From Actinocorallia herbida (GTDB taxonomy: Bacteria; Actinomycetota; Actinomycetes; Streptosporangiales; Streptosporangiaceae), in assembly GCF_003751225.1 (NCBI RefSeq), contig NZ_RJKE01000001.1:3596001-3660000 (forward strand): 64,000 nt of DNA. The letters run 5' to 3'. This document shows positions 1 to 64,000 of the stretch, one piece after another (position 1 is the stretch's first letter; each line of letters starts with the position of its first letter). A program made the position numbers and the translations under genes. A model generated the notes under the pieces. That model saw nothing but the letters and a program-made list of their open reading frames with translations, was not told the DNA's origin and ran no database searches.

Positions 1-385
1 CGGCGACCACGACCATCTGGCCGATCACCATGATCCAGCCGGCGAACCAGCCGAAGACCTCGCTGCTCAGCCGGGTCGACCACTGGTAGATGGCTCCGGA
101 GAGCGGGTAGCGCGCGGCGAGTTCGGCGAAGCACGCGGCCACGAGCAGCTGGCCGATGAGGACGGCGGGCCACGTCCAGAAGAACGCGCCGCCGCCGAAG
201 GCGTATCCGAAGGCGAAGAACTGGAAGACCGTCGTGAGGACGGAGATGAAGGAGAAACCCGCCGCGAACGAGGCATAGCGCCCCATGCTGCGGTGCAGTT
301 CCTGGCGGTATCCGAACCCTGCGAGGGCTGCGGCGTCGTCCTTCCCGCCGGCCGGGGCGGGCGGCGGTGGCGCTGTTGCGGTCAT
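1..385 (-). CDS. APC-family amino acid permease, N-terminal part (cut by window edge)
   Basis: The minus-strand frame opens with ATG at 385 and runs off the window start, leaving 128 residues. After a Pro/Ala-rich, Lys/Asp-ending cytoplasmic tail (about residues 1-30) comes the motif FGYRQELHRSMGRYASFAAG, typical of the GABA/amino-acid permease branch of the APC superfamily, then hydrophobic helices beginning near FSFISVLTTVFQ. A conserved ELAARYPLSGAIYQW stretch follows, part of the substrate-binding fold of these transporters. It would act as a proton-coupled amino acid importer in the membrane. The substrate cannot be read from this fragment. The winged-helix gene to the right is divergent, so the roughly 220-bp gap holds both promoters. 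Confidence 0.85.
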   Translation of the reverse strand, partial: MTATAPPPPAPAGGKDDAAALAGFGYRQELHRSMGRYASFAAGFSFISVLTTVFQFFAFGYAFGGGAFFWTWPAVLIGQLLVAACFAELAARYPLSGAIYQWSTRLSSEVFGWFAGWIMVIGQMVVVA

Positions 386-604
386 GGCGGCGGCTCCCGT
401 CTCGTCATTTCTGTCAAGCGACAGAAATAACCCCGCCCTGTTTCCCCCCGATGTCCGTGCCGTATCCACCTCGGATCCACCTCCTCACCGCGCGGATGGC
501 GGCCGGAACCGGGAGAGCCGCTCGCATCCGCAGAGGGCCTCCGCCGTGCGAGGGTGGTGCGGCGGGACGGCAGGTGCCCGTGGGGCGTCGGGAAAGCGGG
601 GATC

Positions 605-1693
605 ATGCGAGTGCTGGACCGGGAGCACGCGGGGCGCGTCCGCGCGGGGTCTCAGGCGGTGGGCGGCGGCGTTCGGCTGGACGGCCCGGCCGGGATCGTC
701 GCGCGGGTCTTCGCGCTCCAGGCGCAGGACGCCGGAGCGGCGGCGCTGGGGCTGCGGGCGCGAGGCAAGGACCTGTCCGCGGCGGACGTCGAGGAGGCGG
801 TGGCGCGCCGCGAACTCGTCCGGGGCTGGTTCATGCGCGGTACCCTGCACCTCGTGCCGGGGGCGGACCACCGATGGCTGACCGCCCTGCTGGGTCCCGT
901 CTTCCGCAAGGCGGGCGCCCGTCGCCTCCGGGAACTCGGCCTGGACGAGCCGCTCTGTGAGAGGGCCGAGCGCGCCATGGAGGGGACCCTCGGCGCACGG
1001 GGCACGGCGACTCGGGCCGAACTGACCGAGGTGCTGGGCGGGCTGGGCGTCGACACCTCCGGCCAGGCGCCGTTCCATCTGATCCGGCGCGCCGCGCTCG
1101 GCGGCCGGATCCGTTTCGGCCCGGATCGCGACGGCGCGCCCGCGTTCCTCCTGACCGAGCCCGGGGCGTCGCCCGGCGACCGCTGGTTCGAGGGGGACGC
1201 CGCGGTCGGGGAGCTGGCCCGGCGCTACCTGCGCGGCCACGCCCCGGCGTCGCTCCGGGACTTCGGCACCTGGTCGGGGCTGCCCGCCGCGCCCGTCCGA
1301 CGGGCCTGGCAGGCCCTCGCGGCCTCCGGCGAGGCGTTCCCCTGCCGGGTCCTCGACGACGACTGCCTCATGCCCGCCGACCGCGTCGCCGAACTCGACG
1401 TCCCCGGTGGGACTTCGCCGGACGTAAGGCTGCTCCCCGCCTATGACGGGTACCTCGTCGGCTACCGATCCCGCCAGGCCGCCGTCCGCCCGGAGGACGC
1501 GCACCGGGTCTGGCCGGGCGGCGGGCAGATCCGCGCGACGGTGCTCGCCGACGGCCAGGCCGTCGGGACCTGGTCCGCGAAGGCCGGCGAGATCGAACTC
1601 GCCCTGTTCGGCTCGGTGACCGTGCCCGGGGAGGCCCTGGCCGCCGAGAGGGCCGACGTCGTCCGTTTTCTGCGCGCCGCGAAGACCCGCTGA
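605..1693 (+). CDS. Winged-helix DNA-binding domain protein (HTH_42/YcaQ-like)
   Basis: This is a 362-aa protein. The pattern of Arg-rich N-terminus, 'GIVARVFALQAQD', 'RGWFMRGTLHLV' and a C-terminal 'LLPAYDGYLVGYRSR' is characteristic of the winged-helix DNA-binding family PF06224. Members are related to the YcaQ/AlkX DNA glycosylase fold, but many actinobacterial copies have no assigned role. I chose ATG 605 because GGGGATC lies just upstream and the 17 codons before it (from 554) show no conservation pattern. It may act in DNA repair or regulation; nothing in the context decides. It stands alone, 47 bp upstream of the DUF2278 gene, which could be co-transcribed. Confidence 0.8.
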   Translation: MRVLDREHAGRVRAGSQAVGGGVRLDGPAGIVARVFALQAQDAGAAALGLRARGKDLSAADVEEAVARRELVRGWFMRGTLHLVPGADHRWLTALLGPVFRKAGARRLRELGLDEPLCERAERAMEGTLGARGTATRAELTEVLGGLGVDTSGQAPFHLIRRAALGGRIRFGPDRDGAPAFLLTEPGASPGDRWFEGDAAVGELARRYLRGHAPASLRDFGTWSGLPAAPVRRAWQALAASGEAFPCRVLDDDCLMPADRVAELDVPGGTSPDVRLLPAYDGYLVGYRSRQAAVRPEDAHRVWPGGGQIRATVLADGQAVGTWSAKAGEIELALFGSVTVPGEALAAERADVVRFLRAAKTR

Positions 1694-1740
1694 CCTTCGG
1701 AAGTGGAGTCACCGGACCGCGCGCGGGGTAGGAGAGGGTT

Positions 1741-2346
1741 GTGGCATTCGCGGATTACGGCGTTCTGGCGGGCGTGCTCACCGCGCACGAACGCGACCGG
1801 CCCGACGACCAGGGCCATTGGTACCACGTGAAGCTGTCCCTGACCGCGCCCGCGGGCACCTACCGCGGAGCCGTGGACGTGGACAGCCACCAGTCGACGA
1901 CCGGCGTGCAATGGAAGACCCTGACGATCCCGTTCGACGCGCTTCCCGGCGTCGCGGGCCTCCCCGGCGGATTCCACCGCGTGCTCCGCTCGCTGAGCGG
2001 CGGGGCCGTCGACCTGCACCGGCACCCGGCCTTCGCGCACCCGTGGAGCACCGGCTCCCACCTGGAGGCGTCCGTGGCCCTGGAATCCGTCCTCATGATC
2101 GGCGCCCGCACCCTGGTCTTCGGCGAGCCTTTCGACGAGGGCCTCGGCGTCCACAACATCCACCAGAACCAGGGCGACCCCCGGGGCAGCCAGTGGTGGT
2201 CCGAGAACGGCACCTGGCAGGACGGCGCGGTCCTCACCGCCCACCCCGACGGCACCTTCCAGGCCTTCGTCTCCAAGTTCACCAGCCAGATCCTCCCGAC
2301 CGACGACGCGGGCCACCCCCTCGCCGCCGCCTTCCCGTCCCCCTGA
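1741..2346 (+). CDS. DUF2278 (YukJ-like) family protein
   Basis: The protein is 201 aa, starting at GTG 1741 with a good ribosome binding site (AGGAGAGG) 3-10 bases before it. The sequence has the DUF2278 hallmarks: YGVLAGVL at the start, a central 'HYHVK'-like stretch (WYHVKLSL), and near the C-terminus the signature GVHNIHQNQGD followed by a tryptophan pair. YukJ-type proteins are cytoplasmic and of unknown function; in some bacteria they are found with lamin-tail or polymorphic-toxin-like domains, absent here. No signal peptide or membrane segment is seen. Function unknown; only the family call is supported. Confidence 0.85.
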   Translation: MAFADYGVLAGVLTAHERDRPDDQGHWYHVKLSLTAPAGTYRGAVDVDSHQSTTGVQWKTLTIPFDALPGVAGLPGGFHRVLRSLSGGAVDLHRHPAFAHPWSTGSHLEASVALESVLMIGARTLVFGEPFDEGLGVHNIHQNQGDPRGSQWWSENGTWQDGAVLTAHPDGTFQAFVSKFTSQILPTDDAGHPLAAAFPSP

Positions 2347-2903
2347 GCACGGGAGCGCCCACCGGACCCGGGCCGCAGGCGAAGCCGAACGAAGACCCCC
2401 CGGACGCCCTGTTCGGTGCAAGGTCCCAGGGAAGGCTCTTCGCCGTGCTCTCCAGGACCCGCGACAGCATGCCGGGGTCGAGGTGGTTGCCCGAACACAC
2501 CGCGCCGCTGCCCGTGGCCGATGAGCAGGGCGACGATCGCGTTGAACGGCTCCATCGCGGCGAGCACCTCGCGGTCGGCCCCGCGCCGCGCCCGTGCAAA
2601 CATCGGGTGACCTTTCCGCTATCCCAGGGCGGTGCTCGAACCGGGTGCCGCCGCCCCGGGAAGAAACCGATGGGGGCGCACGGCCCGAGCGGCTCTCGAC
2701 GGCGCGCGTTCGCGTCGGCTCGTTGTGAGGGACCGGAGATTCCCGAAGGGGCGCGGGCGGGGGAACGGCCCGGCGAGGCGGGGGGAGCGTCCGCTCCTCT
2801 CCACTCTCAACGTATAGCGGGTACGGGGGCTTGCCACAAGGCCCCGGGGGTGGGCCAGAATCGCGGGGCCGAGCGGAGGACGAACGAGGAATGGGGGCCT
2901 GTC
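2347..2903. other. Gene-poor gap with a possible degraded regulator remnant
   Basis: No convincing intact gene lies here. On the minus strand, from about 2603 down to 2380, two frames joined by one shift read like a helical C-terminal domain: first FARARRGADREVLAAMEPFN..ALLIGHGQRRGVF, then LDPGMLSRVLESTAKSL. This resembles the ligand-binding end of a TetR-type regulator, but the match is weak and no DNA-binding half is present. The right part (2604-2903) is G-rich, and I see no clear promoter or RNA gene in it. Confidence 0.3.
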
Positions 2904-4115
2904 ATGCGGGTTCTGCTGTCGGGTTATGACTCGCGCGGGGGAGTGGAGCCGCTGGTGGGGCTGGCCGCGGTGCTGCGGAAGGCCGGGGCGGAGGTGCGGG
3001 TCTGCGCGCCGCCGGATGAGGAGTTCGCGGCGCGGTCGGCCGAGGTCGGGGTGCGGTTCACGCCGGTCGGGTTCTCGGTCCGGGCGCTGATGACGGGAAC
3101 CGTCGCGCCGTCGCCCGCGGACGTGCCGCGGCGGGGGGAGGCGCTGATCGCGGAGCAGCTGGACCTCGTCGCGGGGGAGGCCGAGGGGTGCGACGTGGTG
3201 CTGGGGACGGGGCTCCTGCCTTCCGTGGCGGGGGCGGCCTCCGTCGCGGAACTGCTGGGTGTCCGGTACGTATACGCGAGCTACCAGTCGATCAGCCTGC
3301 CGTCGCCGCATCACCGGCCGATGGAGCGGCCGCTGCATCCGCTGCCCGCAGACCTCACCGACGACCGGGCGCTGTGGGAGTTCGACGACAGGGCGGCGAA
3401 CGCGCTCTTCCGCGCGGGGCTGAACACCCATCGGGCGGCGCACGGGCTGCCGCCGGTGGAGAGCGTCCGGGATCTCGGGTTCACCGGGCGTCCGTGGCTC
3501 GCCTCGGATCCGATCCTGGACCCTTGGCCGGAGTCCGCGGACCGTGCCGTCGTGCAGACGGGCGCGTGGATCGTGCCGGACGAACGTCGGCTTCCGGAGG
3601 GGCTCGAGGCGTTCCTGGACGCGGGGGATCCACCGGTCTATGTGGGATTCGGGAGTTCGGCGATGCGGTCGTCGCAGGGCCTCGCGCAGGTGGTCGTCGC
3701 CGCGGTTCGGGCGCAGGGCCGTCGCGCGGTCCTTGCCCGGGGCTGGGCCGATCTGGCCGCGGTCGACGGCGCCGAAGACTGCTTCGTCGTCGGCGAGGCC
3801 AACCACCAGGCGCTGTTCCGCCGTGTCGCCGCGGCGGTCCACCACGGGGGCGCGGGCACCACGACCACGGCGGCGTTCGCGGGCGCGCCCCAGGTCCTGG
3901 TCCCCCAGCTCGGCGACCAGCCGCACTTCGCCGCCCGCGTCGCGGCCCTCGGCATCGGCGCGCACCACGACGGCCCGGTCCCGACATTCGAGTCCCTGTC
4001 GGCCGCGCTCAAGATCGCCCTCGCCCCCGAGACCGCGGAACGGGCGGCGGAGGTCGCCGCCGAGGTCCGTGCCGACGGCGCCGCGACCGCCGCCCGGATG
4101 CTGCTCGACGGCTGA
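2904..4115 (+). CDS. GT1-family (MGT/GtfB-like) glycosyltransferase
   Basis: The protein is 403 aa, with the two-domain GT-B layout. The N-terminal acceptor domain opens MRVLLSGYDSRGGVEPLVGLA, the usual start of macrolide/glycopeptide-type transferases (erythromycin/vancomycin glycosyltransferase family). The C-terminal nucleotide-sugar site has VYVGFGSSA and the signature HHGGAGTTT at residues 313-321, followed by PQLGDQPHFAARV. It would move a sugar from an NDP- or UDP-sugar to a small-molecule acceptor in the cytoplasm, often for antibiotic biosynthesis or detoxification. No biosynthetic cluster surrounds it, so self-resistance or xenobiotic glycosylation is as likely; the acceptor is unknown. 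Confidence 0.9.
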   Translation: MRVLLSGYDSRGGVEPLVGLAAVLRKAGAEVRVCAPPDEEFAARSAEVGVRFTPVGFSVRALMTGTVAPSPADVPRRGEALIAEQLDLVAGEAEGCDVVLGTGLLPSVAGAASVAELLGVRYVYASYQSISLPSPHHRPMERPLHPLPADLTDDRALWEFDDRAANALFRAGLNTHRAAHGLPPVESVRDLGFTGRPWLASDPILDPWPESADRAVVQTGAWIVPDERRLPEGLEAFLDAGDPPVYVGFGSSAMRSSQGLAQVVVAAVRAQGRRAVLARGWADLAAVDGAEDCFVVGEANHQALFRRVAAAVHHGGAGTTTTAAFAGAPQVLVPQLGDQPHFAARVAALGIGAHHDGPVPTFESLSAALKIALAPETAERAAEVAAEVRADGAATAARMLLDG

Positions 4116-4130
4116 GCGGCCGCGCTCAGC
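4111..4130. terminator. Bidirectional hairpin between convergent genes
   Basis: A perfect 8-bp stem, GCTGAGCG and CGCTCAGC, with a GCCG loop. The TGA stop of the glycosyltransferase (4113-4115) and the stop of the opposite-strand hotdog gene (4126-4128) lie in the two arms. No T-run follows, as is common for actinobacterial terminators. Confidence 0.6.
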
Positions 4131-4608
4131 TGCGGCGCAGCGACCAGGTGAACGAACCGCGGCAGACGACCTTGCCTTCGGCGTCGGTGATGTCGGCGGA
4201 GGTGGTGAGCCGGGTGCGCGGTCCGGTGCCGGACAGGACGCTGCGGACCGCGGCGCGCTCGACGGGGCCGAGTTCGGTGACCGCGGTGAGGCGGCCGCGG
4301 GCGGGGGCCAGGAACTCCAGCGAGGCCGAGCGGCCCAGCGCGAGGACCCCTTCGGTCTCGGCGGGCGTCCGCGCGACCGAGAGGATCGCGGCGAGGCCCG
4401 CGGCGTCGATCAGGGTGATGAGGCCGCTGGAGTGCATCGAGTCGATGACGTTCGCCAGCGGCCCGGGGCCCGGCACGGCCACCTCGCCGCGGCCGTCGGC
4501 GGACCGCAGGACCTCGAGCCCCGCGGTCCGGTGCACGGTGACCGCCATCAGGAGGGAGCGCGCGTACCCGGTCGTGTCCATGTCGTCCGTTGTGTCCATG
4601 CGGTCCAT
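4126..4608 (-). CDS. Hotdog-fold (DUF4442/PaaI thioesterase-like) protein
   Basis: The protein is about 160 aa from the chosen start; ATG codons at 4599 and 4581 are equally possible and none has a strong ribosome binding site. The layout is a beta-alpha hotdog: an initial strand, then 'ANVIDSMHSSGLITLIDAAGLAAILSVA', which matches the long central helix of PaaI/DUF4442 thioesterases (small residues plus an acidic Asp), then a strand-rich C-terminal half ending 'VCRGSFTWSLRRS'. Such proteins hydrolyse acyl-CoA thioesters or merely bind them. The usual His-Gly of active PaaI enzymes is replaced by His-Ser here, so activity is uncertain. It is divergent from the subtilisin gene. Confidence 0.55.
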   Translation of the reverse strand: MDRMDTTDDMDTTGYARSLLMAVTVHRTAGLEVLRSADGRGEVAVPGPGPLANVIDSMHSSGLITLIDAAGLAAILSVARTPAETEGVLALGRSASLEFLAPARGRLTAVTELGPVERAAVRSVLSGTGPRTRLTTSADITDAEGKVVCRGSFTWSLRRS

Positions 4609-4717
4609 GGTGGCAGTCTCAACGCCGGGCGTGTCGGCCGGGTGAACGGCGGGCGAGCGGGTCGGTCCGTGATCCGGCGCGCCTCGCGGCGATGGAGCTT
4701 CCGGCATCTGCGGTCTT

Positions 4718-4733
4718 CAAATAGACGTATTTG
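4718..4733. promoter_or_regulatory. Inverted repeat (operator candidate) in divergent promoter region
   Basis: A perfect 6-bp inverted repeat, CAAATA-GACG-TATTTG, in an AT-rich patch between the hotdog gene and the protease gene. A TTGACG at 4739-4744 could be a -35 element for the protease, but I see no good -10. The repeat is a plausible regulator site; the regulator is unknown. Confidence 0.4.
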
Positions 4734-4819
4734 GCTACTTGACGGGCGCGCGTGGCGTCTGCGACGCTCGCGGCGCTGGTCCTCATGCCGGTTTCCGGCC
4801 CACCCCTGAGAGGATTCTG

Positions 4820-6016
4820 GTGCGAAAGCCCCGTTTTGTACTGCCCGTGCTCGCGCTCGCGCTCATCGCCGCCACCGCCGGCCCCGCGTCCGCCGAACCC
4901 GCGCCCAGGATCGAGGTGCGGCACGCACCGGCCGAAGCCGCCCGCACAGGCGAGTACCTCGTCGCGCTCGCCGACGGCGCCTCGCCGGACTCGGTCCTCG
5001 CGCGCGCCCGCGTCACCCGCACGACGTCCCGATGGAGCGCCGCGCTCAACGGGTTCGCCGCGCCGCTCTCGGCCCGGCAACTCGACCGGCTGCGCCGCGA
5101 CGCACGGGTGCTGCACATCGTCGAGGACGCGGTCGTGTCGGGCATGTCGGGCGCGTCCTCGGCGGGCGTGCAGCCGAATCCCGGCTGGGCGCTCGACCGG
5201 ATCGACCAGGCCGTGCTCCCGCTCGACGGCTCTTTCACCACGGCCTCCACCGGCGCGGGCGTCAACGCCTACGTGATCGACACGGGCATCGACACCGCCC
5301 ACCCCGACTTCGGCGGACGGGCCTCGGTCGCCTACGACAACGTGGGCGACGGCTACAACGGCCAGGACTGCGACGGCCACGGCACCAGGGTCGCCGGCGC
5401 CCTGGGCGGCGCTCAATACGGCGTCGCCAAGGCCGTGAACCTCTTCTCCGTCCGCTTCAGCGACTGCAACGACGACTTCACCCTCGGCCAGTACACCGGC
5501 GCGCTGGACTGGGTCGCCGCGCACCACCAGAAGCCCGCCGTCGCCAACATCTCCACCAACTGGTCGCCCGCGATGGCCTACCTGATGGGCTCCTACCTGC
5601 GCCTGGTCGCCAACGGCCTCGCTGATTCCGGGGTCTTCGTCACCGCTTCCGCCGGCAACGACAACATCGACGCCTGCCAGGCGCCGCCCGCCGACGCCGC
5701 GGGCGCCTTCGCCGTCGCGGCCTCCGACGCGACCGACGCCAGGGCGTCCTTCTCCAACTGGGGCTCCTGCGTGGACCTCTATGCCCCCGGCGTAGCCGTC
5801 GACCTGCCTACGATCGGCGGCGGCCACGCCGCGGCGAGCGGAACCTCCTTCGCGGCCCCCCTGGCCGCAGGGGTGGCGGCCCTCTACAAGGCGACGTACG
5901 GAGACACCTCCTACTCGACCATCCGCACCTGGCTGCTCGCCCACGCCACCTCCGGCGTGATCAGCGGCAACACCTCGCCCACCCCGAACCTCCTTCTCAG
6001 CACCGGCGGCCTCTGA
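4820..6016 (+). CDS. Secreted subtilisin-like serine protease (S8)
   Basis: The protein is 398 aa from GTG 4820, chosen because GAGAGGA sits 5 bases upstream and the start gives a clean signal peptide (RKPRF, hydrophobic stretch, cleavage near ASA-EP at residue 25). A short inhibitor-I9-like propeptide (about 41-105, 'GEYLVALADGASPDSVL') precedes the catalytic domain. The triad is complete: Asp154 in YVIDTGID, His187 in DGHGTRVAG, Ser343 in GTSFAAPLAAGVAALY. It resembles streptomycete/proteinase-K-type extracellular proteases, exported by Sec and self-processed. Gly-Asn 'SAGNDN' supplies the oxyanion Asn. It is monocistronic: a hairpin follows at 6026. Confidence 0.92.
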   Translation: MRKPRFVLPVLALALIAATAGPASAEPAPRIEVRHAPAEAARTGEYLVALADGASPDSVLARARVTRTTSRWSAALNGFAAPLSARQLDRLRRDARVLHIVEDAVVSGMSGASSAGVQPNPGWALDRIDQAVLPLDGSFTTASTGAGVNAYVIDTGIDTAHPDFGGRASVAYDNVGDGYNGQDCDGHGTRVAGALGGAQYGVAKAVNLFSVRFSDCNDDFTLGQYTGALDWVAAHHQKPAVANISTNWSPAMAYLMGSYLRLVANGLADSGVFVTASAGNDNIDACQAPPADAAGAFAVAASDATDARASFSNWGSCVDLYAPGVAVDLPTIGGGHAAASGTSFAAPLAAGVAALYKATYGDTSYSTIRTWLLAHATSGVISGNTSPTPNLLLSTGGL

Positions 6017-6025
6017 CGCTCGGCT

Positions 6026-6059
6026 CCGGCCGCCGGAATCCGCGTGTTCGGGCGGCCGG
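6026..6059 (+). terminator. Hairpin terminator after the protease gene
   Basis: CCGGCCGCC (6026-6034) pairs perfectly with GGCGGCCGG (6051-6059) across a 16-nt loop, starting 10 bp after the protease stop. There is no U-tract. Confidence 0.55.
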
Positions 6060-6127
6060 GCGGGCCTTTGGGTCTTGACGTCCGGGTCCACGCGGTCTGA
6101 GGTGGGAGCCCGAGGTGGGGAGATCAC

Positions 6128-7528
6128 ATGTCCGATGTGGAAGTGGCGCGGGCGTCCGTCGAGACGTCCGGTGCGAAGGTCGCGGCGGCCAAGGCGGCGT
6201 TCTCCGACGGGCGGACCAGGCCGCTCGAGTGGCGGCGCGCCCAGCTCGAGGGGCTGCTCCGGATGCTCAAGGAGGAGTCGGCGCGGATCGAGGCGGCGCT
6301 GCACGCCGACCTCGGCAAGAGCGGTGTCGAGGCGTACTTCACCGAGGTCCAGGCCGTCGACATGGAGGCGCGGCACACCCTGCGGAACCTGCGCAAATGG
6401 ACGGGGGAGCGGCGTGTGCGCACCTCGTGGGCCCTCGGGCCGAGCCGCGCGTCGATCCGGCGCGAGCCGCTGGGCACGGTCCTCATCATCGGGCCGTGGA
6501 ACTATCCCGTCCACCTGCTGCTCATGCCCCTGATCGGGGCGCTCGCGGCGGGCGACGCCGTCGTCCTCAAACCGAGCGAGCTGACGCCGGAGTCGTCGCG
6601 GCTGATCGCCGAACTCGTCCCGAAGTACCTCGACGCGGAGGCCGTCCAGGTCGTCGAGGGCGGGGTGGCGGAGACGACCCGGCTCCTGGAGCATCCCTTC
6701 GACCACATCTTCTACACCGGCAACGGCACCGTCGGCGCGATCGTGATGACCGCCGCGGCCCGGCACCTGACCCCGGTGACCCTCGAACTCGGCGGCAAAT
6801 CGCCGGTCTGGGTGGACGACTCGTACCCCCTGGAACGGGCGGCCCGGACGATCGCGTGGGGGAAGTACACCAATTGCGGGCAGACCTGCGTCGCGCCCGA
6901 CTATGTCCTGACCACCCCGGAGCTCGCGCCCGCTCTGGCGGCGGCGGTCGGCGAGGCGGTCGCGGAGTATTACGGGAGTGATCCCCGCGAGTCCCCGGAT
7001 TTCGGCAGGATCGTGAACGAACGGCACGCCCAGCGGCTCGCCGACCTGCTGGACTCCGGCCGCGCCGTCGTCGGCGGTACCGCGGACGTCGCCGCGCGCT
7101 ATGTCGCCCCGACCGTCCTGCTCGACGTGCCAGCGGACTCACCCGTCATGCGGGAGGAGATCTTCGGCCCGATCCTCCCGATCGTCACGGTGCCCGACCA
7201 CCGCGCGGCCGTCGCGTTCATCAACGCCCGCCCGAAACCCCTCGCCCTGTACGGCTTCACGAACCGCGCCGAAGTCCGCGAAGCGCTCCTCACCGGCACC
7301 TCCTCCGGCGGCATCGCCTTCGGCGCCGTCATGGTCCAGCTCGGCGTCCCCGCCCTCCCCTTCGGCGGCGTGGGCCCCAGCGGCACCGGCGCCTACCACG
7401 GCGAACACACCGTCCGCACCTTCAGCCACGAACGTGCCGTCCTCCGCAAACTCCGCGGCCCCGACCTGGCCGCCCTCATCCGCCCGCCCTACACCCCCCG
7501 CAAGTCCAGACTCCTACGCGGCCGCTGA
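6128..7528 (+). CDS. NAD(P)-dependent aldehyde dehydrogenase, class 3 (ALDH3) type
   Basis: The protein is 466 aa, the short length typical of class-3 enzymes rather than the ~495 aa of classes 1/2. GGTGGGGAG upstream of ATG 6128 serves as ribosome binding site. The oxyanion Asn lies in IIGPWNYPVHLLL (about 121-133), the general base Glu220 in TLELGGKSP, and the nucleophile Cys254 in NCGQTCVAPDYV. The C-terminal PFGGVGPSGTGAYHG motif is present. It oxidizes aldehydes to acids in the cytoplasm. The basic C-terminal tail (RKSRLLRGR) has no membrane anchor. Directly downstream lies a decayed P-type ATPase tail with no functional link. Confidence 0.93.
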   Translation: MSDVEVARASVETSGAKVAAAKAAFSDGRTRPLEWRRAQLEGLLRMLKEESARIEAALHADLGKSGVEAYFTEVQAVDMEARHTLRNLRKWTGERRVRTSWALGPSRASIRREPLGTVLIIGPWNYPVHLLLMPLIGALAAGDAVVLKPSELTPESSRLIAELVPKYLDAEAVQVVEGGVAETTRLLEHPFDHIFYTGNGTVGAIVMTAAARHLTPVTLELGGKSPVWVDDSYPLERAARTIAWGKYTNCGQTCVAPDYVLTTPELAPALAAAVGEAVAEYYGSDPRESPDFGRIVNERHAQRLADLLDSGRAVVGGTADVAARYVAPTVLLDVPADSPVMREEIFGPILPIVTVPDHRAAVAFINARPKPLALYGFTNRAEVREALLTGTSSGGIAFGAVMVQLGVPALPFGGVGPSGTGAYHGEHTVRTFSHERAVLRKLRGPDLAALIRPPYTPRKSRLLRGR

Positions 7529-7599
7529 CCTCCGCCATCAGAGCGCTTCGCCGGGCGGGGCGTCGACGGCATCGCGGGGCCGAACTCCCGCGCGGTACC

Positions 7600-7967
7600 G
7601 GCCGGTCGCGTCGGCGCGCGTCGGCGGGCGGGGCACCGGCACCGCCGCGGAGCCGACCTCGCCCTCGCCCTCGACGCCGACGCCGACGCCGTCATCATCC
7701 GCGACGACCTGGCCACGCTGCCGACGGTCATCGCCCTGTCCCGGCGGGCCCGGCGCGTCGTCGCGGCCGACCTCGCCATCGCCGGAACCGCCATCGGCGT
7801 CCCCGTCCTCTGGGACCATGTCGGTGACCTCCCCCTTCCGCTCGGTGTCCTCGGGCACGAGGGCCGCACCGTCATCGTCGGGCTGAACGGGGCTGCGCCT
7901 GCTCCGCCGCTCGGCCTGGCACAAGGCGGCATCAGACGGCCGAAACGGGGAGCCTTCGCGCTCTTGA
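7600..7967 (+). pseudogene. Remnant of a heavy-metal-type P-type ATPase C-terminus
   Basis: Only the last ~110 residues of a P-type cation ATPase survive. From about 7649 the frame reads GADLALALDADADAVIIRDD, then ATLPTVIALSRRARRVVAA and LPLPLGVLGHEGRTVIVGLN, matching the hinge end and final transmembrane pair of heavy-metal (P1B) ATPases. One extra G near 7888-7892 shifts the frame: removing it restores LRLLRRSAWHKAASDG and a stop at 7965-7967. A second frame change near 7649 joins an upstream GGRGTGTAAE segment. No phosphorylation (DKTG) or metal-binding part remains, so it is non-functional. The left border is approximate. Confidence 0.7.
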
Positions 7968-8030
7968 CCTGATCGGCGGCCTCCGTCTGAGATCATGCCC
8001 TTCGGGGATTTCCAAGGTGCGGAGGCAAGC

Positions 8031-9701
8031 GTGGCCGTCGGCCAGGTTCTCAACGACCGGTACCGCCTGGACTCCGTGCTCGGACGGGGCGGCATGGGGG
8101 CCGTCTGGCTGGGCCTGGACACCCTCCTGGGCCGCCGTGTGGCGGTGAAGACGTTGCAGGTCGAGACGCCAAGGGCCGCCGACCGCTTCCTGCGCGAGGC
8201 CCGCACCCTGGCCGCCGTCCGATCCCCCGACGTGGTCCGGATCCTCGATTTCGGGACCTCGGGCGACGGCACGGTCTTCATGGTCATGGACCACGTGGCC
8301 GGGCTGACCCTCGCCACGAGACTCGCCGACGGCCCGCTCACCGAACCGGAGACCCTCGGCCTCGTCGGCGCGATGGCCCGGGCCCTGAGCACCGTGCACG
8401 CCGAAGGCATCGTCCACCGGGACGTGAAGCCCGCCAACATCATGCTCAACCCCGACGGGACCGTCATCCTCGTCGACTTCGGGATCGCGCTGGCCCAGGG
8501 CGGCCCCAAGCTCACCCAGTCGGGCGTGCTCGTCGGCACCCCGTCCTATCTTGCGCCGGAGCAGGCCGACGGCGGTCCCATCACGCCCGCCACGGACGTC
8601 TACGCCCTCGGCGTCGTCGCCTATGAATGCCTCACCGGACATCCTCCCTTCGACGGCTCGACGCCGATGGCCGTCATCTCCAAGCACCTCACGGAAGAGC
8701 CGCCGCCGCTTCCCCCGGGCGTCTCCACGGCCGCGGTCTCCCTGATCGAGCGCGCGCTGGCGAAGGCTCCCGCCGACCGCTGGCCCGACGCCGCGGCCAT
8801 GGCGAGGGCGGCCGAAGACCAGGCCGCCGCCACCACGATCCCCGGCCCCCGGGCGGTGCCGCCCGAGCCCACGGGGCGCGGGCGGCGGGCGCTCATCGCG
8901 GGCGCCGTGACCCTCGCCGCGGTCGCCGCCCTCGCCGTGGCGCTCCGCCCCGACGCATCGGATCCGCAGACCTCTCGGTCACCGGAGGCGGCCACGGGTT
9001 CGGCGCCCGCCGTGCCCTCGGCGGCGCCCGCCACCGCTCCGGCGACCACCGCGGCGAGCGCGCCGCCGCCCGTCGCCGGCCCGGCGGCCTGGTGGCAGTT
9101 CAGCGCGACCGACGCCCCCGCGCCCGAGCTGCTGGGCAACGCGACGCTGAAGGACGACGCCGCACACGACGGGGTCCTCACCTTGGACGGCCTCTCCGGC
9201 GTCGCCTCGGCGCGGATCCCCGCCCTGGACCCCGCGAAGCCCTTCACCGTCGCCGTCTGGGCCCGTTTCTCCGGATTCGGGAGAACCGAGCGGCGCGACG
9301 TCACGCTCGCCAGCATCCCCGGTGAGAACACCTCGGCCTTCCTTCTCCAGTACAAGGCCGCCTGGGGCGCCGACGGCTGGCAGTTCATCATGCCCCGCGC
9401 GGACCGGATGGAGCCGCCGGTGGACACCGCGGCCTCGGCCGTCGCGCCCAAGCCGGGCCGCTGGTACTTCATCGCGGGCGTGCACGATCCCGCCACCAGG
9501 CGGATCAGCCTCTACGTCGACGGCGAACTGCAGGATTCCGCCCGGCACACGGCCACCTGGGGATCGGCCGAGCCCCTGCGTCTGGGCGCGCATCTGTGGG
9601 CCCGTCTCGAAGGCGGATTCTGGCCGGGCGCGCTCGACAAGGCCGCCGTCTACCGCCGAGCGCTGACCCCCGGCGAGATGAAGGCCCTCGCCTCCTGGTG
9701 A
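8031..9701 (+). CDS. PknB-type Ser/Thr protein kinase with extracellular LamG-like domain
   Basis: The protein is 556 aa from GTG 8031, chosen for a perfect GGAGG (8021-8025) five bases upstream; an in-frame ATG at 7995 lacks one. Kinase domain, residues 11-265: glycine loop GRGGMGAVW (18-26), Lys40 in VAVK, catalytic HRDVKPAN (129-136), DFG (149-151), APE-type motif LAPEQ. A single membrane helix lies at about 287-305, then a Pro/Ala/Thr-rich linker. The outer ~200 residues form a concanavalin/LamG-like jelly roll (FTVAVWARFSG ... RWYFIAGVHD ... ISLYVDGELQ ... GALDKAAVYRRALTPGEM). The architecture suggests a receptor kinase sensing a cell-wall or extracellular sugar. It stands alone. Confidence 0.92.
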   Translation: MAVGQVLNDRYRLDSVLGRGGMGAVWLGLDTLLGRRVAVKTLQVETPRAADRFLREARTLAAVRSPDVVRILDFGTSGDGTVFMVMDHVAGLTLATRLADGPLTEPETLGLVGAMARALSTVHAEGIVHRDVKPANIMLNPDGTVILVDFGIALAQGGPKLTQSGVLVGTPSYLAPEQADGGPITPATDVYALGVVAYECLTGHPPFDGSTPMAVISKHLTEEPPPLPPGVSTAAVSLIERALAKAPADRWPDAAAMARAAEDQAAATTIPGPRAVPPEPTGRGRRALIAGAVTLAAVAALAVALRPDASDPQTSRSPEAATGSAPAVPSAAPATAPATTAASAPPPVAGPAAWWQFSATDAPAPELLGNATLKDDAAHDGVLTLDGLSGVASARIPALDPAKPFTVAVWARFSGFGRTERRDVTLASIPGENTSAFLLQYKAAWGADGWQFIMPRADRMEPPVDTAASAVAPKPGRWYFIAGVHDPATRRISLYVDGELQDSARHTATWGSAEPLRLGAHLWARLEGGFWPGALDKAAVYRRALTPGEMKALASW

Positions 9702-9803
9702 CCCGGCCGATCGACCGACCGGGAGGACCCGGCCGGGGAGATTCGGGCACCGCCGCCGAGCCATGATCCCCTGCTGCCGTCTGCTTGTGTCTCACCATGG
9801 ATG

Positions 9804-9819
9804 CAAGGATGTATGCTTG
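9804..9819. promoter_or_regulatory. Operator candidate before the GntR gene
   Basis: CAAG-N8-CTTG, an inverted repeat embedded in ATGCAAGGATGTATGCTTGG just upstream of the GntR start. Short AT-rich 'TGTATGC' type palindromes are common FadR/GntR-family operators, so autoregulation is plausible. The core repeat is only four bases. Confidence 0.4.
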
Positions 9820-9824
9820 GCGAC

Positions 9825-10472
9825 ATGAGCGTCGATTCCGCAGCCGAGCGCGTGTACCGCGAGACCAAGGAGCTGATCCTCTCGGGGCGGATGCCGCCAG
9901 GCCGGCTGATCTCCGAGGGGGACGTCGCGGTGCGGATGGACGTGAGCCGTACACCCGTGCGGGAGGCGTTCGTGCGGTTGCAGAGCGAGGATCTGCTGGA
10001 ACTCATCCCCAAGCGGGGCGCGGTGGTGACGCCGGTGCCGCTCACCGAGGCCGCCGACGTGCTGGAGTCGCGCGCCGCGCTGGAGGTCGCCGCGGTGCGC
10101 CGGATGGCCGCACGGCAGGACGACACCGCACCGCTGCTCCGGCTCCTGGCGGAGCTCGTCGCCGAGCAGCGGCGTACGGCCGACGGCCGGGACGTCGCCG
10201 GGTTCGCCGAACTCGACGCGCGGCTGCACCGTGAGATCGTGACCGCCGCGGGGAACGGGCTCGCCGAGCGTTTCTACGCCACGCTCGCCGACCGGCAGCG
10301 CCGGATGAACGTCTGGGCGATCATGCCGGATCCCGGCCGCATGCACACGCTCGCCGACGAGCACGAGACCCTCGCCCGGCACATCGGCGCCCACGACGTC
10401 CCGGGATTCGAGGTCGCGCTGCGCGCCCACCTGATGGCCACGCACGGCGCCGCGGCGCAGTGGCTGGCATGA
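9825..10472 (+). CDS. GntR-family (FadR subfamily) transcriptional regulator
   Basis: The protein is 215 aa from ATG 9825; in-frame ATGs at 9801 and 9816 fall inside the probable operator and so are less likely. The N-terminal winged helix-turn-helix reads RVYRETKELILSGRMPPGRL then VSRTPVREAFVRLQSE, the standard GntR signature. Residues ~80-215 form an all-helical FCD ligand-binding domain, with acidic/His positions (ELDARLHREIV, RMHTLADEHETL) that often bind a metal and a small acid. It overlaps the start of the MFS exporter gene by 4 bp (ATGA), so it probably controls that transporter and itself. The exporter is now broken. Confidence 0.88.
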   Translation: MSVDSAAERVYRETKELILSGRMPPGRLISEGDVAVRMDVSRTPVREAFVRLQSEDLLELIPKRGAVVTPVPLTEAADVLESRAALEVAAVRRMAARQDDTAPLLRLLAELVAEQRRTADGRDVAGFAELDARLHREIVTAAGNGLAERFYATLADRQRRMNVWAIMPDPGRMHTLADEHETLARHIGAHDVPGFEVALRAHLMATHGAAAQWLA

Positions 10473-11712
10473 GCGCGCTGCGCACCGGCCCGGCGCCCGC
10501 GCCGCGTCCGGAGACCGCCGGATTCGGCGGGGAATGGGTCGTGGTCGCCGCGCTGATGGCGATGGTCGGCTGGGGCGGCAACGAGTTCACCCCGCTGCTC
10601 GCGGTCTACCGGGAGCACGGCTACTCGGCGGTCGGCGTCGACGCGCTGCTCGCCGCCTACGTGGCGGGACTCGTGCCCGGCCTGCTGATCGCGTCGGCGC
10701 TGTCCGACATGCTCGGACGGAAGCCGGTGATGCTCGCCGGGGGAGCGGCGGCCGTGCTGGGCAGCGCGCTGATCGCGCTGGGGCCGTACGGGCCGGTGTT
10801 CGTTGCGGCGGGAAGGCTGCTGTCCGGGCTCGGCATCGGCATCGCGATGGCCGTGGGCACCACCTGGGTCAAGGAGCTCTCGGCCGGGGCCTCACCGGAC
10901 GCCGGAGCACGCCGTGCCGCCATGGCGATGACCGTCGGCCTCGCGACCGGTCCGGGCGTCGCCGGGCTCCTCGCCCAATGGGCGCCCTGGCCACGCGTCC
11001 TGCCCTACGCCGTGCACGTCGTGCTCACCCTGCCGGTCCTGGCCGCGGTGGCCGCACACGCCGTCGAGACCCGCGCCCGTGACGACGGCCCACCCTCTCT
11101 GTTCGGCCGTCTCCGCGTCCCGGCCGCCGCAGATTCCTGCGTGTGGTGCTGCCCCTCGCACCCTGGGTCTTCGGCACGGTCTCCATCGCCTATGTGGTCC
11201 TGCCACAGCTCGTCGAAGCCCGCACCGGCGGCCACGGCCTCCTCCTGGCGACCGCGCTGACCGTGCTCACCCTCGCCGCGGGCGTCCTGATCCAGCCGCT
11301 CGCCCGCAGATTGGACGACATCTCCACCGCGCGCGCCAGCGTCGTCTCCATGCTCCTCGTCGTCGCGGGCATGATCCTCGCCGTCCCGGTGGCCGTCACC
11401 GAGAACCCCTGGCCCGCCTTCCTGGTCGCGCCGCTCCTGGGTTGTGCCTACGGCATCGCCGTGGTCTCCGGACTCCTGGAAGTCCAACGGATGGCCGCCC
11501 CCGACGAACTGGCCGGCCTCACCGGCGTCTACTACTCCCTCACCTACTCCGGATTCCTCCTCCCCCTGCTCCTGGCCACCCTGACCCCCTGGCTCACCTA
11601 CCCGACCATGCTCCTCGCCCTCGCCGTCCTCGCCCTGGCCTGCGCGGCCCCCATCGCGACCGCGCAGGCCAGGCCGACCCCACCCCGCCCAACCACCCCA
11701 CCATCACCCTGA
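10469..11712 (+). pseudogene. MFS transporter disrupted by a frameshift
   Basis: Two frames together make one ~415-aa 12-helix major facilitator. Frame 1 (10469 to about 11135) gives helices 1-6 with the MFS motif SDMLGRKPVML after helix 2. Frame 2 (from about 11128) begins RRFLRVVLPLAPWVFG and gives helices 7-12 to the stop at 11712. The total span is 1244 nt, one short of a multiple of three, so a single-base deletion near 11125-11140 (GGCCGCCGCAGATTC) explains it. A sequencing error is possible. Codon use stays normal on both sides, so the loss is recent. Translationally coupled to the GntR gene. Substrate unknown. Confidence 0.75.
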
Positions 11713-11945
11713 GCACTCCCTCCCGCCAGGACTCATGGCTCCTGAGGCAGGTCGATGCCGACACCGGCAGCGTGCCGACTTCGGAGCTCCGCCGGCGGCG
11801 GGCGAGTCCAGGTCGGCCGCCCGCTCGGGCGCGGCGCCGACGCCGCATGCCACCGGTGGCGCGATGGCGCGGTTCGCACGCGCCCAGGCGCGCGCACGGG
11901 GCGGGACATGACGGTCTCCACAAGAGCTTGTATCGATATCTGTCT

Positions 11946-11980
11946 ATTCAGTTGCACGGTGAATCGAAGTCCGTCAATAT
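11946..11980 (+). promoter_or_regulatory. arsR promoter with overlapping operator
   Basis: TTGCAC (11952-11957), 17-nt spacer, CAATAT (11975-11980): transcription would begin around 11987, the A of the arsR ATG, so the message is probably leaderless. The inverted repeat ATTCA-N9-TGAAT (11946-11964) encloses the -35 box and is a natural ArsR operator. The rest of the 11713-11951 gap shows no gene. Confidence 0.5.
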
Positions 11981-11986
11981 AGAAGA

Positions 11987-12367
11987 ATGCCGAAACAAGA
12001 GCTGCACGTCCTCGGGCAGGACGGCGCGGACGGGTGCGGCCCGGCCCTGCTGACGGCCCCGCTGGCCGCCGACGAGGCCGGGGAGCTCGCGCGGGTGTTC
12101 AAGGCGCTGGGCGATCCGGTGCGGCTGCAACTGCTGTCGATGATCGCCTCCCGGGCGGGCGGCGAGGTGTGCGTCTGCGACCTGACCCCGGCCTTCGACC
12201 TGTCCCAGCCGACGATCTCGCACCATCTGAAGCTGCTGCGCGAGGCGGGGCTGATCGAGGGGGAGCGGCGCGGTACCTGGGTGTACTACCGGCTCATCGC
12301 CGAGACGACCGACCGGCTCGCCGCGATCCTCACCCGGCCCGGCGGACGCTCCGGGGCCGAGGCGTGA
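11987..12367 (+). CDS. arsR: ArsR-family arsenite-responsive repressor
   Basis: The protein is 126 aa. The winged-helix core has ARVFKALGDPVRLQLLSMI, then the metalloid-binding motif VCVCDL with Cys62 and Cys64 at the start of the recognition segment, then LSQPTISHHLKLLREAGLI. A further Cys17 in the N-terminal extension could supply a third thiolate, as in some actinobacterial ArsR proteins. It would repress the operon until As(III)/Sb(III) binds. There is no ribosome binding site; the promoter places the start codon at +1. It overlaps the ACR3 gene by 4 bp (GTGA). Confidence 0.93.
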   Translation: MPKQELHVLGQDGADGCGPALLTAPLAADEAGELARVFKALGDPVRLQLLSMIASRAGGEVCVCDLTPAFDLSQPTISHHLKLLREAGLIEGERRGTWVYYRLIAETTDRLAAILTRPGGRSGAEA

Positions 12368-13434
12368 CCGCGGTCCCGGTCCGGCTGTCGTTCACCGACC
12401 GGTACCTCGCGGTCTGGATCCTCGCGGCGATGGCCGCCGGGCTCGGCCTCGGCCGGATGGTCCCGGGCCTGGGCGACGTCCTGGCCGCGGTCGAGATCGG
12501 CGGGATCTCCCTGCCGATCGCCTTCGGCCTGCTGGTGATGATGTACCCGGTGCTCGCGAAGGTCCGTTACGACCGGCTCGACGCCGTCACCGGCGACCGG
12601 CGGCTCATGGTGTCGTCGCTCGTGGTGAACTGGCTCGTCGGCCCGGCCGTCATGTTCGCGCTCGCCTGGCTGTTCCTGCCCGACCAGCCCGAGTACCGGA
12701 CCGGACTCATCATCGTCGGGCTGGCCCGGTGCATCGCCATGGTGATCATCTGGAACGACCTGGCCTGCGGGGACCGCGAGGCCGCCGCCGTCCTCGTCGC
12801 GCTGAACTCGGTGTTCCAGGTGCTCGCGTTCGGGCTGCTCGGCTGGTTCTACCTCGACCTGCTGCCCGGCCGGCTCGGCCTGGGCGAAGGCGAATCCCTC
12901 GACATCTCGCCATGGAAGATCGCCGCGAACGTCCTGGTCTTCCTCGGCATCCCGCTCGTCGCGGGCTTCCTCACCCGCCGGCTCGGCGAGAAGAGGCTCG
13001 GCCGGGAAGCCTACGAGACGCGGTTCCTGCCGAGGATCGGCCCGTGGGCGTTGTACGGCCTGCTGTTCACCATCGTGGTCCTGTTCGCCCTGCAAGGCGA
13101 CACGATCACTGCGCGGCCGCTGGACGTCGCCCGGATAGCCCTGCCTCTGCTGGTCTACTTCGCCGTCCTGTGGTTCGGCACTTTCGCGCTCGGCAAAGCG
13201 CTCGGCCTGCCTTACGACCGGACCGCGACGCTCGCCTTCACCGCCGCGGGCAACAACTTCGAGCTCGCCATCGCCGTCGCGATCGGCACGTTCGGGGTCA
13301 CCTCCGGGCAGGCGCTCGCCGGCGTCGTCGGGCCGCTCATCGAGGTGCCCGTCCTGGTCGGCCTCGTCTACGTGGCCCTCGCCCGGCGGGGCCGCTTCAC
13401 CAGACCCGAAGGGAGCCTCGCCGGTGTCCGGTAG
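12364..13434 (+). CDS. acr3: ACR3-family arsenite efflux permease
   Basis: The protein is 356 aa from GTG 12364, overlapping the arsR stop (GTGA). About ten hydrophobic helices, in the BART-superfamily arrangement. Family hallmarks include ISLPIAFGLLVMMYPVLAKV, the conserved cysteine helix LARCIAMVIIWNDLACGD (this Cys is essential in characterized ACR3 proteins), and the late TAAGNNFELAIAVAIGTFG motif of the substrate site. It exports As(III), probably as arsenite, in exchange for protons. The 3' end overlaps the arsC fusion gene by 11 bp, so all three genes are translationally coupled. Confidence 0.95.
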   Translation: MTAVPVRLSFTDRYLAVWILAAMAAGLGLGRMVPGLGDVLAAVEIGGISLPIAFGLLVMMYPVLAKVRYDRLDAVTGDRRLMVSSLVVNWLVGPAVMFALAWLFLPDQPEYRTGLIIVGLARCIAMVIIWNDLACGDREAAAVLVALNSVFQVLAFGLLGWFYLDLLPGRLGLGEGESLDISPWKIAANVLVFLGIPLVAGFLTRRLGEKRLGREAYETRFLPRIGPWALYGLLFTIVVLFALQGDTITARPLDVARIALPLLVYFAVLWFGTFALGKALGLPYDRTATLAFTAAGNNFELAIAVAIGTFGVTSGQALAGVVGPLIEVPVLVGLVYVALARRGRFTRPEGSLAGVR

Positions 13435-14317
13435 GCCCAGCGTCCTGTTCGTCTGCGTCCACAACGCGGGTCGCTCCCAGATGGCGGCGGCGTTCCTGGC
13501 GCGGCTGTCCGGCGGTGCCGTCGAGGTCCGCTCTGCGGGGTCCGCGCCCGCCGCGACCGTCGACCCGGCGGTGGTCGAGGCGATGGCCGAGAAGGGCATC
13601 GACCTCTCTTCCGAGTCCCCGAAGATCCTCACCCACGACGCCGTCCAGGCCTCCGACGTGTGCGTCACCATGGGCTGCGGAGACACCTGCCCGGTCTTCC
13701 CCGGCAAGACCTACCTCGACTGGACCCTGGACGACCCGGCAGGCCAGGGCGTCGAGGCGGTCCGGCCGATCCGCGACGAGATAGAACGCCGCGTCCGCGC
13801 CCTGCTCACCGGGCTCGGCGTCCCCCGGATCGCCCCGATGCTCCGCGGGCACGCCCCCGAAGTCCTGGCCATCTATCAGGTGGGCATCGAAGAGGGCGAC
13901 GCCACCTTCGAGACCGCCGCCCCCACCTGGCCGGAGTTCGACGCCGCCAGGCTCCCCGAACACCGCCTCGTCGCCCTCGCCCCCGACGACCGCGTCCTGG
14001 GCTGGGCCGCCGTCAGCCCCGTCTCAGACCGCTGCGCCTACGCCGGAGTGGTCGAGCACTCCGTCTACGTCAGCCCCGACGCCCGCGGCCGAGGAGTAGG
14101 CCGGGCCCTCCTGAACGCCCTCTTGGCGTCCACCGGAGCCGCCGGAATCTGGACCGTCCAATCCGGCATCTTCCCGGAGAACACCGCGAGCCTCACCCTC
14201 CACGAACACGCGGGCTTCCGCGTCGTAGGCACCCGCGAACGCCTGGGCCACCACCACGGCCGCTGGCGCGACGTCGTCCTCGTCGAACACCGCACCCCCA
14301 CCGACCCCATCGCGTAG
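13424..14317 (+). CDS. ArsC arsenate reductase fused to an ArsN/PAT-like GNAT acetyltransferase
   Basis: The protein is 297 aa from GTG 13424. Residues 1-130 are a low-molecular-weight-phosphatase-type arsenate reductase: Cys11 in CVHNAGRSQM (CX5R loop), then Cys85 and Cys89 in MGCGDTCPVFPGK for the disulfide relay. Residues ~140-297 are a complete GNAT domain of the phosphinothricin/arsinothricin acetyltransferase kind: YQVGIEEGDATFET, SVYVSPDARGRGVGRALL (acetyl-CoA loop), and FPENTASLTLHEHAGFRVVG. The enzyme would reduce As(V) for ACR3 export and N-acetylate arsinothricin or a similar amino acid. The substrate of the second domain is inferred. No stop or frameshift separates the domains. 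Confidence 0.9.
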   Translation: MSGRPSVLFVCVHNAGRSQMAAAFLARLSGGAVEVRSAGSAPAATVDPAVVEAMAEKGIDLSSESPKILTHDAVQASDVCVTMGCGDTCPVFPGKTYLDWTLDDPAGQGVEAVRPIRDEIERRVRALLTGLGVPRIAPMLRGHAPEVLAIYQVGIEEGDATFETAAPTWPEFDAARLPEHRLVALAPDDRVLGWAAVSPVSDRCAYAGVVEHSVYVSPDARGRGVGRALLNALLASTGAAGIWTVQSGIFPENTASLTLHEHAGFRVVGTRERLGHHHGRWRDVVLVEHRTPTDPIA

Positions 14318-14353
14318 CGCCGCGCCCGACCCGGAAAGACCCGGCGCCCGACA

Positions 14354-14373
14354 GGTCCACCGGTCGGTGGACC
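14354..14373 (+). terminator. Hairpin terminator of the ars operon
   Basis: GGTCCACC (14354-14361), GGTC loop, GGTGGACC (14366-14373): a perfect 8-bp stem 37 bp after the arsC fusion stop, with no U-tract. Confidence 0.6.
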
Positions 14374-14430
14374 GGCGGTTCCGTCGGTCGCACGTGTCGG
14401 GCCGGACCCCGCCGAAACCAGCATGGGGGC

Positions 14431-15241
14431 ATGACGATCCAGGTGTTCAGGGTGGTCCGGTGGAGTGCCGGGAACCCGTGGAAGGCGATCGTCGGCTGGG
14501 CGCTGTTCGGCTCGGTGCGCCTTGCCGTCGGCATAGGGGTGGGCGGCCGTCCTGCCACGGCCGAGGACTTCCGGATCGGCGGGGCCGGGCGGGCCGAAGC
14601 GATGGCCGCGGAAGGCGGGCTCCAACAGCGGGCGGCCGAGCGGGTGCTGATCACCGCGCCGGGAGGGACCGTCCTTGACGCGACCGCCGCCGACGCGGCG
14701 GTTCGGGACGTCGCGCGGAGGACGCCGCCGCCGGAGGTCGAGGCGGTGGGGGAACCCGTAGCGTCGAAGGACGGGACGGCCCTGCGAGCGGACGTCACGC
14801 TCAAGGGGCCGGAGCCGGAGGGCAGGAAGCACGTTGCGCCCCTTCTCGCGCAGACCGCCGAGGCCCGGGCCGCCCACCCCGGGCTGCGGATCGAGGAGAC
14901 CGGCGGCCCGTCCATCAGCAAGGGCGTGGAGCGGCTGCGGAGCGAGGACCCCGGTGTCGTCGCGCTGCTGTCCGCCGACCCGACCAGCACCGTCCTGGCG
15001 CCCCGCGTCGCCGAGCGCCTCGTCGCCCGCATCCGGCGGCCGCCGGTCTCCCTCACCCCCGCGAGATCGACGTCCTCCGGGCCGTGGCGGACGGTCTGTC
15101 CACCCCGGAATCGCCCAGCGCCTCACCATCGGCGAGGCCACCGTCAAGTCCCACCTCCTGAGGGTCTTCGTCGAACTCGACGTCGCCGACCGCACCCATG
15201 CCGTCGTCAAGGCCCTTGACCTGGGCCTCCTCAGCCGCTGA
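14431..15241 (+). pseudogene. Chimeric pseudogene: MMPL transporter start joined to a LuxR-type response-regulator end
   Basis: From ATG 14431 the frame encodes the N-terminus of an MMPL/RND-type lipid exporter: FRVVRWSAGNPWKAIVGWAL, the first helix, then a periplasmic segment ending IEETGGPSISKGVERL. At about 14935 it jumps to the C-terminus of a NarL/LuxR response regulator: STVLAPRVAERLVARIRRPP, then, after two single-base deletions (near 15057 and 15112), the DNA-binding domain LTIGEATVKSHLLRVFVELD and stop at 15239-15241. The span of 811 nt is two short of a multiple of three, matching two deletions. MMPL and NarL-type genes are often neighbours in actinomycetes, so one internal deletion probably fused them. 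Confidence 0.75.
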
Positions 15242-15311
15242 CGCCCGGGGCCGCACGGACGGCTCTTCGCTGCCCTCGATGTCGCCGATGCCGTCCGGGC
15301 GGAACCGTCGG

Positions 15312-16796
15312 TCACTTGGGGGCGGGCGGCGGGGTGCGGCAGGTGAGGACCTGGTAGCCGTCCTGCTGCCAGACGGGGGTGCACCGGGAGAGAAGGTCGG
15401 CGGCGGCCTTCCGCTGGTCGGGGAGGGTGGGGAAGGGGGTTTGGAGGCGGCTCGTGTCGATGATGGCCCAGGGGGCGTAGTGGGGGGCGCCGTCCCAGAG
15501 GAGGACGCGGGCGCGGGAAGAGAGGAAGGGGCCCACGGAGCTGACGGCGTCGACGGTGGCGCCGTCGGGGATCCGCGCGGCGGCCTGCTTCGCGGCGGTC
15601 GTGTGCGGGGGCGTCCGGTAGAAGGACGGGGAGACCAGGTGGGCGAAGGGGGTGGTGGGCAGGAAGGCCAGGGAGGCCGCGACGAGGGCGGGCGGCCACC
15701 AGCGTTCGGCGCGCAGGGCGGGGAGTCTGCTCGCGCCGTCGATCGCGGCGAGGAAGAGCGGTGCGAGGATGAAGACGTTGTAGTGGAAGTCCGTGCTCCA
15801 CCAGTTCGGCCAGCGGTCCGACAGCATGCGCTCGGCCAGCAGCGGGAGGGCGGCCAGGAGGTGCGGTGAGCGCAGCGGGACGAGCAGGAACGGGAGCAGC
15901 AGGAGCAGGATCGTCCAGACCTTCGTGGACGGGGTGACGAGGGTCGCGGCGATGTCCCACGGGTGGGTGACGGCCCGCAGCGCCAGGCCGGAGAAGGAGT
16001 CGGCGAGCCCTCCGTAGCCCCAGTAGTAGTCGGGATTTCCGCCGAAATGGGGGACGACGACCCGGGAGGCGAAGACCGCCCAGCCGAGGCCCGGGACGAT
16101 GAAGGCCGCCGCCCATCTGCGGTCGCCGCGCCGGGTGAGGAGGTAGAGCCCGAACCCGGCGACGAGGAGGCCCGCGTCCTCCTTGATGAGCAGGATCGGC
16201 AGGCACAGCGCCAGCGCCTGGAGGCGTCGGCCCGCCTGCCACCGCTCGAACATCCAGAAGTAGAGGAGCGGCGCGAAGGCCGTCTCGTGGAAGTCGACCC
16301 ACAGCGCCTCGGCGACGGGCCAGGCGATCGAGTAGGCGACGGCCGCGCACCACGCGCCGACGGTGCCGAGGATCCGGCGCGCGACGACCCAGAGCGGGAT
16401 GACGGCGAAGGCCAGCAGCAGCCCCTGCGCGACGAGGAGCGTCTCCGGCCCGTCATGGATCCAGTAGAGCGGGCCGAGCGCCGCGATGATCGGGGACACG
16501 TGATCGGCCAGCAGGTTGTAGTCGATCCCGTACCCTGCCCGCACCCCCTTGATCGGCGTGATGGGCGCCCCGAACCCGCTGTACGCCCGCACCGCCTGAT
16601 CGAAGATCACCAGATCCCACGACCGGGTCCGCCCCGTCTCGAACCGCACCAGGGCGAGGACCGCATAGACCACCGCCGTACCAACGGCGAAACACAGGAT
16701 TCCGACGCGCTCCGGTCGGAGGAAACGGCTGGTGATGACAACTCCGGACGTCGTCTGGCAGGGGGCCGCACCAGCATAGGGCCAAGATCTCCCCAC
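15312..16796 (-). CDS. DUF2079 multi-spanning membrane protein
   Basis: The protein is 494 aa from GTG 16796; no good ribosome binding site is visible and no later in-frame start precedes the first helix. It has about ten hydrophobic segments. Signature residues of DUF2079 are clear: SWDLVIFDQAVRAYSGFGAP, the family's DLGIFDQ-like loop, then LLADHVSPIIAALGPLYWI with the conserved Asp-His, and LWVDFHETAFAPLL. These proteins share the GT-C glycosyltransferase fold and may glycosylate lipid or wall precursors from polyprenyl-linked donors, though no reaction is established. The soluble C-terminal ~90 residues lie outside. It follows nhaC on the same strand but is separated by a likely terminator. 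Confidence 0.85.
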   Translation of the reverse strand: MGRSWPYAGAAPCQTTSGVVITSRFLRPERVGILCFAVGTAVVYAVLALVRFETGRTRSWDLVIFDQAVRAYSGFGAPITPIKGVRAGYGIDYNLLADHVSPIIAALGPLYWIHDGPETLLVAQGLLLAFAVIPLWVVARRILGTVGAWCAAVAYSIAWPVAEALWVDFHETAFAPLLYFWMFERWQAGRRLQALALCLPILLIKEDAGLLVAGFGLYLLTRRGDRRWAAAFIVPGLGWAVFASRVVVPHFGGNPDYYWGYGGLADSFSGLALRAVTHPWDIAATLVTPSTKVWTILLLLLPFLLVPLRSPHLLAALPLLAERMLSDRWPNWWSTDFHYNVFILAPLFLAAIDGASRLPALRAERWWPPALVAASLAFLPTTPFAHLVSPSFYRTPPHTTAAKQAAARIPDGATVDAVSSVGPFLSSRARVLLWDGAPHYAPWAIIDTSRLQTPFPTLPDQRKAAADLLSRCTPVWQQDGYQVLTCRTPPPAPK

Positions 16797-16957
16797 CGTT
16801 CTGCCCCCGCCGTCTCCGGACGGCAGGCGAGGCGGACCGGCACTCGCCCCGCATACCCAGGTTCGTCCCGCGCCCGGAAGGCGCCGTCAAGGCGGCCGAC
16901 GCCCGACTTCGTGCCATGCCACTCCAGGGCACGGCACCTCCCTGGCGGCGATGCCGT

Positions 16958-16974
16958 GGCCCGGCCGCCGGGCC
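16958..16974 (-). terminator. Hairpin between the NhaC and DUF2079 genes
   Basis: GGCCCGG-CCG-CCGGGCC, a perfect 7-bp stem in the 241-bp gap below the nhaC stop. I see no other feature in 16797-17037. Confidence 0.45.
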
Positions 16975-17037
16975 GCGCAAGGCTGAAGCCCGGCTCCCGA
17001 CGAGCTGACGCTCCTGCCGGAACCGGCGCGGCCGGGG

Positions 17038-18528
17038 TCAGGCGGGTGGGGTGTCGGGGTCGGTGACGGGTGGGACGCGTTCGATTCTGAAGCCGGTGAA
17101 GCCGTAGAGGACGCTGAGGATCGGGCTGAAGATGTTGAAGAAGCAGAAGGGGAGATAGGAGAGGGTCGACACGCCCAGGACCGCGCTCATGAAGGCGCCG
17201 CAGGAGTTCCAGGGGACCAGGGGGGAGGTGACGGTGCCGCTGTCGGCGGCGAGGCGGGACAGGTTGGTGCGGGCGAGGCCGCGGCGGGCGAACTCGGCGC
17301 GGAAGACGCGGGTGGGCAGGACCAGGGCGATGTACTGGTCTCCGGCGACGATGTTGAGGCCGAAGGCGCAGGCGAAGACCGTCAGGAAGAGGCGGCCGGT
17401 GCCCTTTGCGGCGCGGACCATCGGGTCGATGAGGACGTTGATCAGGCCGAACTCCTCGAGCAGGGTGCCGAAGGTGACCGCGCCGATGATGAGCCAGACG
17501 GTCGGCAGCATGCTGTCCATGCCGCCGCGGGTCAGCAGCCGGTCGACGTCGGCGACGCCCGAGTTCATCTCGAACCCGGTGGCCATCGACTGCCAGACGC
17601 CCTTGATCCCGGTCGCGACGGGGCCGAGGCCGGGATCGGCGACGAACGCCCTGACCACGTCGAACTGGGTGAACAGGCCGAGGACCCCGGCGAACAGCGC
17701 GGCGGCCATGAGGGCCAGCGTCGGCGGGGTCTTGCGCACGGACAGCACGACGAGCAGGACCAGCGGCAGCAGGTTCAGCGGGCTGATCCAGAAGATGCCG
17801 TCGAGCGTGTCGAGGTCGGTGGTCGTCTCGGCGGCGCTGTGCGTCGGCGCCGGGCCCCACACGAAGCCGATCAGGAGGAACAGGACGAATCCGATGAGGA
17901 ACGCGGGGATCGACGTCCAGAGCTGCCGCTTGATGTGCTCGTAGACGTCGGCCTTGACCATCTGCGCGGTGAGGACGGTCGTCTCGGACAGCGGTGAGGA
18001 CTTGTCGCCCAGGTAGGCGCCCGAGATCACCGCGCCGGCCGTGATGGCCGAGGAGACCCCGAGGATGGACGCGATGCCGACGAGCCCGACGCCGACCGTC
18101 CCCGCCGTCGTCCAGGACGAGCCGATGGACATGGCGACGATGCCGCAGATGAGGGTGGACGCCGCGTAGTACCAGCTCGCGGACAGCGCCTGGATGCCGT
18201 AGTGGACGAGCGTCGGGATGGTCCCCGACATGTTCCAGGTGCCGATGAGCGCGCCGACCGCCAGCAGGATGAAGATGGCGCTGGTGATGGACGACAGGGC
18301 CCGCTGCCCGCTCGCCTCGACGTCGTGCCACGAGTGCCCGAGGCGCAGCGCCACGAGCATCGCGACGAGCGCGCACAGCACGAGTGCCACCTGGATCGGC
18401 CCGTCCAGCGCGTCGAGTCCGAACAGCGCGAGCGACCCCGCGATCAGCACGACGAGCGTCACCAGCGGGATCACCGCATGGATGACCGACGGCTCCCTGG
18501 GCCGCCGCTCCGCCTCCGGCGCAGTCAT
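17038..18528 (-). CDS. nhaC: Na+/H+ antiporter of the NhaC family
   Basis: The protein is 496 aa with 11-12 predicted helices. The NhaC/ArsB-NhaD-fold pattern is clear: an N-terminal half with 'STLICGIVAMSIGSSWTTAGT' and 'AGAVISGAYLGDKSSPLSET', the usual charged Asp-Lys ion-path motif, and a matching second half with 'TVFACAFGLNIVAGDQY' and 'LAADSGTVTSPLVPWNSCGA'. It would exchange cytoplasmic Na+ for protons, or a metabolite pair such as malate/lactate in relatives. The start ATG 18528 is followed by a polar tail rich in Pro/Glu/Arg. It is divergent from the secreted-protein gene; the regulator is unknown. Confidence 0.9.
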   Translation of the reverse strand: MTAPEAERRPREPSVIHAVIPLVTLVVLIAGSLALFGLDALDGPIQVALVLCALVAMLVALRLGHSWHDVEASGQRALSSITSAIFILLAVGALIGTWNMSGTIPTLVHYGIQALSASWYYAASTLICGIVAMSIGSSWTTAGTVGVGLVGIASILGVSSAITAGAVISGAYLGDKSSPLSETTVLTAQMVKADVYEHIKRQLWTSIPAFLIGFVLFLLIGFVWGPAPTHSAAETTTDLDTLDGIFWISPLNLLPLVLLVVLSVRKTPPTLALMAAALFAGVLGLFTQFDVVRAFVADPGLGPVATGIKGVWQSMATGFEMNSGVADVDRLLTRGGMDSMLPTVWLIIGAVTFGTLLEEFGLINVLIDPMVRAAKGTGRLFLTVFACAFGLNIVAGDQYIALVLPTRVFRAEFARRGLARTNLSRLAADSGTVTSPLVPWNSCGAFMSAVLGVSTLSYLPFCFFNIFSPILSVLYGFTGFRIERVPPVTDPDTPPA

Positions 18529-18828
18529 CCCGCCACCCCCGTTGCTCCGACCCGGCCGGCATCACCCCCGGTGATCGTCCGATTCCCCCTCGTCCTCCCC
18601 GTCCTCCGCCCCCGTCACACCCGCACCACCACCCGTCCGGGGGCGGGCGAGGGCGAGGCTGAACCTTACTGCGTAAAGGCGTCGGCTCGGACGCGCGGGA
18701 CGGGTCGGCGCGGGAGCCGTTCAAGTCTCGGGCAAGGGGGGCTCCGGGGATTCCCGAAGGACTCCGGCACGGTCGCGGGCGGCGTTAGTCATGGACTCCC
18801 ATCAGTCGAGATGAAGGAGAACCGCTCG
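18529..18828. promoter_or_regulatory. Divergent intergenic region nhaC / secreted protein
   Basis: This is a 300-bp region without a gene. It holds one AT-richer spot with TTAC-TGC-GTAA (18666-18676), a short palindrome that could be an operator or part of the nhaC promoter. AAGGAG at 18813-18818 is the ribosome binding site for the secreted protein. Confidence 0.35.
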
Positions 18829-19416
18829 ATGTCTTCGCGTTCACGCCGCTGGGGCGGACTGCTGTCGGCCGTGCCGCTCGTCGCCGTCCTGGGCGGGCCC
18901 GTCCTCGCCGCGCCGGGTGAAGGGGAGGGGGCGCGGCTGCGCCTGGGCGACGTCTCGTGCACCGGCACGTACCGGATGTCGGCCAGTCCGGCGATCCAGT
19001 CGGTGGTGCTGGCAGGGGAGCGCGACACCACGTTCACGGGCACGTTCGACCTGGACGCCTGCGAGTCCGTGAAGCACCCGAAGATCACCAGTGGCCGGAT
19101 GTCGCTCAAGGCGACCGGCCAAGCGGCCTGCGACATCACGCACGCCGACGTCTACGTCAAGGACGGCACCGGCCGCGGGGACATCACCTGGAACACGGGT
19201 GAGCGCTCCACCTTCTCCGCCGCGACCTGGAAGGGCAAGACCGGCGCACTCTCCCTGAGCGACGGGACCATCGCCGACGGCCTCATGAAAGGCGGCCGGC
19301 TCGACCTGACCGCGGTCCCCGACACCGGCATCGTCTCCCTCTCCTACGGCTGCTCCGTCCCCGGCGTCAGCCGCCTCGACGGCTCGGTCCGCACCGCGGA
19401 CATCTCCGCCCCCTGA
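18829..19416 (+). CDS. Secreted protein of unknown function
   Basis: The protein is 195 aa. ATG 18829 is preferred over ATG 18811 because AAGGAGA (18813-18819) lies at the right distance. A Sec signal peptide is evident: RSRRWG, a hydrophobic run, cleavage near LAA-PGEG (about residue 27). The mature part is beta-rich and has regularly spaced cysteines in pairs (SCTGTYRM, LDACESVKH, AACDITH, YGCSVPG), suggesting two disulfides in an extracellular beta-sandwich. The sequence resembles uncharacterized actinobacterial exported proteins; I recognize no catalytic motif. Monocistronic, with a strong hairpin after it. Confidence 0.75.
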   Translation: MSSRSRRWGGLLSAVPLVAVLGGPVLAAPGEGEGARLRLGDVSCTGTYRMSASPAIQSVVLAGERDTTFTGTFDLDACESVKHPKITSGRMSLKATGQAACDITHADVYVKDGTGRGDITWNTGERSTFSAATWKGKTGALSLSDGTIADGLMKGGRLDLTAVPDTGIVSLSYGCSVPGVSRLDGSVRTADISAP

Positions 19417-19429
19417 CCCCCGACCCGAT

Positions 19430-19463
19430 GGCGGGGCCGCCACGACACGGCCACGGCCCCGCC
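19430..19463 (+). terminator. Strong hairpin after the secreted-protein gene
   Basis: GGCGGGGCCG (19430-19439) and CGGCCCCGCC (19454-19463) form a perfect 10-bp stem with a 14-nt loop, 13 bp after the stop codon. The following stretch to 19624 shows no supported gene. Confidence 0.65.
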
Positions 19464-19624
19464 GTCGCGACCTCGGCCCGCGGCCGTCCACGCGAACAAC
19501 GCGCTTCCGCTCTCGGGGTCGAGGAGGCCGAGGAGCGGGCGCAGGGCCTCGGCGTGGGCGGCGAAGGCGGTTCCGCACGGGGCGCGCTGCTGCTCAGGCC
19601 AGGTCTCCGTGCTGTGCACGCGCC

Positions 19625-19658
19625 CCCTCCCGGTCGGCTGTGAGGCCGCCCGGGAGGG
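19625..19658 (-). terminator. Hairpin after the VOC-AraC-VOC operon
   Basis: CCCTCCCGG (19625-19633) pairs with CCGGGAGGG (19650-19658), just beyond the stop of the last VOC gene at 19671. The loop is 16 nt. Confidence 0.5.
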
Positions 19659-19670
19659 CACAGGGGAGGG

Positions 19671-20294
19671 CTAGGGGGCGGAGGTCAGGGAGGCGGTCTC
19701 CCAGGCGAAGCCGTCGGGGTCGCTGGTGGGGGCGGCGGGGCCGGTGAGGACCAGGTGGTGGGAGCCGGTGCCGTCGTCGGGGAGGCCGACGTCCTTGGCG
19801 AGGGCGCGGCGGCCGTAGAGGGCGAGCTTGACGGCGCCGGAGTCGGTGGCGAACTCGGCGTACTTGCGGCCGAAGCTCTTGGCGACGGTGAGGCCGCGCT
19901 CGGTGTAGAAGCGCTTGGTCGCGACCATGTCGGCCACACCCAGCAGGAGGACGAAGTCGTCGAACTCGCGGGCGGCCGGGGCGGTGTTCTTCTTCGCCGA
20001 CGAGGCGACCTTCCAGACGGTCCCGTCGGGGGCCTGGACGACGCCGCCGTAGCCCCAGAAGGACTTCGCGGCGGGCTTCAGCACGGTGGCCCCGGCCGCG
20101 ATCGCGGCGTCGAGGAACGCGTCGGCGTTCGCGGGCTGGGACACCGTGAGGGAGAGGGAGAAGCCGCGGAAACCGGACGTCGGCGCGTCCGAGGCGCGCA
20201 GTTCGACCAGGTCGGCCACGCCGAAGGCGGTGTAGAAGCGGTCGGCGGCCTCGACGTCGGCCACTTCGAGGATCACGGATGCGATGGAGTTCAT
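19671..20294 (-). CDS. Two-domain VOC (glyoxalase/bleomycin-resistance fold) protein
   Basis: The protein is 207 aa, made of two tandem VOC half-barrels: the first from SIASVILEVADVEAADRFYTA, the second from FVLLLGVADMVATKRFYTE, each with the beta-alpha-beta-beta-beta pattern. Such proteins bind a metal and a small ligand: dioxygenases, isomerases or drug-binding proteins. The metal residues are not clearly conserved here, so a binding rather than catalytic role is possible. ATG 20294 overlaps the stop of the AraC gene by 4 bp (ATGA), so it is translationally coupled to that regulator. It is the last gene of a three-gene operon. Confidence 0.8.
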   Translation of the reverse strand: MNSIASVILEVADVEAADRFYTAFGVADLVELRASDAPTSGFRGFSLSLTVSQPANADAFLDAAIAAGATVLKPAAKSFWGYGGVVQAPDGTVWKVASSAKKNTAPAAREFDDFVLLLGVADMVATKRFYTERGLTVAKSFGRKYAEFATDSGAVKLALYGRRALAKDVGLPDDGTGSHHLVLTGPAAPTSDPDGFAWETASLTSAP

Positions 20295-20719
20295 GCGGAC
20301 AACGCTAGATTCGGCACCCCTTCCGGTGCTTCTCGATTCCTGACCGGTCCGCGCTCCGCGCGCCGGAAGGCCGCGGGCGTCATGCCGACGAGCTCGGTGA
20401 ACAGGGCGTCGAACAGGGCCGGCGAGGTGCAGCCGACGGCGAAGCAGACCTCGGCGGCGCTGTGCTCGGAGTGCCGCAGCAGCGCCGCCGCGTGCGCCAC
20501 GCGACGGCGCATCAGATAGCCGTAGGGGTCCACCCCGTAGGCGACCCGGAACTCTCGGCTCAGGCTCCCGGCGGGCATACCCGCCGCGCGCGCGAGCTCC
20601 ACGAGGTCCAGGGGCCGCGCGTACTCCCGGTCGATCGTGTCGCGGACCCGGCGCAGCCGCGCGAAGTCCTTGAGCCGCTGCGCCGCGATCAGCGCCCGCG
20701 ACCACCCGGGATGGCACAT
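20291..20719 (-). CDS. Short AraC-type regulator (DNA-binding domain only)
   Basis: The protein is 142 aa, about half the usual AraC length: no N-terminal effector-binding domain. It holds both helix-turn-helix units: ELARAAGMPAGSLSREFRVA and then EVCFAVGCTSPALFDALFTE with VGMTPAAFRR, the conserved AraC signature. It could act like SoxS/MarA, regulated by amount, or borrow sensing from the adjacent VOC proteins. It lies between two VOC genes: 13 bp after the first and overlapping the second by 4 bp. The start ATG 20719 has GGAGGCC in front. Confidence 0.85.
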   Translation of the reverse strand: MCHPGWSRALIAAQRLKDFARLRRVRDTIDREYARPLDLVELARAAGMPAGSLSREFRVAYGVDPYGYLMRRRVAHAAALLRHSEHSAAEVCFAVGCTSPALFDALFTELVGMTPAAFRRAERGPVRNREAPEGVPNLALSA

Positions 20720-20732
20720 GAGCCGGCCTCCT

Positions 20733-21143
20733 TCAGCTGACCTCTTGGATCCGGATCAGGTTGCCCGCCGGGTCGCGGAAGGCGCAGTCGCGCACCCCGT
20801 AGGGCTGCGCGGTCGGCTCCTGGACGACCTCGACGTCATAAGACTGCACCTTCTCGAAGGTCCCGTCGAGATCCGGGGTGGCCAGCAGGAGCCACCCGTA
20901 GGTCCCCTTCGCCATCATCTCCGCGATGGTGCGCCGCTCGTCCTCGGTGATCCCCGGGTCGGCCGCGGGCGGCGCCAGCAGGATCGACGTCCCGGGCTGC
21001 CCGGCGGGCCCTACCGTGATCCACCGCATCGTGCCCTGCCCGACGTCGCTGCGCACCTCGAACCCGAGCGCGTCACGGTAGAACGCCAGCGAGGCGTCCG
21101 GGTCGACATGGGGCAGCGCGGTCGTATGAATCGTGATCTCCAC
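20733..21143 (-). CDS. VOC family protein
   Basis: A single-domain 136-aa VOC protein beginning MEITIHTTALPHVDPDASLA, then FYRDALGFEVRSDVG, a loop with the glyoxalase-type GTSILLAPPAADPGIT, and a C-terminal RDCAFRDPAGNLIRIQE. The pattern DPAGNLIRI closes the metal-binding barrel in glyoxalase-I/fosfomycin-resistance-like proteins. It is the first gene of the minus-strand operon VOC, AraC, VOC. Substrate unknown; resistance or catabolism are both possible. Confidence 0.85.
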   Translation of the reverse strand: MEITIHTTALPHVDPDASLAFYRDALGFEVRSDVGQGTMRWITVGPAGQPGTSILLAPPAADPGITEDERRTIAEMMAKGTYGWLLLATPDLDGTFEKVQSYDVEVVQEPTAQPYGVRDCAFRDPAGNLIRIQEVS

Positions 21144-21369
21144 CCCCCGATCCTAGTTCTCCGCGCCGCGCGCGGCATCGCCCGAGGTCGGCGCGGCGGC
21201 ACCGCCGGTCGATGTGGCGCGCAGAGAGCAGGGTCCGGCACGCAGAGCGCAGAACGCGAGGGACGCGCGGGCGACGATTTCGTGTCATGGGGGCGGCCGC
21301 CCCGTGGGGATCGGCACCGTGATCCGGCGCGGGGCGGCCATCGGTCAGATGACTGCAACGGAGGAAGAC

Positions 21370-24123
21370 ATGAGCGACCAGCTGATCGTCGGCCGCGCGC
21401 GTGAGCTGGCGCAGCTGCGGCGTGCGATCGACCGGGCGCCCGGGGCGCAGCCGAACGTGGTGCTGCACGGCGACCCGGGGGTGGGCAAGACGGTCCTGCT
21501 GAACGAGGGCATCGCCTACGCGCGGCGCCAGGGCATGCGGGTGATCGGCGGGAGCGGGTTCGAGAGCGAGGCGCAGCTCGCGTTCGCCGGGCTGCACCAG
21601 CTGTTCGCGCCGATCATGGAGTACGTCGACCGGATCGAGCCGTTCCACCAGGACGTGCTGCGGCGGGTGCTCGGCCTGGCCGACGGGCCCGCCCCGGACC
21701 GGCTGGCGATCTCGGTGGCGTCGCTGGCCGCCGTGGCCGCGATGGCCGAGGACGGGCCGGTCCTGATCGCGGTCGAGGACGCGCACTGGGTCGATGTACC
21801 GACCCGCGAGGTGATGATGTTCATCCTGCTGAGGCTGTCTCGCTGGGACCTGCGCGCCATCTTCGCGCGCAGGCCGCTGACGGCGAGCGAGCGCGTCACA
21901 CCGGGCATCAACACGATCGAGGTCGGGCCGCTGCCCGACACCGAGGCCGGGGAACTGCTCGATCTCCTGCATCCCGGACTGCCTCCCGCCGTCCGGGGCC
22001 GGGTGCTCGACGACGCGGCGGGCAACCCCCTCGCGCTCGCGGAGCTGCCGGCCGCGCTCGGCACGGACGCCGCGACCCCGATGGAGATGCTCCCTTCCGG
22101 GACCTCGGTCCGCACCCGTCTCGAGGAGGGTTTCGCGGGTCGCGCCCTCACCCTGCCGGACGAGGTCCGCGCCGCCCTGCTCGTCACCGCGCTGGACGGC
22201 GACGGCCTGGAGAACACGGCGCGGCCCGTCGCGCTGACCGCCGCCGACGTCCTGGAGATCGAGCGGCTCGGCCTGGTCACCCGCGACTCGACCCCGTCGG
22301 GCATCCGCTTCCGGCACCCGCTGGTCCGCTCGGCGATCACCGGAACCGCCTCGCCCGACGAACTGCGCACCGCGCACACACGGCTGGCCGACCGCTACCG
22401 GACCGATCCCGAGCGGCGGATCTGGCATCTCGCCGCCGCCGCGGTCGAGCCGGACGAGACGGTCGCCGCCGAGATCGAGGCGGCCGCCCGCGCGATCGGC
22501 GTCCGCGGCGGCTCCGGCCTCGCCGTCGCGGCGCTCGGCAAGGCCGCCGACCTGACCCCCGATCCCGCCGACACCGCCCGACGGCTCCAGCTCGCCGCCG
22601 AATACGCGGGCGAATCCGGCCAGATGGACCTCGCAGCCGGTCTGCTCGACCGGGCCAAGCAGACCGGCAGCGATCCCGGACATGTGCTGCAGGGGCAGAC
22701 GACCCGAGCCCGGATCCTCCTGCTGCGCGACGGCGATCTGGTCGCCGCCCGAACGATCCTGGGCCGTCTCCCCGACGACGGGGGAAGCGCCCTGGACCGC
22801 GCCCTCCTCACCCGTGTCACCACCGCCTCCTATCTGGAGGATCCCGACTGCTGGGCCGACCTGGAAAGGTTCCTCGCCACCCGGGAGCCGGATGACGGCG
22901 ATCTCGTCCGGATCACCAGCGAAGCCCTGCGCCCGGTGCTCCCGCCCGTCGCCGGGCAGGCCGAGCGGCTGCGCCGGGCCTTCGCGACCCTGTCCGACCA
23001 GGCGCCGCCCGGGCACGTCGCCGAGCTGTGCCGGGCCGCGACCTGGCTGGACACGCTGCACGAGCACCGCGCGCACCTGCACGCCCTGATCGACCAGGAG
23101 AGCGGGCGGGGCGCGGTGACGCACGCCGCGAGCGGCTACTGGTTCGCCGCGCACGAGCGGTTCCTCGCCGGGCAGTGGGACGAGGCCGAGACCGCCGCGA
23201 CCAGCGGCCTCGACCTGTCCATCAGGCACGGCCTCGAACTCCTCGCGCACGACCTGCGGCTCGCCCTGGGCTGGATCGCCGCGGGCCGGGGCGATGAGGA
23301 GACGGCCCGCGAGTACAGCCGGACGGTCGAGCGCTGGGCCGGACCCCGTGAGGCCGGGCTGCACCTTACGCTCTCGGCCCGCAACCTCGCCCTCGCGGCC
23401 CTGTCCGCGTCCGACTACGAGACCGCCTACCACTACTGCGTCCAGGTCACCCCGCCTGGCGACTTCCCCGGAGACGTCGCCTACGCGCCCTGGCTCGTCC
23501 TCGACCTGGTCGACGCCGCCGTGCACACGGGGCGCGTCGCGGAGGCGAAGGCCCATCTGCGCGCGGCCGAAGACGCCGGTGCCGGGAAACGCACGGCGAG
23601 GCTGCGGCTCCATCTGGCCGCCGCGCACGCGATGACCGCCGACGGACCTGACGAGGCCGTCGCGCACTTCAGAACCGCGCTGTCCCTGCCGCAGATCGAG
23701 CGGTGGCCGTTCGACCACGCCCGGGTGCGGCTGGCGTTCGGCGAGCACCACCGCCGCAACCACCAGCCCGGCGACGCCCGACCCGAGCTGCGCCGCGCGG
23801 CCGACATCTTCGCCCGCATCGGCGCGACGGCCTGGCAGCAGCGCGCCGAGCAGGAGCTGCGCGCCGCGGGCGTCACGGTGGCGCCGCGCCAGCACCGCCC
23901 GGCGCCCGCCGCCGCGGCGACGGGAGTGCCGGGCCTGACGGCGCAGCAGCTCGAGGTCGCCGAACTCGCCGCCTCCGGCCTGACGAACAAGGAGATCGGT
24001 GAACGCCTCTATCTCTCGCCCCGCACCGTCTCGGCGCATCTCTACCGGATCTTCCCCAAACTCGGCATCACCTCGCGGGCCGCGCTCCGGGACGCCCTGG
24101 CCACCGTCACCGACGCCACCTGA
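21370..24123 (+). CDS. LuxR-type LAL regulator (AAA/TPR/HTH)
   Basis: The protein is 917 aa. The start at 21370 is fixed by GGAGGAAGA just upstream. N-terminal ATPase domain: Walker A GDPGVGKT (34-41), and a Walker B-like VLIAVEDAHWVD. A long helical TPR-like region follows, and the C-terminus is a LuxR helix-turn-helix: LTAQQLEVAELAASGLTNKEI, then LSPRTVSAHLYRIFPKL. LAL (MalT-like) proteins are ATP-dependent activators, often pathway-specific. It lies 110 bp upstream of a haloperoxidase-hydrolase-MBL gene set on the same strand, its likely target. Two related regulators sit elsewhere in this window (26469-29219 and 58638-61406). Confidence 0.92.
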   Translation: MSDQLIVGRARELAQLRRAIDRAPGAQPNVVLHGDPGVGKTVLLNEGIAYARRQGMRVIGGSGFESEAQLAFAGLHQLFAPIMEYVDRIEPFHQDVLRRVLGLADGPAPDRLAISVASLAAVAAMAEDGPVLIAVEDAHWVDVPTREVMMFILLRLSRWDLRAIFARRPLTASERVTPGINTIEVGPLPDTEAGELLDLLHPGLPPAVRGRVLDDAAGNPLALAELPAALGTDAATPMEMLPSGTSVRTRLEEGFAGRALTLPDEVRAALLVTALDGDGLENTARPVALTAADVLEIERLGLVTRDSTPSGIRFRHPLVRSAITGTASPDELRTAHTRLADRYRTDPERRIWHLAAAAVEPDETVAAEIEAAARAIGVRGGSGLAVAALGKAADLTPDPADTARRLQLAAEYAGESGQMDLAAGLLDRAKQTGSDPGHVLQGQTTRARILLLRDGDLVAARTILGRLPDDGGSALDRALLTRVTTASYLEDPDCWADLERFLATREPDDGDLVRITSEALRPVLPPVAGQAERLRRAFATLSDQAPPGHVAELCRAATWLDTLHEHRAHLHALIDQESGRGAVTHAASGYWFAAHERFLAGQWDEAETAATSGLDLSIRHGLELLAHDLRLALGWIAAGRGDEETAREYSRTVERWAGPREAGLHLTLSARNLALAALSASDYETAYHYCVQVTPPGDFPGDVAYAPWLVLDLVDAAVHTGRVAEAKAHLRAAEDAGAGKRTARLRLHLAAAHAMTADGPDEAVAHFRTALSLPQIERWPFDHARVRLAFGEHHRRNHQPGDARPELRRAADIFARIGATAWQQRAEQELRAAGVTVAPRQHRPAPAAAATGVPGLTAQQLEVAELAASGLTNKEIGERLYLSPRTVSAHLYRIFPKLGITSRAALRDALATVTDAT

Positions 24124-24233
24124 GCGCCGCAGGTGCAGTCAGCTGACCGATGGCACCCGCAGCCGCCCGATCTAGTTTCGAGCACCACGGGCACCGCACC
24201 ACCGCGGCCGCCGCTCTAGAAAGGACCAGCGCC

Positions 24234-25055
24234 ATGCCGTTCGTCACCACTCAGGACGGGACCGAGATCTTCTACAAGGACTGGGGCACGGGTCAGCCCG
24301 TCGTGTTCAGCCACGGCTGGCCGCTGAACGCCGACGCGTGGGATCCGCAGGCGCACGCCGTCGCGTCGGCCGGGTACCGGGCGATCGCGCACGACCGGCG
24401 CGGCCACGGCCGCTCCGCCCAGCCCTGGCAGGGCAATGACATCGACACCTACGCCGACGACCTAGCGACGCTGATCGAGACGCTCGACCTGCGCGAGGTC
24501 GTCCTGGTCGGCCACTCGACCGGCGGCGGCGAGGTGACCCGCTACATCGGCAGGCACGGCACCGGGCGCGTGGCCAAGGTGGTCCTGCTCGGAGCCGTGC
24601 CCCCGCTGATGCTCAAGACCGACGCCAACCCGCTCGGCCTGCCCATCGAGGCGTTCGACGCGATCCGCGCCGGGGTCGCCGCCGACCGGTCGCAGTTCTA
24701 CTACGACCTGTCCTTCCCCTTCTACGGGTTCAACCGAGAAGGCGCGGAGGTCTCCGATGGAGTCTCCCGCGCCTTCTGGGCCCAGTCGATGCAGGTCGGG
24801 ATCAAGGGCGCCCTCGACTGCATCCGCGCCTTCTCCGAATCGGACTTCCACGACGACCTCAAGAAGTTCGACGTTCCCACGTTCATCGCACACGGCGACG
24901 ACGACCAGATCGTGCCGATCGTCGCCGCCGGGTCGAGGTCCGCCGAGATCGTGCCGAACGCCGAGCTGAAGGTCTACCCCGGCGCCCCGCACGGCCTGGT
25001 CGGCGCGTTCGAGCGGGAGTTCACCACCGACCTGCTCGCCTTCCTCGCGTCCTGA
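24234..25055 (+). CDS. Alpha/beta hydrolase, cofactor-free haloperoxidase type
   Basis: The protein is 273 aa from ATG 24234, with AAAGGA 10 bases before it. This is the non-heme chloroperoxidase/arylesterase family: [20 protein letters not shown], then WPLNADAW (oxyanion Trp), [10 protein letters not shown]. The triad is complete: Ser95 in GHSTGGGE, Asp224 in HGDDDQIVP, His253 in YPGAPHGL. These enzymes hydrolyse esters and, with organic acids and H2O2, generate hypohalous acid via peracids. There is no signal peptide. First of three same-strand genes downstream of a LAL regulator, followed by a hairpin. Confidence 0.92.
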
Positions 25056-25062
25056 CCGCGCG

Positions 25063-25089
25063 GGCGCCGGGCGGCCCGCCCGGCGCCCC
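25063..25089 (+). terminator. Strong hairpin after the haloperoxidase gene
   Basis: GGGCGCCGGGCGG (25063-25075) and CCGCCCGGCGCCC (25077-25089) are perfect reverse complements around a single C, so a stem of about 11-12 bp is expected. It would reduce or end transcription before the next hydrolase gene. Confidence 0.6.
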
Positions 25090-25116
25090 GCGTCGCGCCC
25101 CCTCCGCCGCGACCCG

Positions 25117-25638
25117 ATGGAGCACTCGATGCACGCCGGCCCAGCCCCGGACACGATCGTCCTCGTCCACGGCTCCCAGTTGACGCCCCTCGGCTGGGAG
25201 CGCTGGATCGCGTACTACAAGGCGCAGGGCTTCCGGGCTCTCGCCCCCGCCCACCCCGGCCTCGACCTCGATGGGTTCGTGCGGTTCCTGCGCGGCCTCG
25301 ACACCGCGCCGATCCTCATCGGGCACGCCGAGGGCGGGGCGTTCGTCCAGATCCTCCTGGACCGCGGCTTCGGCGCCTGCGGGGTCGTCCTCAACTCGGC
25401 GCCCGCCGAGGACGTCGACTTCCGCAATCCGCGCCGGGCTCCGCTGCTGTTCCTGTCCGGCGGCACGGACGGGCTGACGCCCCCGGAGGCCCATGCCGCC
25501 GACGCCCGGCGCTACACGGCCCCCGGTACCGTCACCGAGCACGTCACCTTTCCCGGCCGCTCGCACCTCATGCCCGTCCAGGACGGCTGGCGCGAGGTCG
25601 CCGACTTCGCCCTCGCCTGGGCGACCGACCCCACCTGA
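25117..25638 (+). CDS. Shortened alpha/beta hydrolase-like protein lacking the serine nucleophile
   Basis: The protein is 173 aa, against 250-300 aa in normal relatives. The fold is recognizable: DTIVLVHGSQLTPLGWERWI (oxyanion region), PILIGHAEGGAFVQILLDRG (nucleophile elbow), PLLFLSGGTDGLTPPE (acid strand) and FPGRSHLMPV (histidine). The elbow, however, reads GHAEGG: the catalytic Ser is Ala71. The cap/lid region between strands 5 and 7 is missing. It therefore probably cannot hydrolyse esters and may be a binding protein or a degenerating gene. The start could also be ATG 25129. Codon use is normal. Confidence 0.75.
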   Translation: MEHSMHAGPAPDTIVLVHGSQLTPLGWERWIAYYKAQGFRALAPAHPGLDLDGFVRFLRGLDTAPILIGHAEGGAFVQILLDRGFGACGVVLNSAPAEDVDFRNPRRAPLLFLSGGTDGLTPPEAHAADARRYTAPGTVTEHVTFPGRSHLMPVQDGWREVADFALAWATDPT

Positions 25639-25654
25639 ACCCCCGGAGCGCGAG

Positions 25655-26446
25655 ATGACCGACGTCAAGTTCACCCATATCGGCGGCCCGACCGTCCTCA
25701 TCGAGGTCGCGGGAGTACGGCTGCTCACCGACCCGACCTTCGACCCGCCCGGCCGGACCTACCGGTTCGGCTGGGGCACCTCGTCCCGGAAACTGACCGG
25801 CCCCGCCCTGGCCGTCGCCGACCTGCCGCCGCTCGACGCGGTCCTGCTCACCCACGACCACCACGCCGACAACCTCGACGACGCGGGCCGCGCCCTGCTG
25901 CCCTCGGCCGGAACCGTCCTGACCACGGCGTCGGGGGCCCGGCGGCTGGGCGGCGGCGCGATCGGGCTGCGTCCCGGCGACACCCACGAGCTGACCGTCC
26001 CGGGGCGGCCGGCCATCACCGTCACCGCCACGCCCGCCCGGCACGGTCCGCCGCTCAGCCGCCCCATCAGCGGCGACGTCATCGGCTTCGCCCTCACCTG
26101 GCCCGGCCAGGCCAACGGTCCCCTCTGGATCACCGGCGACACGGTGAACCACGGCTCGCTGCGCACCGCCGCCCGCGCCCTCCAGCCCGGGACCGTGCTC
26201 CTGCACCTCGGCGCCGTGCGCTTCCCGCAGACCGGCCCGCTGCGCTACACGATGGCCGCCGCCGACGCCCTCTCCCTCCTCGACGGGCTCGCCCCCACCA
26301 CCGTCCTGCCCGTCCACTACGAGGGCTGGCAGCACTTCAGCGAAGGGCACGACACGATCGCCGACACCCTCGACGGAGCGCCCTCCGCCCTCGCCCGGCC
26401 CTACACCTGGCTGCCGCTCGGCAGCCCCCACACCGTGACCGTCTGA
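25655..26446 (+). CDS. MBL-fold metallo-hydrolase (UlaG-like, beta-lactamase superfamily)
   Basis: The protein is 263 aa from ATG 25655, with CGGAGCGCGAG before it. It starts FTHIGGPTVLIEVAGVRLLT, then the metal motif LLTHDHHADNLDD (His67, His69, His70, Asp72), a later ITGDT metal Asp, and a C-terminal LPVHYEGWQHF supplying a final His. The protein matches the lactamase_B_2/UlaG-like subgroup; some hydrolyse lactones or phosphodiesters. It lies 16 bp after the shortened hydrolase and is probably co-transcribed. The stop codon is inside a hairpin shared with the convergent LAL gene. Confidence 0.9.
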   Translation: MTDVKFTHIGGPTVLIEVAGVRLLTDPTFDPPGRTYRFGWGTSSRKLTGPALAVADLPPLDAVLLTHDHHADNLDDAGRALLPSAGTVLTTASGARRLGGGAIGLRPGDTHELTVPGRPAITVTATPARHGPPLSRPISGDVIGFALTWPGQANGPLWITGDTVNHGSLRTAARALQPGTVLLHLGAVRFPQTGPLRYTMAAADALSLLDGLAPTTVLPVHYEGWQHFSEGHDTIADTLDGAPSALARPYTWLPLGSPHTVTV

Positions 26447-26471
26447 CGGGGCCGCGCGGCCGGTGCCGTCA
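26444..26471. terminator. Bidirectional hairpin between MBL and LAL genes
   Basis: TGACGG (26444-26449) pairs with CCGTCA (26466-26471), with an inner GGCC-GCGC-GGCC. Both TGA stops form the outer arms. The gap between the two genes is only 22 bp. Confidence 0.55.
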
Positions 26472-29219
26472 GGATTCGGAGTCGTGGGAGGCCAGGGACT
26501 CGGCCAGCCTGCGCCGGGAGGAGACGCCGAGCTTCTGGAACACCTTGCGCAGGTGGTAGGCGACGGTGTGGGCGGTGAGGAACAGGCGCGCGCCGATCTC
26601 GGCGTTGGTGGCGCCGCCCGCGGCGAGGCCGGCGATCGCGAGCTCCTGCGGGGTGAGCAGGTACGCCGCGCCCGTGCCGCGCGGTGCGGTCCGCCTTCCG
26701 CCCGTCGAGGCGAGCTCGTGCGCGGCGCGCGCGGCGAAGGCGGTCGCCCGCATGCCCTCGAACAGCCCGACCGCGGCGCTCAGGTGCTCGCGGGCGTCCC
26801 TGCGCCGCAGCCGACGGCGCAGCCACTGCCCGTACAGCAGGTGGGTGCGGGCGAGGTCGGAGACGGCCCGGGTGCCGGCGAGCACGGAGAGCGCCTCCCG
26901 GTAGTGCTCCTCCGCCGCGTCATCGGGGGTGAGCAGGGCCCGGGAGCGCGCCAGCAGGCCCAGACCCCACGTGCTGCCGGCCGCCTTCGCGCGGGACTCC
27001 TGGGTCGCGAAGGCCCGCTCGGCCTCTTCGGTCCGGCCCGTGCGGACCGCGGATTCCACGAGCAGCGGAAGCACCCGGGTGTGCATGCCGGTGGTGTCGT
27101 CGGCGATGACGCCCGCGGTCTCGGTGTAGGCGGTCTCGTGGTCGCCGCGGCCCAGCGCCAGCACGGCCGTCCCGATCCGGGCACTGCTCACCATCGCCCC
27201 CGAGCCGAGCCACGTGGCGGAGGCCAGGGAGGTGCCCAGGGTCTGGTCCAGGTCGGGCAGGTCGGCGTGCCAGCCGAGCAGCTCGGGTACGAGGTAGAGG
27301 TCCCACATCTCGTCGGTCGCCTGGATGGAGGCCCTGACCTGGTGGCTCTCCAGCCGCACGGCGTCGGCGTTCGCGAGGTCCCCGAGGTTCGTCTCGTGCA
27401 TGAGCTCGCAGAACAGGGCGGAGTTGAGCTCCCACAGCGCCCCCGCGGCCCGGCTCGCCTCGATCGCCCGCCGGATGATCGCGGACTGGATCCGCTCCTC
27501 CCACAGCATGTTGTGGATCGTCACGCCGCAGGTGTACCGGGACCTGACGAGCGCGTCGGGCGTCGCGGGGTCCAGGAGCACGTCCCCGACCCGCCGCAGG
27601 AACGGGACGGCCCGCTCGATCCCGTCGGTGAGGAACCGGGCGAACCCCTCGAGCAGTACGTCGGCGGGTCCGCGCACGCCGGTCTCGGCGAGCAGGCCGA
27701 GCGCTTCGGCCGCCAGTTCCCTCGGGGTCGTCCCGGCCATCAGATGGTCGGCCGAGGTGAGGCTCTCGAACGCTTCGAGCAGGGCGTCACGGGCCCGCTC
27801 CGGCTCCTCGGTCCGGTAGGCCCGCGCGGCGGCGAGTTCGAGGCGGGCCCGCTCGGCGAAGGCGTTCTCCAGCCCGCGCGCGTGCCGGGCGGCGCCGCGC
27901 ACCGCGCCCACCCGGGCCAGGTCGACGGGCGACAGATCGGTCGGCGCCACCGCGTCGAGCAGCGTCTCGACCCGGATGGGGGTGCCCGCCACCAGCGCGG
28001 ACTCGGCCGCGACGAGCAGCCGCCGGGCGCGCCGCGGCCCGGCCGGGGTCACGTCCGCCGCGCGGGCGAGGAACGCGGCGCTCGCGGCGACACCGCCGCG
28101 CCGCGCGGCGGCCTCGGCGGAGCGTTCGAGGCCGGCCGCGACGTCCTCGTCGGGCCCGGTGACGGAGGCGGCCCGGTGCCAGGCGAGCCGGTCGGCGTCG
28201 TCGGGCCGGTCGGTGGCCCCGGCGAGCGCGGTGTGCGCGGCCCGGCGTTCCACGCTCGTCGCCCCTCCGTACACGGCCGACCTGACCAGCGGATGCCGGA
28301 ACCGGAGCCCGTCGCGCAGGTCGATCAGCCGGGCGCTTTCGGCGGGTCCGGAGGCGTCCGGGCCGAGGCCGAGCCCGGTCGCGGCCGCGGTGACGTACCC
28401 GAGGTCGCCGGACGGCTCGGCCGCGGCGAGCAGCAGCCAGACGCGGGACGCCTCGGGCAGCGCGTCGACCTGCGCGCGGTAGTGGCGTTCCAGGCGGCCG
28501 CCGATGGGAAGCGGGTCGGGCGTCAGCAGGCCCCCCGCCAGCTGGGCCGCGGACAGTTCCCGGCCGAGGTCGGTGAGGGCCAGCGGATTGCCGCCGGTCG
28601 CCGCGACGATCCGGGTCGCGACCTGGGGATCGACGGGGTCCGCGACGACCTCGCCGAGCAGGGCGAGCGCGTCGGCCTCGGGCAGTCCGGCGATCTCGGT
28701 GACCGGCAGTCCGGCCAGCTCCGGAACCTCCGCGCGGCTCGCGAACAGCAGCACGATCCGTTCCGCGTGCACGCGCCGGGCGACGAACGCGAGCGTGGCG
28801 AGCGAGTCGATGTCCACCCACTGGGCGTCGTCCACGCAGGCGAGCACCGGTGCCCGGTCCGCCATGCGGTCGAGCAGCGACAGCACCGCGAGGCCGACCG
28901 CGACGGGATCGGCGGGCCCCTCGGCGAGGCCGATGGCGACGAACAGGGCGGTCCGCAGCCTTGGCGGCAGGGATTCGGCGTCGGAGAACACCGGCACGAG
29001 CAGCCGGTGCAGTGCGGCGTAGGGGAAGCGCGCCTCGGCCTCGACCCCGGTGACCCGCAGCACCCGGACGTCCTCGGCGGAGGCCGCGTCGTCCAGCAGG
29101 ACCGTCTTGCCGATGCCCGCCTCACCGAGCAGCACCGCGACACCGGCGAGCCCGTTCCTGGCGCGCTCGACCAGCGCTTCCAGCGCGCGGCGCTCGTCGG
29201 CACGTCCGGTCAGCAGCAT
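26469..29219 (-). CDS. LuxR-type LAL regulator
   Basis: The protein is 916 aa from ATG 29219 (GGAGAGAGC upstream); an ORF extension to 29303 lacks a ribosome binding site. ATPase domain: Walker A GEAGIGKT (32-39), then 'VLACVDDAQWVD' as Walker B. The middle is a long helical repeat region. The C-terminal LuxR domain reads LTPQELAIAGLAAGGATNAEI and TAHTVAYHLRKVFQKLGVSS, the last residues before HDSES. It is the same LAL family as 21370-24123 but divergent in sequence and on the opposite strand. It converges with the MBL gene and is divergent from an AraC regulator, with about 120 bp between them. Confidence 0.92.
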   Translation of the reverse strand: MLLTGRADERRALEALVERARNGLAGVAVLLGEAGIGKTVLLDDAASAEDVRVLRVTGVEAEARFPYAALHRLLVPVFSDAESLPPRLRTALFVAIGLAEGPADPVAVGLAVLSLLDRMADRAPVLACVDDAQWVDIDSLATLAFVARRVHAERIVLLFASRAEVPELAGLPVTEIAGLPEADALALLGEVVADPVDPQVATRIVAATGGNPLALTDLGRELSAAQLAGGLLTPDPLPIGGRLERHYRAQVDALPEASRVWLLLAAAEPSGDLGYVTAAATGLGLGPDASGPAESARLIDLRDGLRFRHPLVRSAVYGGATSVERRAAHTALAGATDRPDDADRLAWHRAASVTGPDEDVAAGLERSAEAAARRGGVAASAAFLARAADVTPAGPRRARRLLVAAESALVAGTPIRVETLLDAVAPTDLSPVDLARVGAVRGAARHARGLENAFAERARLELAAARAYRTEEPERARDALLEAFESLTSADHLMAGTTPRELAAEALGLLAETGVRGPADVLLEGFARFLTDGIERAVPFLRRVGDVLLDPATPDALVRSRYTCGVTIHNMLWEERIQSAIIRRAIEASRAAGALWELNSALFCELMHETNLGDLANADAVRLESHQVRASIQATDEMWDLYLVPELLGWHADLPDLDQTLGTSLASATWLGSGAMVSSARIGTAVLALGRGDHETAYTETAGVIADDTTGMHTRVLPLLVESAVRTGRTEEAERAFATQESRAKAAGSTWGLGLLARSRALLTPDDAAEEHYREALSVLAGTRAVSDLARTHLLYGQWLRRRLRRRDAREHLSAAVGLFEGMRATAFAARAAHELASTGGRRTAPRGTGAAYLLTPQELAIAGLAAGGATNAEIGARLFLTAHTVAYHLRKVFQKLGVSSRRRLAESLASHDSES

Positions 29220-29341
29220 GCTCTCTCCGCCCCTCCGCCCGCAAACACCGCTGATCATCCCATGACTACACGTTGTTGGGGATTCGCGTGCGGTGGGCGC
29301 CATCGGAACATGGCCCTGGAAAGGGGCGGTCCGGGGGTTTC

Positions 29342-30310
29342 ATGCTGATCATAGACACCGACGAGGTGCCGATCGGGCGACGCAGGGAGGCCTACCTCCT
29401 CGCTGCCGCGGGGGAGAGCGGGAGCTCCACGACCGAGATCGAGGCGCCCGAGGATGCCGTGCGGATCCGTCTCGAGACGTGGCGCTTCGGCCCGATCACG
29501 CTGTTCGCGACGCACGGGAACGGCATGCGCATGGTCCGCACCGCCCGCCAGGCGCGCGCCGACTCCCTCGACACCGTCTCGGTGATCACCCAGCCGCAGG
29601 GCGAGGCCTGGTACGCGTGGAGCGGCGGGCAGCGGCGGTTCGGCCCCGCCGGGCTCGCCCTCGTCCACCGGCAGGGCGGCTACGAGTACCGCTCCACCGG
29701 AACCGGTCTCTCCGTGGCGTTCATGGCCGACACCGACCGGCTAGGGCTGCCCGAACACCTCGTCCGGGAGGCCATCCCGACGGCCGCGGGCAGCCCCGTC
29801 GCCGGGCTGCTCCTCGGGCATCTGCGGGACCTGCACCGCGACGCGGACCGGCTCGCGGAACTGCCCGGCGCCGAGTCCGTCGGCCAGGCCGTCCTGGACC
29901 TGACCCGCGCGCTCGTCGCCTCGGTGGCCCCCGACCGGATCCGCCGGGGGGTCGCGGAAGAGACCCTCCTGACCCGTGTCCTCGCCTATGCCCGGGCCAA
30001 CCTGGCCGACCCCGACCTCACCGCGCGGCGCATCGCGCACGTCCACAACATCTCCCTGCGCAGCCTCTACCGCCTGTGCGAGGACGGCGGCCTCAGCCTC
30101 GAACAGTGGATCATCCGGCGCCGGCTGGACGAGGTCCGCCGCGCCCTCGCCGCCCCCGAGCACGCGCACCGCACCATCGAGGCCATCGCCCGCGCCTGGG
30201 GCTTCCCGAACGCTCCGTACTTCACCCGCCGCTTCCGCCAGGCCTACGGCGAGACCCCCGGCACGTGGCGCCGCCGCGCCACCGATCGGGGCCTGGCCGG
30301 GCCCCGCTGA
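29342..30310 (+). CDS. AraC-family transcriptional regulator
   Basis: The protein is 322 aa. N-terminal ~180 residues form the AraC-binding-like domain of PF14525 ('RLETWRFGPITLFATHGNGM', 'VSVITQPQGEAWYAW'), the C-terminal 110 a double helix-turn-helix (RIAHVHNISLRSLYRLCEDG, then AWGFPNAPYFTRRFRQAYGE). ATG 29342 follows a GGGGGTTTC weak site. Such regulators respond to aromatic or lipid-like compounds. It is oriented toward a MarR gene on the other strand and shares a hairpin with it. Confidence 0.88.
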   Translation: MLIIDTDEVPIGRRREAYLLAAAGESGSSTTEIEAPEDAVRIRLETWRFGPITLFATHGNGMRMVRTARQARADSLDTVSVITQPQGEAWYAWSGGQRRFGPAGLALVHRQGGYEYRSTGTGLSVAFMADTDRLGLPEHLVREAIPTAAGSPVAGLLLGHLRDLHRDADRLAELPGAESVGQAVLDLTRALVASVAPDRIRRGVAEETLLTRVLAYARANLADPDLTARRIAHVHNISLRSLYRLCEDGGLSLEQWIIRRRLDEVRRALAAPEHAHRTIEAIARAWGFPNAPYFTRRFRQAYGETPGTWRRRATDRGLAGPR

Positions 30311-30327
30311 CGCCGGGCCCGCCGTCA
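30308..30327. terminator. Bidirectional hairpin between AraC and MarR genes
   Basis: TGACG (30308-30312) pairs with CGTCA (30323-30327); the interior CGGGCCCG is itself palindromic. The stops of both genes lie in the arms. Confidence 0.5.
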
Positions 30328-30801
30328 GGAGGCCTGGGGGTCGCCGCGGAGGGGGCCGCCCATGCGGTCGGAGATCTCGGTGAGGGCCGCGCGCTGGGCG
30401 GGGGAGAGGGGTTCCAGGAGCCAGCGGCGGATGTGGGCGGCGCGATGCGGGAACGCCGCGGTGATCGCGGCGCGTCCCTCGGGGGTGAGGGTGATGATCG
30501 CGGCCCGGGAGTTGCCGGGATCGGCCGAACGGGTGATGAGGCCGCGGCCGACCATCCGCGTGAGGTGGTGGTGCAGCCTGCTCTTCTCGAAGTCGGTGAC
30601 CTCGCTGAGCTCGTACGGGCGGAGCGATCCGCCCGGGGCCTCCAGGAGCGCGGCGAGGAGGGCGAAGTCGGGCTCGGACAGGCCGGTGTCCTGCTGGAGC
30701 TCGCGCGCCATCCTCCGCCAGAAGAGGATCTGGGTCTCGAAGAACGTGCGCCAGGCGCGTTCCTCCTCCGCGCTGAGCCATGCGCCGGGGGCGTCGTGCA
30801 T
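30325..30801 (-). CDS. MarR-family transcriptional regulator
   Basis: The protein is 158 aa. It has the MarR winged helix-turn-helix: FALLAALLEAPGGSLRPYEL, SEVTDFEKSRLHHHLTRMVG (recognition helix) and the wing GLITRSADPGNSRAAIITLT. Helices at both ends form the dimer interface. MarR proteins respond to phenolic or oxidative ligands, and usually control a neighbouring transporter or enzyme. The upstream neighbour on the same strand is a broken permease gene, 9 bp away, so the two may once have shared a transcript. Confidence 0.88.
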   Translation of the reverse strand: MHDAPGAWLSAEEERAWRTFFETQILFWRRMARELQQDTGLSEPDFALLAALLEAPGGSLRPYELSEVTDFEKSRLHHHLTRMVGRGLITRSADPGNSRAAIITLTPEGRAAITAAFPHRAAHIRRWLLEPLSPAQRAALTEISDRMGGPLRGDPQAS

Positions 30802-30810
30802 GGGGGCAGC

Positions 30811-31634
30811 CTACAAGTCGGGGTCGGGGAAGGCGGCCGCAGTCGGACGGGAGGGGCCGCGTCGGGCGGCGGCGATCCGCGGGGCCGGCAGCGGCGCCTC
30901 CAGGTCGACGAGCAGGCCGGACAGGGCGTACACCGCGGCGCCGAGCAGGACCATCCCCTGGACCGCGAGGTCCTGCTGGGCGACCGCCGAGGTCGCGAGC
31001 CGGCCGAGGCCCTGCCGGGAGAAGACGGTCGCCCCCACGACGGACCCCGACAGCGGCCCGCCGACCACGACGCCCGTCATCGCAGCGTCGGCAGGACCGC
31101 GTGGCGCAGCCCGTGCCGGAGGACGACCGCGCGGAGGCCGAGTCCCTTGGCCCGCGCGGTGCGGGCGTACCCGGCGGCCATGCCCTCGCCGAGGCCCCGC
31201 GCCAGCAGCTGGGCGACGAGCGCGGCGACCGGCACGGCCAAGGTGATCGCCGGCAGTACCGGGCCGCCCGGCCCGTCGCCGCCCGCGGCGGGGAACAGCG
31301 GCCATCGGAAGGAGGACTGCCGGATCAGCAGCAGCCCCACCCAGACGGACGGCAGCGCCACACCCAGCGGAGGCAGGGCGAGCAGCGCCTCGCGCGGCCG
31401 GCGGCCTCGGGCCGGGGTCGCGCCCAGCGCCAGCGCCGCCCCCAGCAGGACGCCGAGGGCCAGCGCGGTCGCGGCGAGCGCCACGGTCGGCGGCAGGGCC
31501 TCGGCGAGCAGCGCCGCGACGGGGCGGCGCTGTTGCACCGAACGGCCCAGGTCGCCGGGCAGCAGCCCGGTCAGCGCGGCGGTGTACTGGTCGGCCAGGG
31601 CCCAGCAGGCGGCGTGCCACGCCGCTACCGGCCC
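30811..31634 (-). pseudogene. Remnant of a DppB/OppB-type ABC permease
   Basis: Recognizable parts of a peptide/nickel-type inner-membrane permease in two frames. GTG 31634 would start VARRLLG, like a DppB start, but the first helix and much of the periplasmic loop are missing. The frame then reads ALADQYTAALTGLLPGDLG, helices, and the EAA loop YARTARAKGLGLRAVVLRHG to HAVLPTL at about 31083. A single-base shift follows, and the last two helices continue as MTGVVVGGPLSGSVVGATVF and AVQGMVLLGAAVYALSG. An internal deletion plus a frameshift make it non-functional. It is 9-bp overlapped with the monooxygenase stop, as in an intact operon. Confidence 0.75.
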
Positions 31635-32656
31635 GCCGCCAGCGGGCGGCTCGGCAGTTCCCGGCGCAGCACCGGGGCGATCTCGCTGAAGAACAGCTCG
31701 AGCGTGGCGCGGTGCTCGGCGGCGCCGAGGATCTCGGCGTCGACGTGGACGTGCAGCGCCTCGTGCCCGAACAACGCGTGCTGGGCGTGCACCTTGTCGA
31801 TGATCTGCTGCGGGCTGCCGACGAGCACCGAACTCTGCTCGACCCACTCATCGACGTCGGAGTACCGGATCGAGCCGCCGTCGTACCTCCTGTTGACGGC
31901 GAGCCTGGCCTCGAACACCGCACGGTACTTCGCGACGGCCTCCTGGGACGTCTTCGCACCGAAGTATCCGGAGGTGCCGATGCCGACGAGGGCGTCCGCG
32001 GGATCGTGTCCGTAGTGGTCCCATCGGTCCCGGTAGTGGCGGATCAGCTCGGCGTACGGTTCGGGCCTGCCCCGTCCGTTGGAGGAGAAGATCGGGTCGC
32101 CGCACCGGGCTGCGAAGTCCGCCGATTCCGGACTCGTCGCACTGCCGTGCCAGACCCGCAGCCGCCGCTGGAGCGGCCGCGGCAGCGCCTCCGCCCCGTC
32201 CAGCGACCTGCCGAGCTCGCCTTTCCAGGTGACGTCGCCGCTCTCCCACAGGCGCCGGAACAGCGCGTAGTTCTCCTGGAGGAGCGCCCACTGGTCGTCG
32301 GCGGTGACGTCGAACAACCGGGACGTCCGGGGGTATCCGCCCTTGCCGATCATGAGGTCGAGCCGGCCGCCGGACAGGTTGTCCAGCGTCGAGTAGTCCT
32401 CGAACGCGCGCAGCGGATCGAGCATCCCGAGGGTGGTGACCGCGGTGAACAGCCGGATCGCCGACGTCCGGGCCGCGATGTGCGCGAGGAGCACGGGCGG
32501 CGAGGACGACACGGCGGGCCGGTCGTGCCGCTCGCCGACGCCGTAGCCGTCGAAGCCCAGCTCCTCGGCCAGGACGGCGTTCTCCACGAGCTCGAGCAGT
32601 TGGATTTCGTCAGATTTGTCCTGGCTGGGCACATGCGGCAGCAGCAGGAACTTCAT
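31625..32656 (-). CDS. Luciferase-like (LLM) flavin-dependent monooxygenase
   Basis: The protein is 343 aa from ATG 32656, with GGAGGACCC as ribosome binding site. It has the bacterial-luciferase TIM barrel: MKFLLLPHVPSQDK, then ELGFDGYGVGERHD, TTLGMLDPLRAFEDYSTLDN, SGGRLDLMIGKGGYPRTSRL. It binds FMNH2 or F420H2 and probably oxidizes an organosulfur or small carbon substrate. It is intact, while the genes on each side of it (permease and binding-protein remnants) are broken, so its original uptake partner is lost. An alternative is a simple F420-dependent oxidoreductase. Confidence 0.88.
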   Translation of the reverse strand: MKFLLLPHVPSQDKSDEIQLLELVENAVLAEELGFDGYGVGERHDRPAVSSSPPVLLAHIAARTSAIRLFTAVTTLGMLDPLRAFEDYSTLDNLSGGRLDLMIGKGGYPRTSRLFDVTADDQWALLQENYALFRRLWESGDVTWKGELGRSLDGAEALPRPLQRRLRVWHGSATSPESADFAARCGDPIFSSNGRGRPEPYAELIRHYRDRWDHYGHDPADALVGIGTSGYFGAKTSQEAVAKYRAVFEARLAVNRRYDGGSIRYSDVDEWVEQSSVLVGSPQQIIDKVHAQHALFGHEALHVHVDAEILGAAEHRATLELFFSEIAPVLRRELPSRPLAAGR

Positions 32657-32681
32657 GGGTCCTCCGGACGCTCGGGGACGG

Positions 32682-32889
32682 TCAGGAAAGCCAGGCGTTG
32701 CGCAGCCGGCCGAGACCGGGGTCGGCGGTGAACGCGACGCCGTGCACCTTCGGTCCAGAACAGGTCGTACTTCGCGACCTTGACCGCGAGCGGGTCTGCC
32801 CCGGCGAACCACGCCGGGCGCAGCGCCGCCGCGCCGACCGGCGCCGGCCAGGCCGGCGCGGGCACCGGACCGCCGGGGAGCACCCGCAT
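32682..32889 (-). pseudogene. Probable C-terminal remnant of a peptide-type ABC binding protein
   Basis: From ATG 32889 a frame reads LAVKVAKYDLFW, then after a shift near 32755 another reads KVHGVAFTADPGLGRLRNAW before the stop at 32682-32684. The combined end resembles the last residues of family-5 solute-binding proteins in actinobacterial LLM/ABC clusters. No signal peptide or main domains remain; the ATG directly follows the promoter-like region. With the DppB remnant beyond the monooxygenase, it suggests a once complete ABC/monooxygenase operon. The assignment rests on a short stretch. Confidence 0.45.
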
Positions 32890-32893
32890 TGTC

Positions 32894-32911
32894 TTTCCAA
32901 TCGATAGGAAA
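32894..32911 (-). promoter_or_regulatory. Inverted repeat with a degenerate sulfur-box-like element
   Basis: TTTCC-AATCGATA-GGAAA on the plus strand. Read on the minus strand, TTTTCCTATC is followed 7 nt later by AAGACA, a weak copy of the box-N7-TTGAC arrangement found before the leader peptide (37318) and metX (50193). The remaining bases of 32912-33181 show no gene. Confidence 0.4.
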
Positions 32912-33181
32912 AGTCGGAAATTGAGCCCGGGGCCGCCCCTGAACGCGGACGGGCCGGGGACGATCTACCGGCCATGATGCGCCGATTCGGGGTGACACGT
33001 CAACTCAAATCGGGATGGCATATCGACCCGGTTCGGTCGCGGTGCCGGGTCGTGGCGCATCACCGCAGGTCCGCCTGGGGGCGCTGCGGCCGCACCCGCA
33101 CGGAAAGAGCGGCGGGAGACGCGTCTCCGGGCCGATCGCGGGAACGGAACCTGAGAAGGTTGCCGAGATCCGGGGGCGAAC

Positions 33182-34735
33182 ATGGTCGGCACGGGCGTGC
33201 CCAAGCGGTCCTACTGGGTGGAGAGCGAGCCCGCGTGGGGCGGGGCGGAGGGCGGTCCGCCCGCGAAGGCGGACGTCGTCGTGCTCGGGGCCGGGATCGC
33301 GGGGCTGACGGCGGGCTATCTGCTGGCGCGGGCGGGCCGCTCGGTGACGGTGCTGGAGGCGGCCCGGGTCGCGGAAGGAGTCAGCGGGCACACGACCGCC
33401 AAGGTCACCGCGCAGCACAACGTGATCTACGCGGACCTCATCCGGCGGTTCGGCGCCGAGAAGGCCGAGCTGTACGCGCGGGCGCAGCAGGGCGCGGTGG
33501 AGTGGATCGCCGAGCGCGTCGAGGAGTGGGCGGCAGGCTGCGACTTCCGGCGGCGCGACGCCTACGTCTACGCCGAGACCGCCTCCTCCGCCGAGAAGCT
33601 GCGGGAAGAGGCCGACGCGGCCGCCTCACTGGGCCTGCCCGCCGAGTACGTCACCGCGACCGGGCTGCCGTTCGCCGTCGAGGGCGCGGTGCGGTTCGGC
33701 GGACAGGGGCAGTTCCACCCCCGCCGCTGGCTGCACGCGCTGGCCGACCGGCTCGTCGCCGCGGGCGGCACGATCCACGAGGGGGTGCGGGCCACCGGGC
33801 TGTCCGGCACGACGGTCCGCACGACCGCGGGGGAGATCCGGGCCCGTGACGTGGTCGTCACGACCCACTCCCCGGCGTTCGACCGGGGCCTCTACTTCGC
33901 CCGCCTGGAGCCGCGCCGCACCCTCCTGATGGCCGCGCCCCTCGCCACCGCCGACGAACCGCCCGGAATGTACATCTCCGCCGACAGCGGGCACACCATC
34001 CGGGCGACGCCGGCCCGGGACGGCGGGGCGATGCTCCTGGTCGGGGGCGAAAGCTACCCGCCCGGCGAGGACGACCATGTCCAGGGCAGGTTCGACGCCC
34101 TGGCCGCCTGGGGGGAGGAGACCTTCGGCGTCCAGGAGTTCCCCTACCAGTGGGCCTCACAGGACAACACCACCCTCGACGGCCTCCCTTACATCGGCCG
34201 CTACCACCCGTTCGCCGACCGCCTCTGGGTCGCCGCGGGCTTCGGCTTCTGGGGCATGACGAACGGGACCGTCGCCGCCCACCTGCTCACCGACCTCATC
34301 ACCGGCGCAGAAACCCCCTTCGCCGACCTGTTCGACCCCGGCCGGCCCACGATCCGCCGCTCGGCCCCCGCCCTCGTCGGCCTGGCCCTGCACACCGCCA
34401 AGCACTACGCCCTCGACTACCCCGCCGCCTTCCACCCCACCGAAGGCCCCGACCCGCTCAGCCCCGGCGAAGGCCGAATCACCCACTTCGGCCGCCACCC
34501 CGTGGCGGTCTCCCGCGACCAGGCCGGCCATCCCTACGCGGTCTCCGCCGTGTGCCCCCACCAAGGCTGCCTCGTCGCCTACAACGACGCCGAGCAGACC
34601 TGGGACTGCCCCTGCCACGGATCCCGCTTCGCCCACGACGGGTCGGTACTCCACGGCCCCGCCACGCAGCCCCTCACCCCGGTGGACCTCGACGGCGCCG
34701 CGCACCCCGAGGCGGAGGCGGGGGCCTCACTCTGA
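33182..34735 (+). CDS. FAD-dependent oxidoreductase with C-terminal Rieske domain
   Basis: The protein is 517 aa. N-terminal DAO-type FAD domain: ADVVVLGAGIAGLTAGYLLA (GxGxxG) and 'TLDGLPYIGRYHP', with helix 'GFGFWGMTNGT' near the flavin. Residues ~430-517 are a Rieske domain: CPHQGC (Cys458, His460) and CPCHGS (Cys476, His479) ligate a [2Fe-2S] cluster. The cysteines 463 and 478 could form the usual disulfide. Such enzymes oxidize amine or carboxylate substrates, passing electrons to the cluster. Cytoplasmic, no signal. It is monocistronic, ending in a hairpin shared with the amino-acid ABC operon. Confidence 0.92.
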   Translation: MVGTGVPKRSYWVESEPAWGGAEGGPPAKADVVVLGAGIAGLTAGYLLARAGRSVTVLEAARVAEGVSGHTTAKVTAQHNVIYADLIRRFGAEKAELYARAQQGAVEWIAERVEEWAAGCDFRRRDAYVYAETASSAEKLREEADAAASLGLPAEYVTATGLPFAVEGAVRFGGQGQFHPRRWLHALADRLVAAGGTIHEGVRATGLSGTTVRTTAGEIRARDVVVTTHSPAFDRGLYFARLEPRRTLLMAAPLATADEPPGMYISADSGHTIRATPARDGGAMLLVGGESYPPGEDDHVQGRFDALAAWGEETFGVQEFPYQWASQDNTTLDGLPYIGRYHPFADRLWVAAGFGFWGMTNGTVAAHLLTDLITGAETPFADLFDPGRPTIRRSAPALVGLALHTAKHYALDYPAAFHPTEGPDPLSPGEGRITHFGRHPVAVSRDQAGHPYAVSAVCPHQGCLVAYNDAEQTWDCPCHGSRFAHDGSVLHGPATQPLTPVDLDGAAHPEAEAGASL

Positions 34736-34754
34736 GCCGTCCGTCCCGTCAGAG
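34730..34754. terminator. Bidirectional hairpin between FAD/Rieske and ABC genes
   Basis: CTCTGA (34730-34735) pairs perfectly with TCAGAG (34749-34754). The two TGA stops form most of the stem; the loop is 13 nt. Confidence 0.5.
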
Positions 34755-35492
34755 GACGCCGTCGGAAAGGGCGCGGTGCAGGAAGGCGCGGGTCTCCGGC
34801 TGCTCGGGCGCGGTGAAGAGCCGGTCCGGGGGGCCCTGTTCCAGGAGGATGCCGTCGGAGAGGAAGCAGACGGTGTCGGCGATGGAGCGGGCGAAGGACA
34901 TCTCGTGGGTGGCGATGACCATGGTCATGCCCTGGTGCTTGAGGTCGCGGATGAGGGCGAGGACCTCGGTGACGAGGGCGGGGTCGAGGGCGGAGGTGAC
35001 CTCGTCCAGGAGGAGGAGGTCGGGGTGGCAGGCGAGGGCGCGGATGACGGCCACGCGCTGCTGCTGGCCGCCGGAGAGGCGGTCGGGGTAGTCGGCCGCC
35101 TTGTCGGCCAGGCCGAAGCGGGCCAAGAGGGCGCGGGCCTCTTCGACGGCCGCCTTGCGGGGCTGCTTGTGGACCTTGACGGGGGCGAGGGTGATGTTCT
35201 CCAGGACCGTCATGTGGGGGAACAGGTTGAAGGACTGGAAGACCATGCCGATCCTCCGGCGGACCGCGTCCTCGTCGGCGTTCACCGCGGTGATGTCGGT
35301 GCCGTCGAGGAGGATCACGCCGTCGTCGACGGTCTCCAGGAGGTTGACGCAGCGCAGGAGCGTCGACTTGCCCGAGCCGGACGCGCCGATCAGGCAGACG
35401 ACCTCGTGCGGCTCGACGGCGAGGTCGATGCCGCGCAGGACGGGATCGCCCCCGTAGCACTTCCACAGTCCGTCGATGGTGAGCAGGGGCAT
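34749..35492 (-). CDS. Polar amino acid ABC transporter ATPase (GlnQ-like)
   Basis: The protein is 247 aa. Walker A GASGSGKS lies near residues 34-41, the Q-loop follows, then the signature LSGGQQQR, Walker B LLLLDEVTSALDP and the H-loop ATHEM. The sequence GLWKCYGGDPVLRGIDL and MVFQSFNLFPHMTVLENI place it in the polar amino acid (His/Gln/Arg/cystine) class. It powers the neighbouring permease. The start overlaps the permease stop (TGATG). The last gene of a three-gene minus-strand operon: binding protein, permease, ATPase. Confidence 0.93.
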   Translation of the reverse strand: MPLLTIDGLWKCYGGDPVLRGIDLAVEPHEVVCLIGASGSGKSTLLRCVNLLETVDDGVILLDGTDITAVNADEDAVRRRIGMVFQSFNLFPHMTVLENITLAPVKVHKQPRKAAVEEARALLARFGLADKAADYPDRLSGGQQQRVAVIRALACHPDLLLLDEVTSALDPALVTEVLALIRDLKHQGMTMVIATHEMSFARSIADTVCFLSDGILLEQGPPDRLFTAPEQPETRAFLHRALSDGVL

Positions 35493-36349
35493 CAGCGGTC
35501 TCCGGGGGCGCGACGGCGCTCGGCGCGGGCGGCGAGCCAGTCGGTGAAGCGGGCGAGCGGCACGGTGAGCAGGACGAACAGTAGCGCCGCGGCGAGGTAG
35601 GGCGTGTAGTTGAAGGTCAGCGCCGAGTGGATCTGCGCCTGCCGCAGCGCCTCGATCACGCCGAGGACGGCGACGAGCGCGGTGTCCTTCTGGAGCGAGG
35701 CGAAGTCGTTGAGCAGCGGCGGTACCACGGTCCGGATGGCCTGCGGCAGCACCACGTACCGCAGCGCCTGCGGCCGGCTGAGCCCGAGCGAGCGCGCCGC
35801 GGCGAGCTGGCTCGGGTGGACCGACGCGATCCCGGCCCGGAACACCTCGGCCACGTAGGCGCCGTACGAGAGCACGAGCGCGATGACGCCGAGGGCCAGC
35901 GGACTGGAAGGCGCGCCGGACAGGTTGAGCGCCGGGACGCCGAAGCCGACGAGGTAGACCAGCAGGATCGTCGGGATGCCGCGGAACACGTCGGTGTAGG
36001 CGACGGCGAGGGCCCGGAGCGGGAAGAACGCGGGAGTCCGGACGCCCCGGGCCAGCGCCACCGCGAGCCCGACGACCAGGATGATCGGCTCGGCGATCAG
36101 AAAGATCTGGACGTTCACCCAGAAACCGCTCAGCACATCGCCGAACGAGCCGGCGAACTCCGACCAGGAGAAGAACGTCTCCCGGACCCGCGGCCACCCC
36201 GGCGAGGACACCAGGGCCCAGACGGCCAGGCCGAACACCCCGACGGTCGAGGCGGTGGCGACCGCGCCCGACCGCCGCGCGTCCCGTCGCCGGAGCCGTT
36301 CGCGCTCGCGCTGCCGGTCGCTCTTCGCCCAGGTCGTCGCCGTGCTCAC
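35492..36349 (-). CDS. Polar amino acid ABC transporter permease
   Basis: The protein is 285 aa from GTG 36349, overlapping the binding-protein stop by 4 bp (GTGA). After a highly charged N-terminal tail (RQRERERLRRRDARR) it has a first helix, a loop, and the HisM/GlnP-type core with 'PTILLVYLVGFGVPAL' and the EAA loop 'EVFRAGIASVHPSQLAAARS' that touches the ATPase. Five to six helices. There is one permease gene, so the transporter is probably a homodimer. The substrate is set by the binding protein. Confidence 0.92.
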   Translation of the reverse strand: MSTATTWAKSDRQRERERLRRRDARRSGAVATASTVGVFGLAVWALVSSPGWPRVRETFFSWSEFAGSFGDVLSGFWVNVQIFLIAEPIILVVGLAVALARGVRTPAFFPLRALAVAYTDVFRGIPTILLVYLVGFGVPALNLSGAPSSPLALGVIALVLSYGAYVAEVFRAGIASVHPSQLAAARSLGLSRPQALRYVVLPQAIRTVVPPLLNDFASLQKDTALVAVLGVIEALRQAQIHSALTFNYTPYLAAALLFVLLTVPLARFTDWLAARAERRRAPGDR

Positions 36350-37209
36350 CGGAGGACCGGTGCGCCCGCCGCCGCGGCGAGCCACTGGTCCTGGATCTTC
36401 GCGAGGTCGCCGGACGACCTGAGCTCGCCGAGCGCCTGGTCGAGGCAGCCGACCAGGGCGCTGCCCTTCTCCAGCACGAGCCCGAACCGCTCGGGCGTGC
36501 CGCCCGCTGCCGGGAGCTGGCCGATGATCTTGGAGCCCTCGATCTGGGCCGCGGTGACGTAGAACGCGGTCGGCAGGTCCACCACGATCGCGTCGACCTG
36601 CTTGTTCTTCAGCGCGTTCACCGCGTCGATCTGGTTGTTGAACACCTGCGGCTGCGTACCGGGCTTGATCTGGTCCTGGACCGCGGTCAGCGACGTCGTG
36701 CCGACCTGGACGCCGATCTTCGCGTCCTTGAGCGCCGCGACACCGGTGGCGGAGGCGAACTTCCCGTCCTCCAGCCCGACGACGGCCTGGGCGACGTCGT
36801 AGTACCCGGCGCTGAACGTCACGGCCTTGGCCCGCGCCTCGCTGATGGACACCTGATTGATGTCGAAGTCGAACGTCTTGGGGCCCGGCGCGTAGGAGGA
36901 GTCGAACCCGACCGTCTCCCACTTGACCTCGGTCTCGGCGAACCCGAGCTTCTCGGCGACCGCGTACGCGACGGCCGACTCGAACCCCTTGCCGTTCGTC
37001 GGGTCGTCGTCGGAGAACCACGGCTCGTACGCGGGCTTGTCGGTGCCGATGGTGAGCGTGCCCGCCGTCTTGAGCGGCAAGCTCTCCTTCGCACACGCGG
37101 CGGTGCCGGACGCGGACGGCGCCGCCGCGGTCGTGTCGTCGGCCGGGGCACAGGCCGCCGCGGCGACGAGCACCGCAAGAACGGGCAGAACGGTCAAACG
37201 ACGCAGCAA
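36346..37209 (-). CDS. Polar amino acid ABC transporter binding lipoprotein
   Basis: The protein is 287 aa from TTG 37209, chosen because GGAGG (37215-37219 on the reverse strand) is five bases upstream; GTG 37233 is an alternative. A lipoprotein signal reads LLRRLTVLPVLAVLVAAAAC with Cys at the lipobox. The mature protein is the SBP_bac_3 fold: GTLTIGTDKPAYEPWFS, 'GFESAVAYAVAEKLGF', 'FDFDINQVSISEARAKAV' and 'KNKQVDAIVVDLPTAFY'. It is most like amino acid (possibly cystine or glutamine) binders. TATTCCCATCA upstream resembles the sulfur box. First gene of the operon. Confidence 0.88.
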   Translation of the reverse strand: MLRRLTVLPVLAVLVAAAACAPADDTTAAAPSASGTAACAKESLPLKTAGTLTIGTDKPAYEPWFSDDDPTNGKGFESAVAYAVAEKLGFAETEVKWETVGFDSSYAPGPKTFDFDINQVSISEARAKAVTFSAGYYDVAQAVVGLEDGKFASATGVAALKDAKIGVQVGTTSLTAVQDQIKPGTQPQVFNNQIDAVNALKNKQVDAIVVDLPTAFYVTAAQIEGSKIIGQLPAAGGTPERFGLVLEKGSALVGCLDQALGELRSSGDLAKIQDQWLAAAAGAPVLR

Positions 37210-37232
37210 GGCAGCCTCCGGCCGATATTTCA

Positions 37233-37245
37233 CATCAGTTTGATG
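37233..37245 (-). promoter_or_regulatory. Inverted repeat before the amino-acid ABC operon
   Basis: CATCA-GTT-TGATG, a perfect 5-bp inverted repeat 24 bp upstream of the binding-protein start. It adjoins TATTCCCATCA on the minus strand, a partial match to the box shared by the leader peptide and metX. A regulator site is plausible. Confidence 0.4.
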
Positions 37246-37317
37246 GGAATAGTCCGATCTTAACCAAGCCCGGCCCTCCACACGGAGTGCGCCACACCGC
37301 CGCAGGCGACCAGTATG

Positions 37318-37365
37318 TAATTCCTACCTGTTTAGTTGACTTCTTTACGGTCGGGTGCTTATGCT
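37318..37365 (+). promoter_or_regulatory. Promoter with upstream box for the sulfur island
   Basis: TAATTCCTACC (37318-37328), 7 nt, TTGACT -35 (37336-37341), 18 nt, TATGCT -10 (37360-37365). Transcription should begin about 37372, exactly the GTG of the leader peptide. The same box and 7-nt spacing to TTGACA occur before metX. Confidence 0.65.
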
Positions 37366-37371
37366 CCATTT

Positions 37372-37449
37372 GTGCGAGTAAAGGAGTCCCTGACCAGCCG
37401 CTACCACGTGGACCTGTGCCGCGTGGCGAGCGCGCTGTGTCCAGGCTGA
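37372..37449 (+). CDS. Cysteine-type leader peptide (attenuator uORF)
   Basis: A 25-codon ORF, GTG 37372 to TGA 37447-37449, with the core YHVDLCRVASALCPG. The HVDLCR(V)A..C motif is the recurrent putative leader peptide found in actinobacteria before sulfur-assimilation and sulfonate-uptake genes. Its two Cys codons fit sensing of charged Cys-tRNA. It probably has no ribosome binding site because the promoter places the start at +1 (leaderless). It precedes the monooxygenase/ABC genes by 225 nt, which could fold alternatively. The peptide itself is likely only regulatory. Confidence 0.8.
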   Translation: MRVKESLTSRYHVDLCRVASALCPG

Positions 37450-37613
37450 GACGTCCGAATCTGAGACCGCGTATCCAAGACTCCGTCCGCCCATCGCCTC
37501 GCTGAGCCCCACGGACAAGCCCGCCGCACCCGCGCCCTCGCCGGGACGAGCGGTCCTCTTCAGCGTGCCCGCAACAGCCGGCGCCGCACCGCGCACGACG
37601 GCGCGGCACGACC

Positions 37614-37639
37614 GCCGGCCGACGCGGTCCCCGGCCGGC
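37614..37639 (+). promoter_or_regulatory. Candidate attenuator hairpin between leader and first gene
   Basis: GCCGGCCG (37614-37621), 10-nt loop, CGGCCGGC (37632-37639): a perfect 8-bp stem. It stands 34 bp before the monooxygenase start, followed by CTCTTCGCC. It could be the attenuator that ribosome stalling on the leader resolves. The other bases between 37450 and 37673 show no gene. Confidence 0.45.
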
Positions 37640-37673
37640 CTCTTCGCCGGAACCGCCCCCTGAAAGGCCCAGA

Positions 37674-39068
37674 ATGCCCCGGCCCGACCCCCTGATCCTC
37701 TCCGCGTTCACCATGTCGACCGCGTCGCACGGCAACGCGGGCCTCTGGCGGCATCCGGACGACCGGACCGCCCGCTACCCGGAGCTGTCCTACTGGGTCG
37801 ACCTCGCCCGCCGCCTCGACGCGGGCGGCTTCGACCTGCTGTTCATCGCCGACGCCGTCGGGCAGCTCGACGTGTACGGAGGCAGCGCCCGCGAGGCGCT
37901 GGCCCGCGCCGTTCAGACGCCGGTGACCGATCCGCTCCTGGCGGTCTCGGCGATGGCCGCCGCGACCGAGCACCTCGGCTTCGGCGTCACGGTCTCCACG
38001 ACCTACGAGTACCCGTACCTGCTGGCCCGCAAGTTCAGCACGCTCGATCATCTGACGGGCGGCCGGATCGGCTGGAACATCGTCACGTCCCTGCTGGACA
38101 GCGCGGCGCGCAACATCATCGCCCGCGACCGGCAGATCGGGCACGACGAGCGCTACGCCATCGCCCAGGAGTTCCTCGAGGTCGCCTTCAAGCTGTGGGA
38201 AGGCTCCTGGGAGGACGGCGCGGTGCTCCGCGACCCGGTGCGCGGAATCTTCACCGATCCGGACAAGGTGCACGGCATCGAGCACTCCGGACGGTACTTC
38301 TCGGTGCCCGGCGCGCACCTGGTCGAGCCGTCGCCGCAGCGCTCGCCGCTGCTGCTCCAGGCCGGGACCTCGACCGCGGGCCGCGAGTTCGCCGCCCGCA
38401 ACGCCGAACTCGTCTTCGTCGCCGATCCCCGTCCGGAGACGCTGCGCCGGAACATCGACGATGTCCGGCGCAGGGCCGTCGGCCACGGGCGCAGGCCGGA
38501 GCACCTCAAGTTCATCACCTCGGTGACCGTCGTCGTGGCCGAGACGGACCGGGCCGCCGCGGCCAAGGCCGCCGACCTGCGGCGGTTCCGCGACACCCGA
38601 GGCGGGCTCGTCCTGCTGTCGGCGCTGAGCGGCGTCGACTGGTCCGCGCACGATCTCGACCGGCCGATCGAGGAGTTCGAGACCGACGCCAGCCGCTCGG
38701 TGCTCGCCGCCGTCGCCGACCCGGCCGAGCGCAAGCGGCTGACCCTGCGCGACCACGTCGACGGACTCAGCGGATTCGGCGGCGAGGTCCTGGTGGGCGG
38801 CCCGGCGACCGTCGCCGACCAGCTCGAGGCGTACGCCGGGGCGACCGGCGTCGACGGCTTCAACTTCGTCTACCTCATCACCCCGGGCAGCTTCGACGAC
38901 CTCGCCGCGCACCTGATCCCGGAACTCGCGAAGCGCGGCCGCGTCCGCGAGCGCGGCACGCCCCGCCCGATCCGCGACGCGCTGTTCGGCACCGGCCCGA
39001 CCCTCCCCGCCGATCACCCCGGCACCGCTTTCCGCCGCGCCACCTCCTCCGCGCCCCGTCCGGAGTGA
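37674..39068 (+). CDS. NtaA/SnaA/DszA-type FMN-dependent monooxygenase
   Basis: The protein is 464 aa, the normal length for this family. It has LILSAFTMSTASHGNAGLW, DVYGGSA-type loops, 'TVSTTYEYPYLLARKFSTLD', 'GRIGWNIVTSLLDSAARN' and YAIAQEFLEVAFKLWEGSWE, all signature segments of the DszA/NtaA/DmoA class. With FMNH2 from a separate reductase and O2 it cleaves C-S or C-N bonds (sulfones, dimethyl sulfide, nitrilotriacetate are known substrates). First structural gene of the leader-controlled island, together with a related enzyme (44298-45722). No flavin reductase gene is in the island. Exact substrate unknown. Confidence 0.92.
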   Translation: MPRPDPLILSAFTMSTASHGNAGLWRHPDDRTARYPELSYWVDLARRLDAGGFDLLFIADAVGQLDVYGGSAREALARAVQTPVTDPLLAVSAMAAATEHLGFGVTVSTTYEYPYLLARKFSTLDHLTGGRIGWNIVTSLLDSAARNIIARDRQIGHDERYAIAQEFLEVAFKLWEGSWEDGAVLRDPVRGIFTDPDKVHGIEHSGRYFSVPGAHLVEPSPQRSPLLLQAGTSTAGREFAARNAELVFVADPRPETLRRNIDDVRRRAVGHGRRPEHLKFITSVTVVVAETDRAAAAKAADLRRFRDTRGGLVLLSALSGVDWSAHDLDRPIEEFETDASRSVLAAVADPAERKRLTLRDHVDGLSGFGGEVLVGGPATVADQLEAYAGATGVDGFNFVYLITPGSFDDLAAHLIPELAKRGRVRERGTPRPIRDALFGTGPTLPADHPGTAFRRATSSAPRPE

Positions 39069-39123
39069 GGCCCGCGCCCCAGAACGTCCCGCAGACCCCC
39101 TTCCACGAAAGAGCGGAACCCGC

Positions 39124-40728
39124 ATGACCACGAGCAGACGCGCCTTCCTCGGCTGGACCGCCGGACTCGCCGCCTCGGCACTCGTCGCCGCCTGCGGCGG
39201 CGGCACGAGCGGCACCACGACCGCGGGATCGCAGCCCCGCGACGGCGGCACCCTCATCGTCGGCCAGTACCAGGAGGTGACGCAGTTCGACCCGAACCGC
39301 CAGTACTCCTGGGAGACGTGGCGGATCGACCGCAACATCTACGAGACCCTCGTGGACGAGGACCTGACCTCGCCCACGGGCGTGCCGAAGATCATCCCCA
39401 AGCTGGCGACGTCCTGGGAGGTGTCCGACGACGCCACGACCTACACCTTCAAGCTCCGCCAGGGTGTGAAGTTCTCCGACGGCACCCCGTTCGACGCCGA
39501 GGCGGTCCGGTTCAACGTGCGCCGGTTCACCGACCCGGAGTTCGAGTACTACGACAAGGTCAGCGCCGCCACCATGTCGCTGGTCTACGCCGACCTGGCG
39601 AAGTTCGAGGTCGTCGACGCGTTCACGGTGAGGTACACCTTCGAGCACCCGTTCCTCGACTTCCTCCGCCAGATCCCCAACAGCGGCAACGCGGCGTCGG
39701 GCATTTTCAGCCCGGAGGCGCTGAAGAAGAACGGCCAGGACGGCCTCGCCCTCGACCCGGTCGGCACCGGCCCGTTCACGTTCCAGGAGCGGGTCCGCGG
39801 CGACCACACCACGCTCGTGCGCAACCCGGACTACTGGGGTCCGCGTCCCCACCTGGACAAGGTGATCTTCAAGCCGATCGGCGACGACCAGAGCCGCGTC
39901 GCCGCCTTGCGCAGCGGCGAGGTCGACTTCATCAGCCGGGTCCCACCGGACTCCGTGCAGACGCTGGAGCAGGCCGGCTTCGACGTGCCGAAGAACGAGG
40001 GCGTCCCGCAGATCATCTACTACAAGTACAACTTCAAGAACACCTACCTCCAGGACAGGCGCGTCCGGCAGGCGATCATCCACGCGATCGACCGGGCGCA
40101 GCTCGCCGAGAAGATCTACAAGGGCCACGCCAAGGCGGCGACCTCGATCATCAACCAGGGAAACGAGGCGTACGACCCGGCGGCCGTCGACTACCCCTAC
40201 GACCCCGAGGCGGCGAAGAAGCTGATCGCCGAGGCCGGGTACGAGCCGGGCGAGATCAAGTTCACGATCCTCAGCGACACCACCGGCCAGCCCACCGCCG
40301 AGTTCATCCAGCAGGGCCTCAAGAACGTCGGCGTCGACGCCCAGATCGAGTCCTTCGAGTGGATCACCTTCGGGACGCGCGCGGCGAACCTCACCCCGAC
40401 CGACGGACTGATCCTCGGCGAATGGGGCTACGTCGCCCCGAACTGGGTCCAGATCGCGCACAACTACAACGTCGCGGTGCCCGGCGGAGACAAGTACTCC
40501 GACACCAGTGGCGACACCCTCAAGGCGATCGAGGCGGCCGCGCACAACAGCGACCCCGCCAAGGCGAAGGACCTGTGGCAGGAGGCCGCCCAGACCTGGG
40601 CGAAGGACGCGACGGTCATCCCGGTCCTGTCGTTCAACCGGTACTACGCGGTCTCCCCGCGCGTCGGCGGGTTCGTGTGGCCGCAGCAGGACCACTACGA
40701 CCTGTCCCGCGTGTGGGTGGCGGACTGA
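39124..40728 (+). CDS. Family-5 ABC substrate-binding lipoprotein
   Basis: The protein is 534 aa. The N-terminus has a twin-arginine-like SRRAFLGW and a lipobox LVAAC with Cys24, so it is exported and lipid-anchored outside the membrane. The mature part has the SBP_bac_5 pattern: GGTLIVGQYQEVTQFDPNRQ, 'LATSWEVSDDATTYTFKLRQ', GVKFSDGTPFDAEAVRFNVR, 'LVRNPDYWGPRPHLDKV'. These proteins bind oligopeptides, nickel chelates, glutathione or organosulfur compounds. Its place between two desulfurizing monooxygenases suggests an organosulfur ligand such as a sulfone, thioether or peptide. 55 bp after the first monooxygenase, 2 bp before the permease. Confidence 0.93.
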   Translation: MTTSRRAFLGWTAGLAASALVAACGGGTSGTTTAGSQPRDGGTLIVGQYQEVTQFDPNRQYSWETWRIDRNIYETLVDEDLTSPTGVPKIIPKLATSWEVSDDATTYTFKLRQGVKFSDGTPFDAEAVRFNVRRFTDPEFEYYDKVSAATMSLVYADLAKFEVVDAFTVRYTFEHPFLDFLRQIPNSGNAASGIFSPEALKKNGQDGLALDPVGTGPFTFQERVRGDHTTLVRNPDYWGPRPHLDKVIFKPIGDDQSRVAALRSGEVDFISRVPPDSVQTLEQAGFDVPKNEGVPQIIYYKYNFKNTYLQDRRVRQAIIHAIDRAQLAEKIYKGHAKAATSIINQGNEAYDPAAVDYPYDPEAAKKLIAEAGYEPGEIKFTILSDTTGQPTAEFIQQGLKNVGVDAQIESFEWITFGTRAANLTPTDGLILGEWGYVAPNWVQIAHNYNVAVPGGDKYSDTSGDTLKAIEAAAHNSDPAKAKDLWQEAAQTWAKDATVIPVLSFNRYYAVSPRVGGFVWPQQDHYDLSRVWVAD

Positions 40729-40730
40729 CC

Positions 40731-41687
40731 ATGGCACGTCGAATCCTGTGGCGGCTGACGGGCCTGGTCCCGATGCTCTTCATCATCAGCCTGCTGGTGT
40801 TCTTCATCTCCAAGGCCGGCCCCGCCGACCCGGTCAAGGGCGCGCTCAGCCAGAAGATGTCGCCGGAGCAGATCGAGCAGATCCGGCAGGCCTACGGCCT
40901 GGATCGGCCCGCCTGGCAGCAGTACGCGGGCTGGCTCGGGGACATGGTCACCGACGGCGGCGGCATCTCGCTCAGCGTGCGGAGCCCCGTGTCCGAACTC
41001 GTCTACCCGGCGTTCCGCAACACCCTCATCCTGGGGGCTGCCGCCACGCTGCTGACCGTCGTGCTCGGCGTGGCGATCGGGTTCGCCTCCGGCCTGCGGC
41101 ACGGCAGGCCGACCGACCGGATCGCCATGCTGTTCGTGCAGATCGGGAGCAACCTGCCGATCTACTGGTTCGGACTGATCATCATCTGGCTCACCGCGGT
41201 CCGGTGGCAGTGGCTGCCCGCGGGCGGCATGCACGACCTGCGCGGCGAGGGCGGGTTCGGCGACCTGCTGCTGCACCTGATCGCTCCGGCCTTCGCGGCG
41301 TCGCTGGTGTCGATGCTCATCATCGCCAGGTTCGTCCGGGCGGCGGTGATCGAGAGCGAGCAGTCGGACTACATCCGCACCTACCGCTCCCAGGGCTTCG
41401 GCCGGGCCGCGATCGTCGGCAGGCACATCGGCCGCAACGTGCTGCCGCCGATCGTCAACACCACGGGCCTCACGGTCGGCTCGGTGATCACCGGGGTGGT
41501 CTTCGTCGAGACGATCTTCTCCTGGCCGGGGATCGGGAGCGTCCTGCTCAACGCGATAGCCGGGTCGGACTACCCCGTCATCCAGTCGGGCATCCTGCTG
41601 GTCGCGGTGACGTTCGTGCTCGTCAACCTGGTCACCGACATCGCGCTGGACCTGCTGAACCCGCGGCTCAGGCACGGTGGCGCATGA
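40731..41687 (+). CDS. DppB/OppB-type ABC permease
   Basis: The protein is 318 aa with six helices. MARRILWRLTGLVPMLFIIS is the typical start and 'MSPEQIEQIRQAYGLDRPAW' the periplasmic loop; 'DYIRTYRSQGFGRAAIVGRH' is the EAA loop that docks on the ATPase. It imports the ligand of the binding protein at 39124. It begins 2 bp after that gene's stop and overlaps the next permease by 4 bp (ATGA). It is the intact counterpart of the permease remnant at 30811-31634. Confidence 0.94.
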   Translation: MARRILWRLTGLVPMLFIISLLVFFISKAGPADPVKGALSQKMSPEQIEQIRQAYGLDRPAWQQYAGWLGDMVTDGGGISLSVRSPVSELVYPAFRNTLILGAAATLLTVVLGVAIGFASGLRHGRPTDRIAMLFVQIGSNLPIYWFGLIIIWLTAVRWQWLPAGGMHDLRGEGGFGDLLLHLIAPAFAASLVSMLIIARFVRAAVIESEQSDYIRTYRSQGFGRAAIVGRHIGRNVLPPIVNTTGLTVGSVITGVVFVETIFSWPGIGSVLLNAIAGSDYPVIQSGILLVAVTFVLVNLVTDIALDLLNPRLRHGGA

Positions 41688-42559
41688 CGGCGATCCTCGC
41701 GGACGACCAGGTCCGCAAGACCCCGCCGCGGCTGCGCCGCTCGGCCCTCGCACGGTTCGCCCGCAACCGGGAGGCCGTGCTCGGGCTCTTGGTGCTCGCG
41801 CTCGTCGTGCTGGTCTCGGTGCTCGCCCCGTGGTTGGCCCCGCACGACCCGAACGCGGGCGACGCGGAGAACGTGCTCGCGCCGATCGGGTCGGCCGGGC
41901 ATCTGCTGGGGACCGACGACCAGGGCAGGGACGTGCTCAGCCGGGTCGTCCACGGCGGGCGGAGCGCCCTCATGGTGTCGACCGCCGCCGTGGCAGTCGC
42001 CCTGGTCGCGGGAACCGCGCTCGGGCTGTTCGCCGCCTTCGCGGGACGGCGGGTCTCCGGCGTGCTGATGCGGGTCGTCGACCTCATGTTCGCGTTCCCG
42101 GTGATCCTCGTGGCGCTCTCGCTCGCCGCGGTGCTCCGGCCGGGCTCGTGGGTGCTGATCGGCACGGTCGTCTTCGCCGCGCTGCCCTACGTCACCCGCA
42201 TCGTCTTCGCCGAGGCGAAGGTCGAGCGGGAGAAGGACTACGTCGAGGCGGCCCGCTCCCTCGGCGCGTCCGAGTCCGCCGTCGTGTGGACCGAGGTGCT
42301 GCCCAACCTCGTCTCCTCCGTGGTGATCTACGGGACCAGCCTCGTCGGGGTGAACATCGTGTTCACCGCGAGCCTCAGCGCGCTCGGCCTGGGCATCCAG
42401 CCGCCCGACCCGGACTGGGGCCGCATGATCTCCGAAGGCGCGAAGGTCCTGGTGACGGGCAACCCGGGCGTCGCCACCTTCCCCGCCGCCGCCATCCTGC
42501 TCGTCGCCCTGGCCTTCAACTGGCTCGGCGACGGACTGCGCGACGTCCTCAACCCGTGA
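41684..42559 (+). CDS. DppC/OppC-type ABC permease
   Basis: The protein is 291 aa. The N-terminal OppC_N segment reads RSALARFARNREAVLGLL, followed by GTDDQGRDVLSRVVHGGRSA, the canonical DppC motif. The EAA loop is EKDYVEAARSLGASESAVVW. It forms the second half of the channel with the DppB protein upstream. ATG 41684 overlaps the preceding stop by 4 bp, and the next gene may begin at a GTG overlapping its own stop. Five or six helices predicted. Confidence 0.94.
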   Translation: MTAILADDQVRKTPPRLRRSALARFARNREAVLGLLVLALVVLVSVLAPWLAPHDPNAGDAENVLAPIGSAGHLLGTDDQGRDVLSRVVHGGRSALMVSTAAVAVALVAGTALGLFAAFAGRRVSGVLMRVVDLMFAFPVILVALSLAAVLRPGSWVLIGTVVFAALPYVTRIVFAEAKVEREKDYVEAARSLGASESAVVWTEVLPNLVSSVVIYGTSLVGVNIVFTASLSALGLGIQPPDPDWGRMISEGAKVLVTGNPGVATFPAAAILLVALAFNWLGDGLRDVLNP

Positions 42560-42570
42560 AGGCGACAGAC

Positions 42571-44301
42571 ATGACGACACCCATCCTCAGCGTCGCCGGA
42601 CTCGGCGTCGACTTCACGCTGCCCGGCGCCGTGGTCCACGCGGTCCGGGGCGTCGACCTCGAACTCCGGCCCGGCGAGGTGCTGGCGCTCGTCGGCGAGT
42701 CCGGATCGGGCAAGAGCGTGACGGCCGCGGCGATCCTCGGCCTGCTGCCGCGCGAGGCGCGCGTGACGTCCGGGGCGATCCGTTTCCGCGGCGACGACCT
42801 GGTCGGCCTTCCCGAGCGGCGCCTCAACGTCCACCGGGGCTCCGGCATCGGGATGATCTTCCAGAATCCGGTCACCTCGCTCGATCCGTCGTTCACGATC
42901 GGCAGCCAGCTCGGCGACACCGCCCGGCTCCACCTCGGCGTCTCCCGCAGGGCGGCGACGGGCGTCGCGCGGGAGTGGCTGGAACGCGTGCGGATCGACG
43001 ACCCGGACCGCGTGCTCAAGGCGTATCCGCACGAGCTGAGCGGGGGCATGCGGCAGCGCGTCATGATCGCGCTCGCCGGGCTGTCGAAGCCCGCCGTGCT
43101 CATCGCCGACGAGCCGACCACCGCGCTCGACGCCACGGTGCAGAAGCAGATCCTCGACCTGCTGCTCGACCTGTCCGGCGAGACGGAGACCGCGGTCCTG
43201 CTCATCACGCATGACTTCGGGGTCGTCGCGCACACCAGCACGCGGGTCGCGGTGATGCGCGAGGGCGTCATCGTCGAGACGGGGGAGACCGACCGGGTGC
43301 TGCGCGCGCCGTCGCACGCCTACACGCGCACGCTGATCGACGCGGTGCCCGAGATCGGGCAGCGCGGGCTCCACCCGGGCGGGGCGCGCCGGCTGCTCGG
43401 CGGCGAGCCCCGCACGCAGCGCGTCCACCTGACGCAGCGGCGCGCGACGCCGCCGCCGGAGACCCCCGCGCGGAGGGAGGACCGGCCGATCCTCGAACTC
43501 CGCGACGTGTCCAAGGAGTTCGTGCTCGGCGGTCTCGGCACCGGCCGGCACAGGTCGGCGGTGCGGGCCGTCGACGGCGTGTCCTTGAGCCTGCGGCGCG
43601 GGGAGACCTTCGGCCTCATCGGCGAGTCCGGCTCGGGCAAGTCCACCCTCGCCCGGCTCGCGGGCGCGCTCATCCCGCTGACGGCCGGATCGGTCGTGTT
43701 CGACGGCGCCGACGTCGCCGCCGCGGACGCCGAGGGCAGGCGTGACCTGCGCCGCCGCTTCCAGTACGTGTTCCAGGACGCGGCCACCGCGCTCAACCCC
43801 CGCCTCAAGGTCGGCGACCAGATCGCCCGGCCGCTCCTGCGGCTCGGCAAGGCCGCGAACCGCAAGGCGGCCGAGGATCTGACGGGCAGGGCACTCGACC
43901 TGGTCGGCCTGAGCGCCGGATACGCCGACCGCTACCCCCGCGAGTTCTCCGGTGGCCAGCGCCAGCGGGTCGGCATCGCGCGGGCCATCGCCCTCGAACC
44001 CGACCTGCTGATCCTCGACGAGCCCACCTCCGCCCTCGACGTCTCGACCCAGGCGACCGTCCTGAACCTGCTCCTGGACCTCAAGGACGAACTCGACCTC
44101 ACCTACCTGTTCATCGGCCACAACCTCGCGATCATCGAGTTCGTCTGCGACCGCGTCGGCGTCATGCGCGGCGGCTCGCTGGTCGAGACGTTCCCGGCCG
44201 ACGACCTCTTCCATCCCGAACGCCATCCGGCCACCCGCACCCTGCTCGACGCGGTCCTGCCCGTCGGTGTCGGCGCGTTCGCAGCCAAGGAGACCTCATG
44301 A
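42571..44301 (+). CDS. Fused DppD-DppF double ABC ATPase
   Basis: The protein is 576 aa, with two complete ATPase domains in one chain. Domain 1: Walker A GESGSGKS (42-49), signature LSGGMRQR (about 156), Walker B IADEPTTALD. Domain 2: Walker A GESGSGKS (351-358), signature FSGGQRQR (about 459), Walker B ILDEPTSALD. Between them is a linker rich in Arg/Pro. It replaces the separate DppD and DppF subunits. The start is ATG 42571 (GAAGG upstream); an overlapping GTG at 42556 is in frame. It overlaps the next monooxygenase gene by 4 bp. Confidence 0.94.
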   Translation: MTTPILSVAGLGVDFTLPGAVVHAVRGVDLELRPGEVLALVGESGSGKSVTAAAILGLLPREARVTSGAIRFRGDDLVGLPERRLNVHRGSGIGMIFQNPVTSLDPSFTIGSQLGDTARLHLGVSRRAATGVAREWLERVRIDDPDRVLKAYPHELSGGMRQRVMIALAGLSKPAVLIADEPTTALDATVQKQILDLLLDLSGETETAVLLITHDFGVVAHTSTRVAVMREGVIVETGETDRVLRAPSHAYTRTLIDAVPEIGQRGLHPGGARRLLGGEPRTQRVHLTQRRATPPPETPARREDRPILELRDVSKEFVLGGLGTGRHRSAVRAVDGVSLSLRRGETFGLIGESGSGKSTLARLAGALIPLTAGSVVFDGADVAAADAEGRRDLRRRFQYVFQDAATALNPRLKVGDQIARPLLRLGKAANRKAAEDLTGRALDLVGLSAGYADRYPREFSGGQRQRVGIARAIALEPDLLILDEPTSALDVSTQATVLNLLLDLKDELDLTYLFIGHNLAIIEFVCDRVGVMRGGSLVETFPADDLFHPERHPATRTLLDAVLPVGVGAFAAKETS

Positions 44302-45722
44302 CCACCCCGCTGATCCTCAACGCCGTCGAGATGAACACCGCGGGCCACCTCGCGTTCGGCCTGTGGCGGCGGCACGCCGAGACGGCACGCGAGTACACCG
44401 ACGTCGAGTACTGGGTCGAGCTCGGCCGGGTGCTGGAGGGGAGCGGCTTCGACGCCCTGTTCCTCGCCGACGCGCTCGGCCAGCTCGACATCTACGAGCG
44501 CTCGGCCGACCGTTCGCTCATCGACGCCGTCCAGACCCCGCTGGACGACCCGCTGCTGGTCGTATCGGCGATCGCCGCGACCACCCGCACCCTGGGCGTC
44601 GGCGTCACGGTCTCGACGACCTACGAGCACCCGTACCTGCTCGCCCGGAAGTTCAGCACGCTCGACCACCTCACCCGGGGGCGGATCGGCTGGAACATCG
44701 TCACCTCCCAGCTCGACAGCGCCGCGCGCAACCTCGGCCTGGCGCGGCAGCTCCCGCACGACCAGCGCTACGAGCTCGGCCAGGAGTTCCTCGACGTCGT
44801 CTACAAGCTCTGGGAGGGCTCGTGGGACGACGGCGCGGTCGTCAAGGACCGGGCACGGGGGGTCTACGCCGATCCCGCGAAGGTGCACGCGATCGGCCAC
44901 GCGGGCGAGTACTTCTCCGTGCCGAGCGCGCATCTGTCCGAGCCGTCGGCCCAGCGCACGCCCGTCCTCTTCCAGGCGGGCTCCTCCCCTCGGGGACGCG
45001 CCTTCGCGGCCCGCAACGCCGAGGTGGTCTTCGTCGCGGGGGTCGAGCCGCCGGTGCTGCGCCGGAACATCGAGGACATCAGGCGGCTCGCGCGGCTGGA
45101 GGGCAGGGACCCCGGCGCGATTCGGTTCCTCGGGCTCGCGACCGTCATCGCGGACGCGACCGACGCCGCGGCCGAGGCCAAGCTGCGCGACTACCAGCGC
45201 TACCGGAGCGTCGAGGGCGCGATCGCGCACTTCTCGGCCATCACCGGGATCGACTGGGGGCAGTACGACCTGGACACGCCCCTGGAGTACCTGGAGACCG
45301 ACAGCAACCGGTCGATCCTCGCGAGCGTCACGAAGGACGCGCCGGACCGGTCGTGGACCCTCCGGAAGCTCTTCGGCTCCGCGGAGTCGGTCGGAGGCTA
45401 CGGGGCGCCCATCGTCGGGAGCGGCACGACCGTCGCCGACCGGCTGGAGGAGCTCGCCGCGGAATCGGGGCTGGACGGCTTCAACATCGCGGGCGCCGTC
45501 GCGATCGAGGACTACCGGGCGTTCGGCGAGCACGTGACCCCCGTCCTCGCCGAGCGCGGACGAGTCCGGGACAAGGTGCCGGGCCGGACGCTGCGCGAGT
45601 CCCTGTTCGGCGCGTCGCCGCTGCTCCCCGCCGACCATCCCGGAGCGCGCTACCGGGGCGCCTTCGCCGGGCTGCCTTCGGCCGCCCCCTCCCTCCTCAC
45701 CGCCGACAGCACGAAGGGCTGA
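44298..45722 (+). CDS. NtaA/SnaA/DszA-type FMN-dependent monooxygenase (second copy)
   Basis: The protein is 474 aa and clearly a paralog of the enzyme at 37674: LILNAVEMNTAGHLAFGLWR, 'TVSTTYEHPYLLARKFSTLD', 'GRIGWNIVTSQLDSAARNLG', 'YELGQEFLDVVYKLWEGSWD'. Both lie in the same operon, so they may act on successive intermediates or on different compounds. It uses externally supplied FMNH2. The ATG at 44298 overlaps the ATPase stop, so it is translationally coupled to transport. Substrate unknown; C-S bond cleavage is inferred from context. Confidence 0.93.
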   Translation: MTTPLILNAVEMNTAGHLAFGLWRRHAETAREYTDVEYWVELGRVLEGSGFDALFLADALGQLDIYERSADRSLIDAVQTPLDDPLLVVSAIAATTRTLGVGVTVSTTYEHPYLLARKFSTLDHLTRGRIGWNIVTSQLDSAARNLGLARQLPHDQRYELGQEFLDVVYKLWEGSWDDGAVVKDRARGVYADPAKVHAIGHAGEYFSVPSAHLSEPSAQRTPVLFQAGSSPRGRAFAARNAEVVFVAGVEPPVLRRNIEDIRRLARLEGRDPGAIRFLGLATVIADATDAAAEAKLRDYQRYRSVEGAIAHFSAITGIDWGQYDLDTPLEYLETDSNRSILASVTKDAPDRSWTLRKLFGSAESVGGYGAPIVGSGTTVADRLEELAAESGLDGFNIAGAVAIEDYRAFGEHVTPVLAERGRVRDKVPGRTLRESLFGASPLLPADHPGARYRGAFAGLPSAAPSLLTADSTKG

Positions 45723-45724
45723 CC

Positions 45725-46975
45725 ATGACCATCGTCGACGCCTCCGCCGACACGACCTACCTCCGCCCGGCCACGGCCACCGACGACGAGCTCGCCACCT
45801 TGTTCCAGCCGGTGTTCGACCGCGTCGCGGCGGGCAACGTCGCCCGTGAGAAGGAACGGATCCTCCCGTACGAACAGGTCGACTGGCTCAAGGAGGCGGG
45901 TTTCGGGCGGGTGCGGATCCCCGTCGAGTTCGGTGGCTTCGGCGCCTCGCTGGAGCAGACGTTCGCGCTGCTCGCCGCGCTGGCCGAGGCCGACCCGAAC
46001 GTCTCCCACATCTGGCGGAACCACCTCGCGTTCGTCGAGGACCGGCTGAACGCCGTGCCGTCGGAGACGAACGACCGGTGGATCCGGCGGTTCCTGGACG
46101 GCGAGTTCGTCGGCGGCGGGTGGACCGAGGCGAACAACGGGACCTTCGCCGACCTCAAGACCACGGTCCGCGCGGACGGCGACCGCTGGCTCGTCAGCGG
46201 CGCCAAGTTCTACGCCACGGGCAGCCTGTACGCCGACTGGCTGGACGTGCTCGGCAAGGGCGACGGCGACACCGTGCTGACCGCGCTCGTCCGGCGCACC
46301 GACCCGGGCGTCCGCCTCGTCGACGACTGGACGGGCTTCGGCCAGCGCGCGACCGCGAGCGGCACCGCCGAGTACACCGACGTCCCGGCCGAACACGGCG
46401 ACGTCTTCCCGGCCGGGGAGCGGTTCGCCTACCAGGGGCACTTCTACCAGACCGCCATGCTGTCGGTCCTGGTCGGCATCGCCCGCGCGGCCCAGCGCGA
46501 CGGGATCGCCGCGCTGAGGGCACGCGGTCGCAACTACCCGCAGGCGCTCGATCCGGTGCCCGCCGCCGACGCGCAGCTGCTCCAGGTCGTCGGGCAGGTG
46601 TCGGTGCACGTGTTCGCCGCCGAGGCCGCCCTCAGCAGATCCTCGCGCACCCTCGACCACGTCGCCGCGGCACACGCCGCGGGCGACGCCGACGCGCGCA
46701 AGGACCGCGTGCTGCGGGCCGAGGTCGCCACCGCCCAGGCCCAGCTCGCGATCATCGAGGCGGCACTCCAGGTGACCACCACGGTCTTCGACGCCCTCGG
46801 CGCCTCCGGAGTCTCCGAGAGGCTCCTGCTCGACCGGCACTGGCGCAACGCCCGCACCCTGGCCTCCCACAACCCCCGCGTCTACAAGGCCCGCATCCTC
46901 GGTGACTGGCTCGTCAACGCCACGGACCCGGTCCCCGACCTCGCCGCCTTCGGCCGCGGCGGCCAGGGAGACTGA
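45725..46975 (+). CDS. Acyl-CoA-dehydrogenase-fold monooxygenase (DszC/SfnB-like)
   Basis: The protein is 416 aa, starting 2 bp after the monooxygenase stop. It has the acyl-CoA dehydrogenase fold without its CoA catalytic Glu: 'GFGRVRIPVEFGGFGASLEQ', 'EADPNVSHIWRNHLAFVEDR', 'WTEANNGTFADLKTTVRADG', 'FYATGSLYADWLDVLGKGDG', 'TGFGQRATASGTAEYTDVPA'. This is the group-D flavoprotein monooxygenase type seen in dibenzothiophene desulfurization (DszC) and SfnB. It would oxidize a thioether or sulfide with FMNH2, giving a sulfone for the LLM enzymes. It is the last gene of the island, followed by a very strong hairpin. Confidence 0.92.
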   Translation: MTIVDASADTTYLRPATATDDELATLFQPVFDRVAAGNVAREKERILPYEQVDWLKEAGFGRVRIPVEFGGFGASLEQTFALLAALAEADPNVSHIWRNHLAFVEDRLNAVPSETNDRWIRRFLDGEFVGGGWTEANNGTFADLKTTVRADGDRWLVSGAKFYATGSLYADWLDVLGKGDGDTVLTALVRRTDPGVRLVDDWTGFGQRATASGTAEYTDVPAEHGDVFPAGERFAYQGHFYQTAMLSVLVGIARAAQRDGIAALRARGRNYPQALDPVPAADAQLLQVVGQVSVHVFAAEAALSRSSRTLDHVAAAHAAGDADARKDRVLRAEVATAQAQLAIIEAALQVTTTVFDALGASGVSERLLLDRHWRNARTLASHNPRVYKARILGDWLVNATDPVPDLAAFGRGGQGD

Positions 46976-46988
46976 CCCCGCCCCGCTC

Positions 46989-47027
46989 CCCGGCGCCGCC
47001 GCCCGCGGAAGGGGCGGCGGCGCCGGG
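46989..47027 (+). terminator. Very strong hairpin closing the sulfur island
   Basis: A perfect 16-bp stem: left arm 46989-47004 (CCCGGCGCCGCCGCCC), 7-nt loop, right arm 47012-47027 (GGGCGGCGGCGCCGGG). It lies 14 bp after the last island stop; the next gene converges from the opposite strand. The gap to 47106 has no gene. Confidence 0.7.
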
Positions 47028-47106
47028 CCGTGAGAACGACGGTGACCGGCGCAGCGGAGAAGTGCGGCGCGGCCGTCGCGCTGCTCCACCTCGGCGATGT
47101 TCCCGG

Positions 47107-47589
47107 CTACTGGAGACCGGTGCGGATCGAGGTGATGCGGTGGGTGTTGAAACCGAGCCAGTGCATGCGGCCGAGGTAGCGGGCGTGCTCGATTTTGAGG
47201 CAGAGGTCCATGATGACGGTGGTGCCGGAGTCTTCGGCCAGGTGGGCGGCGGCTTCGTTGATCACGCCGAACTGGCACCAGAGGGTGCCTGCGCCGATGG
47301 AGACGGTGTCCTCGGCGATGGCGGGGAGGGCGTCGGGGGCGCGGAAGACGTTGACGACGTCGACGGGGACGGGGATGTCGCGGAGGGTGGGGTAGGACTG
47401 CTCGCCCAGGATCTCTGGTTCGCGGGGGTTCACGGGGATGACGCGGTAGCCGTGGCGTTTGAGGTAGTAGCCGACGAAATGGCTGGCGCGGAGTTCGTTG
47501 CCGGAGAGGCCGACGACGGCGATGGTGCGGGCCGTGTGCAGGACGCGCTGGATGGTCTTCGGGTCCTGGTAGCGGGTCAGGTCGGTCAT
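47107..47589 (-). CDS. CoA-binding (Rossmann) protein, YccU-like
   Basis: The protein is 160 aa. It has the CoA-binding fold of PF13380: TIAVVGLSGNELRASHFVGY, then YYLKRHGYRVIPVNPREPEI, LGEQSYPTLRDIPVPVDVVN and a C-terminal MDLCLKIEHARYLG. The related YccU/YneT proteins are thought to be binding or regulatory partners. Its ATG overlaps the stop of metY by 4 bp (ATGA), giving a tight metX-metY-CoA-binding operon. A role in handling acetyl-CoA for MetX is only a guess. Confidence 0.85.
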   Translation of the reverse strand: MTDLTRYQDPKTIQRVLHTARTIAVVGLSGNELRASHFVGYYLKRHGYRVIPVNPREPEILGEQSYPTLRDIPVPVDVVNVFRAPDALPAIAEDTVSIGAGTLWCQFGVINEAAAHLAEDSGTTVIMDLCLKIEHARYLGRMHWLGFNTHRITSIRTGLQ

Positions 47590-48923
47590 CTCGGCTGCGC
47601 CTTCCCTTCGGCGGACGTGGCGGCGGCGTGGGCGAAGCCCTGTTCCAGGTCCCAGATCAGGTCGGCGACGGATTCGGTGCCGACGGAGAGGCGGACCGTG
47701 CCGGGCCCGACCCCTGCCGCGCGCAGTTCGGCGTCGCCGAGCTGGCGGTGGGTGGTGCTCGCGGGATGGATGATCAGGCTTTTGGCGTCGCCGACGTTGG
47801 CCAGGTGGGACCAGAGGGAGACGCCCCGGATGAGGTCCTGCCCGCCTTCCCGGCCGCCCGCGCAGTCGAAGGAGAACACCGCGCCAGCCCCGAGAGGCAG
47901 GTACTTGTCTACGAGCGGCCGGTACCTGCTCGAAGGCAGGCCCGGATGCGTCACGTTGGAGGCGAGCGGGTGCCCTTCGAGGAACTCCGCGACGGCCAGG
48001 GCGTTCGCCACGTGCCGGTCCATCCGCAGCGACAGCGTCTCCAGGCCCTGGAGGAACAGGAACGCGTTGAAGGGCGAGAGGGCCGCGCCGAGGTCGCGGA
48101 GGGTCTCGGCGCGGAGCTTCATGAGGTACCCGTAGGTACCGAACGTCTCGTGGAATTTCAGCCCGTGGTAGGCGGGCGACGGGTCGGCGATCACCGGGAA
48201 GCGGCCGTTGGACCAGTCGAACTCACCCGACTCCACCACGATGCCGCCGATGCTCGTCCCGTGCCCGCCGAGGAACTTGGTGGCGGAATGGACGACGATG
48301 TCCGCGCCCCACTCGATCGGACGACACAGGTAAGGCGTCGCGAACGTGTTGTCCACGATCAGGGGAACCCCGTGCTCGTGCGCCACCTCCGCGAGGGCCG
48401 CGACGTCCAGCACGTTCCCCGACGGGTTCCCGATCGTCTCCCCGTAGAACGCCTTGGTGTTCGGCCGGACCGCCTTGCGCCACGCGTCCGGGTCGTCGGG
48501 GTCGACCCACGTCAGCTCGACGCTCAGCTTGCGCAGCAGGTGCTTGAGCTGGTTCACCGTCCCGCCGTAGAGCGCCGAGGACGACACCACGTGGTCCCCG
48601 GGCTCCAGCAGCGTGAACAGCGCGGCGGCCTGGGCCGCGATCCCGCTGGCGAACGCGACGGCCCCGACCCCGCCTTCGAGGTTCGCCACCCGCTCCTCGA
48701 ACACCGCGACCGTCGGGTTCATGATGCGCGAGTAGGTGTTCCCGTACTCCTGGAGGTTGAAGTACGCGGCCGCCGACTCCGGATCCTCGAAGACGTAGCT
48801 CGTCGTCTGGAAGATCGGCACGGCGCGGGCGCCCGTGTTCGGGTCGGGCCGCTGCCCGGCGTGCAGCTGCCGCGTCTCGAACCCGAACTCGCGGGCTTCC
48901 TCGGCGCGGGGTGTGTCGGTCAT
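47586..48923 (-). CDS. metY: O-acetylhomoserine (thiol)-lyase, PLP-dependent
   Basis: The protein is 445 aa, of the Cys/Met metabolism PLP family, longer O-acetylhomoserine sulfhydrylase branch. It has 'GFETRQLHAGQRPDPNTGAR' and 'PIFQTTSYVFEDPESAAAYF', then GNTYSRIMNPTVAVFEERVA, and PLP Lys216 in HSATKFLGGHG. It joins O-acetylhomoserine with sulfide (or methanethiol) to make homocysteine or methionine. The partner MetX is immediately upstream and overlaps by 4 bp. The operon lies near the organosulfur island, so sulfite- or sulfide-derived sulfur can enter methionine directly. Confidence 0.95.
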   Translation of the reverse strand: MTDTPRAEEAREFGFETRQLHAGQRPDPNTGARAVPIFQTTSYVFEDPESAAAYFNLQEYGNTYSRIMNPTVAVFEERVANLEGGVGAVAFASGIAAQAAALFTLLEPGDHVVSSSALYGGTVNQLKHLLRKLSVELTWVDPDDPDAWRKAVRPNTKAFYGETIGNPSGNVLDVAALAEVAHEHGVPLIVDNTFATPYLCRPIEWGADIVVHSATKFLGGHGTSIGGIVVESGEFDWSNGRFPVIADPSPAYHGLKFHETFGTYGYLMKLRAETLRDLGAALSPFNAFLFLQGLETLSLRMDRHVANALAVAEFLEGHPLASNVTHPGLPSSRYRPLVDKYLPLGAGAVFSFDCAGGREGGQDLIRGVSLWSHLANVGDAKSLIIHPASTTHRQLGDAELRAAGVGPGTVRLSVGTESVADLIWDLEQGFAHAAATSAEGKAQPR

Positions 48924-50137
48924 GCGGTCTCTTTCGTCGGGGTCCGGTCGAGGAAGCGGCGGATCAGGGGGGTCTGCCGGGCTTCCTCCAGCAGGAAGCA
49001 GTCATGCCCATAGGGTGCGTCGATCACATGCGATTCCACCGGCTTGCCCAGCGCGCTCAGCGCCTCGGCTATCTCGGCCGACGCGGCGGGCGGGTAGAGC
49101 CAGTCGGAGCTGAACGAGATCAGCAGGGTCCGCGCGGTGAGGTCCGCGAACGCCGCCGCGAGCGAGCCGCCGTGCTGCCGCGCGAGGTCGAAATAGGTGA
49201 GCGCGCGCGAGATGTACAGGTAGCTGTTGGCGTCGAAGCGTCGCACGAACGCCTCGGCCTGGTGCCGGAGGTAGTTCTCGACCTCGTACTCCGGCTCGGT
49301 GAGCGTGTGCCGGATGTCGTCGGCGAACTGGAGCCGCCGCCCGAACTTCGCGTCCAGCGCGGGGGCCGACAGGTAGGTGATGTGGCCGACCATCCGCGCG
49401 ACGCCCATGCCCGCGTCCGGTCTGTGCCCTGTGCCCTGGTAGCGACCGCCCTGCCAGGCCGGGTCCCGCATGATCGCCTCCCGCGCGATCGCGTTCCAGG
49501 CGACGCCCTGGGGGTGGAGCGCGTGCGTGCTGGCGATGACGACGATCGCGGCCACCTGGTCAGGGTAGGCGATCGCCCACTCCAGCGCGCGCATCCCGCC
49601 GAGTGAGCCGCCCGCGACCGCCGCGAGCCGCTCGATCCCGAGTGCGGCGAGGAACGCCCGCTCGGCGCGCACCATGTCGGCGACGGTCACGACGGGAAAG
49701 TCCGGCCCGTACGGTGCGCCGGTCTCCGGATCGAGCGACGACGGCCCCGTCGTGCCGCCACAGCCGCCGAGCAGGTTCGTCGCGACGACGAAGTACCGGT
49801 CGGTGTCGAACGCCTTGCCGGGCCCGATCATGCCGTCCCACCAGCCGAGCCCCTTGCCGGCGCCGCCGTCGCGGTCTTCGGCCGCGAACCCGTCACGGGT
49901 GCTCGCGGCGGGCGGGGTCGCGGCGAACCCTGCCGCGTGGGCGTCGCCGCTGAGGGCGTGGCAGACGAGGACGACGTTGTCGCGTTCCGGCGCGAGCACG
50001 CCATAGGTCTCGTAGGCGACGCGCACTCCGCGCAGCTCCCGGCCGCAGTCGAGCGGAAGCGGCCCGGGGAGGTCCAGGTGCCGGGTGGTGACGGTGCCGA
50101 CCGATCCGGCCTTGCGGGTGGGTGCCGGGTCCGTCAT
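48920..50137 (-). CDS. metX: Homoserine O-acetyltransferase
   Basis: The protein is 405 aa from ATG 50137; there is no ribosome binding site, and the promoter TTGACA (50175-50170) with CAACAT (50150-50145) puts the start codon at +1, so it is probably leaderless. It has 'ALSGDAHAAGF', the oxyanion loop TNLLGGCGGTTGPSS, nucleophile Ser178 in AGGSLGGMRALEW, and a C-terminal SSDWLYPP (Asp) and APYGHDCFL (His). It acetylates homoserine from acetyl-CoA for MetY. Note the extra acidic/glycine loop before TTGPSS. It overlaps metY by 4 bp. Confidence 0.95.
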   Translation of the reverse strand: MTDPAPTRKAGSVGTVTTRHLDLPGPLPLDCGRELRGVRVAYETYGVLAPERDNVVLVCHALSGDAHAAGFAATPPAASTRDGFAAEDRDGGAGKGLGWWDGMIGPGKAFDTDRYFVVATNLLGGCGGTTGPSSLDPETGAPYGPDFPVVTVADMVRAERAFLAALGIERLAAVAGGSLGGMRALEWAIAYPDQVAAIVVIASTHALHPQGVAWNAIAREAIMRDPAWQGGRYQGTGHRPDAGMGVARMVGHITYLSAPALDAKFGRRLQFADDIRHTLTEPEYEVENYLRHQAEAFVRRFDANSYLYISRALTYFDLARQHGGSLAAAFADLTARTLLISFSSDWLYPPAASAEIAEALSALGKPVESHVIDAPYGHDCFLLEEARQTPLIRRFLDRTPTKETA

Positions 50138-50144
50138 AGGGGCT

Positions 50145-50196
50145 ATGTTGCCCGCCGCACCCCGTGTATTGTCAAGTAAGCCGGTAGGGAATACCG
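50145..50196 (-). promoter_or_regulatory. metX promoter with upstream sulfur box; divergent osmC promoter
   Basis: On the minus strand: TATTCCCTACC (50193-50183), 7 nt, TTGACA (-35, 50175-50170), 19 nt, CAACAT (-10). The box sits in the inverted repeat CGGTA-GGGAA-TACCG (50182-50196). On the plus strand the same DNA gives TTGTCA (50169-50174) as a possible -35 for the OsmC gene. The two -35 boxes overlap, so one bound regulator could affect both directions. Confidence 0.6.
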
Positions 50197-50226
50197 AAAA
50201 ACAGGACAAAAGGGGCATTGCGCGAT

Positions 50227-50772
50227 ATGACCACGATCTCCAACGGAGTGAACGTGCAGGCGCTGCTGGACGCGCGGGAGGCGCTCAAGGACGCGCCCGA
50301 AGCCGCCCAGTTCACCTGGAAGGCCACGTCCACCTGGCAGAACGGCGTGCACAGCACCACCCGCATCCAGAACTTCTACGGCCTCGGCCAGGAGCAGAGC
50401 CACAAGAACGAGACGGTCTTCGACGCCGACCACCCCGCGGTCTTCGCGGCCGAGGACAACGGCGTCACCCCGATCGAGTACCTCCTCGTCGGCCTCGCGA
50501 GCTGCCTCACCGCGGGCGTCGCGTCCGTCGCGCAGAACCGCGGCATCCAGCTCCGCTCGGTCGAGGCGTCCGTCGAGGGCAACCACGACATCCGCGGCAT
50601 CCTCGGAGACACCGACGTTCGCAACGGCTACAACGACATCAAGGTCACCTTCCACATCGACGCCGACGCCACCCCGCAGGAGATCGAGGCGCTCGTCGCC
50701 CAGTCGCAGAAGCGCTCCGCGGTGTTCGACGCGCTCACCAACCCGACCGACGTCACCGTCAGCGTCGCCTGA
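50227..50772 (+). CDS. OsmC family protein
   Basis: The protein is 181 aa. It has the OsmC/Ohr fold: 'TWQNGVHSTTRIQNFYGLGQ', 'DNGVTPIEYLLVGLASCLTA', 'NRGIQLRSVEASVEGNHDIR'. There is only one Cys, Cys93, in the usual helix position; the second Cys of peroxide-reducing OsmC proteins (a CxV-type site) is replaced by Ser-Ala-Val in QKRSAVFDAL. So it may act as a single-thiol reductase or a binding protein rather than a classical peroxidase. It is divergent from metX and shares the promoter region. The FAD monooxygenase gene starts 11 bp after it. Confidence 0.88.
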   Translation: MTTISNGVNVQALLDAREALKDAPEAAQFTWKATSTWQNGVHSTTRIQNFYGLGQEQSHKNETVFDADHPAVFAAEDNGVTPIEYLLVGLASCLTAGVASVAQNRGIQLRSVEASVEGNHDIRGILGDTDVRNGYNDIKVTFHIDADATPQEIEALVAQSQKRSAVFDALTNPTDVTVSVA

Positions 50773-50783
50773 GGAGCAGGGCC

Positions 50784-52016
50784 ATCGAGCACGTCACCGT
50801 CGTCGTCATCGGCGCGGGCCACGCCGGCCTCGCCGCGAGCCACTTCCTCACCGCGGCCTCGGTCGACCACGTCGTCCTCGAACGCGGTGAGGTGGCGAAC
50901 TCCTGGCGGTCGGAGCGCTGGGAGTCACTGCGGCTGCTCACCCCCAACCGGCTGAGCGGACTGCCCGGCCTGCCTTACGACGGCCCCGACCCGGACGGTT
51001 ACCTGACCGCGGGAGAGACCGCCGACCTCGTCGAGCGCTTCGCCAAGGTCTCCGGCGCCCCGGTCCGGACCGGCACGGCCGTCACGTCGGTCCGGCGCGC
51101 GGACGACGGCTACGCGGTGGCGACGAGCCGGGGCCCGCTCCGGTGCCGGGCCGTCGTCATCGCGACCGGCGCCTGCAACCGTCCGGTGGTGCCCGGCCTC
51201 GCCGAGGGAGTGCCGGAGGCCGTCGCGCAGTACACGCCGTTCGACTACCGCGACCCCGATGGGCTGCCCGACGGCGGCGTCCTGGTGGTCGGCGGGTCGG
51301 CTACGGGCGTGCAATTGGCCGCGGAGGTGGCGCGTTCGGGCAGGCCCGTGACGCTTTCGACCGGCGAGCACGTAAGGCTGCCGCGCACCTACCGCGGCCG
51401 CGACGTGCTCTGGTGGATGGACGCCTCCGGCGTGTGGGACGAGCGCCACGACGAACTCGACGATCTCGCCCGCGCCCGTCGCCTCCCCTCGCCGCAGCTC
51501 GTCGGCACCCCGGAACGGGCCACCCTCGACCTCAACGCGCTCACCGCGCTGGGCGTCGAGGTCGTCGGCCGCCTGGCCGCGATCCGCGACGGCCACGCCC
51601 TCTTCTCCGGCGGCCTCCGCAACGTCTGCTCCCTCGCCGACCTCAAGATGGCCCGGCTCCTCGACACCTTCGACGCCTGGGCCGCTTCGACCGGCGTCGA
51701 GGCGCCCCCGCCCGAACGCTTCGCCCCCACCGAGCTTCCCGCCCCGTCCCGCCTCCGCCTCGACCTGCGCTCCGGCGAGATCCGCTCCGTCATCTGGGCC
51801 ACCGGCTTCCGCCCCGACTACCCCTGGCTGGACGTCCCCGTCCTCGACCCCAAGGGCGCCCTCCACCACACAGGCGGAGTCCTCGAACCCCCCGGCCTCT
51901 ACGCCCTGGCCCTCCCGGTCCTCCGCCGCCGCAAGTCCACCTTCCTGCACGGCATCGAACCCGACGCCCGAGAGGTCATCACCCACCTCGTCTCCCATCT
52001 GGCGGGCTCCCACTGA
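50784..52016 (+). CDS. FAD-dependent NAD(P)-binding monooxygenase, non-canonical start
   Basis: About 410 aa. FAD motif VVVIGAGHAGLAASHFL must begin within about ten codons of the start. The frame there has no ATG, GTG or TTG: GAGGAG is followed 7 bases later by ATC 50784, and CTG 50769 is the other option. A second Rossmann GVLVVGGSATGVQLAAEVAR binds NADPH, and 'FRPDYPW' near the end is the Baeyer-Villiger/flavin-monooxygenase 'ATGF' type motif (WATGFRPDYPW). It resembles the YUCCA/arsenate- or sulfide-type flavin monooxygenases next to sulfur genes. Coupled to OsmC. An ATG-to-ATC change would lower expression. Confidence 0.8.
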   Translation: MEHVTVVVIGAGHAGLAASHFLTAASVDHVVLERGEVANSWRSERWESLRLLTPNRLSGLPGLPYDGPDPDGYLTAGETADLVERFAKVSGAPVRTGTAVTSVRRADDGYAVATSRGPLRCRAVVIATGACNRPVVPGLAEGVPEAVAQYTPFDYRDPDGLPDGGVLVVGGSATGVQLAAEVARSGRPVTLSTGEHVRLPRTYRGRDVLWWMDASGVWDERHDELDDLARARRLPSPQLVGTPERATLDLNALTALGVEVVGRLAAIRDGHALFSGGLRNVCSLADLKMARLLDTFDAWAASTGVEAPPPERFAPTELPAPSRLRLDLRSGEIRSVIWATGFRPDYPWLDVPVLDPKGALHHTGGVLEPPGLYALALPVLRRRKSTFLHGIEPDAREVITHLVSHLAGSH

Positions 52017-52045
52017 CCCCGTCCCGCGGCCCCCGCCGTGGTCAG
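52013..52045. terminator. Bidirectional hairpin between the FAD and LLM genes
   Basis: CTGACC (52013-52018) pairs with GGTCAG (52040-52045); an inner GCGG-CCC-CCGC adds to the stem. Both stops are inside the arms. Confidence 0.5.
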
Positions 52046-53028
52046 GCGGCACGCGGGGCCGCGGGACGGAGACCGAAGCGGTCGGCCGGGAGCGCGTAGG
52101 ACGTCGTGCGGTCGGCCGGGTCTGCGGTCAGCGTGTTGACCATGGCCTCCCGGACCCCGTGGGCCTCGGCGAGGGCGGTGAGCCGCTCGTGGAGGCTCTC
52201 CGGTGTGCCGTGCAGGACTGCGGGGGAGCGGAGCGCGGCCAGGCGGCGTTCGTCGGCGGTTCACACGTGCCGGTCCAGGGCCGCGAGGGAAGGGACCGGG
52301 GCATCGGTGCCCAGATCCTTGCGCGCCCGCCAGAGCAGCATCGCGCGGGCGAGCGCGGCGGCGCGCTCCGGGTCGGCCGCGGCGACCGCGCGGACGGCGA
52401 GCAGCGGGCCGCCCCGCGCCGCGCCCGACGGCAGGTGCGCCCGATATCCGGCGAGGACCGCCCTGCCGCGGGAGGGCGCGAAGAAGTGGCCGAACGCGTA
52501 CCCCGCGCCGAGGCTTCCCGCGAGCGGCGCGCTGGATCCACCCGCCCCCAGCAGCCACAGGTGCGCGGCGGGCTCGCCGGGGTCGGCCGAGCCCGCGGCG
52601 GCGTCGAGCAGCAGCCCGCGCAGGTCGGAGACCTTCCGGTCGAAGTCGGCCGCGGGACCGCCGCCCCGTCCGATGCCGACGTCGACCCTTCCGGGATGGA
52701 CGAACGCGAGGATCCCCATCGTCTCGGCGACCTTGTCGGGCCGATGGCGGGGGAGGAGGATCCCGCCCGACCCGACCCGACCCGACCCGACCCGACCCGA
52801 CCCGGCGCGGATCCGGGAGGTGCGCTCCAGCGCCGGCGCCGCCATCGTCTCCGGCGACGTCCCGGCGAACGAACCGGATCGGTGGTGTCCGGCGAACCAG
52901 ACCCGGTGGAAGCCGAGGGAGTCGGCCTGGCGGGCGAGGTCGAGGGAGCGGGCCAGCGCGTCGGCGGGTCCGGCGTCCCCGGTGAGCGGCGATTGGTCGA
53001 GGACGGACAGGCGCAGCGGAACGGACAT
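52042..53028 (-). pseudogene. LLM flavin monooxygenase broken by a nonsense codon and repeat expansion
   Basis: The 329-codon frame from ATG 53028 reads LRLSVLDQSPLTGDAGPADA, a luciferase-like oxidoreductase beginning, and continues in the same frame after an in-frame TGA at 52261-52263 (codon 256) with TADERRLAALRSPAVLHGTP, the normal family C-terminus, to a stop at 52042-52044. The usual RIR-GSGGILLPRH segment contains an insert made of a GGGTC tandem repeat (52766-52805). Both changes seem recent, since flanking codons are intact. A truncated 255-aa product is possible but lacks the last barrel helices. Final gene of the TetR-controlled operon. Confidence 0.8.
52766..52805. repeat. Pentanucleotide tandem repeat inside the LLM pseudogene
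   Basis: Seven tandem CCCGA units and a final CCCGG (40 bp) on the plus strand. It encodes alternating Gly-Ser-Gly-Arg-Val. Because 5 is not a multiple of 3, slippage by one unit would change the reading frame, but the present expansion is 30 nt above the expected sequence and keeps the frame. Confidence 0.85.
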
Positions 53029-53154
53029 GTCGGGCTCCTTTTCTGTGGGCGTTCGGGGGATAGGCGGGGACGATCTGGGCCGTGCCGGTCGGCGTCGAGG
53101 CCGCGCAAGCGCGGGGAGGGGCTCGGCGGCCCGGCCGGCGGTGCCGAGCGGCGC

Positions 53155-53658
53155 TCAGGCTTCGTGCAGGGCCGGCACGATGCGCCAGTCGCGTTGGAAG
53201 ACCAGGTTGTGGAGGTCGGCGGTGGCGATGGCGCGGAGGGTCGGGAGGAGTTCGGCGGCCTGGGCGGGGGTGGCGACGTTGAGCGGCCATTCGCCGAGGG
53301 TGGCGCCGTGCAGGTGGGGGTGGTGGAAGCCCGCGCCGTAGTGCGCGGTGAGGGTGATCGGCGAGAGGTCCGCGGCGCGCTGTTCCGGCCAGGTGAGGTG
53401 CCAGGCGGCGAGGAGCCCGCCGTGGGGATCGCGGCGCACGCCGGTCGCCTCGATGGCGCCGGTGGCGCGGAGCAGGTGGGTGTCGACCTCGGTGAGGACG
53501 GTGCGGGCGGGGGCGTCGAGCAGGGTTGCGGCGGCGCGGAAGGCCGCCTCCTTGCCTGCGCGGCTGCGCTGCCCTGCGTGGGTGCCGTCGCGCAGGTCGG
53601 CGAAGTGCCGGAGGAGTGCTTCGAGCGGGGCGGGCGGGCGAAGGGTGGACGAGGTCAT
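53155..53658 (-). CDS. Conserved-looking protein of unknown function
   Basis: The protein is 167 aa. I do not recognize the family. It has a helical N-terminal half (LEALLRHFADLRDGTHAGQR), and a C-terminal half with a histidine-rich GAGFHHPHLHGATLGEWPLN followed by ATADLHNLVFQRDWRIVPAL. The His cluster could bind a metal. No signal peptide or membrane helix. It is positioned between an esterase and a luciferase-like enzyme in the TetR-controlled operon, 13 bp after the esterase, with GAAAGGACC as its ribosome binding site. A role in catabolism or detoxification alongside them is inferred. Confidence 0.7.
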   Translation of the reverse strand: MTSSTLRPPAPLEALLRHFADLRDGTHAGQRSRAGKEAAFRAAATLLDAPARTVLTEVDTHLLRATGAIEATGVRRDPHGGLLAAWHLTWPEQRAADLSPITLTAHYGAGFHHPHLHGATLGEWPLNVATPAQAAELLPTLRAIATADLHNLVFQRDWRIVPALHEA

Positions 53659-53670
53659 GACGGGGTCCTT

Positions 53671-54447
53671 TCAGGAGGTCGGGACGGGGAAGCGGAGCGC
53701 GTCGGCGAGGGTGTCGAGGACGCGGCTGCCGGTGCGCAGGACGTCGCCGTGTTCGGCCCCGGCCACCCGCAGCAGCCGGACCGGGACCCCGTCGCCGCGG
53801 AGCCGGCGCGCGTACTTCTCGACGTCGTCGCGCACCGGGTCGTCCGTGCCGACGGCCAGGACGGCGGGCGCGGTACCGGCGAGGGAGCAGGCGTCCAGCG
53901 GCGTCGAGTGCAGGCGGGTCCCGTCGGTGTCGTGGACCGGGGCGCCGTCTCCGCGCCAGGCCCGCCACGCCTCCCGCAGTGCCGCCGGATCGGGGAACCG
54001 TCGCGGGTCGGCCTGGAAGGACGGAGCCGAGCATTCCGGATCGACCGGGGGGTAGGCGAGGAACTGCGCGGCCAGGGCGCCGCCCCGGTCCCGCACCGCG
54101 AGCGCGGCGCACGCGGCGAGGGTGCCGCCCGCGCTGTCGCCGCCGACCGCGACCGGCAGCCCCGCCGCCCGATCGGCCGCCCAGGTCAGGACGGCCAGGA
54201 CGTCCTGGAGCGCGCGCGGGTGGCGGTGCCGCGGCGCGAGCCGGTAGTCGGCGCTGAGCACGGCCCAGCCGGACGCCGCGGCGAGCCGAGTGGTGGCCCG
54301 CCGCCACTCGACCGCCGAGCCGAACCGCCAGCTCCCGCCGTGGGCCCACACGATCCAGCCGCGCGGGTCCGCCGGCACGTGCGCGAGGACGGGGACGGCA
54401 GGGCCCCCGGCGGGCCCGGGAACGCTGACGAGGGATGAGGCGGTCAT
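53671..54447 (-). CDS. Alpha/beta hydrolase (HSL-type esterase)
   Basis: The protein is 258 aa. It has the oxyanion motif WIVWAHGGSWRFG (HGG), SADYRLAPRHRHP, and the nucleophile in VAVGGDSAGGTLAA (GDSAGG), as in hormone-sensitive-lipase-type esterases. The acidic residue is expected in AVGTDDPVRDD and the His in VAGAEHGDVL. It would hydrolyse a short ester or lactone in the cytoplasm. ATG 54447 has GGAAAGGAG before it. It lies 59 bp after the MFS exporter and 12 bp before the unknown gene, so the three form one operon. Confidence 0.9.
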   Translation of the reverse strand: MTASSLVSVPGPAGGPAVPVLAHVPADPRGWIVWAHGGSWRFGSAVEWRRATTRLAAASGWAVLSADYRLAPRHRHPRALQDVLAVLTWAADRAAGLPVAVGGDSAGGTLAACAALAVRDRGGALAAQFLAYPPVDPECSAPSFQADPRRFPDPAALREAWRAWRGDGAPVHDTDGTRLHSTPLDACSLAGTAPAVLAVGTDDPVRDDVEKYARRLRGDGVPVRLLRVAGAEHGDVLRTGSRVLDTLADALRFPVPTS

Positions 54448-54506
54448 CTTCGGTCTCCTTTCCGGGGTCGGGCGGGCGGCCGGGCGGCCGCCCGCCGTGC
54501 GATGCC

Positions 54507-55937
54507 TCAGGAGCGGGGCCGCAGGAACACCGCGGCGATCACGACGCCGAGGAGCACCAGGGCCGCGTTGACCCCGATCGCGACGGTGACGCCGTGGTGG
54601 ACGGCCCCCGCGGTGACGGCCCCCGCGCTCGCCGCGGTGACGACCGCGGACATGACCGGGGTGCCCAGGGTGATCCCGATCTGCTGGGACATGCTGGCCA
54701 GTCCCGTCGCCAGGCCCTGCTCCCGGTCGGGCAGCCCGGTGGTGGCGGTGAGCATGAACCCGACGATCACCAGCATGTTGCCGACGCCGCCGAGGAACGT
54801 CGCGGGCAGCACCAGCCACATCGCGGCGGGGGAGTCGCCGAGCAGGAGCAGGACCGCGGTGAAGACGGCCTGGAGCAGTCCGCCCCAGACCAGGACGGTC
54901 CGGGTGGAGGTGCGGCCGACGGCCTTCGGCGCGAGCAGCCCGCCCAGGACGGTGCCGAGGCCGAGGACACCGAAGGAGACGCCCGCGGTCAGGGCCGAGA
55001 AGCCCAGCGTCTTCTGCATGTAGAGGGTGAGCAGGTAGACCAGGGAGGTCTCGGTGACGAAGGCGAGCACCCCGAGCACGTTGCCCCAGGCCACGGTCCG
55101 CTTGCGCAGCACGTTCAGCGGCACGAGGGGTTCGGCGGCCCGGCGCTCGACCAGGACGAACACCGCGAGCAGGACCGCGCCGACGGCGAGGGCGCCGAGC
55201 GCGGCGGGGTCGGTCCAGCCGCGTTCCCCCGCGAGGGTCAGGCCGTAGACGACGCCGAGCAGGCCGAGGGTGACGCTGAGGGCGCCGGGCACGTCGACCC
55301 GGGGCCGCCGCTCAGGCCGGGATTCGGCGATGACGCTCGGCGCGGCGAGCAGCACGGCGAGCGCGACGGGCACATTGATGAAGAACGCCCACCGCCAGGA
55401 CAGCAGGTCGGTGAGGACGCCGCCGAGGACGGCCCCGGTGGTGAACCCGGCGGACATCAGCGCGCCGTTGAGACCGAGCGCCTTGCGCCGCAGCGGCCCT
55501 TCGGGAAACGCGGTGGTGAGCAGTGCCAGCCCGGCCGGGGTGGCGGCGGCCGTCGCGAGGCCCTGGGCGACGCGGGCGATGATCAGCACGGTCGGGTCCG
55601 TGGCCAGGCCGCCGACGAGGGAGGCGACGCCGAGGAGGCCGAGGCTGCCGAGGAAGATCCGCTTGCGGCCGATGAGGTCGCCGATGCGGCCGAAGAAGAG
55701 GGTGAACCCTGCGGCGGACAGGGCGAACGCGGTGGCGATCCACTGGAGGTGGGACAGGGTGAAGCCGAGGTCGTCGCCGATCGCGGGCAGCGCCACGTTG
55801 AGGATGGAGAAGTCGACGGCCAGCATGAACTGGGCGGCGAGGAGGACGGCGAGGGTGACCTTGAGACGGCCGGTGAGCCGCTGCGGCGCGGGCCGTGTCG
55901 CGGCGCCGGCGCTCGGCGCGGTCTGGGCGGTGGTCAT
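54507..55937 (-). CDS. MFS drug exporter, DHA2 (14-helix) family
   Basis: The protein is 476 aa with about 14 helices. DHA2 signature: LDFSILNVALPAIGDDLG-like VDFSILNVALPAIGDD, then WIATAFALSAAGFTLFFGRI, DLIGRKRIFLGSLGL (motif A) and GVLTDLLSWRWAFFINVP (motif C region). It would export drugs or a toxic metabolite using protons. First gene of a minus-strand operon (exporter, esterase, unknown, LLM remnant). It is divergent from a TetR repressor with an operator between them, so induction by a drug-like ligand is likely. RBS GAAAGGAACC precedes ATG 55937. Confidence 0.93.
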   Translation of the reverse strand: MTTAQTAPSAGAATRPAPQRLTGRLKVTLAVLLAAQFMLAVDFSILNVALPAIGDDLGFTLSHLQWIATAFALSAAGFTLFFGRIGDLIGRKRIFLGSLGLLGVASLVGGLATDPTVLIIARVAQGLATAAATPAGLALLTTAFPEGPLRRKALGLNGALMSAGFTTGAVLGGVLTDLLSWRWAFFINVPVALAVLLAAPSVIAESRPERRPRVDVPGALSVTLGLLGVVYGLTLAGERGWTDPAALGALAVGAVLLAVFVLVERRAAEPLVPLNVLRKRTVAWGNVLGVLAFVTETSLVYLLTLYMQKTLGFSALTAGVSFGVLGLGTVLGGLLAPKAVGRTSTRTVLVWGGLLQAVFTAVLLLLGDSPAAMWLVLPATFLGGVGNMLVIVGFMLTATTGLPDREQGLATGLASMSQQIGITLGTPVMSAVVTAASAGAVTAGAVHHGVTVAIGVNAALVLLGVVIAAVFLRPRS

Positions 55938-56033
55938 GTCGGTAGGTTCCTTTCAGGCAGACGGGAGGGCGATCCACAATCGGTACCGAAGTTCCGTTTA
56001 CAATGGGGACCGTAGCACCGTTAGGCCGTTAAG

Positions 56034-56047
56034 GGAACCAGAGTTCC
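56034..56047. promoter_or_regulatory. TetR operator candidate
   Basis: GGAAC-CAGA-GTTCC, a perfect 5-bp inverted repeat in the divergent region between the DHA2 exporter and the TetR gene. The region 55938-56080 is AT-richer than neighbours. The repressor would bind here and control both genes. Confidence 0.5.
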
Positions 56048-56080
56048 TATAGTTGGTCCGCGAAGGTAAGGAGACCGTTC

Positions 56081-56683
56081 ATGGAGGCGACCCCGCAGCC
56101 AGGCACCGTGCGTCCAGGGGGGCGTACCGCCCGAGTCCGCGAAGCCGTCTTCCAGGCGGCCGGGGACGTGCTGGCCGAGAAGGGCTTCGACGCCCTCGAC
56201 CTCGCCGAGATCGCCCGGATCGCCGGGGTCGGCAAGACGACCGTCTACCGCAGGTGGGGCACCGCGGGCGCGCTGGCCGCCGACCTCCTGGACGACATGG
56301 CCGAGCAGTCACTGCCGCGCGCCCGCACCGGCAGCGTGGACGACGACCTGCGCGCCAACGCCCGGCTCGTCGTGAAGACGCTCACCGACCCGCGGCAGGG
56401 CCGCCTCTTCAAGGCCCTCATCGCCGCCTCCCTGTGCGACGAGCAGGCGGCCCGTGCCCTGCACCGCTTCTACGCGGTGCGCATCTCCGAATGGGCAGGC
56501 TGCGTCACCGACGCCGTCGGGCGCGGCGAGCTCCCCGAGGGGCTCGACGCCCATCGCGTCATCGCCAACGTCTCGGCGCCCCTGTACTACGCGCTCCTCA
56601 ACACCGGCGCCGCCCTCGACGACGCGGCCGCCGACCGCGCCGCCGCGGCGGCCCTCGCCGCGGCCCGCGCGGGCATCGCCTGA
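56081..56683 (+). CDS. TetR-family transcriptional repressor
   Basis: The protein is 200 aa. The N-terminal HTH reads AVFQAAGDVLAEKGFDALDL, then AEIARIAGVGKTTVYRRWGT, the TetR DNA-binding helix. The rest is a helical ligand domain of the TetR_C_16 type (NARLVVKTLTDPRQGRLFKA, SEWAGCVTDAVGRGELPEG). AAGGAG (56067-56072) is 8 bases before ATG 56081. It probably represses the divergent DHA2 exporter operon and is released by the exporter's substrate. A strong hairpin follows. Confidence 0.9.
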   Translation: MEATPQPGTVRPGGRTARVREAVFQAAGDVLAEKGFDALDLAEIARIAGVGKTTVYRRWGTAGALAADLLDDMAEQSLPRARTGSVDDDLRANARLVVKTLTDPRQGRLFKALIAASLCDEQAARALHRFYAVRISEWAGCVTDAVGRGELPEGLDAHRVIANVSAPLYYALLNTGAALDDAAADRAAAAALAAARAGIA

Positions 56684-56695
56684 CCTGGCGCGCGG

Positions 56696-56728
56696 GCCTC
56701 CGACGGCTCCCGACAAGCCGTCGGAGGC
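56696..56728. terminator. Strong bidirectional hairpin after TetR
   Basis: GCCTCCGACGGCT (56696-56708), 7-nt loop, AGCCGTCGGAGGC (56716-56728): a perfect 13-bp stem between the TetR stop and the convergent DUF2236 gene stop. Confidence 0.7.
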
Positions 56729-56738
56729 TCGGGCCGTT

Positions 56739-57641
56739 CTACAGGGGGCGGGTGGCCAGGGTCCTGGCCAGCCTGGCGTTGGCCCGGGCGGCCTCCCGGG
56801 CCTGGTAGGCGATCGGCATGTAACGAACGCGTTCGGGGAGCAGGGGGGTGGTCCGGGAGATGGCCCGGCCGACCGCCTTGAGGGCGAGATCGTCGGACCT
56901 GGTCCACGTGAGGCCCAGCTTGTCGCGGGCGGCGGGCGGGAGGGTGCCGGTGGCGACGAGACGGCCCAGGGATCCGACGCCGCGATGCAGGGGGGCCAGG
57001 ACAGGCCGGAGCGAGCGCGGGACGGACGGGGGGACCTTGTCCATCATGTCCAGGACGTCGTGGGCCACCGGGTGGTCCACGAGGACGTTCTCGACCATGT
57101 GGTCGAAGTACGTCCAGTAGTCCTCGACGGTCGGCGGAAGCAGCCGCTCGGGGACGCGGAGGATCCGGCCGAGGTCGAGGAACTCGGTGTAGACCTGGTC
57201 GGCGTAGTCGTCGGTCCACTTGCCGGGGTCGAAGTACCGGGCCGCGGAGGCCGCCGCCTGGAAGCCGGTGAGGTGGACCCAGGCCCAGGGCTCGCCGGAC
57301 AGGGCGTGATGGGTGGTGCCCTGCTCGTCGACGGCCTTGAGGTCCTTGTGCATCTCGCGGAGGCGCCGGCCCTCCTCGATCGCGGTCTCGCCGCCGTAGA
57401 TCCAGGTCTGCACCGACGCGAAGCTGCGCCTGGCCCGTCCGACGGGATCGCGCCGGAAGCTCGACAGCTGGTCCACCACGGTGCCGATCGACGGGTGCAT
57501 CACCTGGAGGAGGAACGCGCTCTGGCCGGCGAACGCCGACGTCCACAGCCCGAACTCCTCCCAGAGGACGGATCCGGGCCCGAACGTCCGGATGTCCGGC
57601 TGTTCCGGGGCCGCAGGCGGGACTTCGGTGCGCATCGCCAT
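56739..57641 (-). CDS. DUF2236 oxygenase-like (MpaB/rubber oxygenase family)
   Basis: The protein is 300 aa from ATG 57641, chosen for GAGGAGCGAG upstream. It has the DUF2236 pattern: RTFGPGSVLWEEFGLWTSAF, 'LLQVMHPSIGTVVDQLSSFR', 'TWIYGGETAIEEGRRLREMH' and 'EPWAWVHLTGFQAAASAARY', with conserved His residues that ligate a heme in latex-clearing protein and MpaB. It is all-alpha and cytoplasmic. The reaction is probably an oxidative ring or chain cleavage; the substrate is unknown. An operator-like palindrome lies 43-56 bp upstream, but no TetR gene is adjacent on that side. Confidence 0.88.
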   Translation of the reverse strand: MAMRTEVPPAAPEQPDIRTFGPGSVLWEEFGLWTSAFAGQSAFLLQVMHPSIGTVVDQLSSFRRDPVGRARRSFASVQTWIYGGETAIEEGRRLREMHKDLKAVDEQGTTHHALSGEPWAWVHLTGFQAAASAARYFDPGKWTDDYADQVYTEFLDLGRILRVPERLLPPTVEDYWTYFDHMVENVLVDHPVAHDVLDMMDKVPPSVPRSLRPVLAPLHRGVGSLGRLVATGTLPPAARDKLGLTWTRSDDLALKAVGRAISRTTPLLPERVRYMPIAYQAREAARANARLARTLATRPL

Positions 57642-57683
57642 GGCTCGCTCCTCGTTCACGGGGTGGCTTCCAGTGAACTGGCA

Positions 57684-57697
57684 TAAGTGTCTACTTA
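57684..57697 (-). promoter_or_regulatory. Palindromic operator candidate before the DUF2236 gene
   Basis: TAAGT-GTCT-ACTTA, a perfect 5-bp inverted repeat 43 bp upstream of the DUF2236 start, in an AT-rich patch. The form fits a TetR-type site. The sigma-factor gene begins above it, in the same direction. Confidence 0.5.
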
Positions 57698-57744
57698 CAA
57701 GACCTTGGCCGAAATCCGTCTGAGACACGTCACGCCGGCCCAGG

Positions 57745-58389
57745 TCAGCGGGCGAGATCGGCGGCGAGAAGATCCTCCAGCGAGGCGAGATCACCGGTCT
57801 GCGCCGCGGCGAGGAAGGACTGGACGAGGCGGCGGTGCGCGGCGGCGTCGACCGGCCGTCGCCGTCCGGTGGCGAGGTGGCCGCCGGCCCGGCGCGAGAG
57901 CTGCCTGGCGTGGTCCTCCCGCAGGCCGAGGACCACGGAGATCCGCTCGTAGGGGTAGGCGAACGCCTGGCGGAGCAGGTACACCGCGCGTTCCGCGGGC
58001 GTCAGCCGCTCCGCGAGCAGCCGGAGCGCGTCGTCGATCTCCGCGTGCCGCTCGACCGCGCTCTCGGGGCCGAGGCCCAGGTCCAGCGTCGCGGGGAGCC
58101 AGGCGCTCGCGGGCGTCTCGCGCCTCCTCCGGGGAGCCAGGGAGGCGTTGATCGCGAGCCGGACCGTGGTCTTGGCGAGGAACGCGGGCGGGCTGACGAC
58201 CGCCGCGTGGTCGGCGCGCCCCCACCGCAGCCAGGTCTCCTGGACGACGTCCTCGGCCTCGCCCGCGTCCTTGAGGAGCCGATGGGCGATGGCCAGGAGC
58301 CGAGGCCGCACGGAGGTGAACACCGAGGCCGCCGCCTCCGGGTCGCCGATCCGTACCGCGTCGTCTCTCTCCGACTCCAAAAGGTTCAT
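57745..58389 (-). CDS. ECF sigma factor (SigJ/ECF41-like), C-terminally shortened
   Basis: The protein is 214 aa from ATG 58389. Sigma-2 region: VFTSVRPRLLAIAHRLLKDA, then GEAEDVVQETWLRWGRADHA. Sigma-4 region: RLTPAERAVYLLRQAFAYPY, ERISVVLGLREDHARQLSRR. SigJ/ECF41 proteins carry a ~100-aa SnoaL-like extension that begins after 'VQSFLAAAQTGDLASLEDLL'; here the chain stops at AADLAR, just where that domain should unfold. Deletion of the tail makes characterized ECF41 factors more active, so this form may be constitutive, or the gene is damaged. The target promoter is unknown. Confidence 0.85.
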   Translation of the reverse strand: MNLLESERDDAVRIGDPEAAASVFTSVRPRLLAIAHRLLKDAGEAEDVVQETWLRWGRADHAAVVSPPAFLAKTTVRLAINASLAPRRRRETPASAWLPATLDLGLGPESAVERHAEIDDALRLLAERLTPAERAVYLLRQAFAYPYERISVVLGLREDHARQLSRRAGGHLATGRRRPVDAAAHRRLVQSFLAAAQTGDLASLEDLLAADLAR

Positions 58390-58584
58390 GGGGGCCCCGG
58401 CTCCGTTCAAGGGCGGCATCCCCGCGATGCCGTCACCCCCACCGTCTCCCGGCGGACCCCGGTGCCGCGCCCTGGGAACCCCGTGGTCCGTACCCTGGTC
58501 TCCCCCTAGGCGGGCCCTGGTGCCGGGGCTTCCTCGACCGGTGGAGGTGATCGGCGCCGCGACGCCGCGTGGGTGCGGAAACCC

Positions 58585-58590
58585 TATAAT
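58585..58590 (+). promoter_or_regulatory. TATAAT -10 element before the third LAL gene
   Basis: A perfect TATAAT at 58585-58590. No clear -35 is seen 17-18 nt upstream. The direct repeat GGAGGTCAC appears at 58593-58601 and again next to the start as its ribosome binding site (GGAGGTCAC, 58625-58633). Confidence 0.5.
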
Positions 58591-58637
58591 TCGGAGGTCA
58601 CACGTCAATAGGCACAGAGTCACCGGAGGTCACGCCG

Positions 58638-61406
<2,769 letters not shown>

Positions 61407-61577
61407 CCCCGAACACCGCACGAGCCCCATCGAGGAACTCTCGCTGTCGGCAGGAGAGGCCGTCCGAAGAGAGGCGAAGAGACTCGCCGCCACGGGCGCC
61501 GCTGTCGGCCGGGGCCGCCCGGCGGTCGGAAGGGCCTGCGCGTGCTGGGTCGTCTGGCCCCCGAGGCGCCGGGCGGT

Positions 61578-61588
61578 TACTATTAGTA
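61578..61588 (+). promoter_or_regulatory. AT-rich promoter region with palindrome
   Basis: TACTA-T-TAGTA in an unusually AT-rich patch (GTTACTATTAGTATATG). TAGTAT (61584-61589) could be a -10. It stands before the small ORF at 61626. Confidence 0.4.
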
Positions 61589-61625
61589 TATGTCTAGTTA
61601 CGGAATGATTCGGGAGGTTCGTACC

Positions 61626-61793
61626 GTGGCGTGGGGAGTGCTCTTCGGAGTGCCCCTGGCGTTCGGTGCCCTGTTCGTCTCGGCGACCTCGGCCGGGGCG
61701 CCGACGAAGCCGGACGGTGAGCGGAGCCTGGTGCTCACCGCGCCCGCCGTGCTCGGCCCCGACGGCGCGGGCGCGGCCGCCCTCGGGCGCTAG
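61626..61793 (+). CDS. Small secreted or membrane peptide (hypothetical)
   Basis: A 55-aa frame from GTG 61626, with GGGAGG (61611-61616) at a suitable distance; ATG 61590 would give 67 aa but lies on the probable -10. Sequence: AWGVLFGVPLAFGALFVSAT (hydrophobic signal or membrane segment), cleavage near SAGA, then a short polar tail ending GAAALGR. No family recognized. The AT-rich promoter upstream supports expression, but the coding evidence is weak. Confidence 0.35.
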   Translation: MAWGVLFGVPLAFGALFVSATSAGAPTKPDGERSLVLTAPAVLGPDGAGAAALGR

Positions 61794-62066
61794 GCGCCGG
61801 CGAGCGCCCCGGGCGGGGCGCTTTCGGATGATCAAGGTCCGGCGAACGTCGGCCGGCCTTCACATCGGGTTCGGGCGGTATTCGGACGGGAGTTCTGGCT
61901 GCGGCGCCCTTTGGGGTCCGCTGGAGGACGCGTCCGCCGGTCCGGGCGCGGCGGGTCGGTGGTATTCCTGCGCCCGGCCTGAGGGGCTCGGTGGACGCGC
62001 CGGGCGCCGCCGAGGCCGTTCGGGTGCTGCGGCTCGTCCTTGGAGTCCGAGGGGCATGGGGCAGGG
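61794..62066. other. Gap without supported gene
   Basis: About 270 bp between the small ORF and the TetR gene. I see no coding frame, RNA gene or strong hairpin here apart from the promoter elements listed next to it. Confidence 0.5.
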
Positions 62067-62072
62067 GATAAT
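62067..62072 (+). promoter_or_regulatory. -10 element of a probably leaderless TetR gene
   Basis: GATAAT at 62067-62072. Transcription would start about 62079, the G of the GTG start codon, so the message is probably leaderless. The best -35-like TTGGAG lies 21 nt upstream. Confidence 0.45.
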
Positions 62073-62078
62073 GGGCGG

Positions 62079-62699
62079 GTGCCGCGCCCCAGTCATCCGT
62101 TGCTCCAGCGGGATCGTGTGATCGCGAAGGCGCTGGAGATCATCGACGCCGAGGGGCTCGCGGCGTGCAGTCTGCCGCGGCTGGCCAGGGAGTTCGAGGT
62201 GAAGGCGCCGGCCCTTTATCACCACTTCGCCGACCGGGCCGAGATCATGTCCGAGGTGGCGCGGAGCGTCGTGCTGGAGATCCCGGCGCCGCGCCCCGGC
62301 GCGCCGGGCGACTGGATCGAGTGGCTCGTGGCGCTGTGCGTCGATCTGCGCCGGGCCGTGCTGCGGCACCCCCACGCGGCGCCGCTGCTGCTGGAGTTCG
62401 TCCCGCGCGACCTCCTGACGGCCCACTACGACGAGGCGATCGAGGTTCTGGCGGAGGCCGGCGTGCCCGCGGAACGGCACGCGCTCATCCTCGACGGCAT
62501 GGAGAACCTCACCCTGGGGGCGGCGCTCACCCAGGCGATGCGGCCCGAGCCGACCCGGGGCGCGATCTTCGCGCACGCCGATCCGGTCCGTGAGCCGAGG
62601 CTCGTCGCGGCGGTCCTGGCCAACCGGTGGCGGACCCCCGAGCGGCTGTTCGCCGAGTCGGTCCGGGTCTTCCTCCAGGGTGCCGCCGCCCAGGGCTGA
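62079..62699 (+). CDS. TetR-family regulator (TetR_C class)
   Basis: The protein is 206 aa from GTG 62079. HTH: RDRVIAKALEIIDAEGLAAC, then SLPRLAREFEVKAPALYHHF, where the FADRAEI continuation is TetR-class. The C-terminal domain is the tetracycline-repressor type with helical ligand pocket (WIEWLVALCVDLRRAVLRHP, LDGMENLTLGAALTQAM). It could control the acyl-CoA ligase gene downstream, which is 162 bp away with its own promoter. No ribosome binding site, consistent with a leaderless start. Confidence 0.88.
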   Translation: MPRPSHPLLQRDRVIAKALEIIDAEGLAACSLPRLAREFEVKAPALYHHFADRAEIMSEVARSVVLEIPAPRPGAPGDWIEWLVALCVDLRRAVLRHPHAAPLLLEFVPRDLLTAHYDEAIEVLAEAGVPAERHALILDGMENLTLGAALTQAMRPEPTRGAIFAHADPVREPRLVAAVLANRWRTPERLFAESVRVFLQGAAAQG

Positions 62700-62735
62700 G
62701 GCCGGCCCGTTCTCGTTTCCTCCGGGACGGGACCA

Positions 62736-62764
62736 TTGACCCCGTTATTTAAAGCCATTAAGTT
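62736..62764 (+). promoter_or_regulatory. Promoter of the acyl-CoA ligase gene
   Basis: TTGACC (62736-62741), 17-nt spacer, TAAGTT (62759-62764). The -10 side is AT-rich (TTATTTAAAGCCATTAAGTTTA). The 5' leader would be about 90 nt. A TetR site is likely here, but I could not define a good palindrome. Confidence 0.55.
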
Positions 62765-62861
62765 TAGCGCCAGGCGCCGCCCGGGACCTCTGTGACCAGG
62801 GCCGACGCCGCATTCCCAGCTGCACTGTGACCCGTCTTTCCACCCCTCTGACAGGAGCGCA

Positions 62862-64000
62862 ATGCGTCAAACCACCGTGCTGAGAGCCCTGGACGCCTGG
62901 CGCGTCCGCACGCCCGACGCCGTCGCGCTGCGCTGCCGCGCAGACGCGCTCACCTGGTCCGCGCTCCTGCGCGAGACGGACCGGGCCGCGGCCAGGCTGC
63001 TCGCTGAAGGCGTCAAGCCCGGCGACCGCGTCGCCCTGCTCGGCGGCATGTCCCTCGACTGGGCGGTGACCGCGCTCGGCGCGATCCGCGTCGGCGCGAT
63101 CCTCTGCCCGCTGAACGAGCGGTACCCCGCGAGCGAGCTCGCCGACGTGCTGCGCGAGCTCACCCCGGCCGTCCTCGTCGTCGGCGCGGCGCACCGCGAG
63201 ACCGCCGAGCGGGCCGCGGAGGCATCGGTGCGCCTTCCCATGGAGTCCTTCGCGGACGGCGCCCCCGCCGCGTTCGACCTCCCCGGGCTCGCCGCGGACC
63301 CCTCGGCGCCCGTCTGCGTCATCCCCACCTCGGGCTCCACCGGCCTGCCCAAGGCGGTCGTCTACACCCACGAGTCCCTGCTCGGCGCGTTCTTCGAGTG
63401 GACGCTCCAGGCACCGGAGCTGATGCGGGCGACCACGCTCAACATCAGCGCGATGTCGTTCGCGGCGGGCCTGCTCAACGGCTTCCTCGCCCCGCTGGTG
63501 CTCGGCGGCCGCGTCGTCATGATGCCGGTCTGGAACCCGGACGACGCGCTCGGGCTCATCGAGGAGCACGAGGTGACGTGCATCGCCGCCACCACGATCT
63601 TCTTCGAGCAGATGGCGGCACTCCCGCGGTTCGCCGACGCCGACCTGACGTCCCTCGCGGTCGTGTTCACGGGCGGGAACCCGGTCACGCCGACGCTGGT
63701 CGAAGCCTGGGCGAAGAAGGGCGTGGGCCTGCGGCAGGCCTACGGCCTCACCGAATCACTGTCGATGGTGACCTTCCCGACGGCCGAGCTGGCGATGCGC
63801 AAGCCGGAATCGGTGGGCCTCGGCGGCGTGCTGACCGAGGTCCGGATCGTCGACGTCGACGGCACGCCGTGCCCTCCCGGGACGCCCGGCGAGATCTGGA
63901 TCTCCGGACCCGGCGTCGCCGCGGGCTACTGGCGGGACGACGCGCTCACCGAGGCCGTCTTCGGCGGCGGCCGGCTGCGCACCGGGGACATCGGGGTCCG
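62862..64000 (+). CDS. Acyl-CoA ligase / AMP-binding enzyme, N-terminal part (cut by window end)
   Basis: The frame starts at ATG 62862 (AGGAGCG upstream) and runs off the end, with 379 codons visible. It is an ANL-superfamily adenylate-forming enzyme: the ATP loop reads PTSGSTGLPKAVVY (A3 motif), then 'GGNPVTPTLVEAWAKKGV', the A5-type QAYGLTESL, and the start of A7 'RLRTGDIGV'. The chemistry is acid + ATP + CoA to acyl-CoA. Its N-terminal VLRALDAWRVRTPDAVALRC matches fatty- and aromatic-acid ligases; the substrate cannot be decided from this part. It follows the TetR regulator, which may control it. Confidence 0.9.
   Translation, partial: MRQTTVLRALDAWRVRTPDAVALRCRADALTWSALLRETDRAAARLLAEGVKPGDRVALLGGMSLDWAVTALGAIRVGAILCPLNERYPASELADVLRELTPAVLVVGAAHRETAERAAEASVRLPMESFADGAPAAFDLPGLAADPSAPVCVIPTSGSTGLPKAVVYTHESLLGAFFEWTLQAPELMRATTLNISAMSFAAGLLNGFLAPLVLGGRVVMMPVWNPDDALGLIEEHEVTCIAATTIFFEQMAALPRFADADLTSLAVVFTGGNPVTPTLVEAWAKKGVGLRQAYGLTESLSMVTFPTAELAMRKPESVGLGGVLTEVRIVDVDGTPCPPGTPGEIWISGPGVAAGYWRDDALTEAVFGGGRLRTGDIGV

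Follow-up and report, generated by a model that had tools for sequence, protein, structure and literature searches.

In the trp and tna systems of E. coli, a ribosome that stalls on a leader ORF sets the expression of the genes behind it, and tna uses Rho and the nascent chain. In actinobacteria, cysteine leaders without terminators were proposed in 2005, with possible Rho sites (PMC1262725), and in 2015 ribosome profiling lent support to leaderless Cys-rich leaders (PMC4633059). For the mycobacterial polycysteine leaders, relief of a translation block has been reported (Canestrari 2020, by the accounts in PMC9031893 and PMC13236596). Herein, we describe a putative leader peptide of NCBIfam family NF042934 that precedes a probable operon for organosulfur import and oxidation in Actinocorallia herbida. 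The window is the whole stretch of DNA that was analysed (64,000 nt), and the features of the locus are as follows.

37336..37341, + strand: -35 element TTGACT (sequence reading, consensus scan)
37360..37365, + strand: -10 element TATGCT, ending six bases 5' of GTG 37372
37372..37449, + strand: leader-peptide ORF VRVKESLTSRYHVDLCRVASALCPG, NF042934 (ORF reading and profile match; leaderless by sequence)
37417..37419, + strand: codon 16, the internal Cys codon (UGC), which family members may lack
37438..37440, + strand: codon 23, the terminal Cys codon (UGU), which does not vary in the family and is the proposed control codon
37450..37673, + strand: untranslated gap of 224 nt, with no intrinsic terminator and no excess structure
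37614..37639, + strand: perfect 8-bp inverted repeat (arms 37614-37621 and 37632-37639, loop of 10), at chance level
37662..37667, + strand: Shine-Dalgarno-like GAAAGG of the first operon gene (from sequence; six bases before ATG 37674)
37674..39068, + strand: NtaA/DmoA family FMN-dependent monooxygenase (TIGR03860, 490 bits, cut-off 279.7)
39124..40728, + strand: ABC substrate-binding protein, SBP_bac_5 (profile search)
40731..41687, + strand: ABC permease, OppB type (profile search)
41684..42559, + strand: ABC permease, OppC type (profile search)
42571..44301, + strand: fused double ABC ATPase (profile search)
44298..45722, + strand: second NtaA/DmoA family monooxygenase (TIGR03860, 480 bits)
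45725..46975, + strand: SfnB/DszC-like flavin oxidoreductase (TIGR04022, 265 bits, below the equivalog cut-off of 430.9)

The GTG at 37372 opens a frame of 25 codons encoding VRVKESLTSRYHVDLCRVASALCPG, as an earlier note on this DNA had read it. The peptide matched the NF042934 profile ('putative leader peptide', cis_reg_atten) at 37.5 bits (E = 1.2e-9), above the curated cut-off of 27 bits. A six-frame search of the 9.8-Mb genome with the same profile recovered it at 35.6 bits, and since the E-value of that search was 1.3e-7, the match is not due to chance. Against NF042933 (Ms5788A) the score was 28.9 bits, below the cut-off of 45, and the peptide is therefore a member of NF042934 and not of NF042933. 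As NF042934 describes, it is a short ORF before metabolic genes and, with the start of the message read from sequence, the first in its transcript. Three matches above the cut-off were found in the genome, the window peptide being the best, together with one more at 24.8 bits. The other three leaders lie 34, 80 and 135 nt before their next gene. The first (L004) precedes a gene that we take to encode a HEAT-repeat protein, the second (L005) precedes genes that we read as a DUF4395 protein and a rhodanese, and the third presumably precedes a gene for a sulfite/nitrite reductase-like protein. Within the same GTDB family, the leader family occurs in 58 of the 61 genomes searched.

The -35 and -10 elements are separated by 18 nt, and six bases lead from the latter to GTG 37372. 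In a consensus scan, this was the sole sigma-70-type site between 37100 and 37760, where 0.1 such sites are expected by chance (shuffles); the promoter TTGACT-N18-TATGCT had been proposed before, and its coordinates, read directly, are confirmed here. The placing of the GTG at +1 likewise holds as sequence spacing, the GTG sitting where the start is expected, and the spacing is found throughout the family. In 26 of 36 family leaders from the same GTDB family, a TANNNT hexamer ends 6-8 bases (mostly 7) 5' of the in-frame GTG or ATG, as against 0.55 +- 0.7 (maximum 3) in 200 dinucleotide shuffles; counts at other distances were 0-2, and those in other reading frames were 0. Given that this spacing is family-wide and matches that of mapped starts in Streptomyces lividans (-10 to start 6.3, range 4-9; PMC8079986), a leaderless start at the GTG appears to be a property of the family, and an accident at the window locus is unlikely.

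The seven genes 3' of the leader agree in their profile identities with the organosulfur import and oxidation operon claimed for this position, the organosulfur role being assigned at the family level. On this family-level evidence, the genes probably let the bacterium scavenge organic sulfur. The 5' flank is occupied by a divergent polar amino-acid/cystine-like ABC importer (window 34749-37212, - strand), and the 3' flank by a convergent O-acetylhomoserine/O-acetylserine sulfhydrylase with a CoA-binding protein (window 47107-48923, - strand). The region around the operon looks like a sulfur cluster. The stretch with the divergent amino-acid ABC operon also holds, at window 37233-37259, a small palindrome, CATCAgttTGATG, followed by GGGAATAGTCCGATC. 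Some leaders elsewhere have similar GGAATA motifs upstream, and the palindrome may serve a sulfur regulator as its operator.

In other actinobacteria, leaders stand at the start of, or within, monooxygenase/SfnB/ABC operons whose genes are arranged in another order. They were found at or near such related, reordered operons in Actinomadura montaniterrae (L008), Dactylosporangium fulvum (L037) and Thermomonospora echinospora (L047), and at four further loci (L149, L151, L152 and L157); at the last three of these, 82-232 nt separate the leader from the gene that opens a monooxygenase/ABC operon. The T. echinospora locus has two leaders, and the one with TTGACT-N18-TACGCT-N6-GTG, which resembles the window promoter, encodes VLPTMRLTCRGHVDFCRVASALCPR. 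Among 251 genomes of the same GTDB family, no more than 27 have a close relative of the first operon gene (E up to 1e-100). A motif scan of 79 loci gave no convincing leader directly before a homologue of this gene, and some relatives have the leader several genes upstream. The closest relatives of the first gene stand without a leader directly before them, which counts against the explanation preferred below. Taken together, the family membership, the family-wide leaderless layout and the recurrent sulfur-gene context support, at the level of sequence, the earlier reading of a leaderless cysteine-type leader at an organosulfur operon. The statement that the motif is known from actinobacterial leaders at sulfur genes agrees with NF042934, which already names this group, a family of probable cysteine sensors.

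Other genes follow leaders as well. At six loci (L122, L130, L132, L134, L137 and L144), TATAGT or TACAGT stands 6-8 nt before the GTG, and the next gene starts VTKQVQQLDRVIIRFAGDSGDGMQLTGDRF; we read its product as the alpha subunit of a 2-oxoacid:acceptor oxidoreductase, which one would not expect behind a cysteine leader. At L126, L128, L129, L143, L125 and L139, the leaders LHIDLCRLAGSLCR and RRHVDLCRVASQAC precede membrane proteins, presumably cation:dicarboxylate/cystine symporters from their appearance, and several of these loci carry GGAATA-like motifs near the promoter.

The earlier note had placed control in the Cys codons. The cysteine type of the leader stands, but the codons are unequal, since only the terminal one is conserved, always as UGU, and the internal UGC is optional. 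Profile column 19, the terminal Cys, was TGT in 36/36 family leaders, and their internal Cys codons were TGC in 21/22. The share of TGT among Cys codons in genes was 8-12%, with 7/91 in the downstream genes, 36/313 in the called genes of the locus set and 6/78 in the window. A scan of organosulfur loci gave further leaders, some beside unrelated genes, for which the control position was taken as the last Cys, and this codon was TGT in 11/11. When 297 genomes of the class were searched with a pattern blind to TGT and TGC, about 200 matches were obtained in 125 genomes, and the terminal Cys was UGU in about 198 of the 200. Two matches carried TGC, L199 and L200, the latter doubtful as a leader; the only convincing leader in which UGC takes the place of the terminal UGU is L199 (G479:C169:11114), with MSATEVFLVVRRHVDLRRVSSALCRAT. 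The column-19 codon was also TGT in 25/25 mycobacterial Ms5788A-type polycysteine leaders, in which the other positions of the Cys runs had TGT 73 times vs TGC 58 times and column 12 was TGC in 24 of the 25. The leaders compared span many genera and families and share ancestry, so that p-values overstate their independence.

The HVDLxR core is constrained as a peptide, given that its codons vary over the 36 leaders (Asp GAC 24 and GAT 12; Arg13 CGC, CGG and CGT; Val GTC and GTG). The synonymous bases flanking the terminal UGU vary, which speaks against a longer nucleotide motif that includes it, and the constraint is therefore taken to act on the codon. The conserved Arg and the conserved Asp precede this codon by six and nine codons, respectively, and nearly all members have it shortly before the stop codon. 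Two tRNA-Cys genes were found in the genome with one anticodon-loop pattern, which could miss others. Since both have the anticodon GCA, a single anticodon decodes UGU as well as UGC, the difference being third-base wobble, as established decoding rules have it. Our literature search found no statement of an invariant UGU in such leaders for actinobacteria, with the proviso that Canestrari 2020 could contain one; as far as the literature searched shows, the invariant UGU has not been described before for this group.

We consider the following account likely. The message would start at GTG 37372, and ribosomes would begin on its 5' end and translate the 25-codon peptide. With plentiful Cys-tRNA-Cys, the ribosome would reach the stop codon, and expression of the seven organosulfur genes would stay low. 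With scarce Cys-tRNA-Cys, the ribosome would pause while its A site holds the terminal UGU (codon 23), which would raise operon expression; the conserved HVDLxR nascent chain, at a fixed distance in the exit tunnel, would perhaps also hold the ribosome. We infer the stalling, cysteine as the signal and the sign of the response. The nascent chain probably helps the stall at UGU, and by analogy the fixed spacing Asp10-Arg13-Cys19 would put conserved side chains in the upper exit tunnel, resembling arrest peptides. Counting against this account, the Cys codons of the window leader number just two and are not adjacent, in contrast to the polycysteine leaders that have been tested; the gap after it has no conserved or excess RNA structure, and the modelled stall does not open the Shine-Dalgarno site.

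How a waiting ribosome could be turned into expression was weighed against the properties of the gap, which extends 224 nt to ATG 37674, in line with the 225 nt given before. The perfect 8-bp hairpin reported in the gap exists, and the inverted repeat is real; its role as a candidate attenuator is not supported. An equally good inverted repeat occurred in 180 of 2000 shuffles of the gap (9%), no U-run follows the hairpin, a terminator search of the leader found none, and the fold of the whole leader compared with shuffles gave z = -0.08, that is, no excess structure. The hairpin was thus rejected as a terminator or attenuator. An intrinsic terminator is unlikely as the output step, attenuation through this hairpin is very improbable, and the leader lacks the intrinsic terminator of the trp type. 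No Rfam families were found near the leader. Translation attenuation, in which structure would hide the ribosome-binding site of the first gene until a stalled leader ribosome rearranged it, is possible, although we lean slightly against it. It is reported for mycobacterial polycysteine leaders (PMC13236596, PMC9031893), and the HEAT-repeat leader L004 of the same genome has a summed ORF-Shine-Dalgarno pairing of 8.6, with 10.0 in its relative L087. The corresponding value at the window locus is 0.04, and over 37 leaders, read per leader, the pairing is not clearly above synonymous-codon controls, with no evident excess across the family; base-pairing between the leader ORF and the Shine-Dalgarno site that follows was accordingly discarded. 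In the folding model, a ribosome masked on UGU left the accessibility of the Shine-Dalgarno site unchanged, though a thermodynamic model by itself may miss such an opening. At L004 (G000:C1:880332, ORF from 1492) and L087 (G002:C1:872791), the leader stands 34-40 nt before the HEAT-repeat gene, and at the Shine-Dalgarno site that follows, CGGCCGACC...AGGAG is a possible pairing partner for the 5' part of the leader (CUCCU...GGUCGGCCG). To our knowledge, the HEAT protein has no link to sulfur.

The gap is C-rich (47% C and 29% G in 37450-37660), and together with its length and the lack of an intrinsic terminator this would suit Rho, which could load on the gap after the leader stop codon and end transcription, unless a ribosome at UGU, shortly before the stop codon, shielded the entry site in the manner of the E. 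coli tna operon. Seliverstov et al. 2005 (PMC1262725) suggested such attenuation for cys leaders of actinobacteria, and the nearness of the control codon to the stop codon in nearly all members is consistent with it. However, some leader gaps are only 34-40 nt long, and the base composition is not specific. The C-over-G skew of leader gaps exceeds that of upstream intergenic controls (+0.17 vs +0.01, p about 1e-5), but the gaps of 44 leaders (+0.18) do not differ significantly from same-strand gene gaps (+0.11, p = 0.15), so that C-richness is not specific to leaders and the skew was dropped as a Rho signature. We regard Rho attenuation as rather unlikely. The peptide might instead act in trans as a small protein, its reading frame being no sensor. 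The HVDLxR core, kept at the amino-acid level with varying codons, would fit this; the synonymous constraint to UGU at one position, the recurrence as first ORF before sulfur genes and the very short, variable ends argue against it, and we give it hardly any credence.

Returning to the stall at the terminal UGU, we tentatively put forward a wider reading, to which we assign somewhat less than even confidence. Across Actinomycetia, one position-specific UGU, and not Cys codons generally, may be the sensor; the UGU wobble and the nascent chain would set the stall, and the mycobacterial polycysteine tracts would be elaborations around the same UGU. If this is true, a synonymous change of UGU to UGC should cripple the switch. 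The invariant UGU thereby gives a loosely described 'putative leader peptide' family a precise and cheap test, a single synonymous base change, and suggests that a leader peptide may sense an amino acid by the decoding kinetics of a single codon set in a defined nascent chain and not by codon runs. The window leader adds a further class of target operon to an already known kind of leader. The reach of cysteine-sensing leaders would extend from cysteine biosynthesis to monooxygenases and ABC importers that scavenge organic sulfur, and this would tie sulfur starvation to desulfurization pathways of applied interest.

Compared with E. coli trp and tna, the window leader has no terminator, concerns a different amino acid and would be initiated leaderless. 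The cysS uORFC-8-2 leaders of Rhodobacterales are likewise Cys-codon leaders with proposed ribosome-mediated attenuation, but they have tandem Cys codons in which UGC dominates, carry an intrinsic terminator and belong to another lineage (PMC8632094). The leaders of Seliverstov et al. 2005 share with the window a short ORF, Cys codons near the stop and the lack of a terminator; unlike it, they contain Cys-codon runs and precede cys or cbs operons (PMC1262725). The Ms5788A-type polycysteine leaders (NF042933; Shell 2015, Canestrari 2020) are leaderless, as the spacing predicts for the window leader, and likewise have an invariant UGU at column 19; their core (RRAVD-CR) recurs in the rhodanese-locus leader L005 of the window genome. 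The window peptide differs from them in scoring below their cut-off and in having two separate Cys codons (16 and 23 only) with no Cys run, in place of the contiguous Cys codons of Canestrari 2020. The closest relation is to NF042934, whose cut-off the peptide exceeds, whose HVDLxR...C core it shares and whose members are found before sulfur genes; to these targets, organosulfur monooxygenase/ABC operons are added here.
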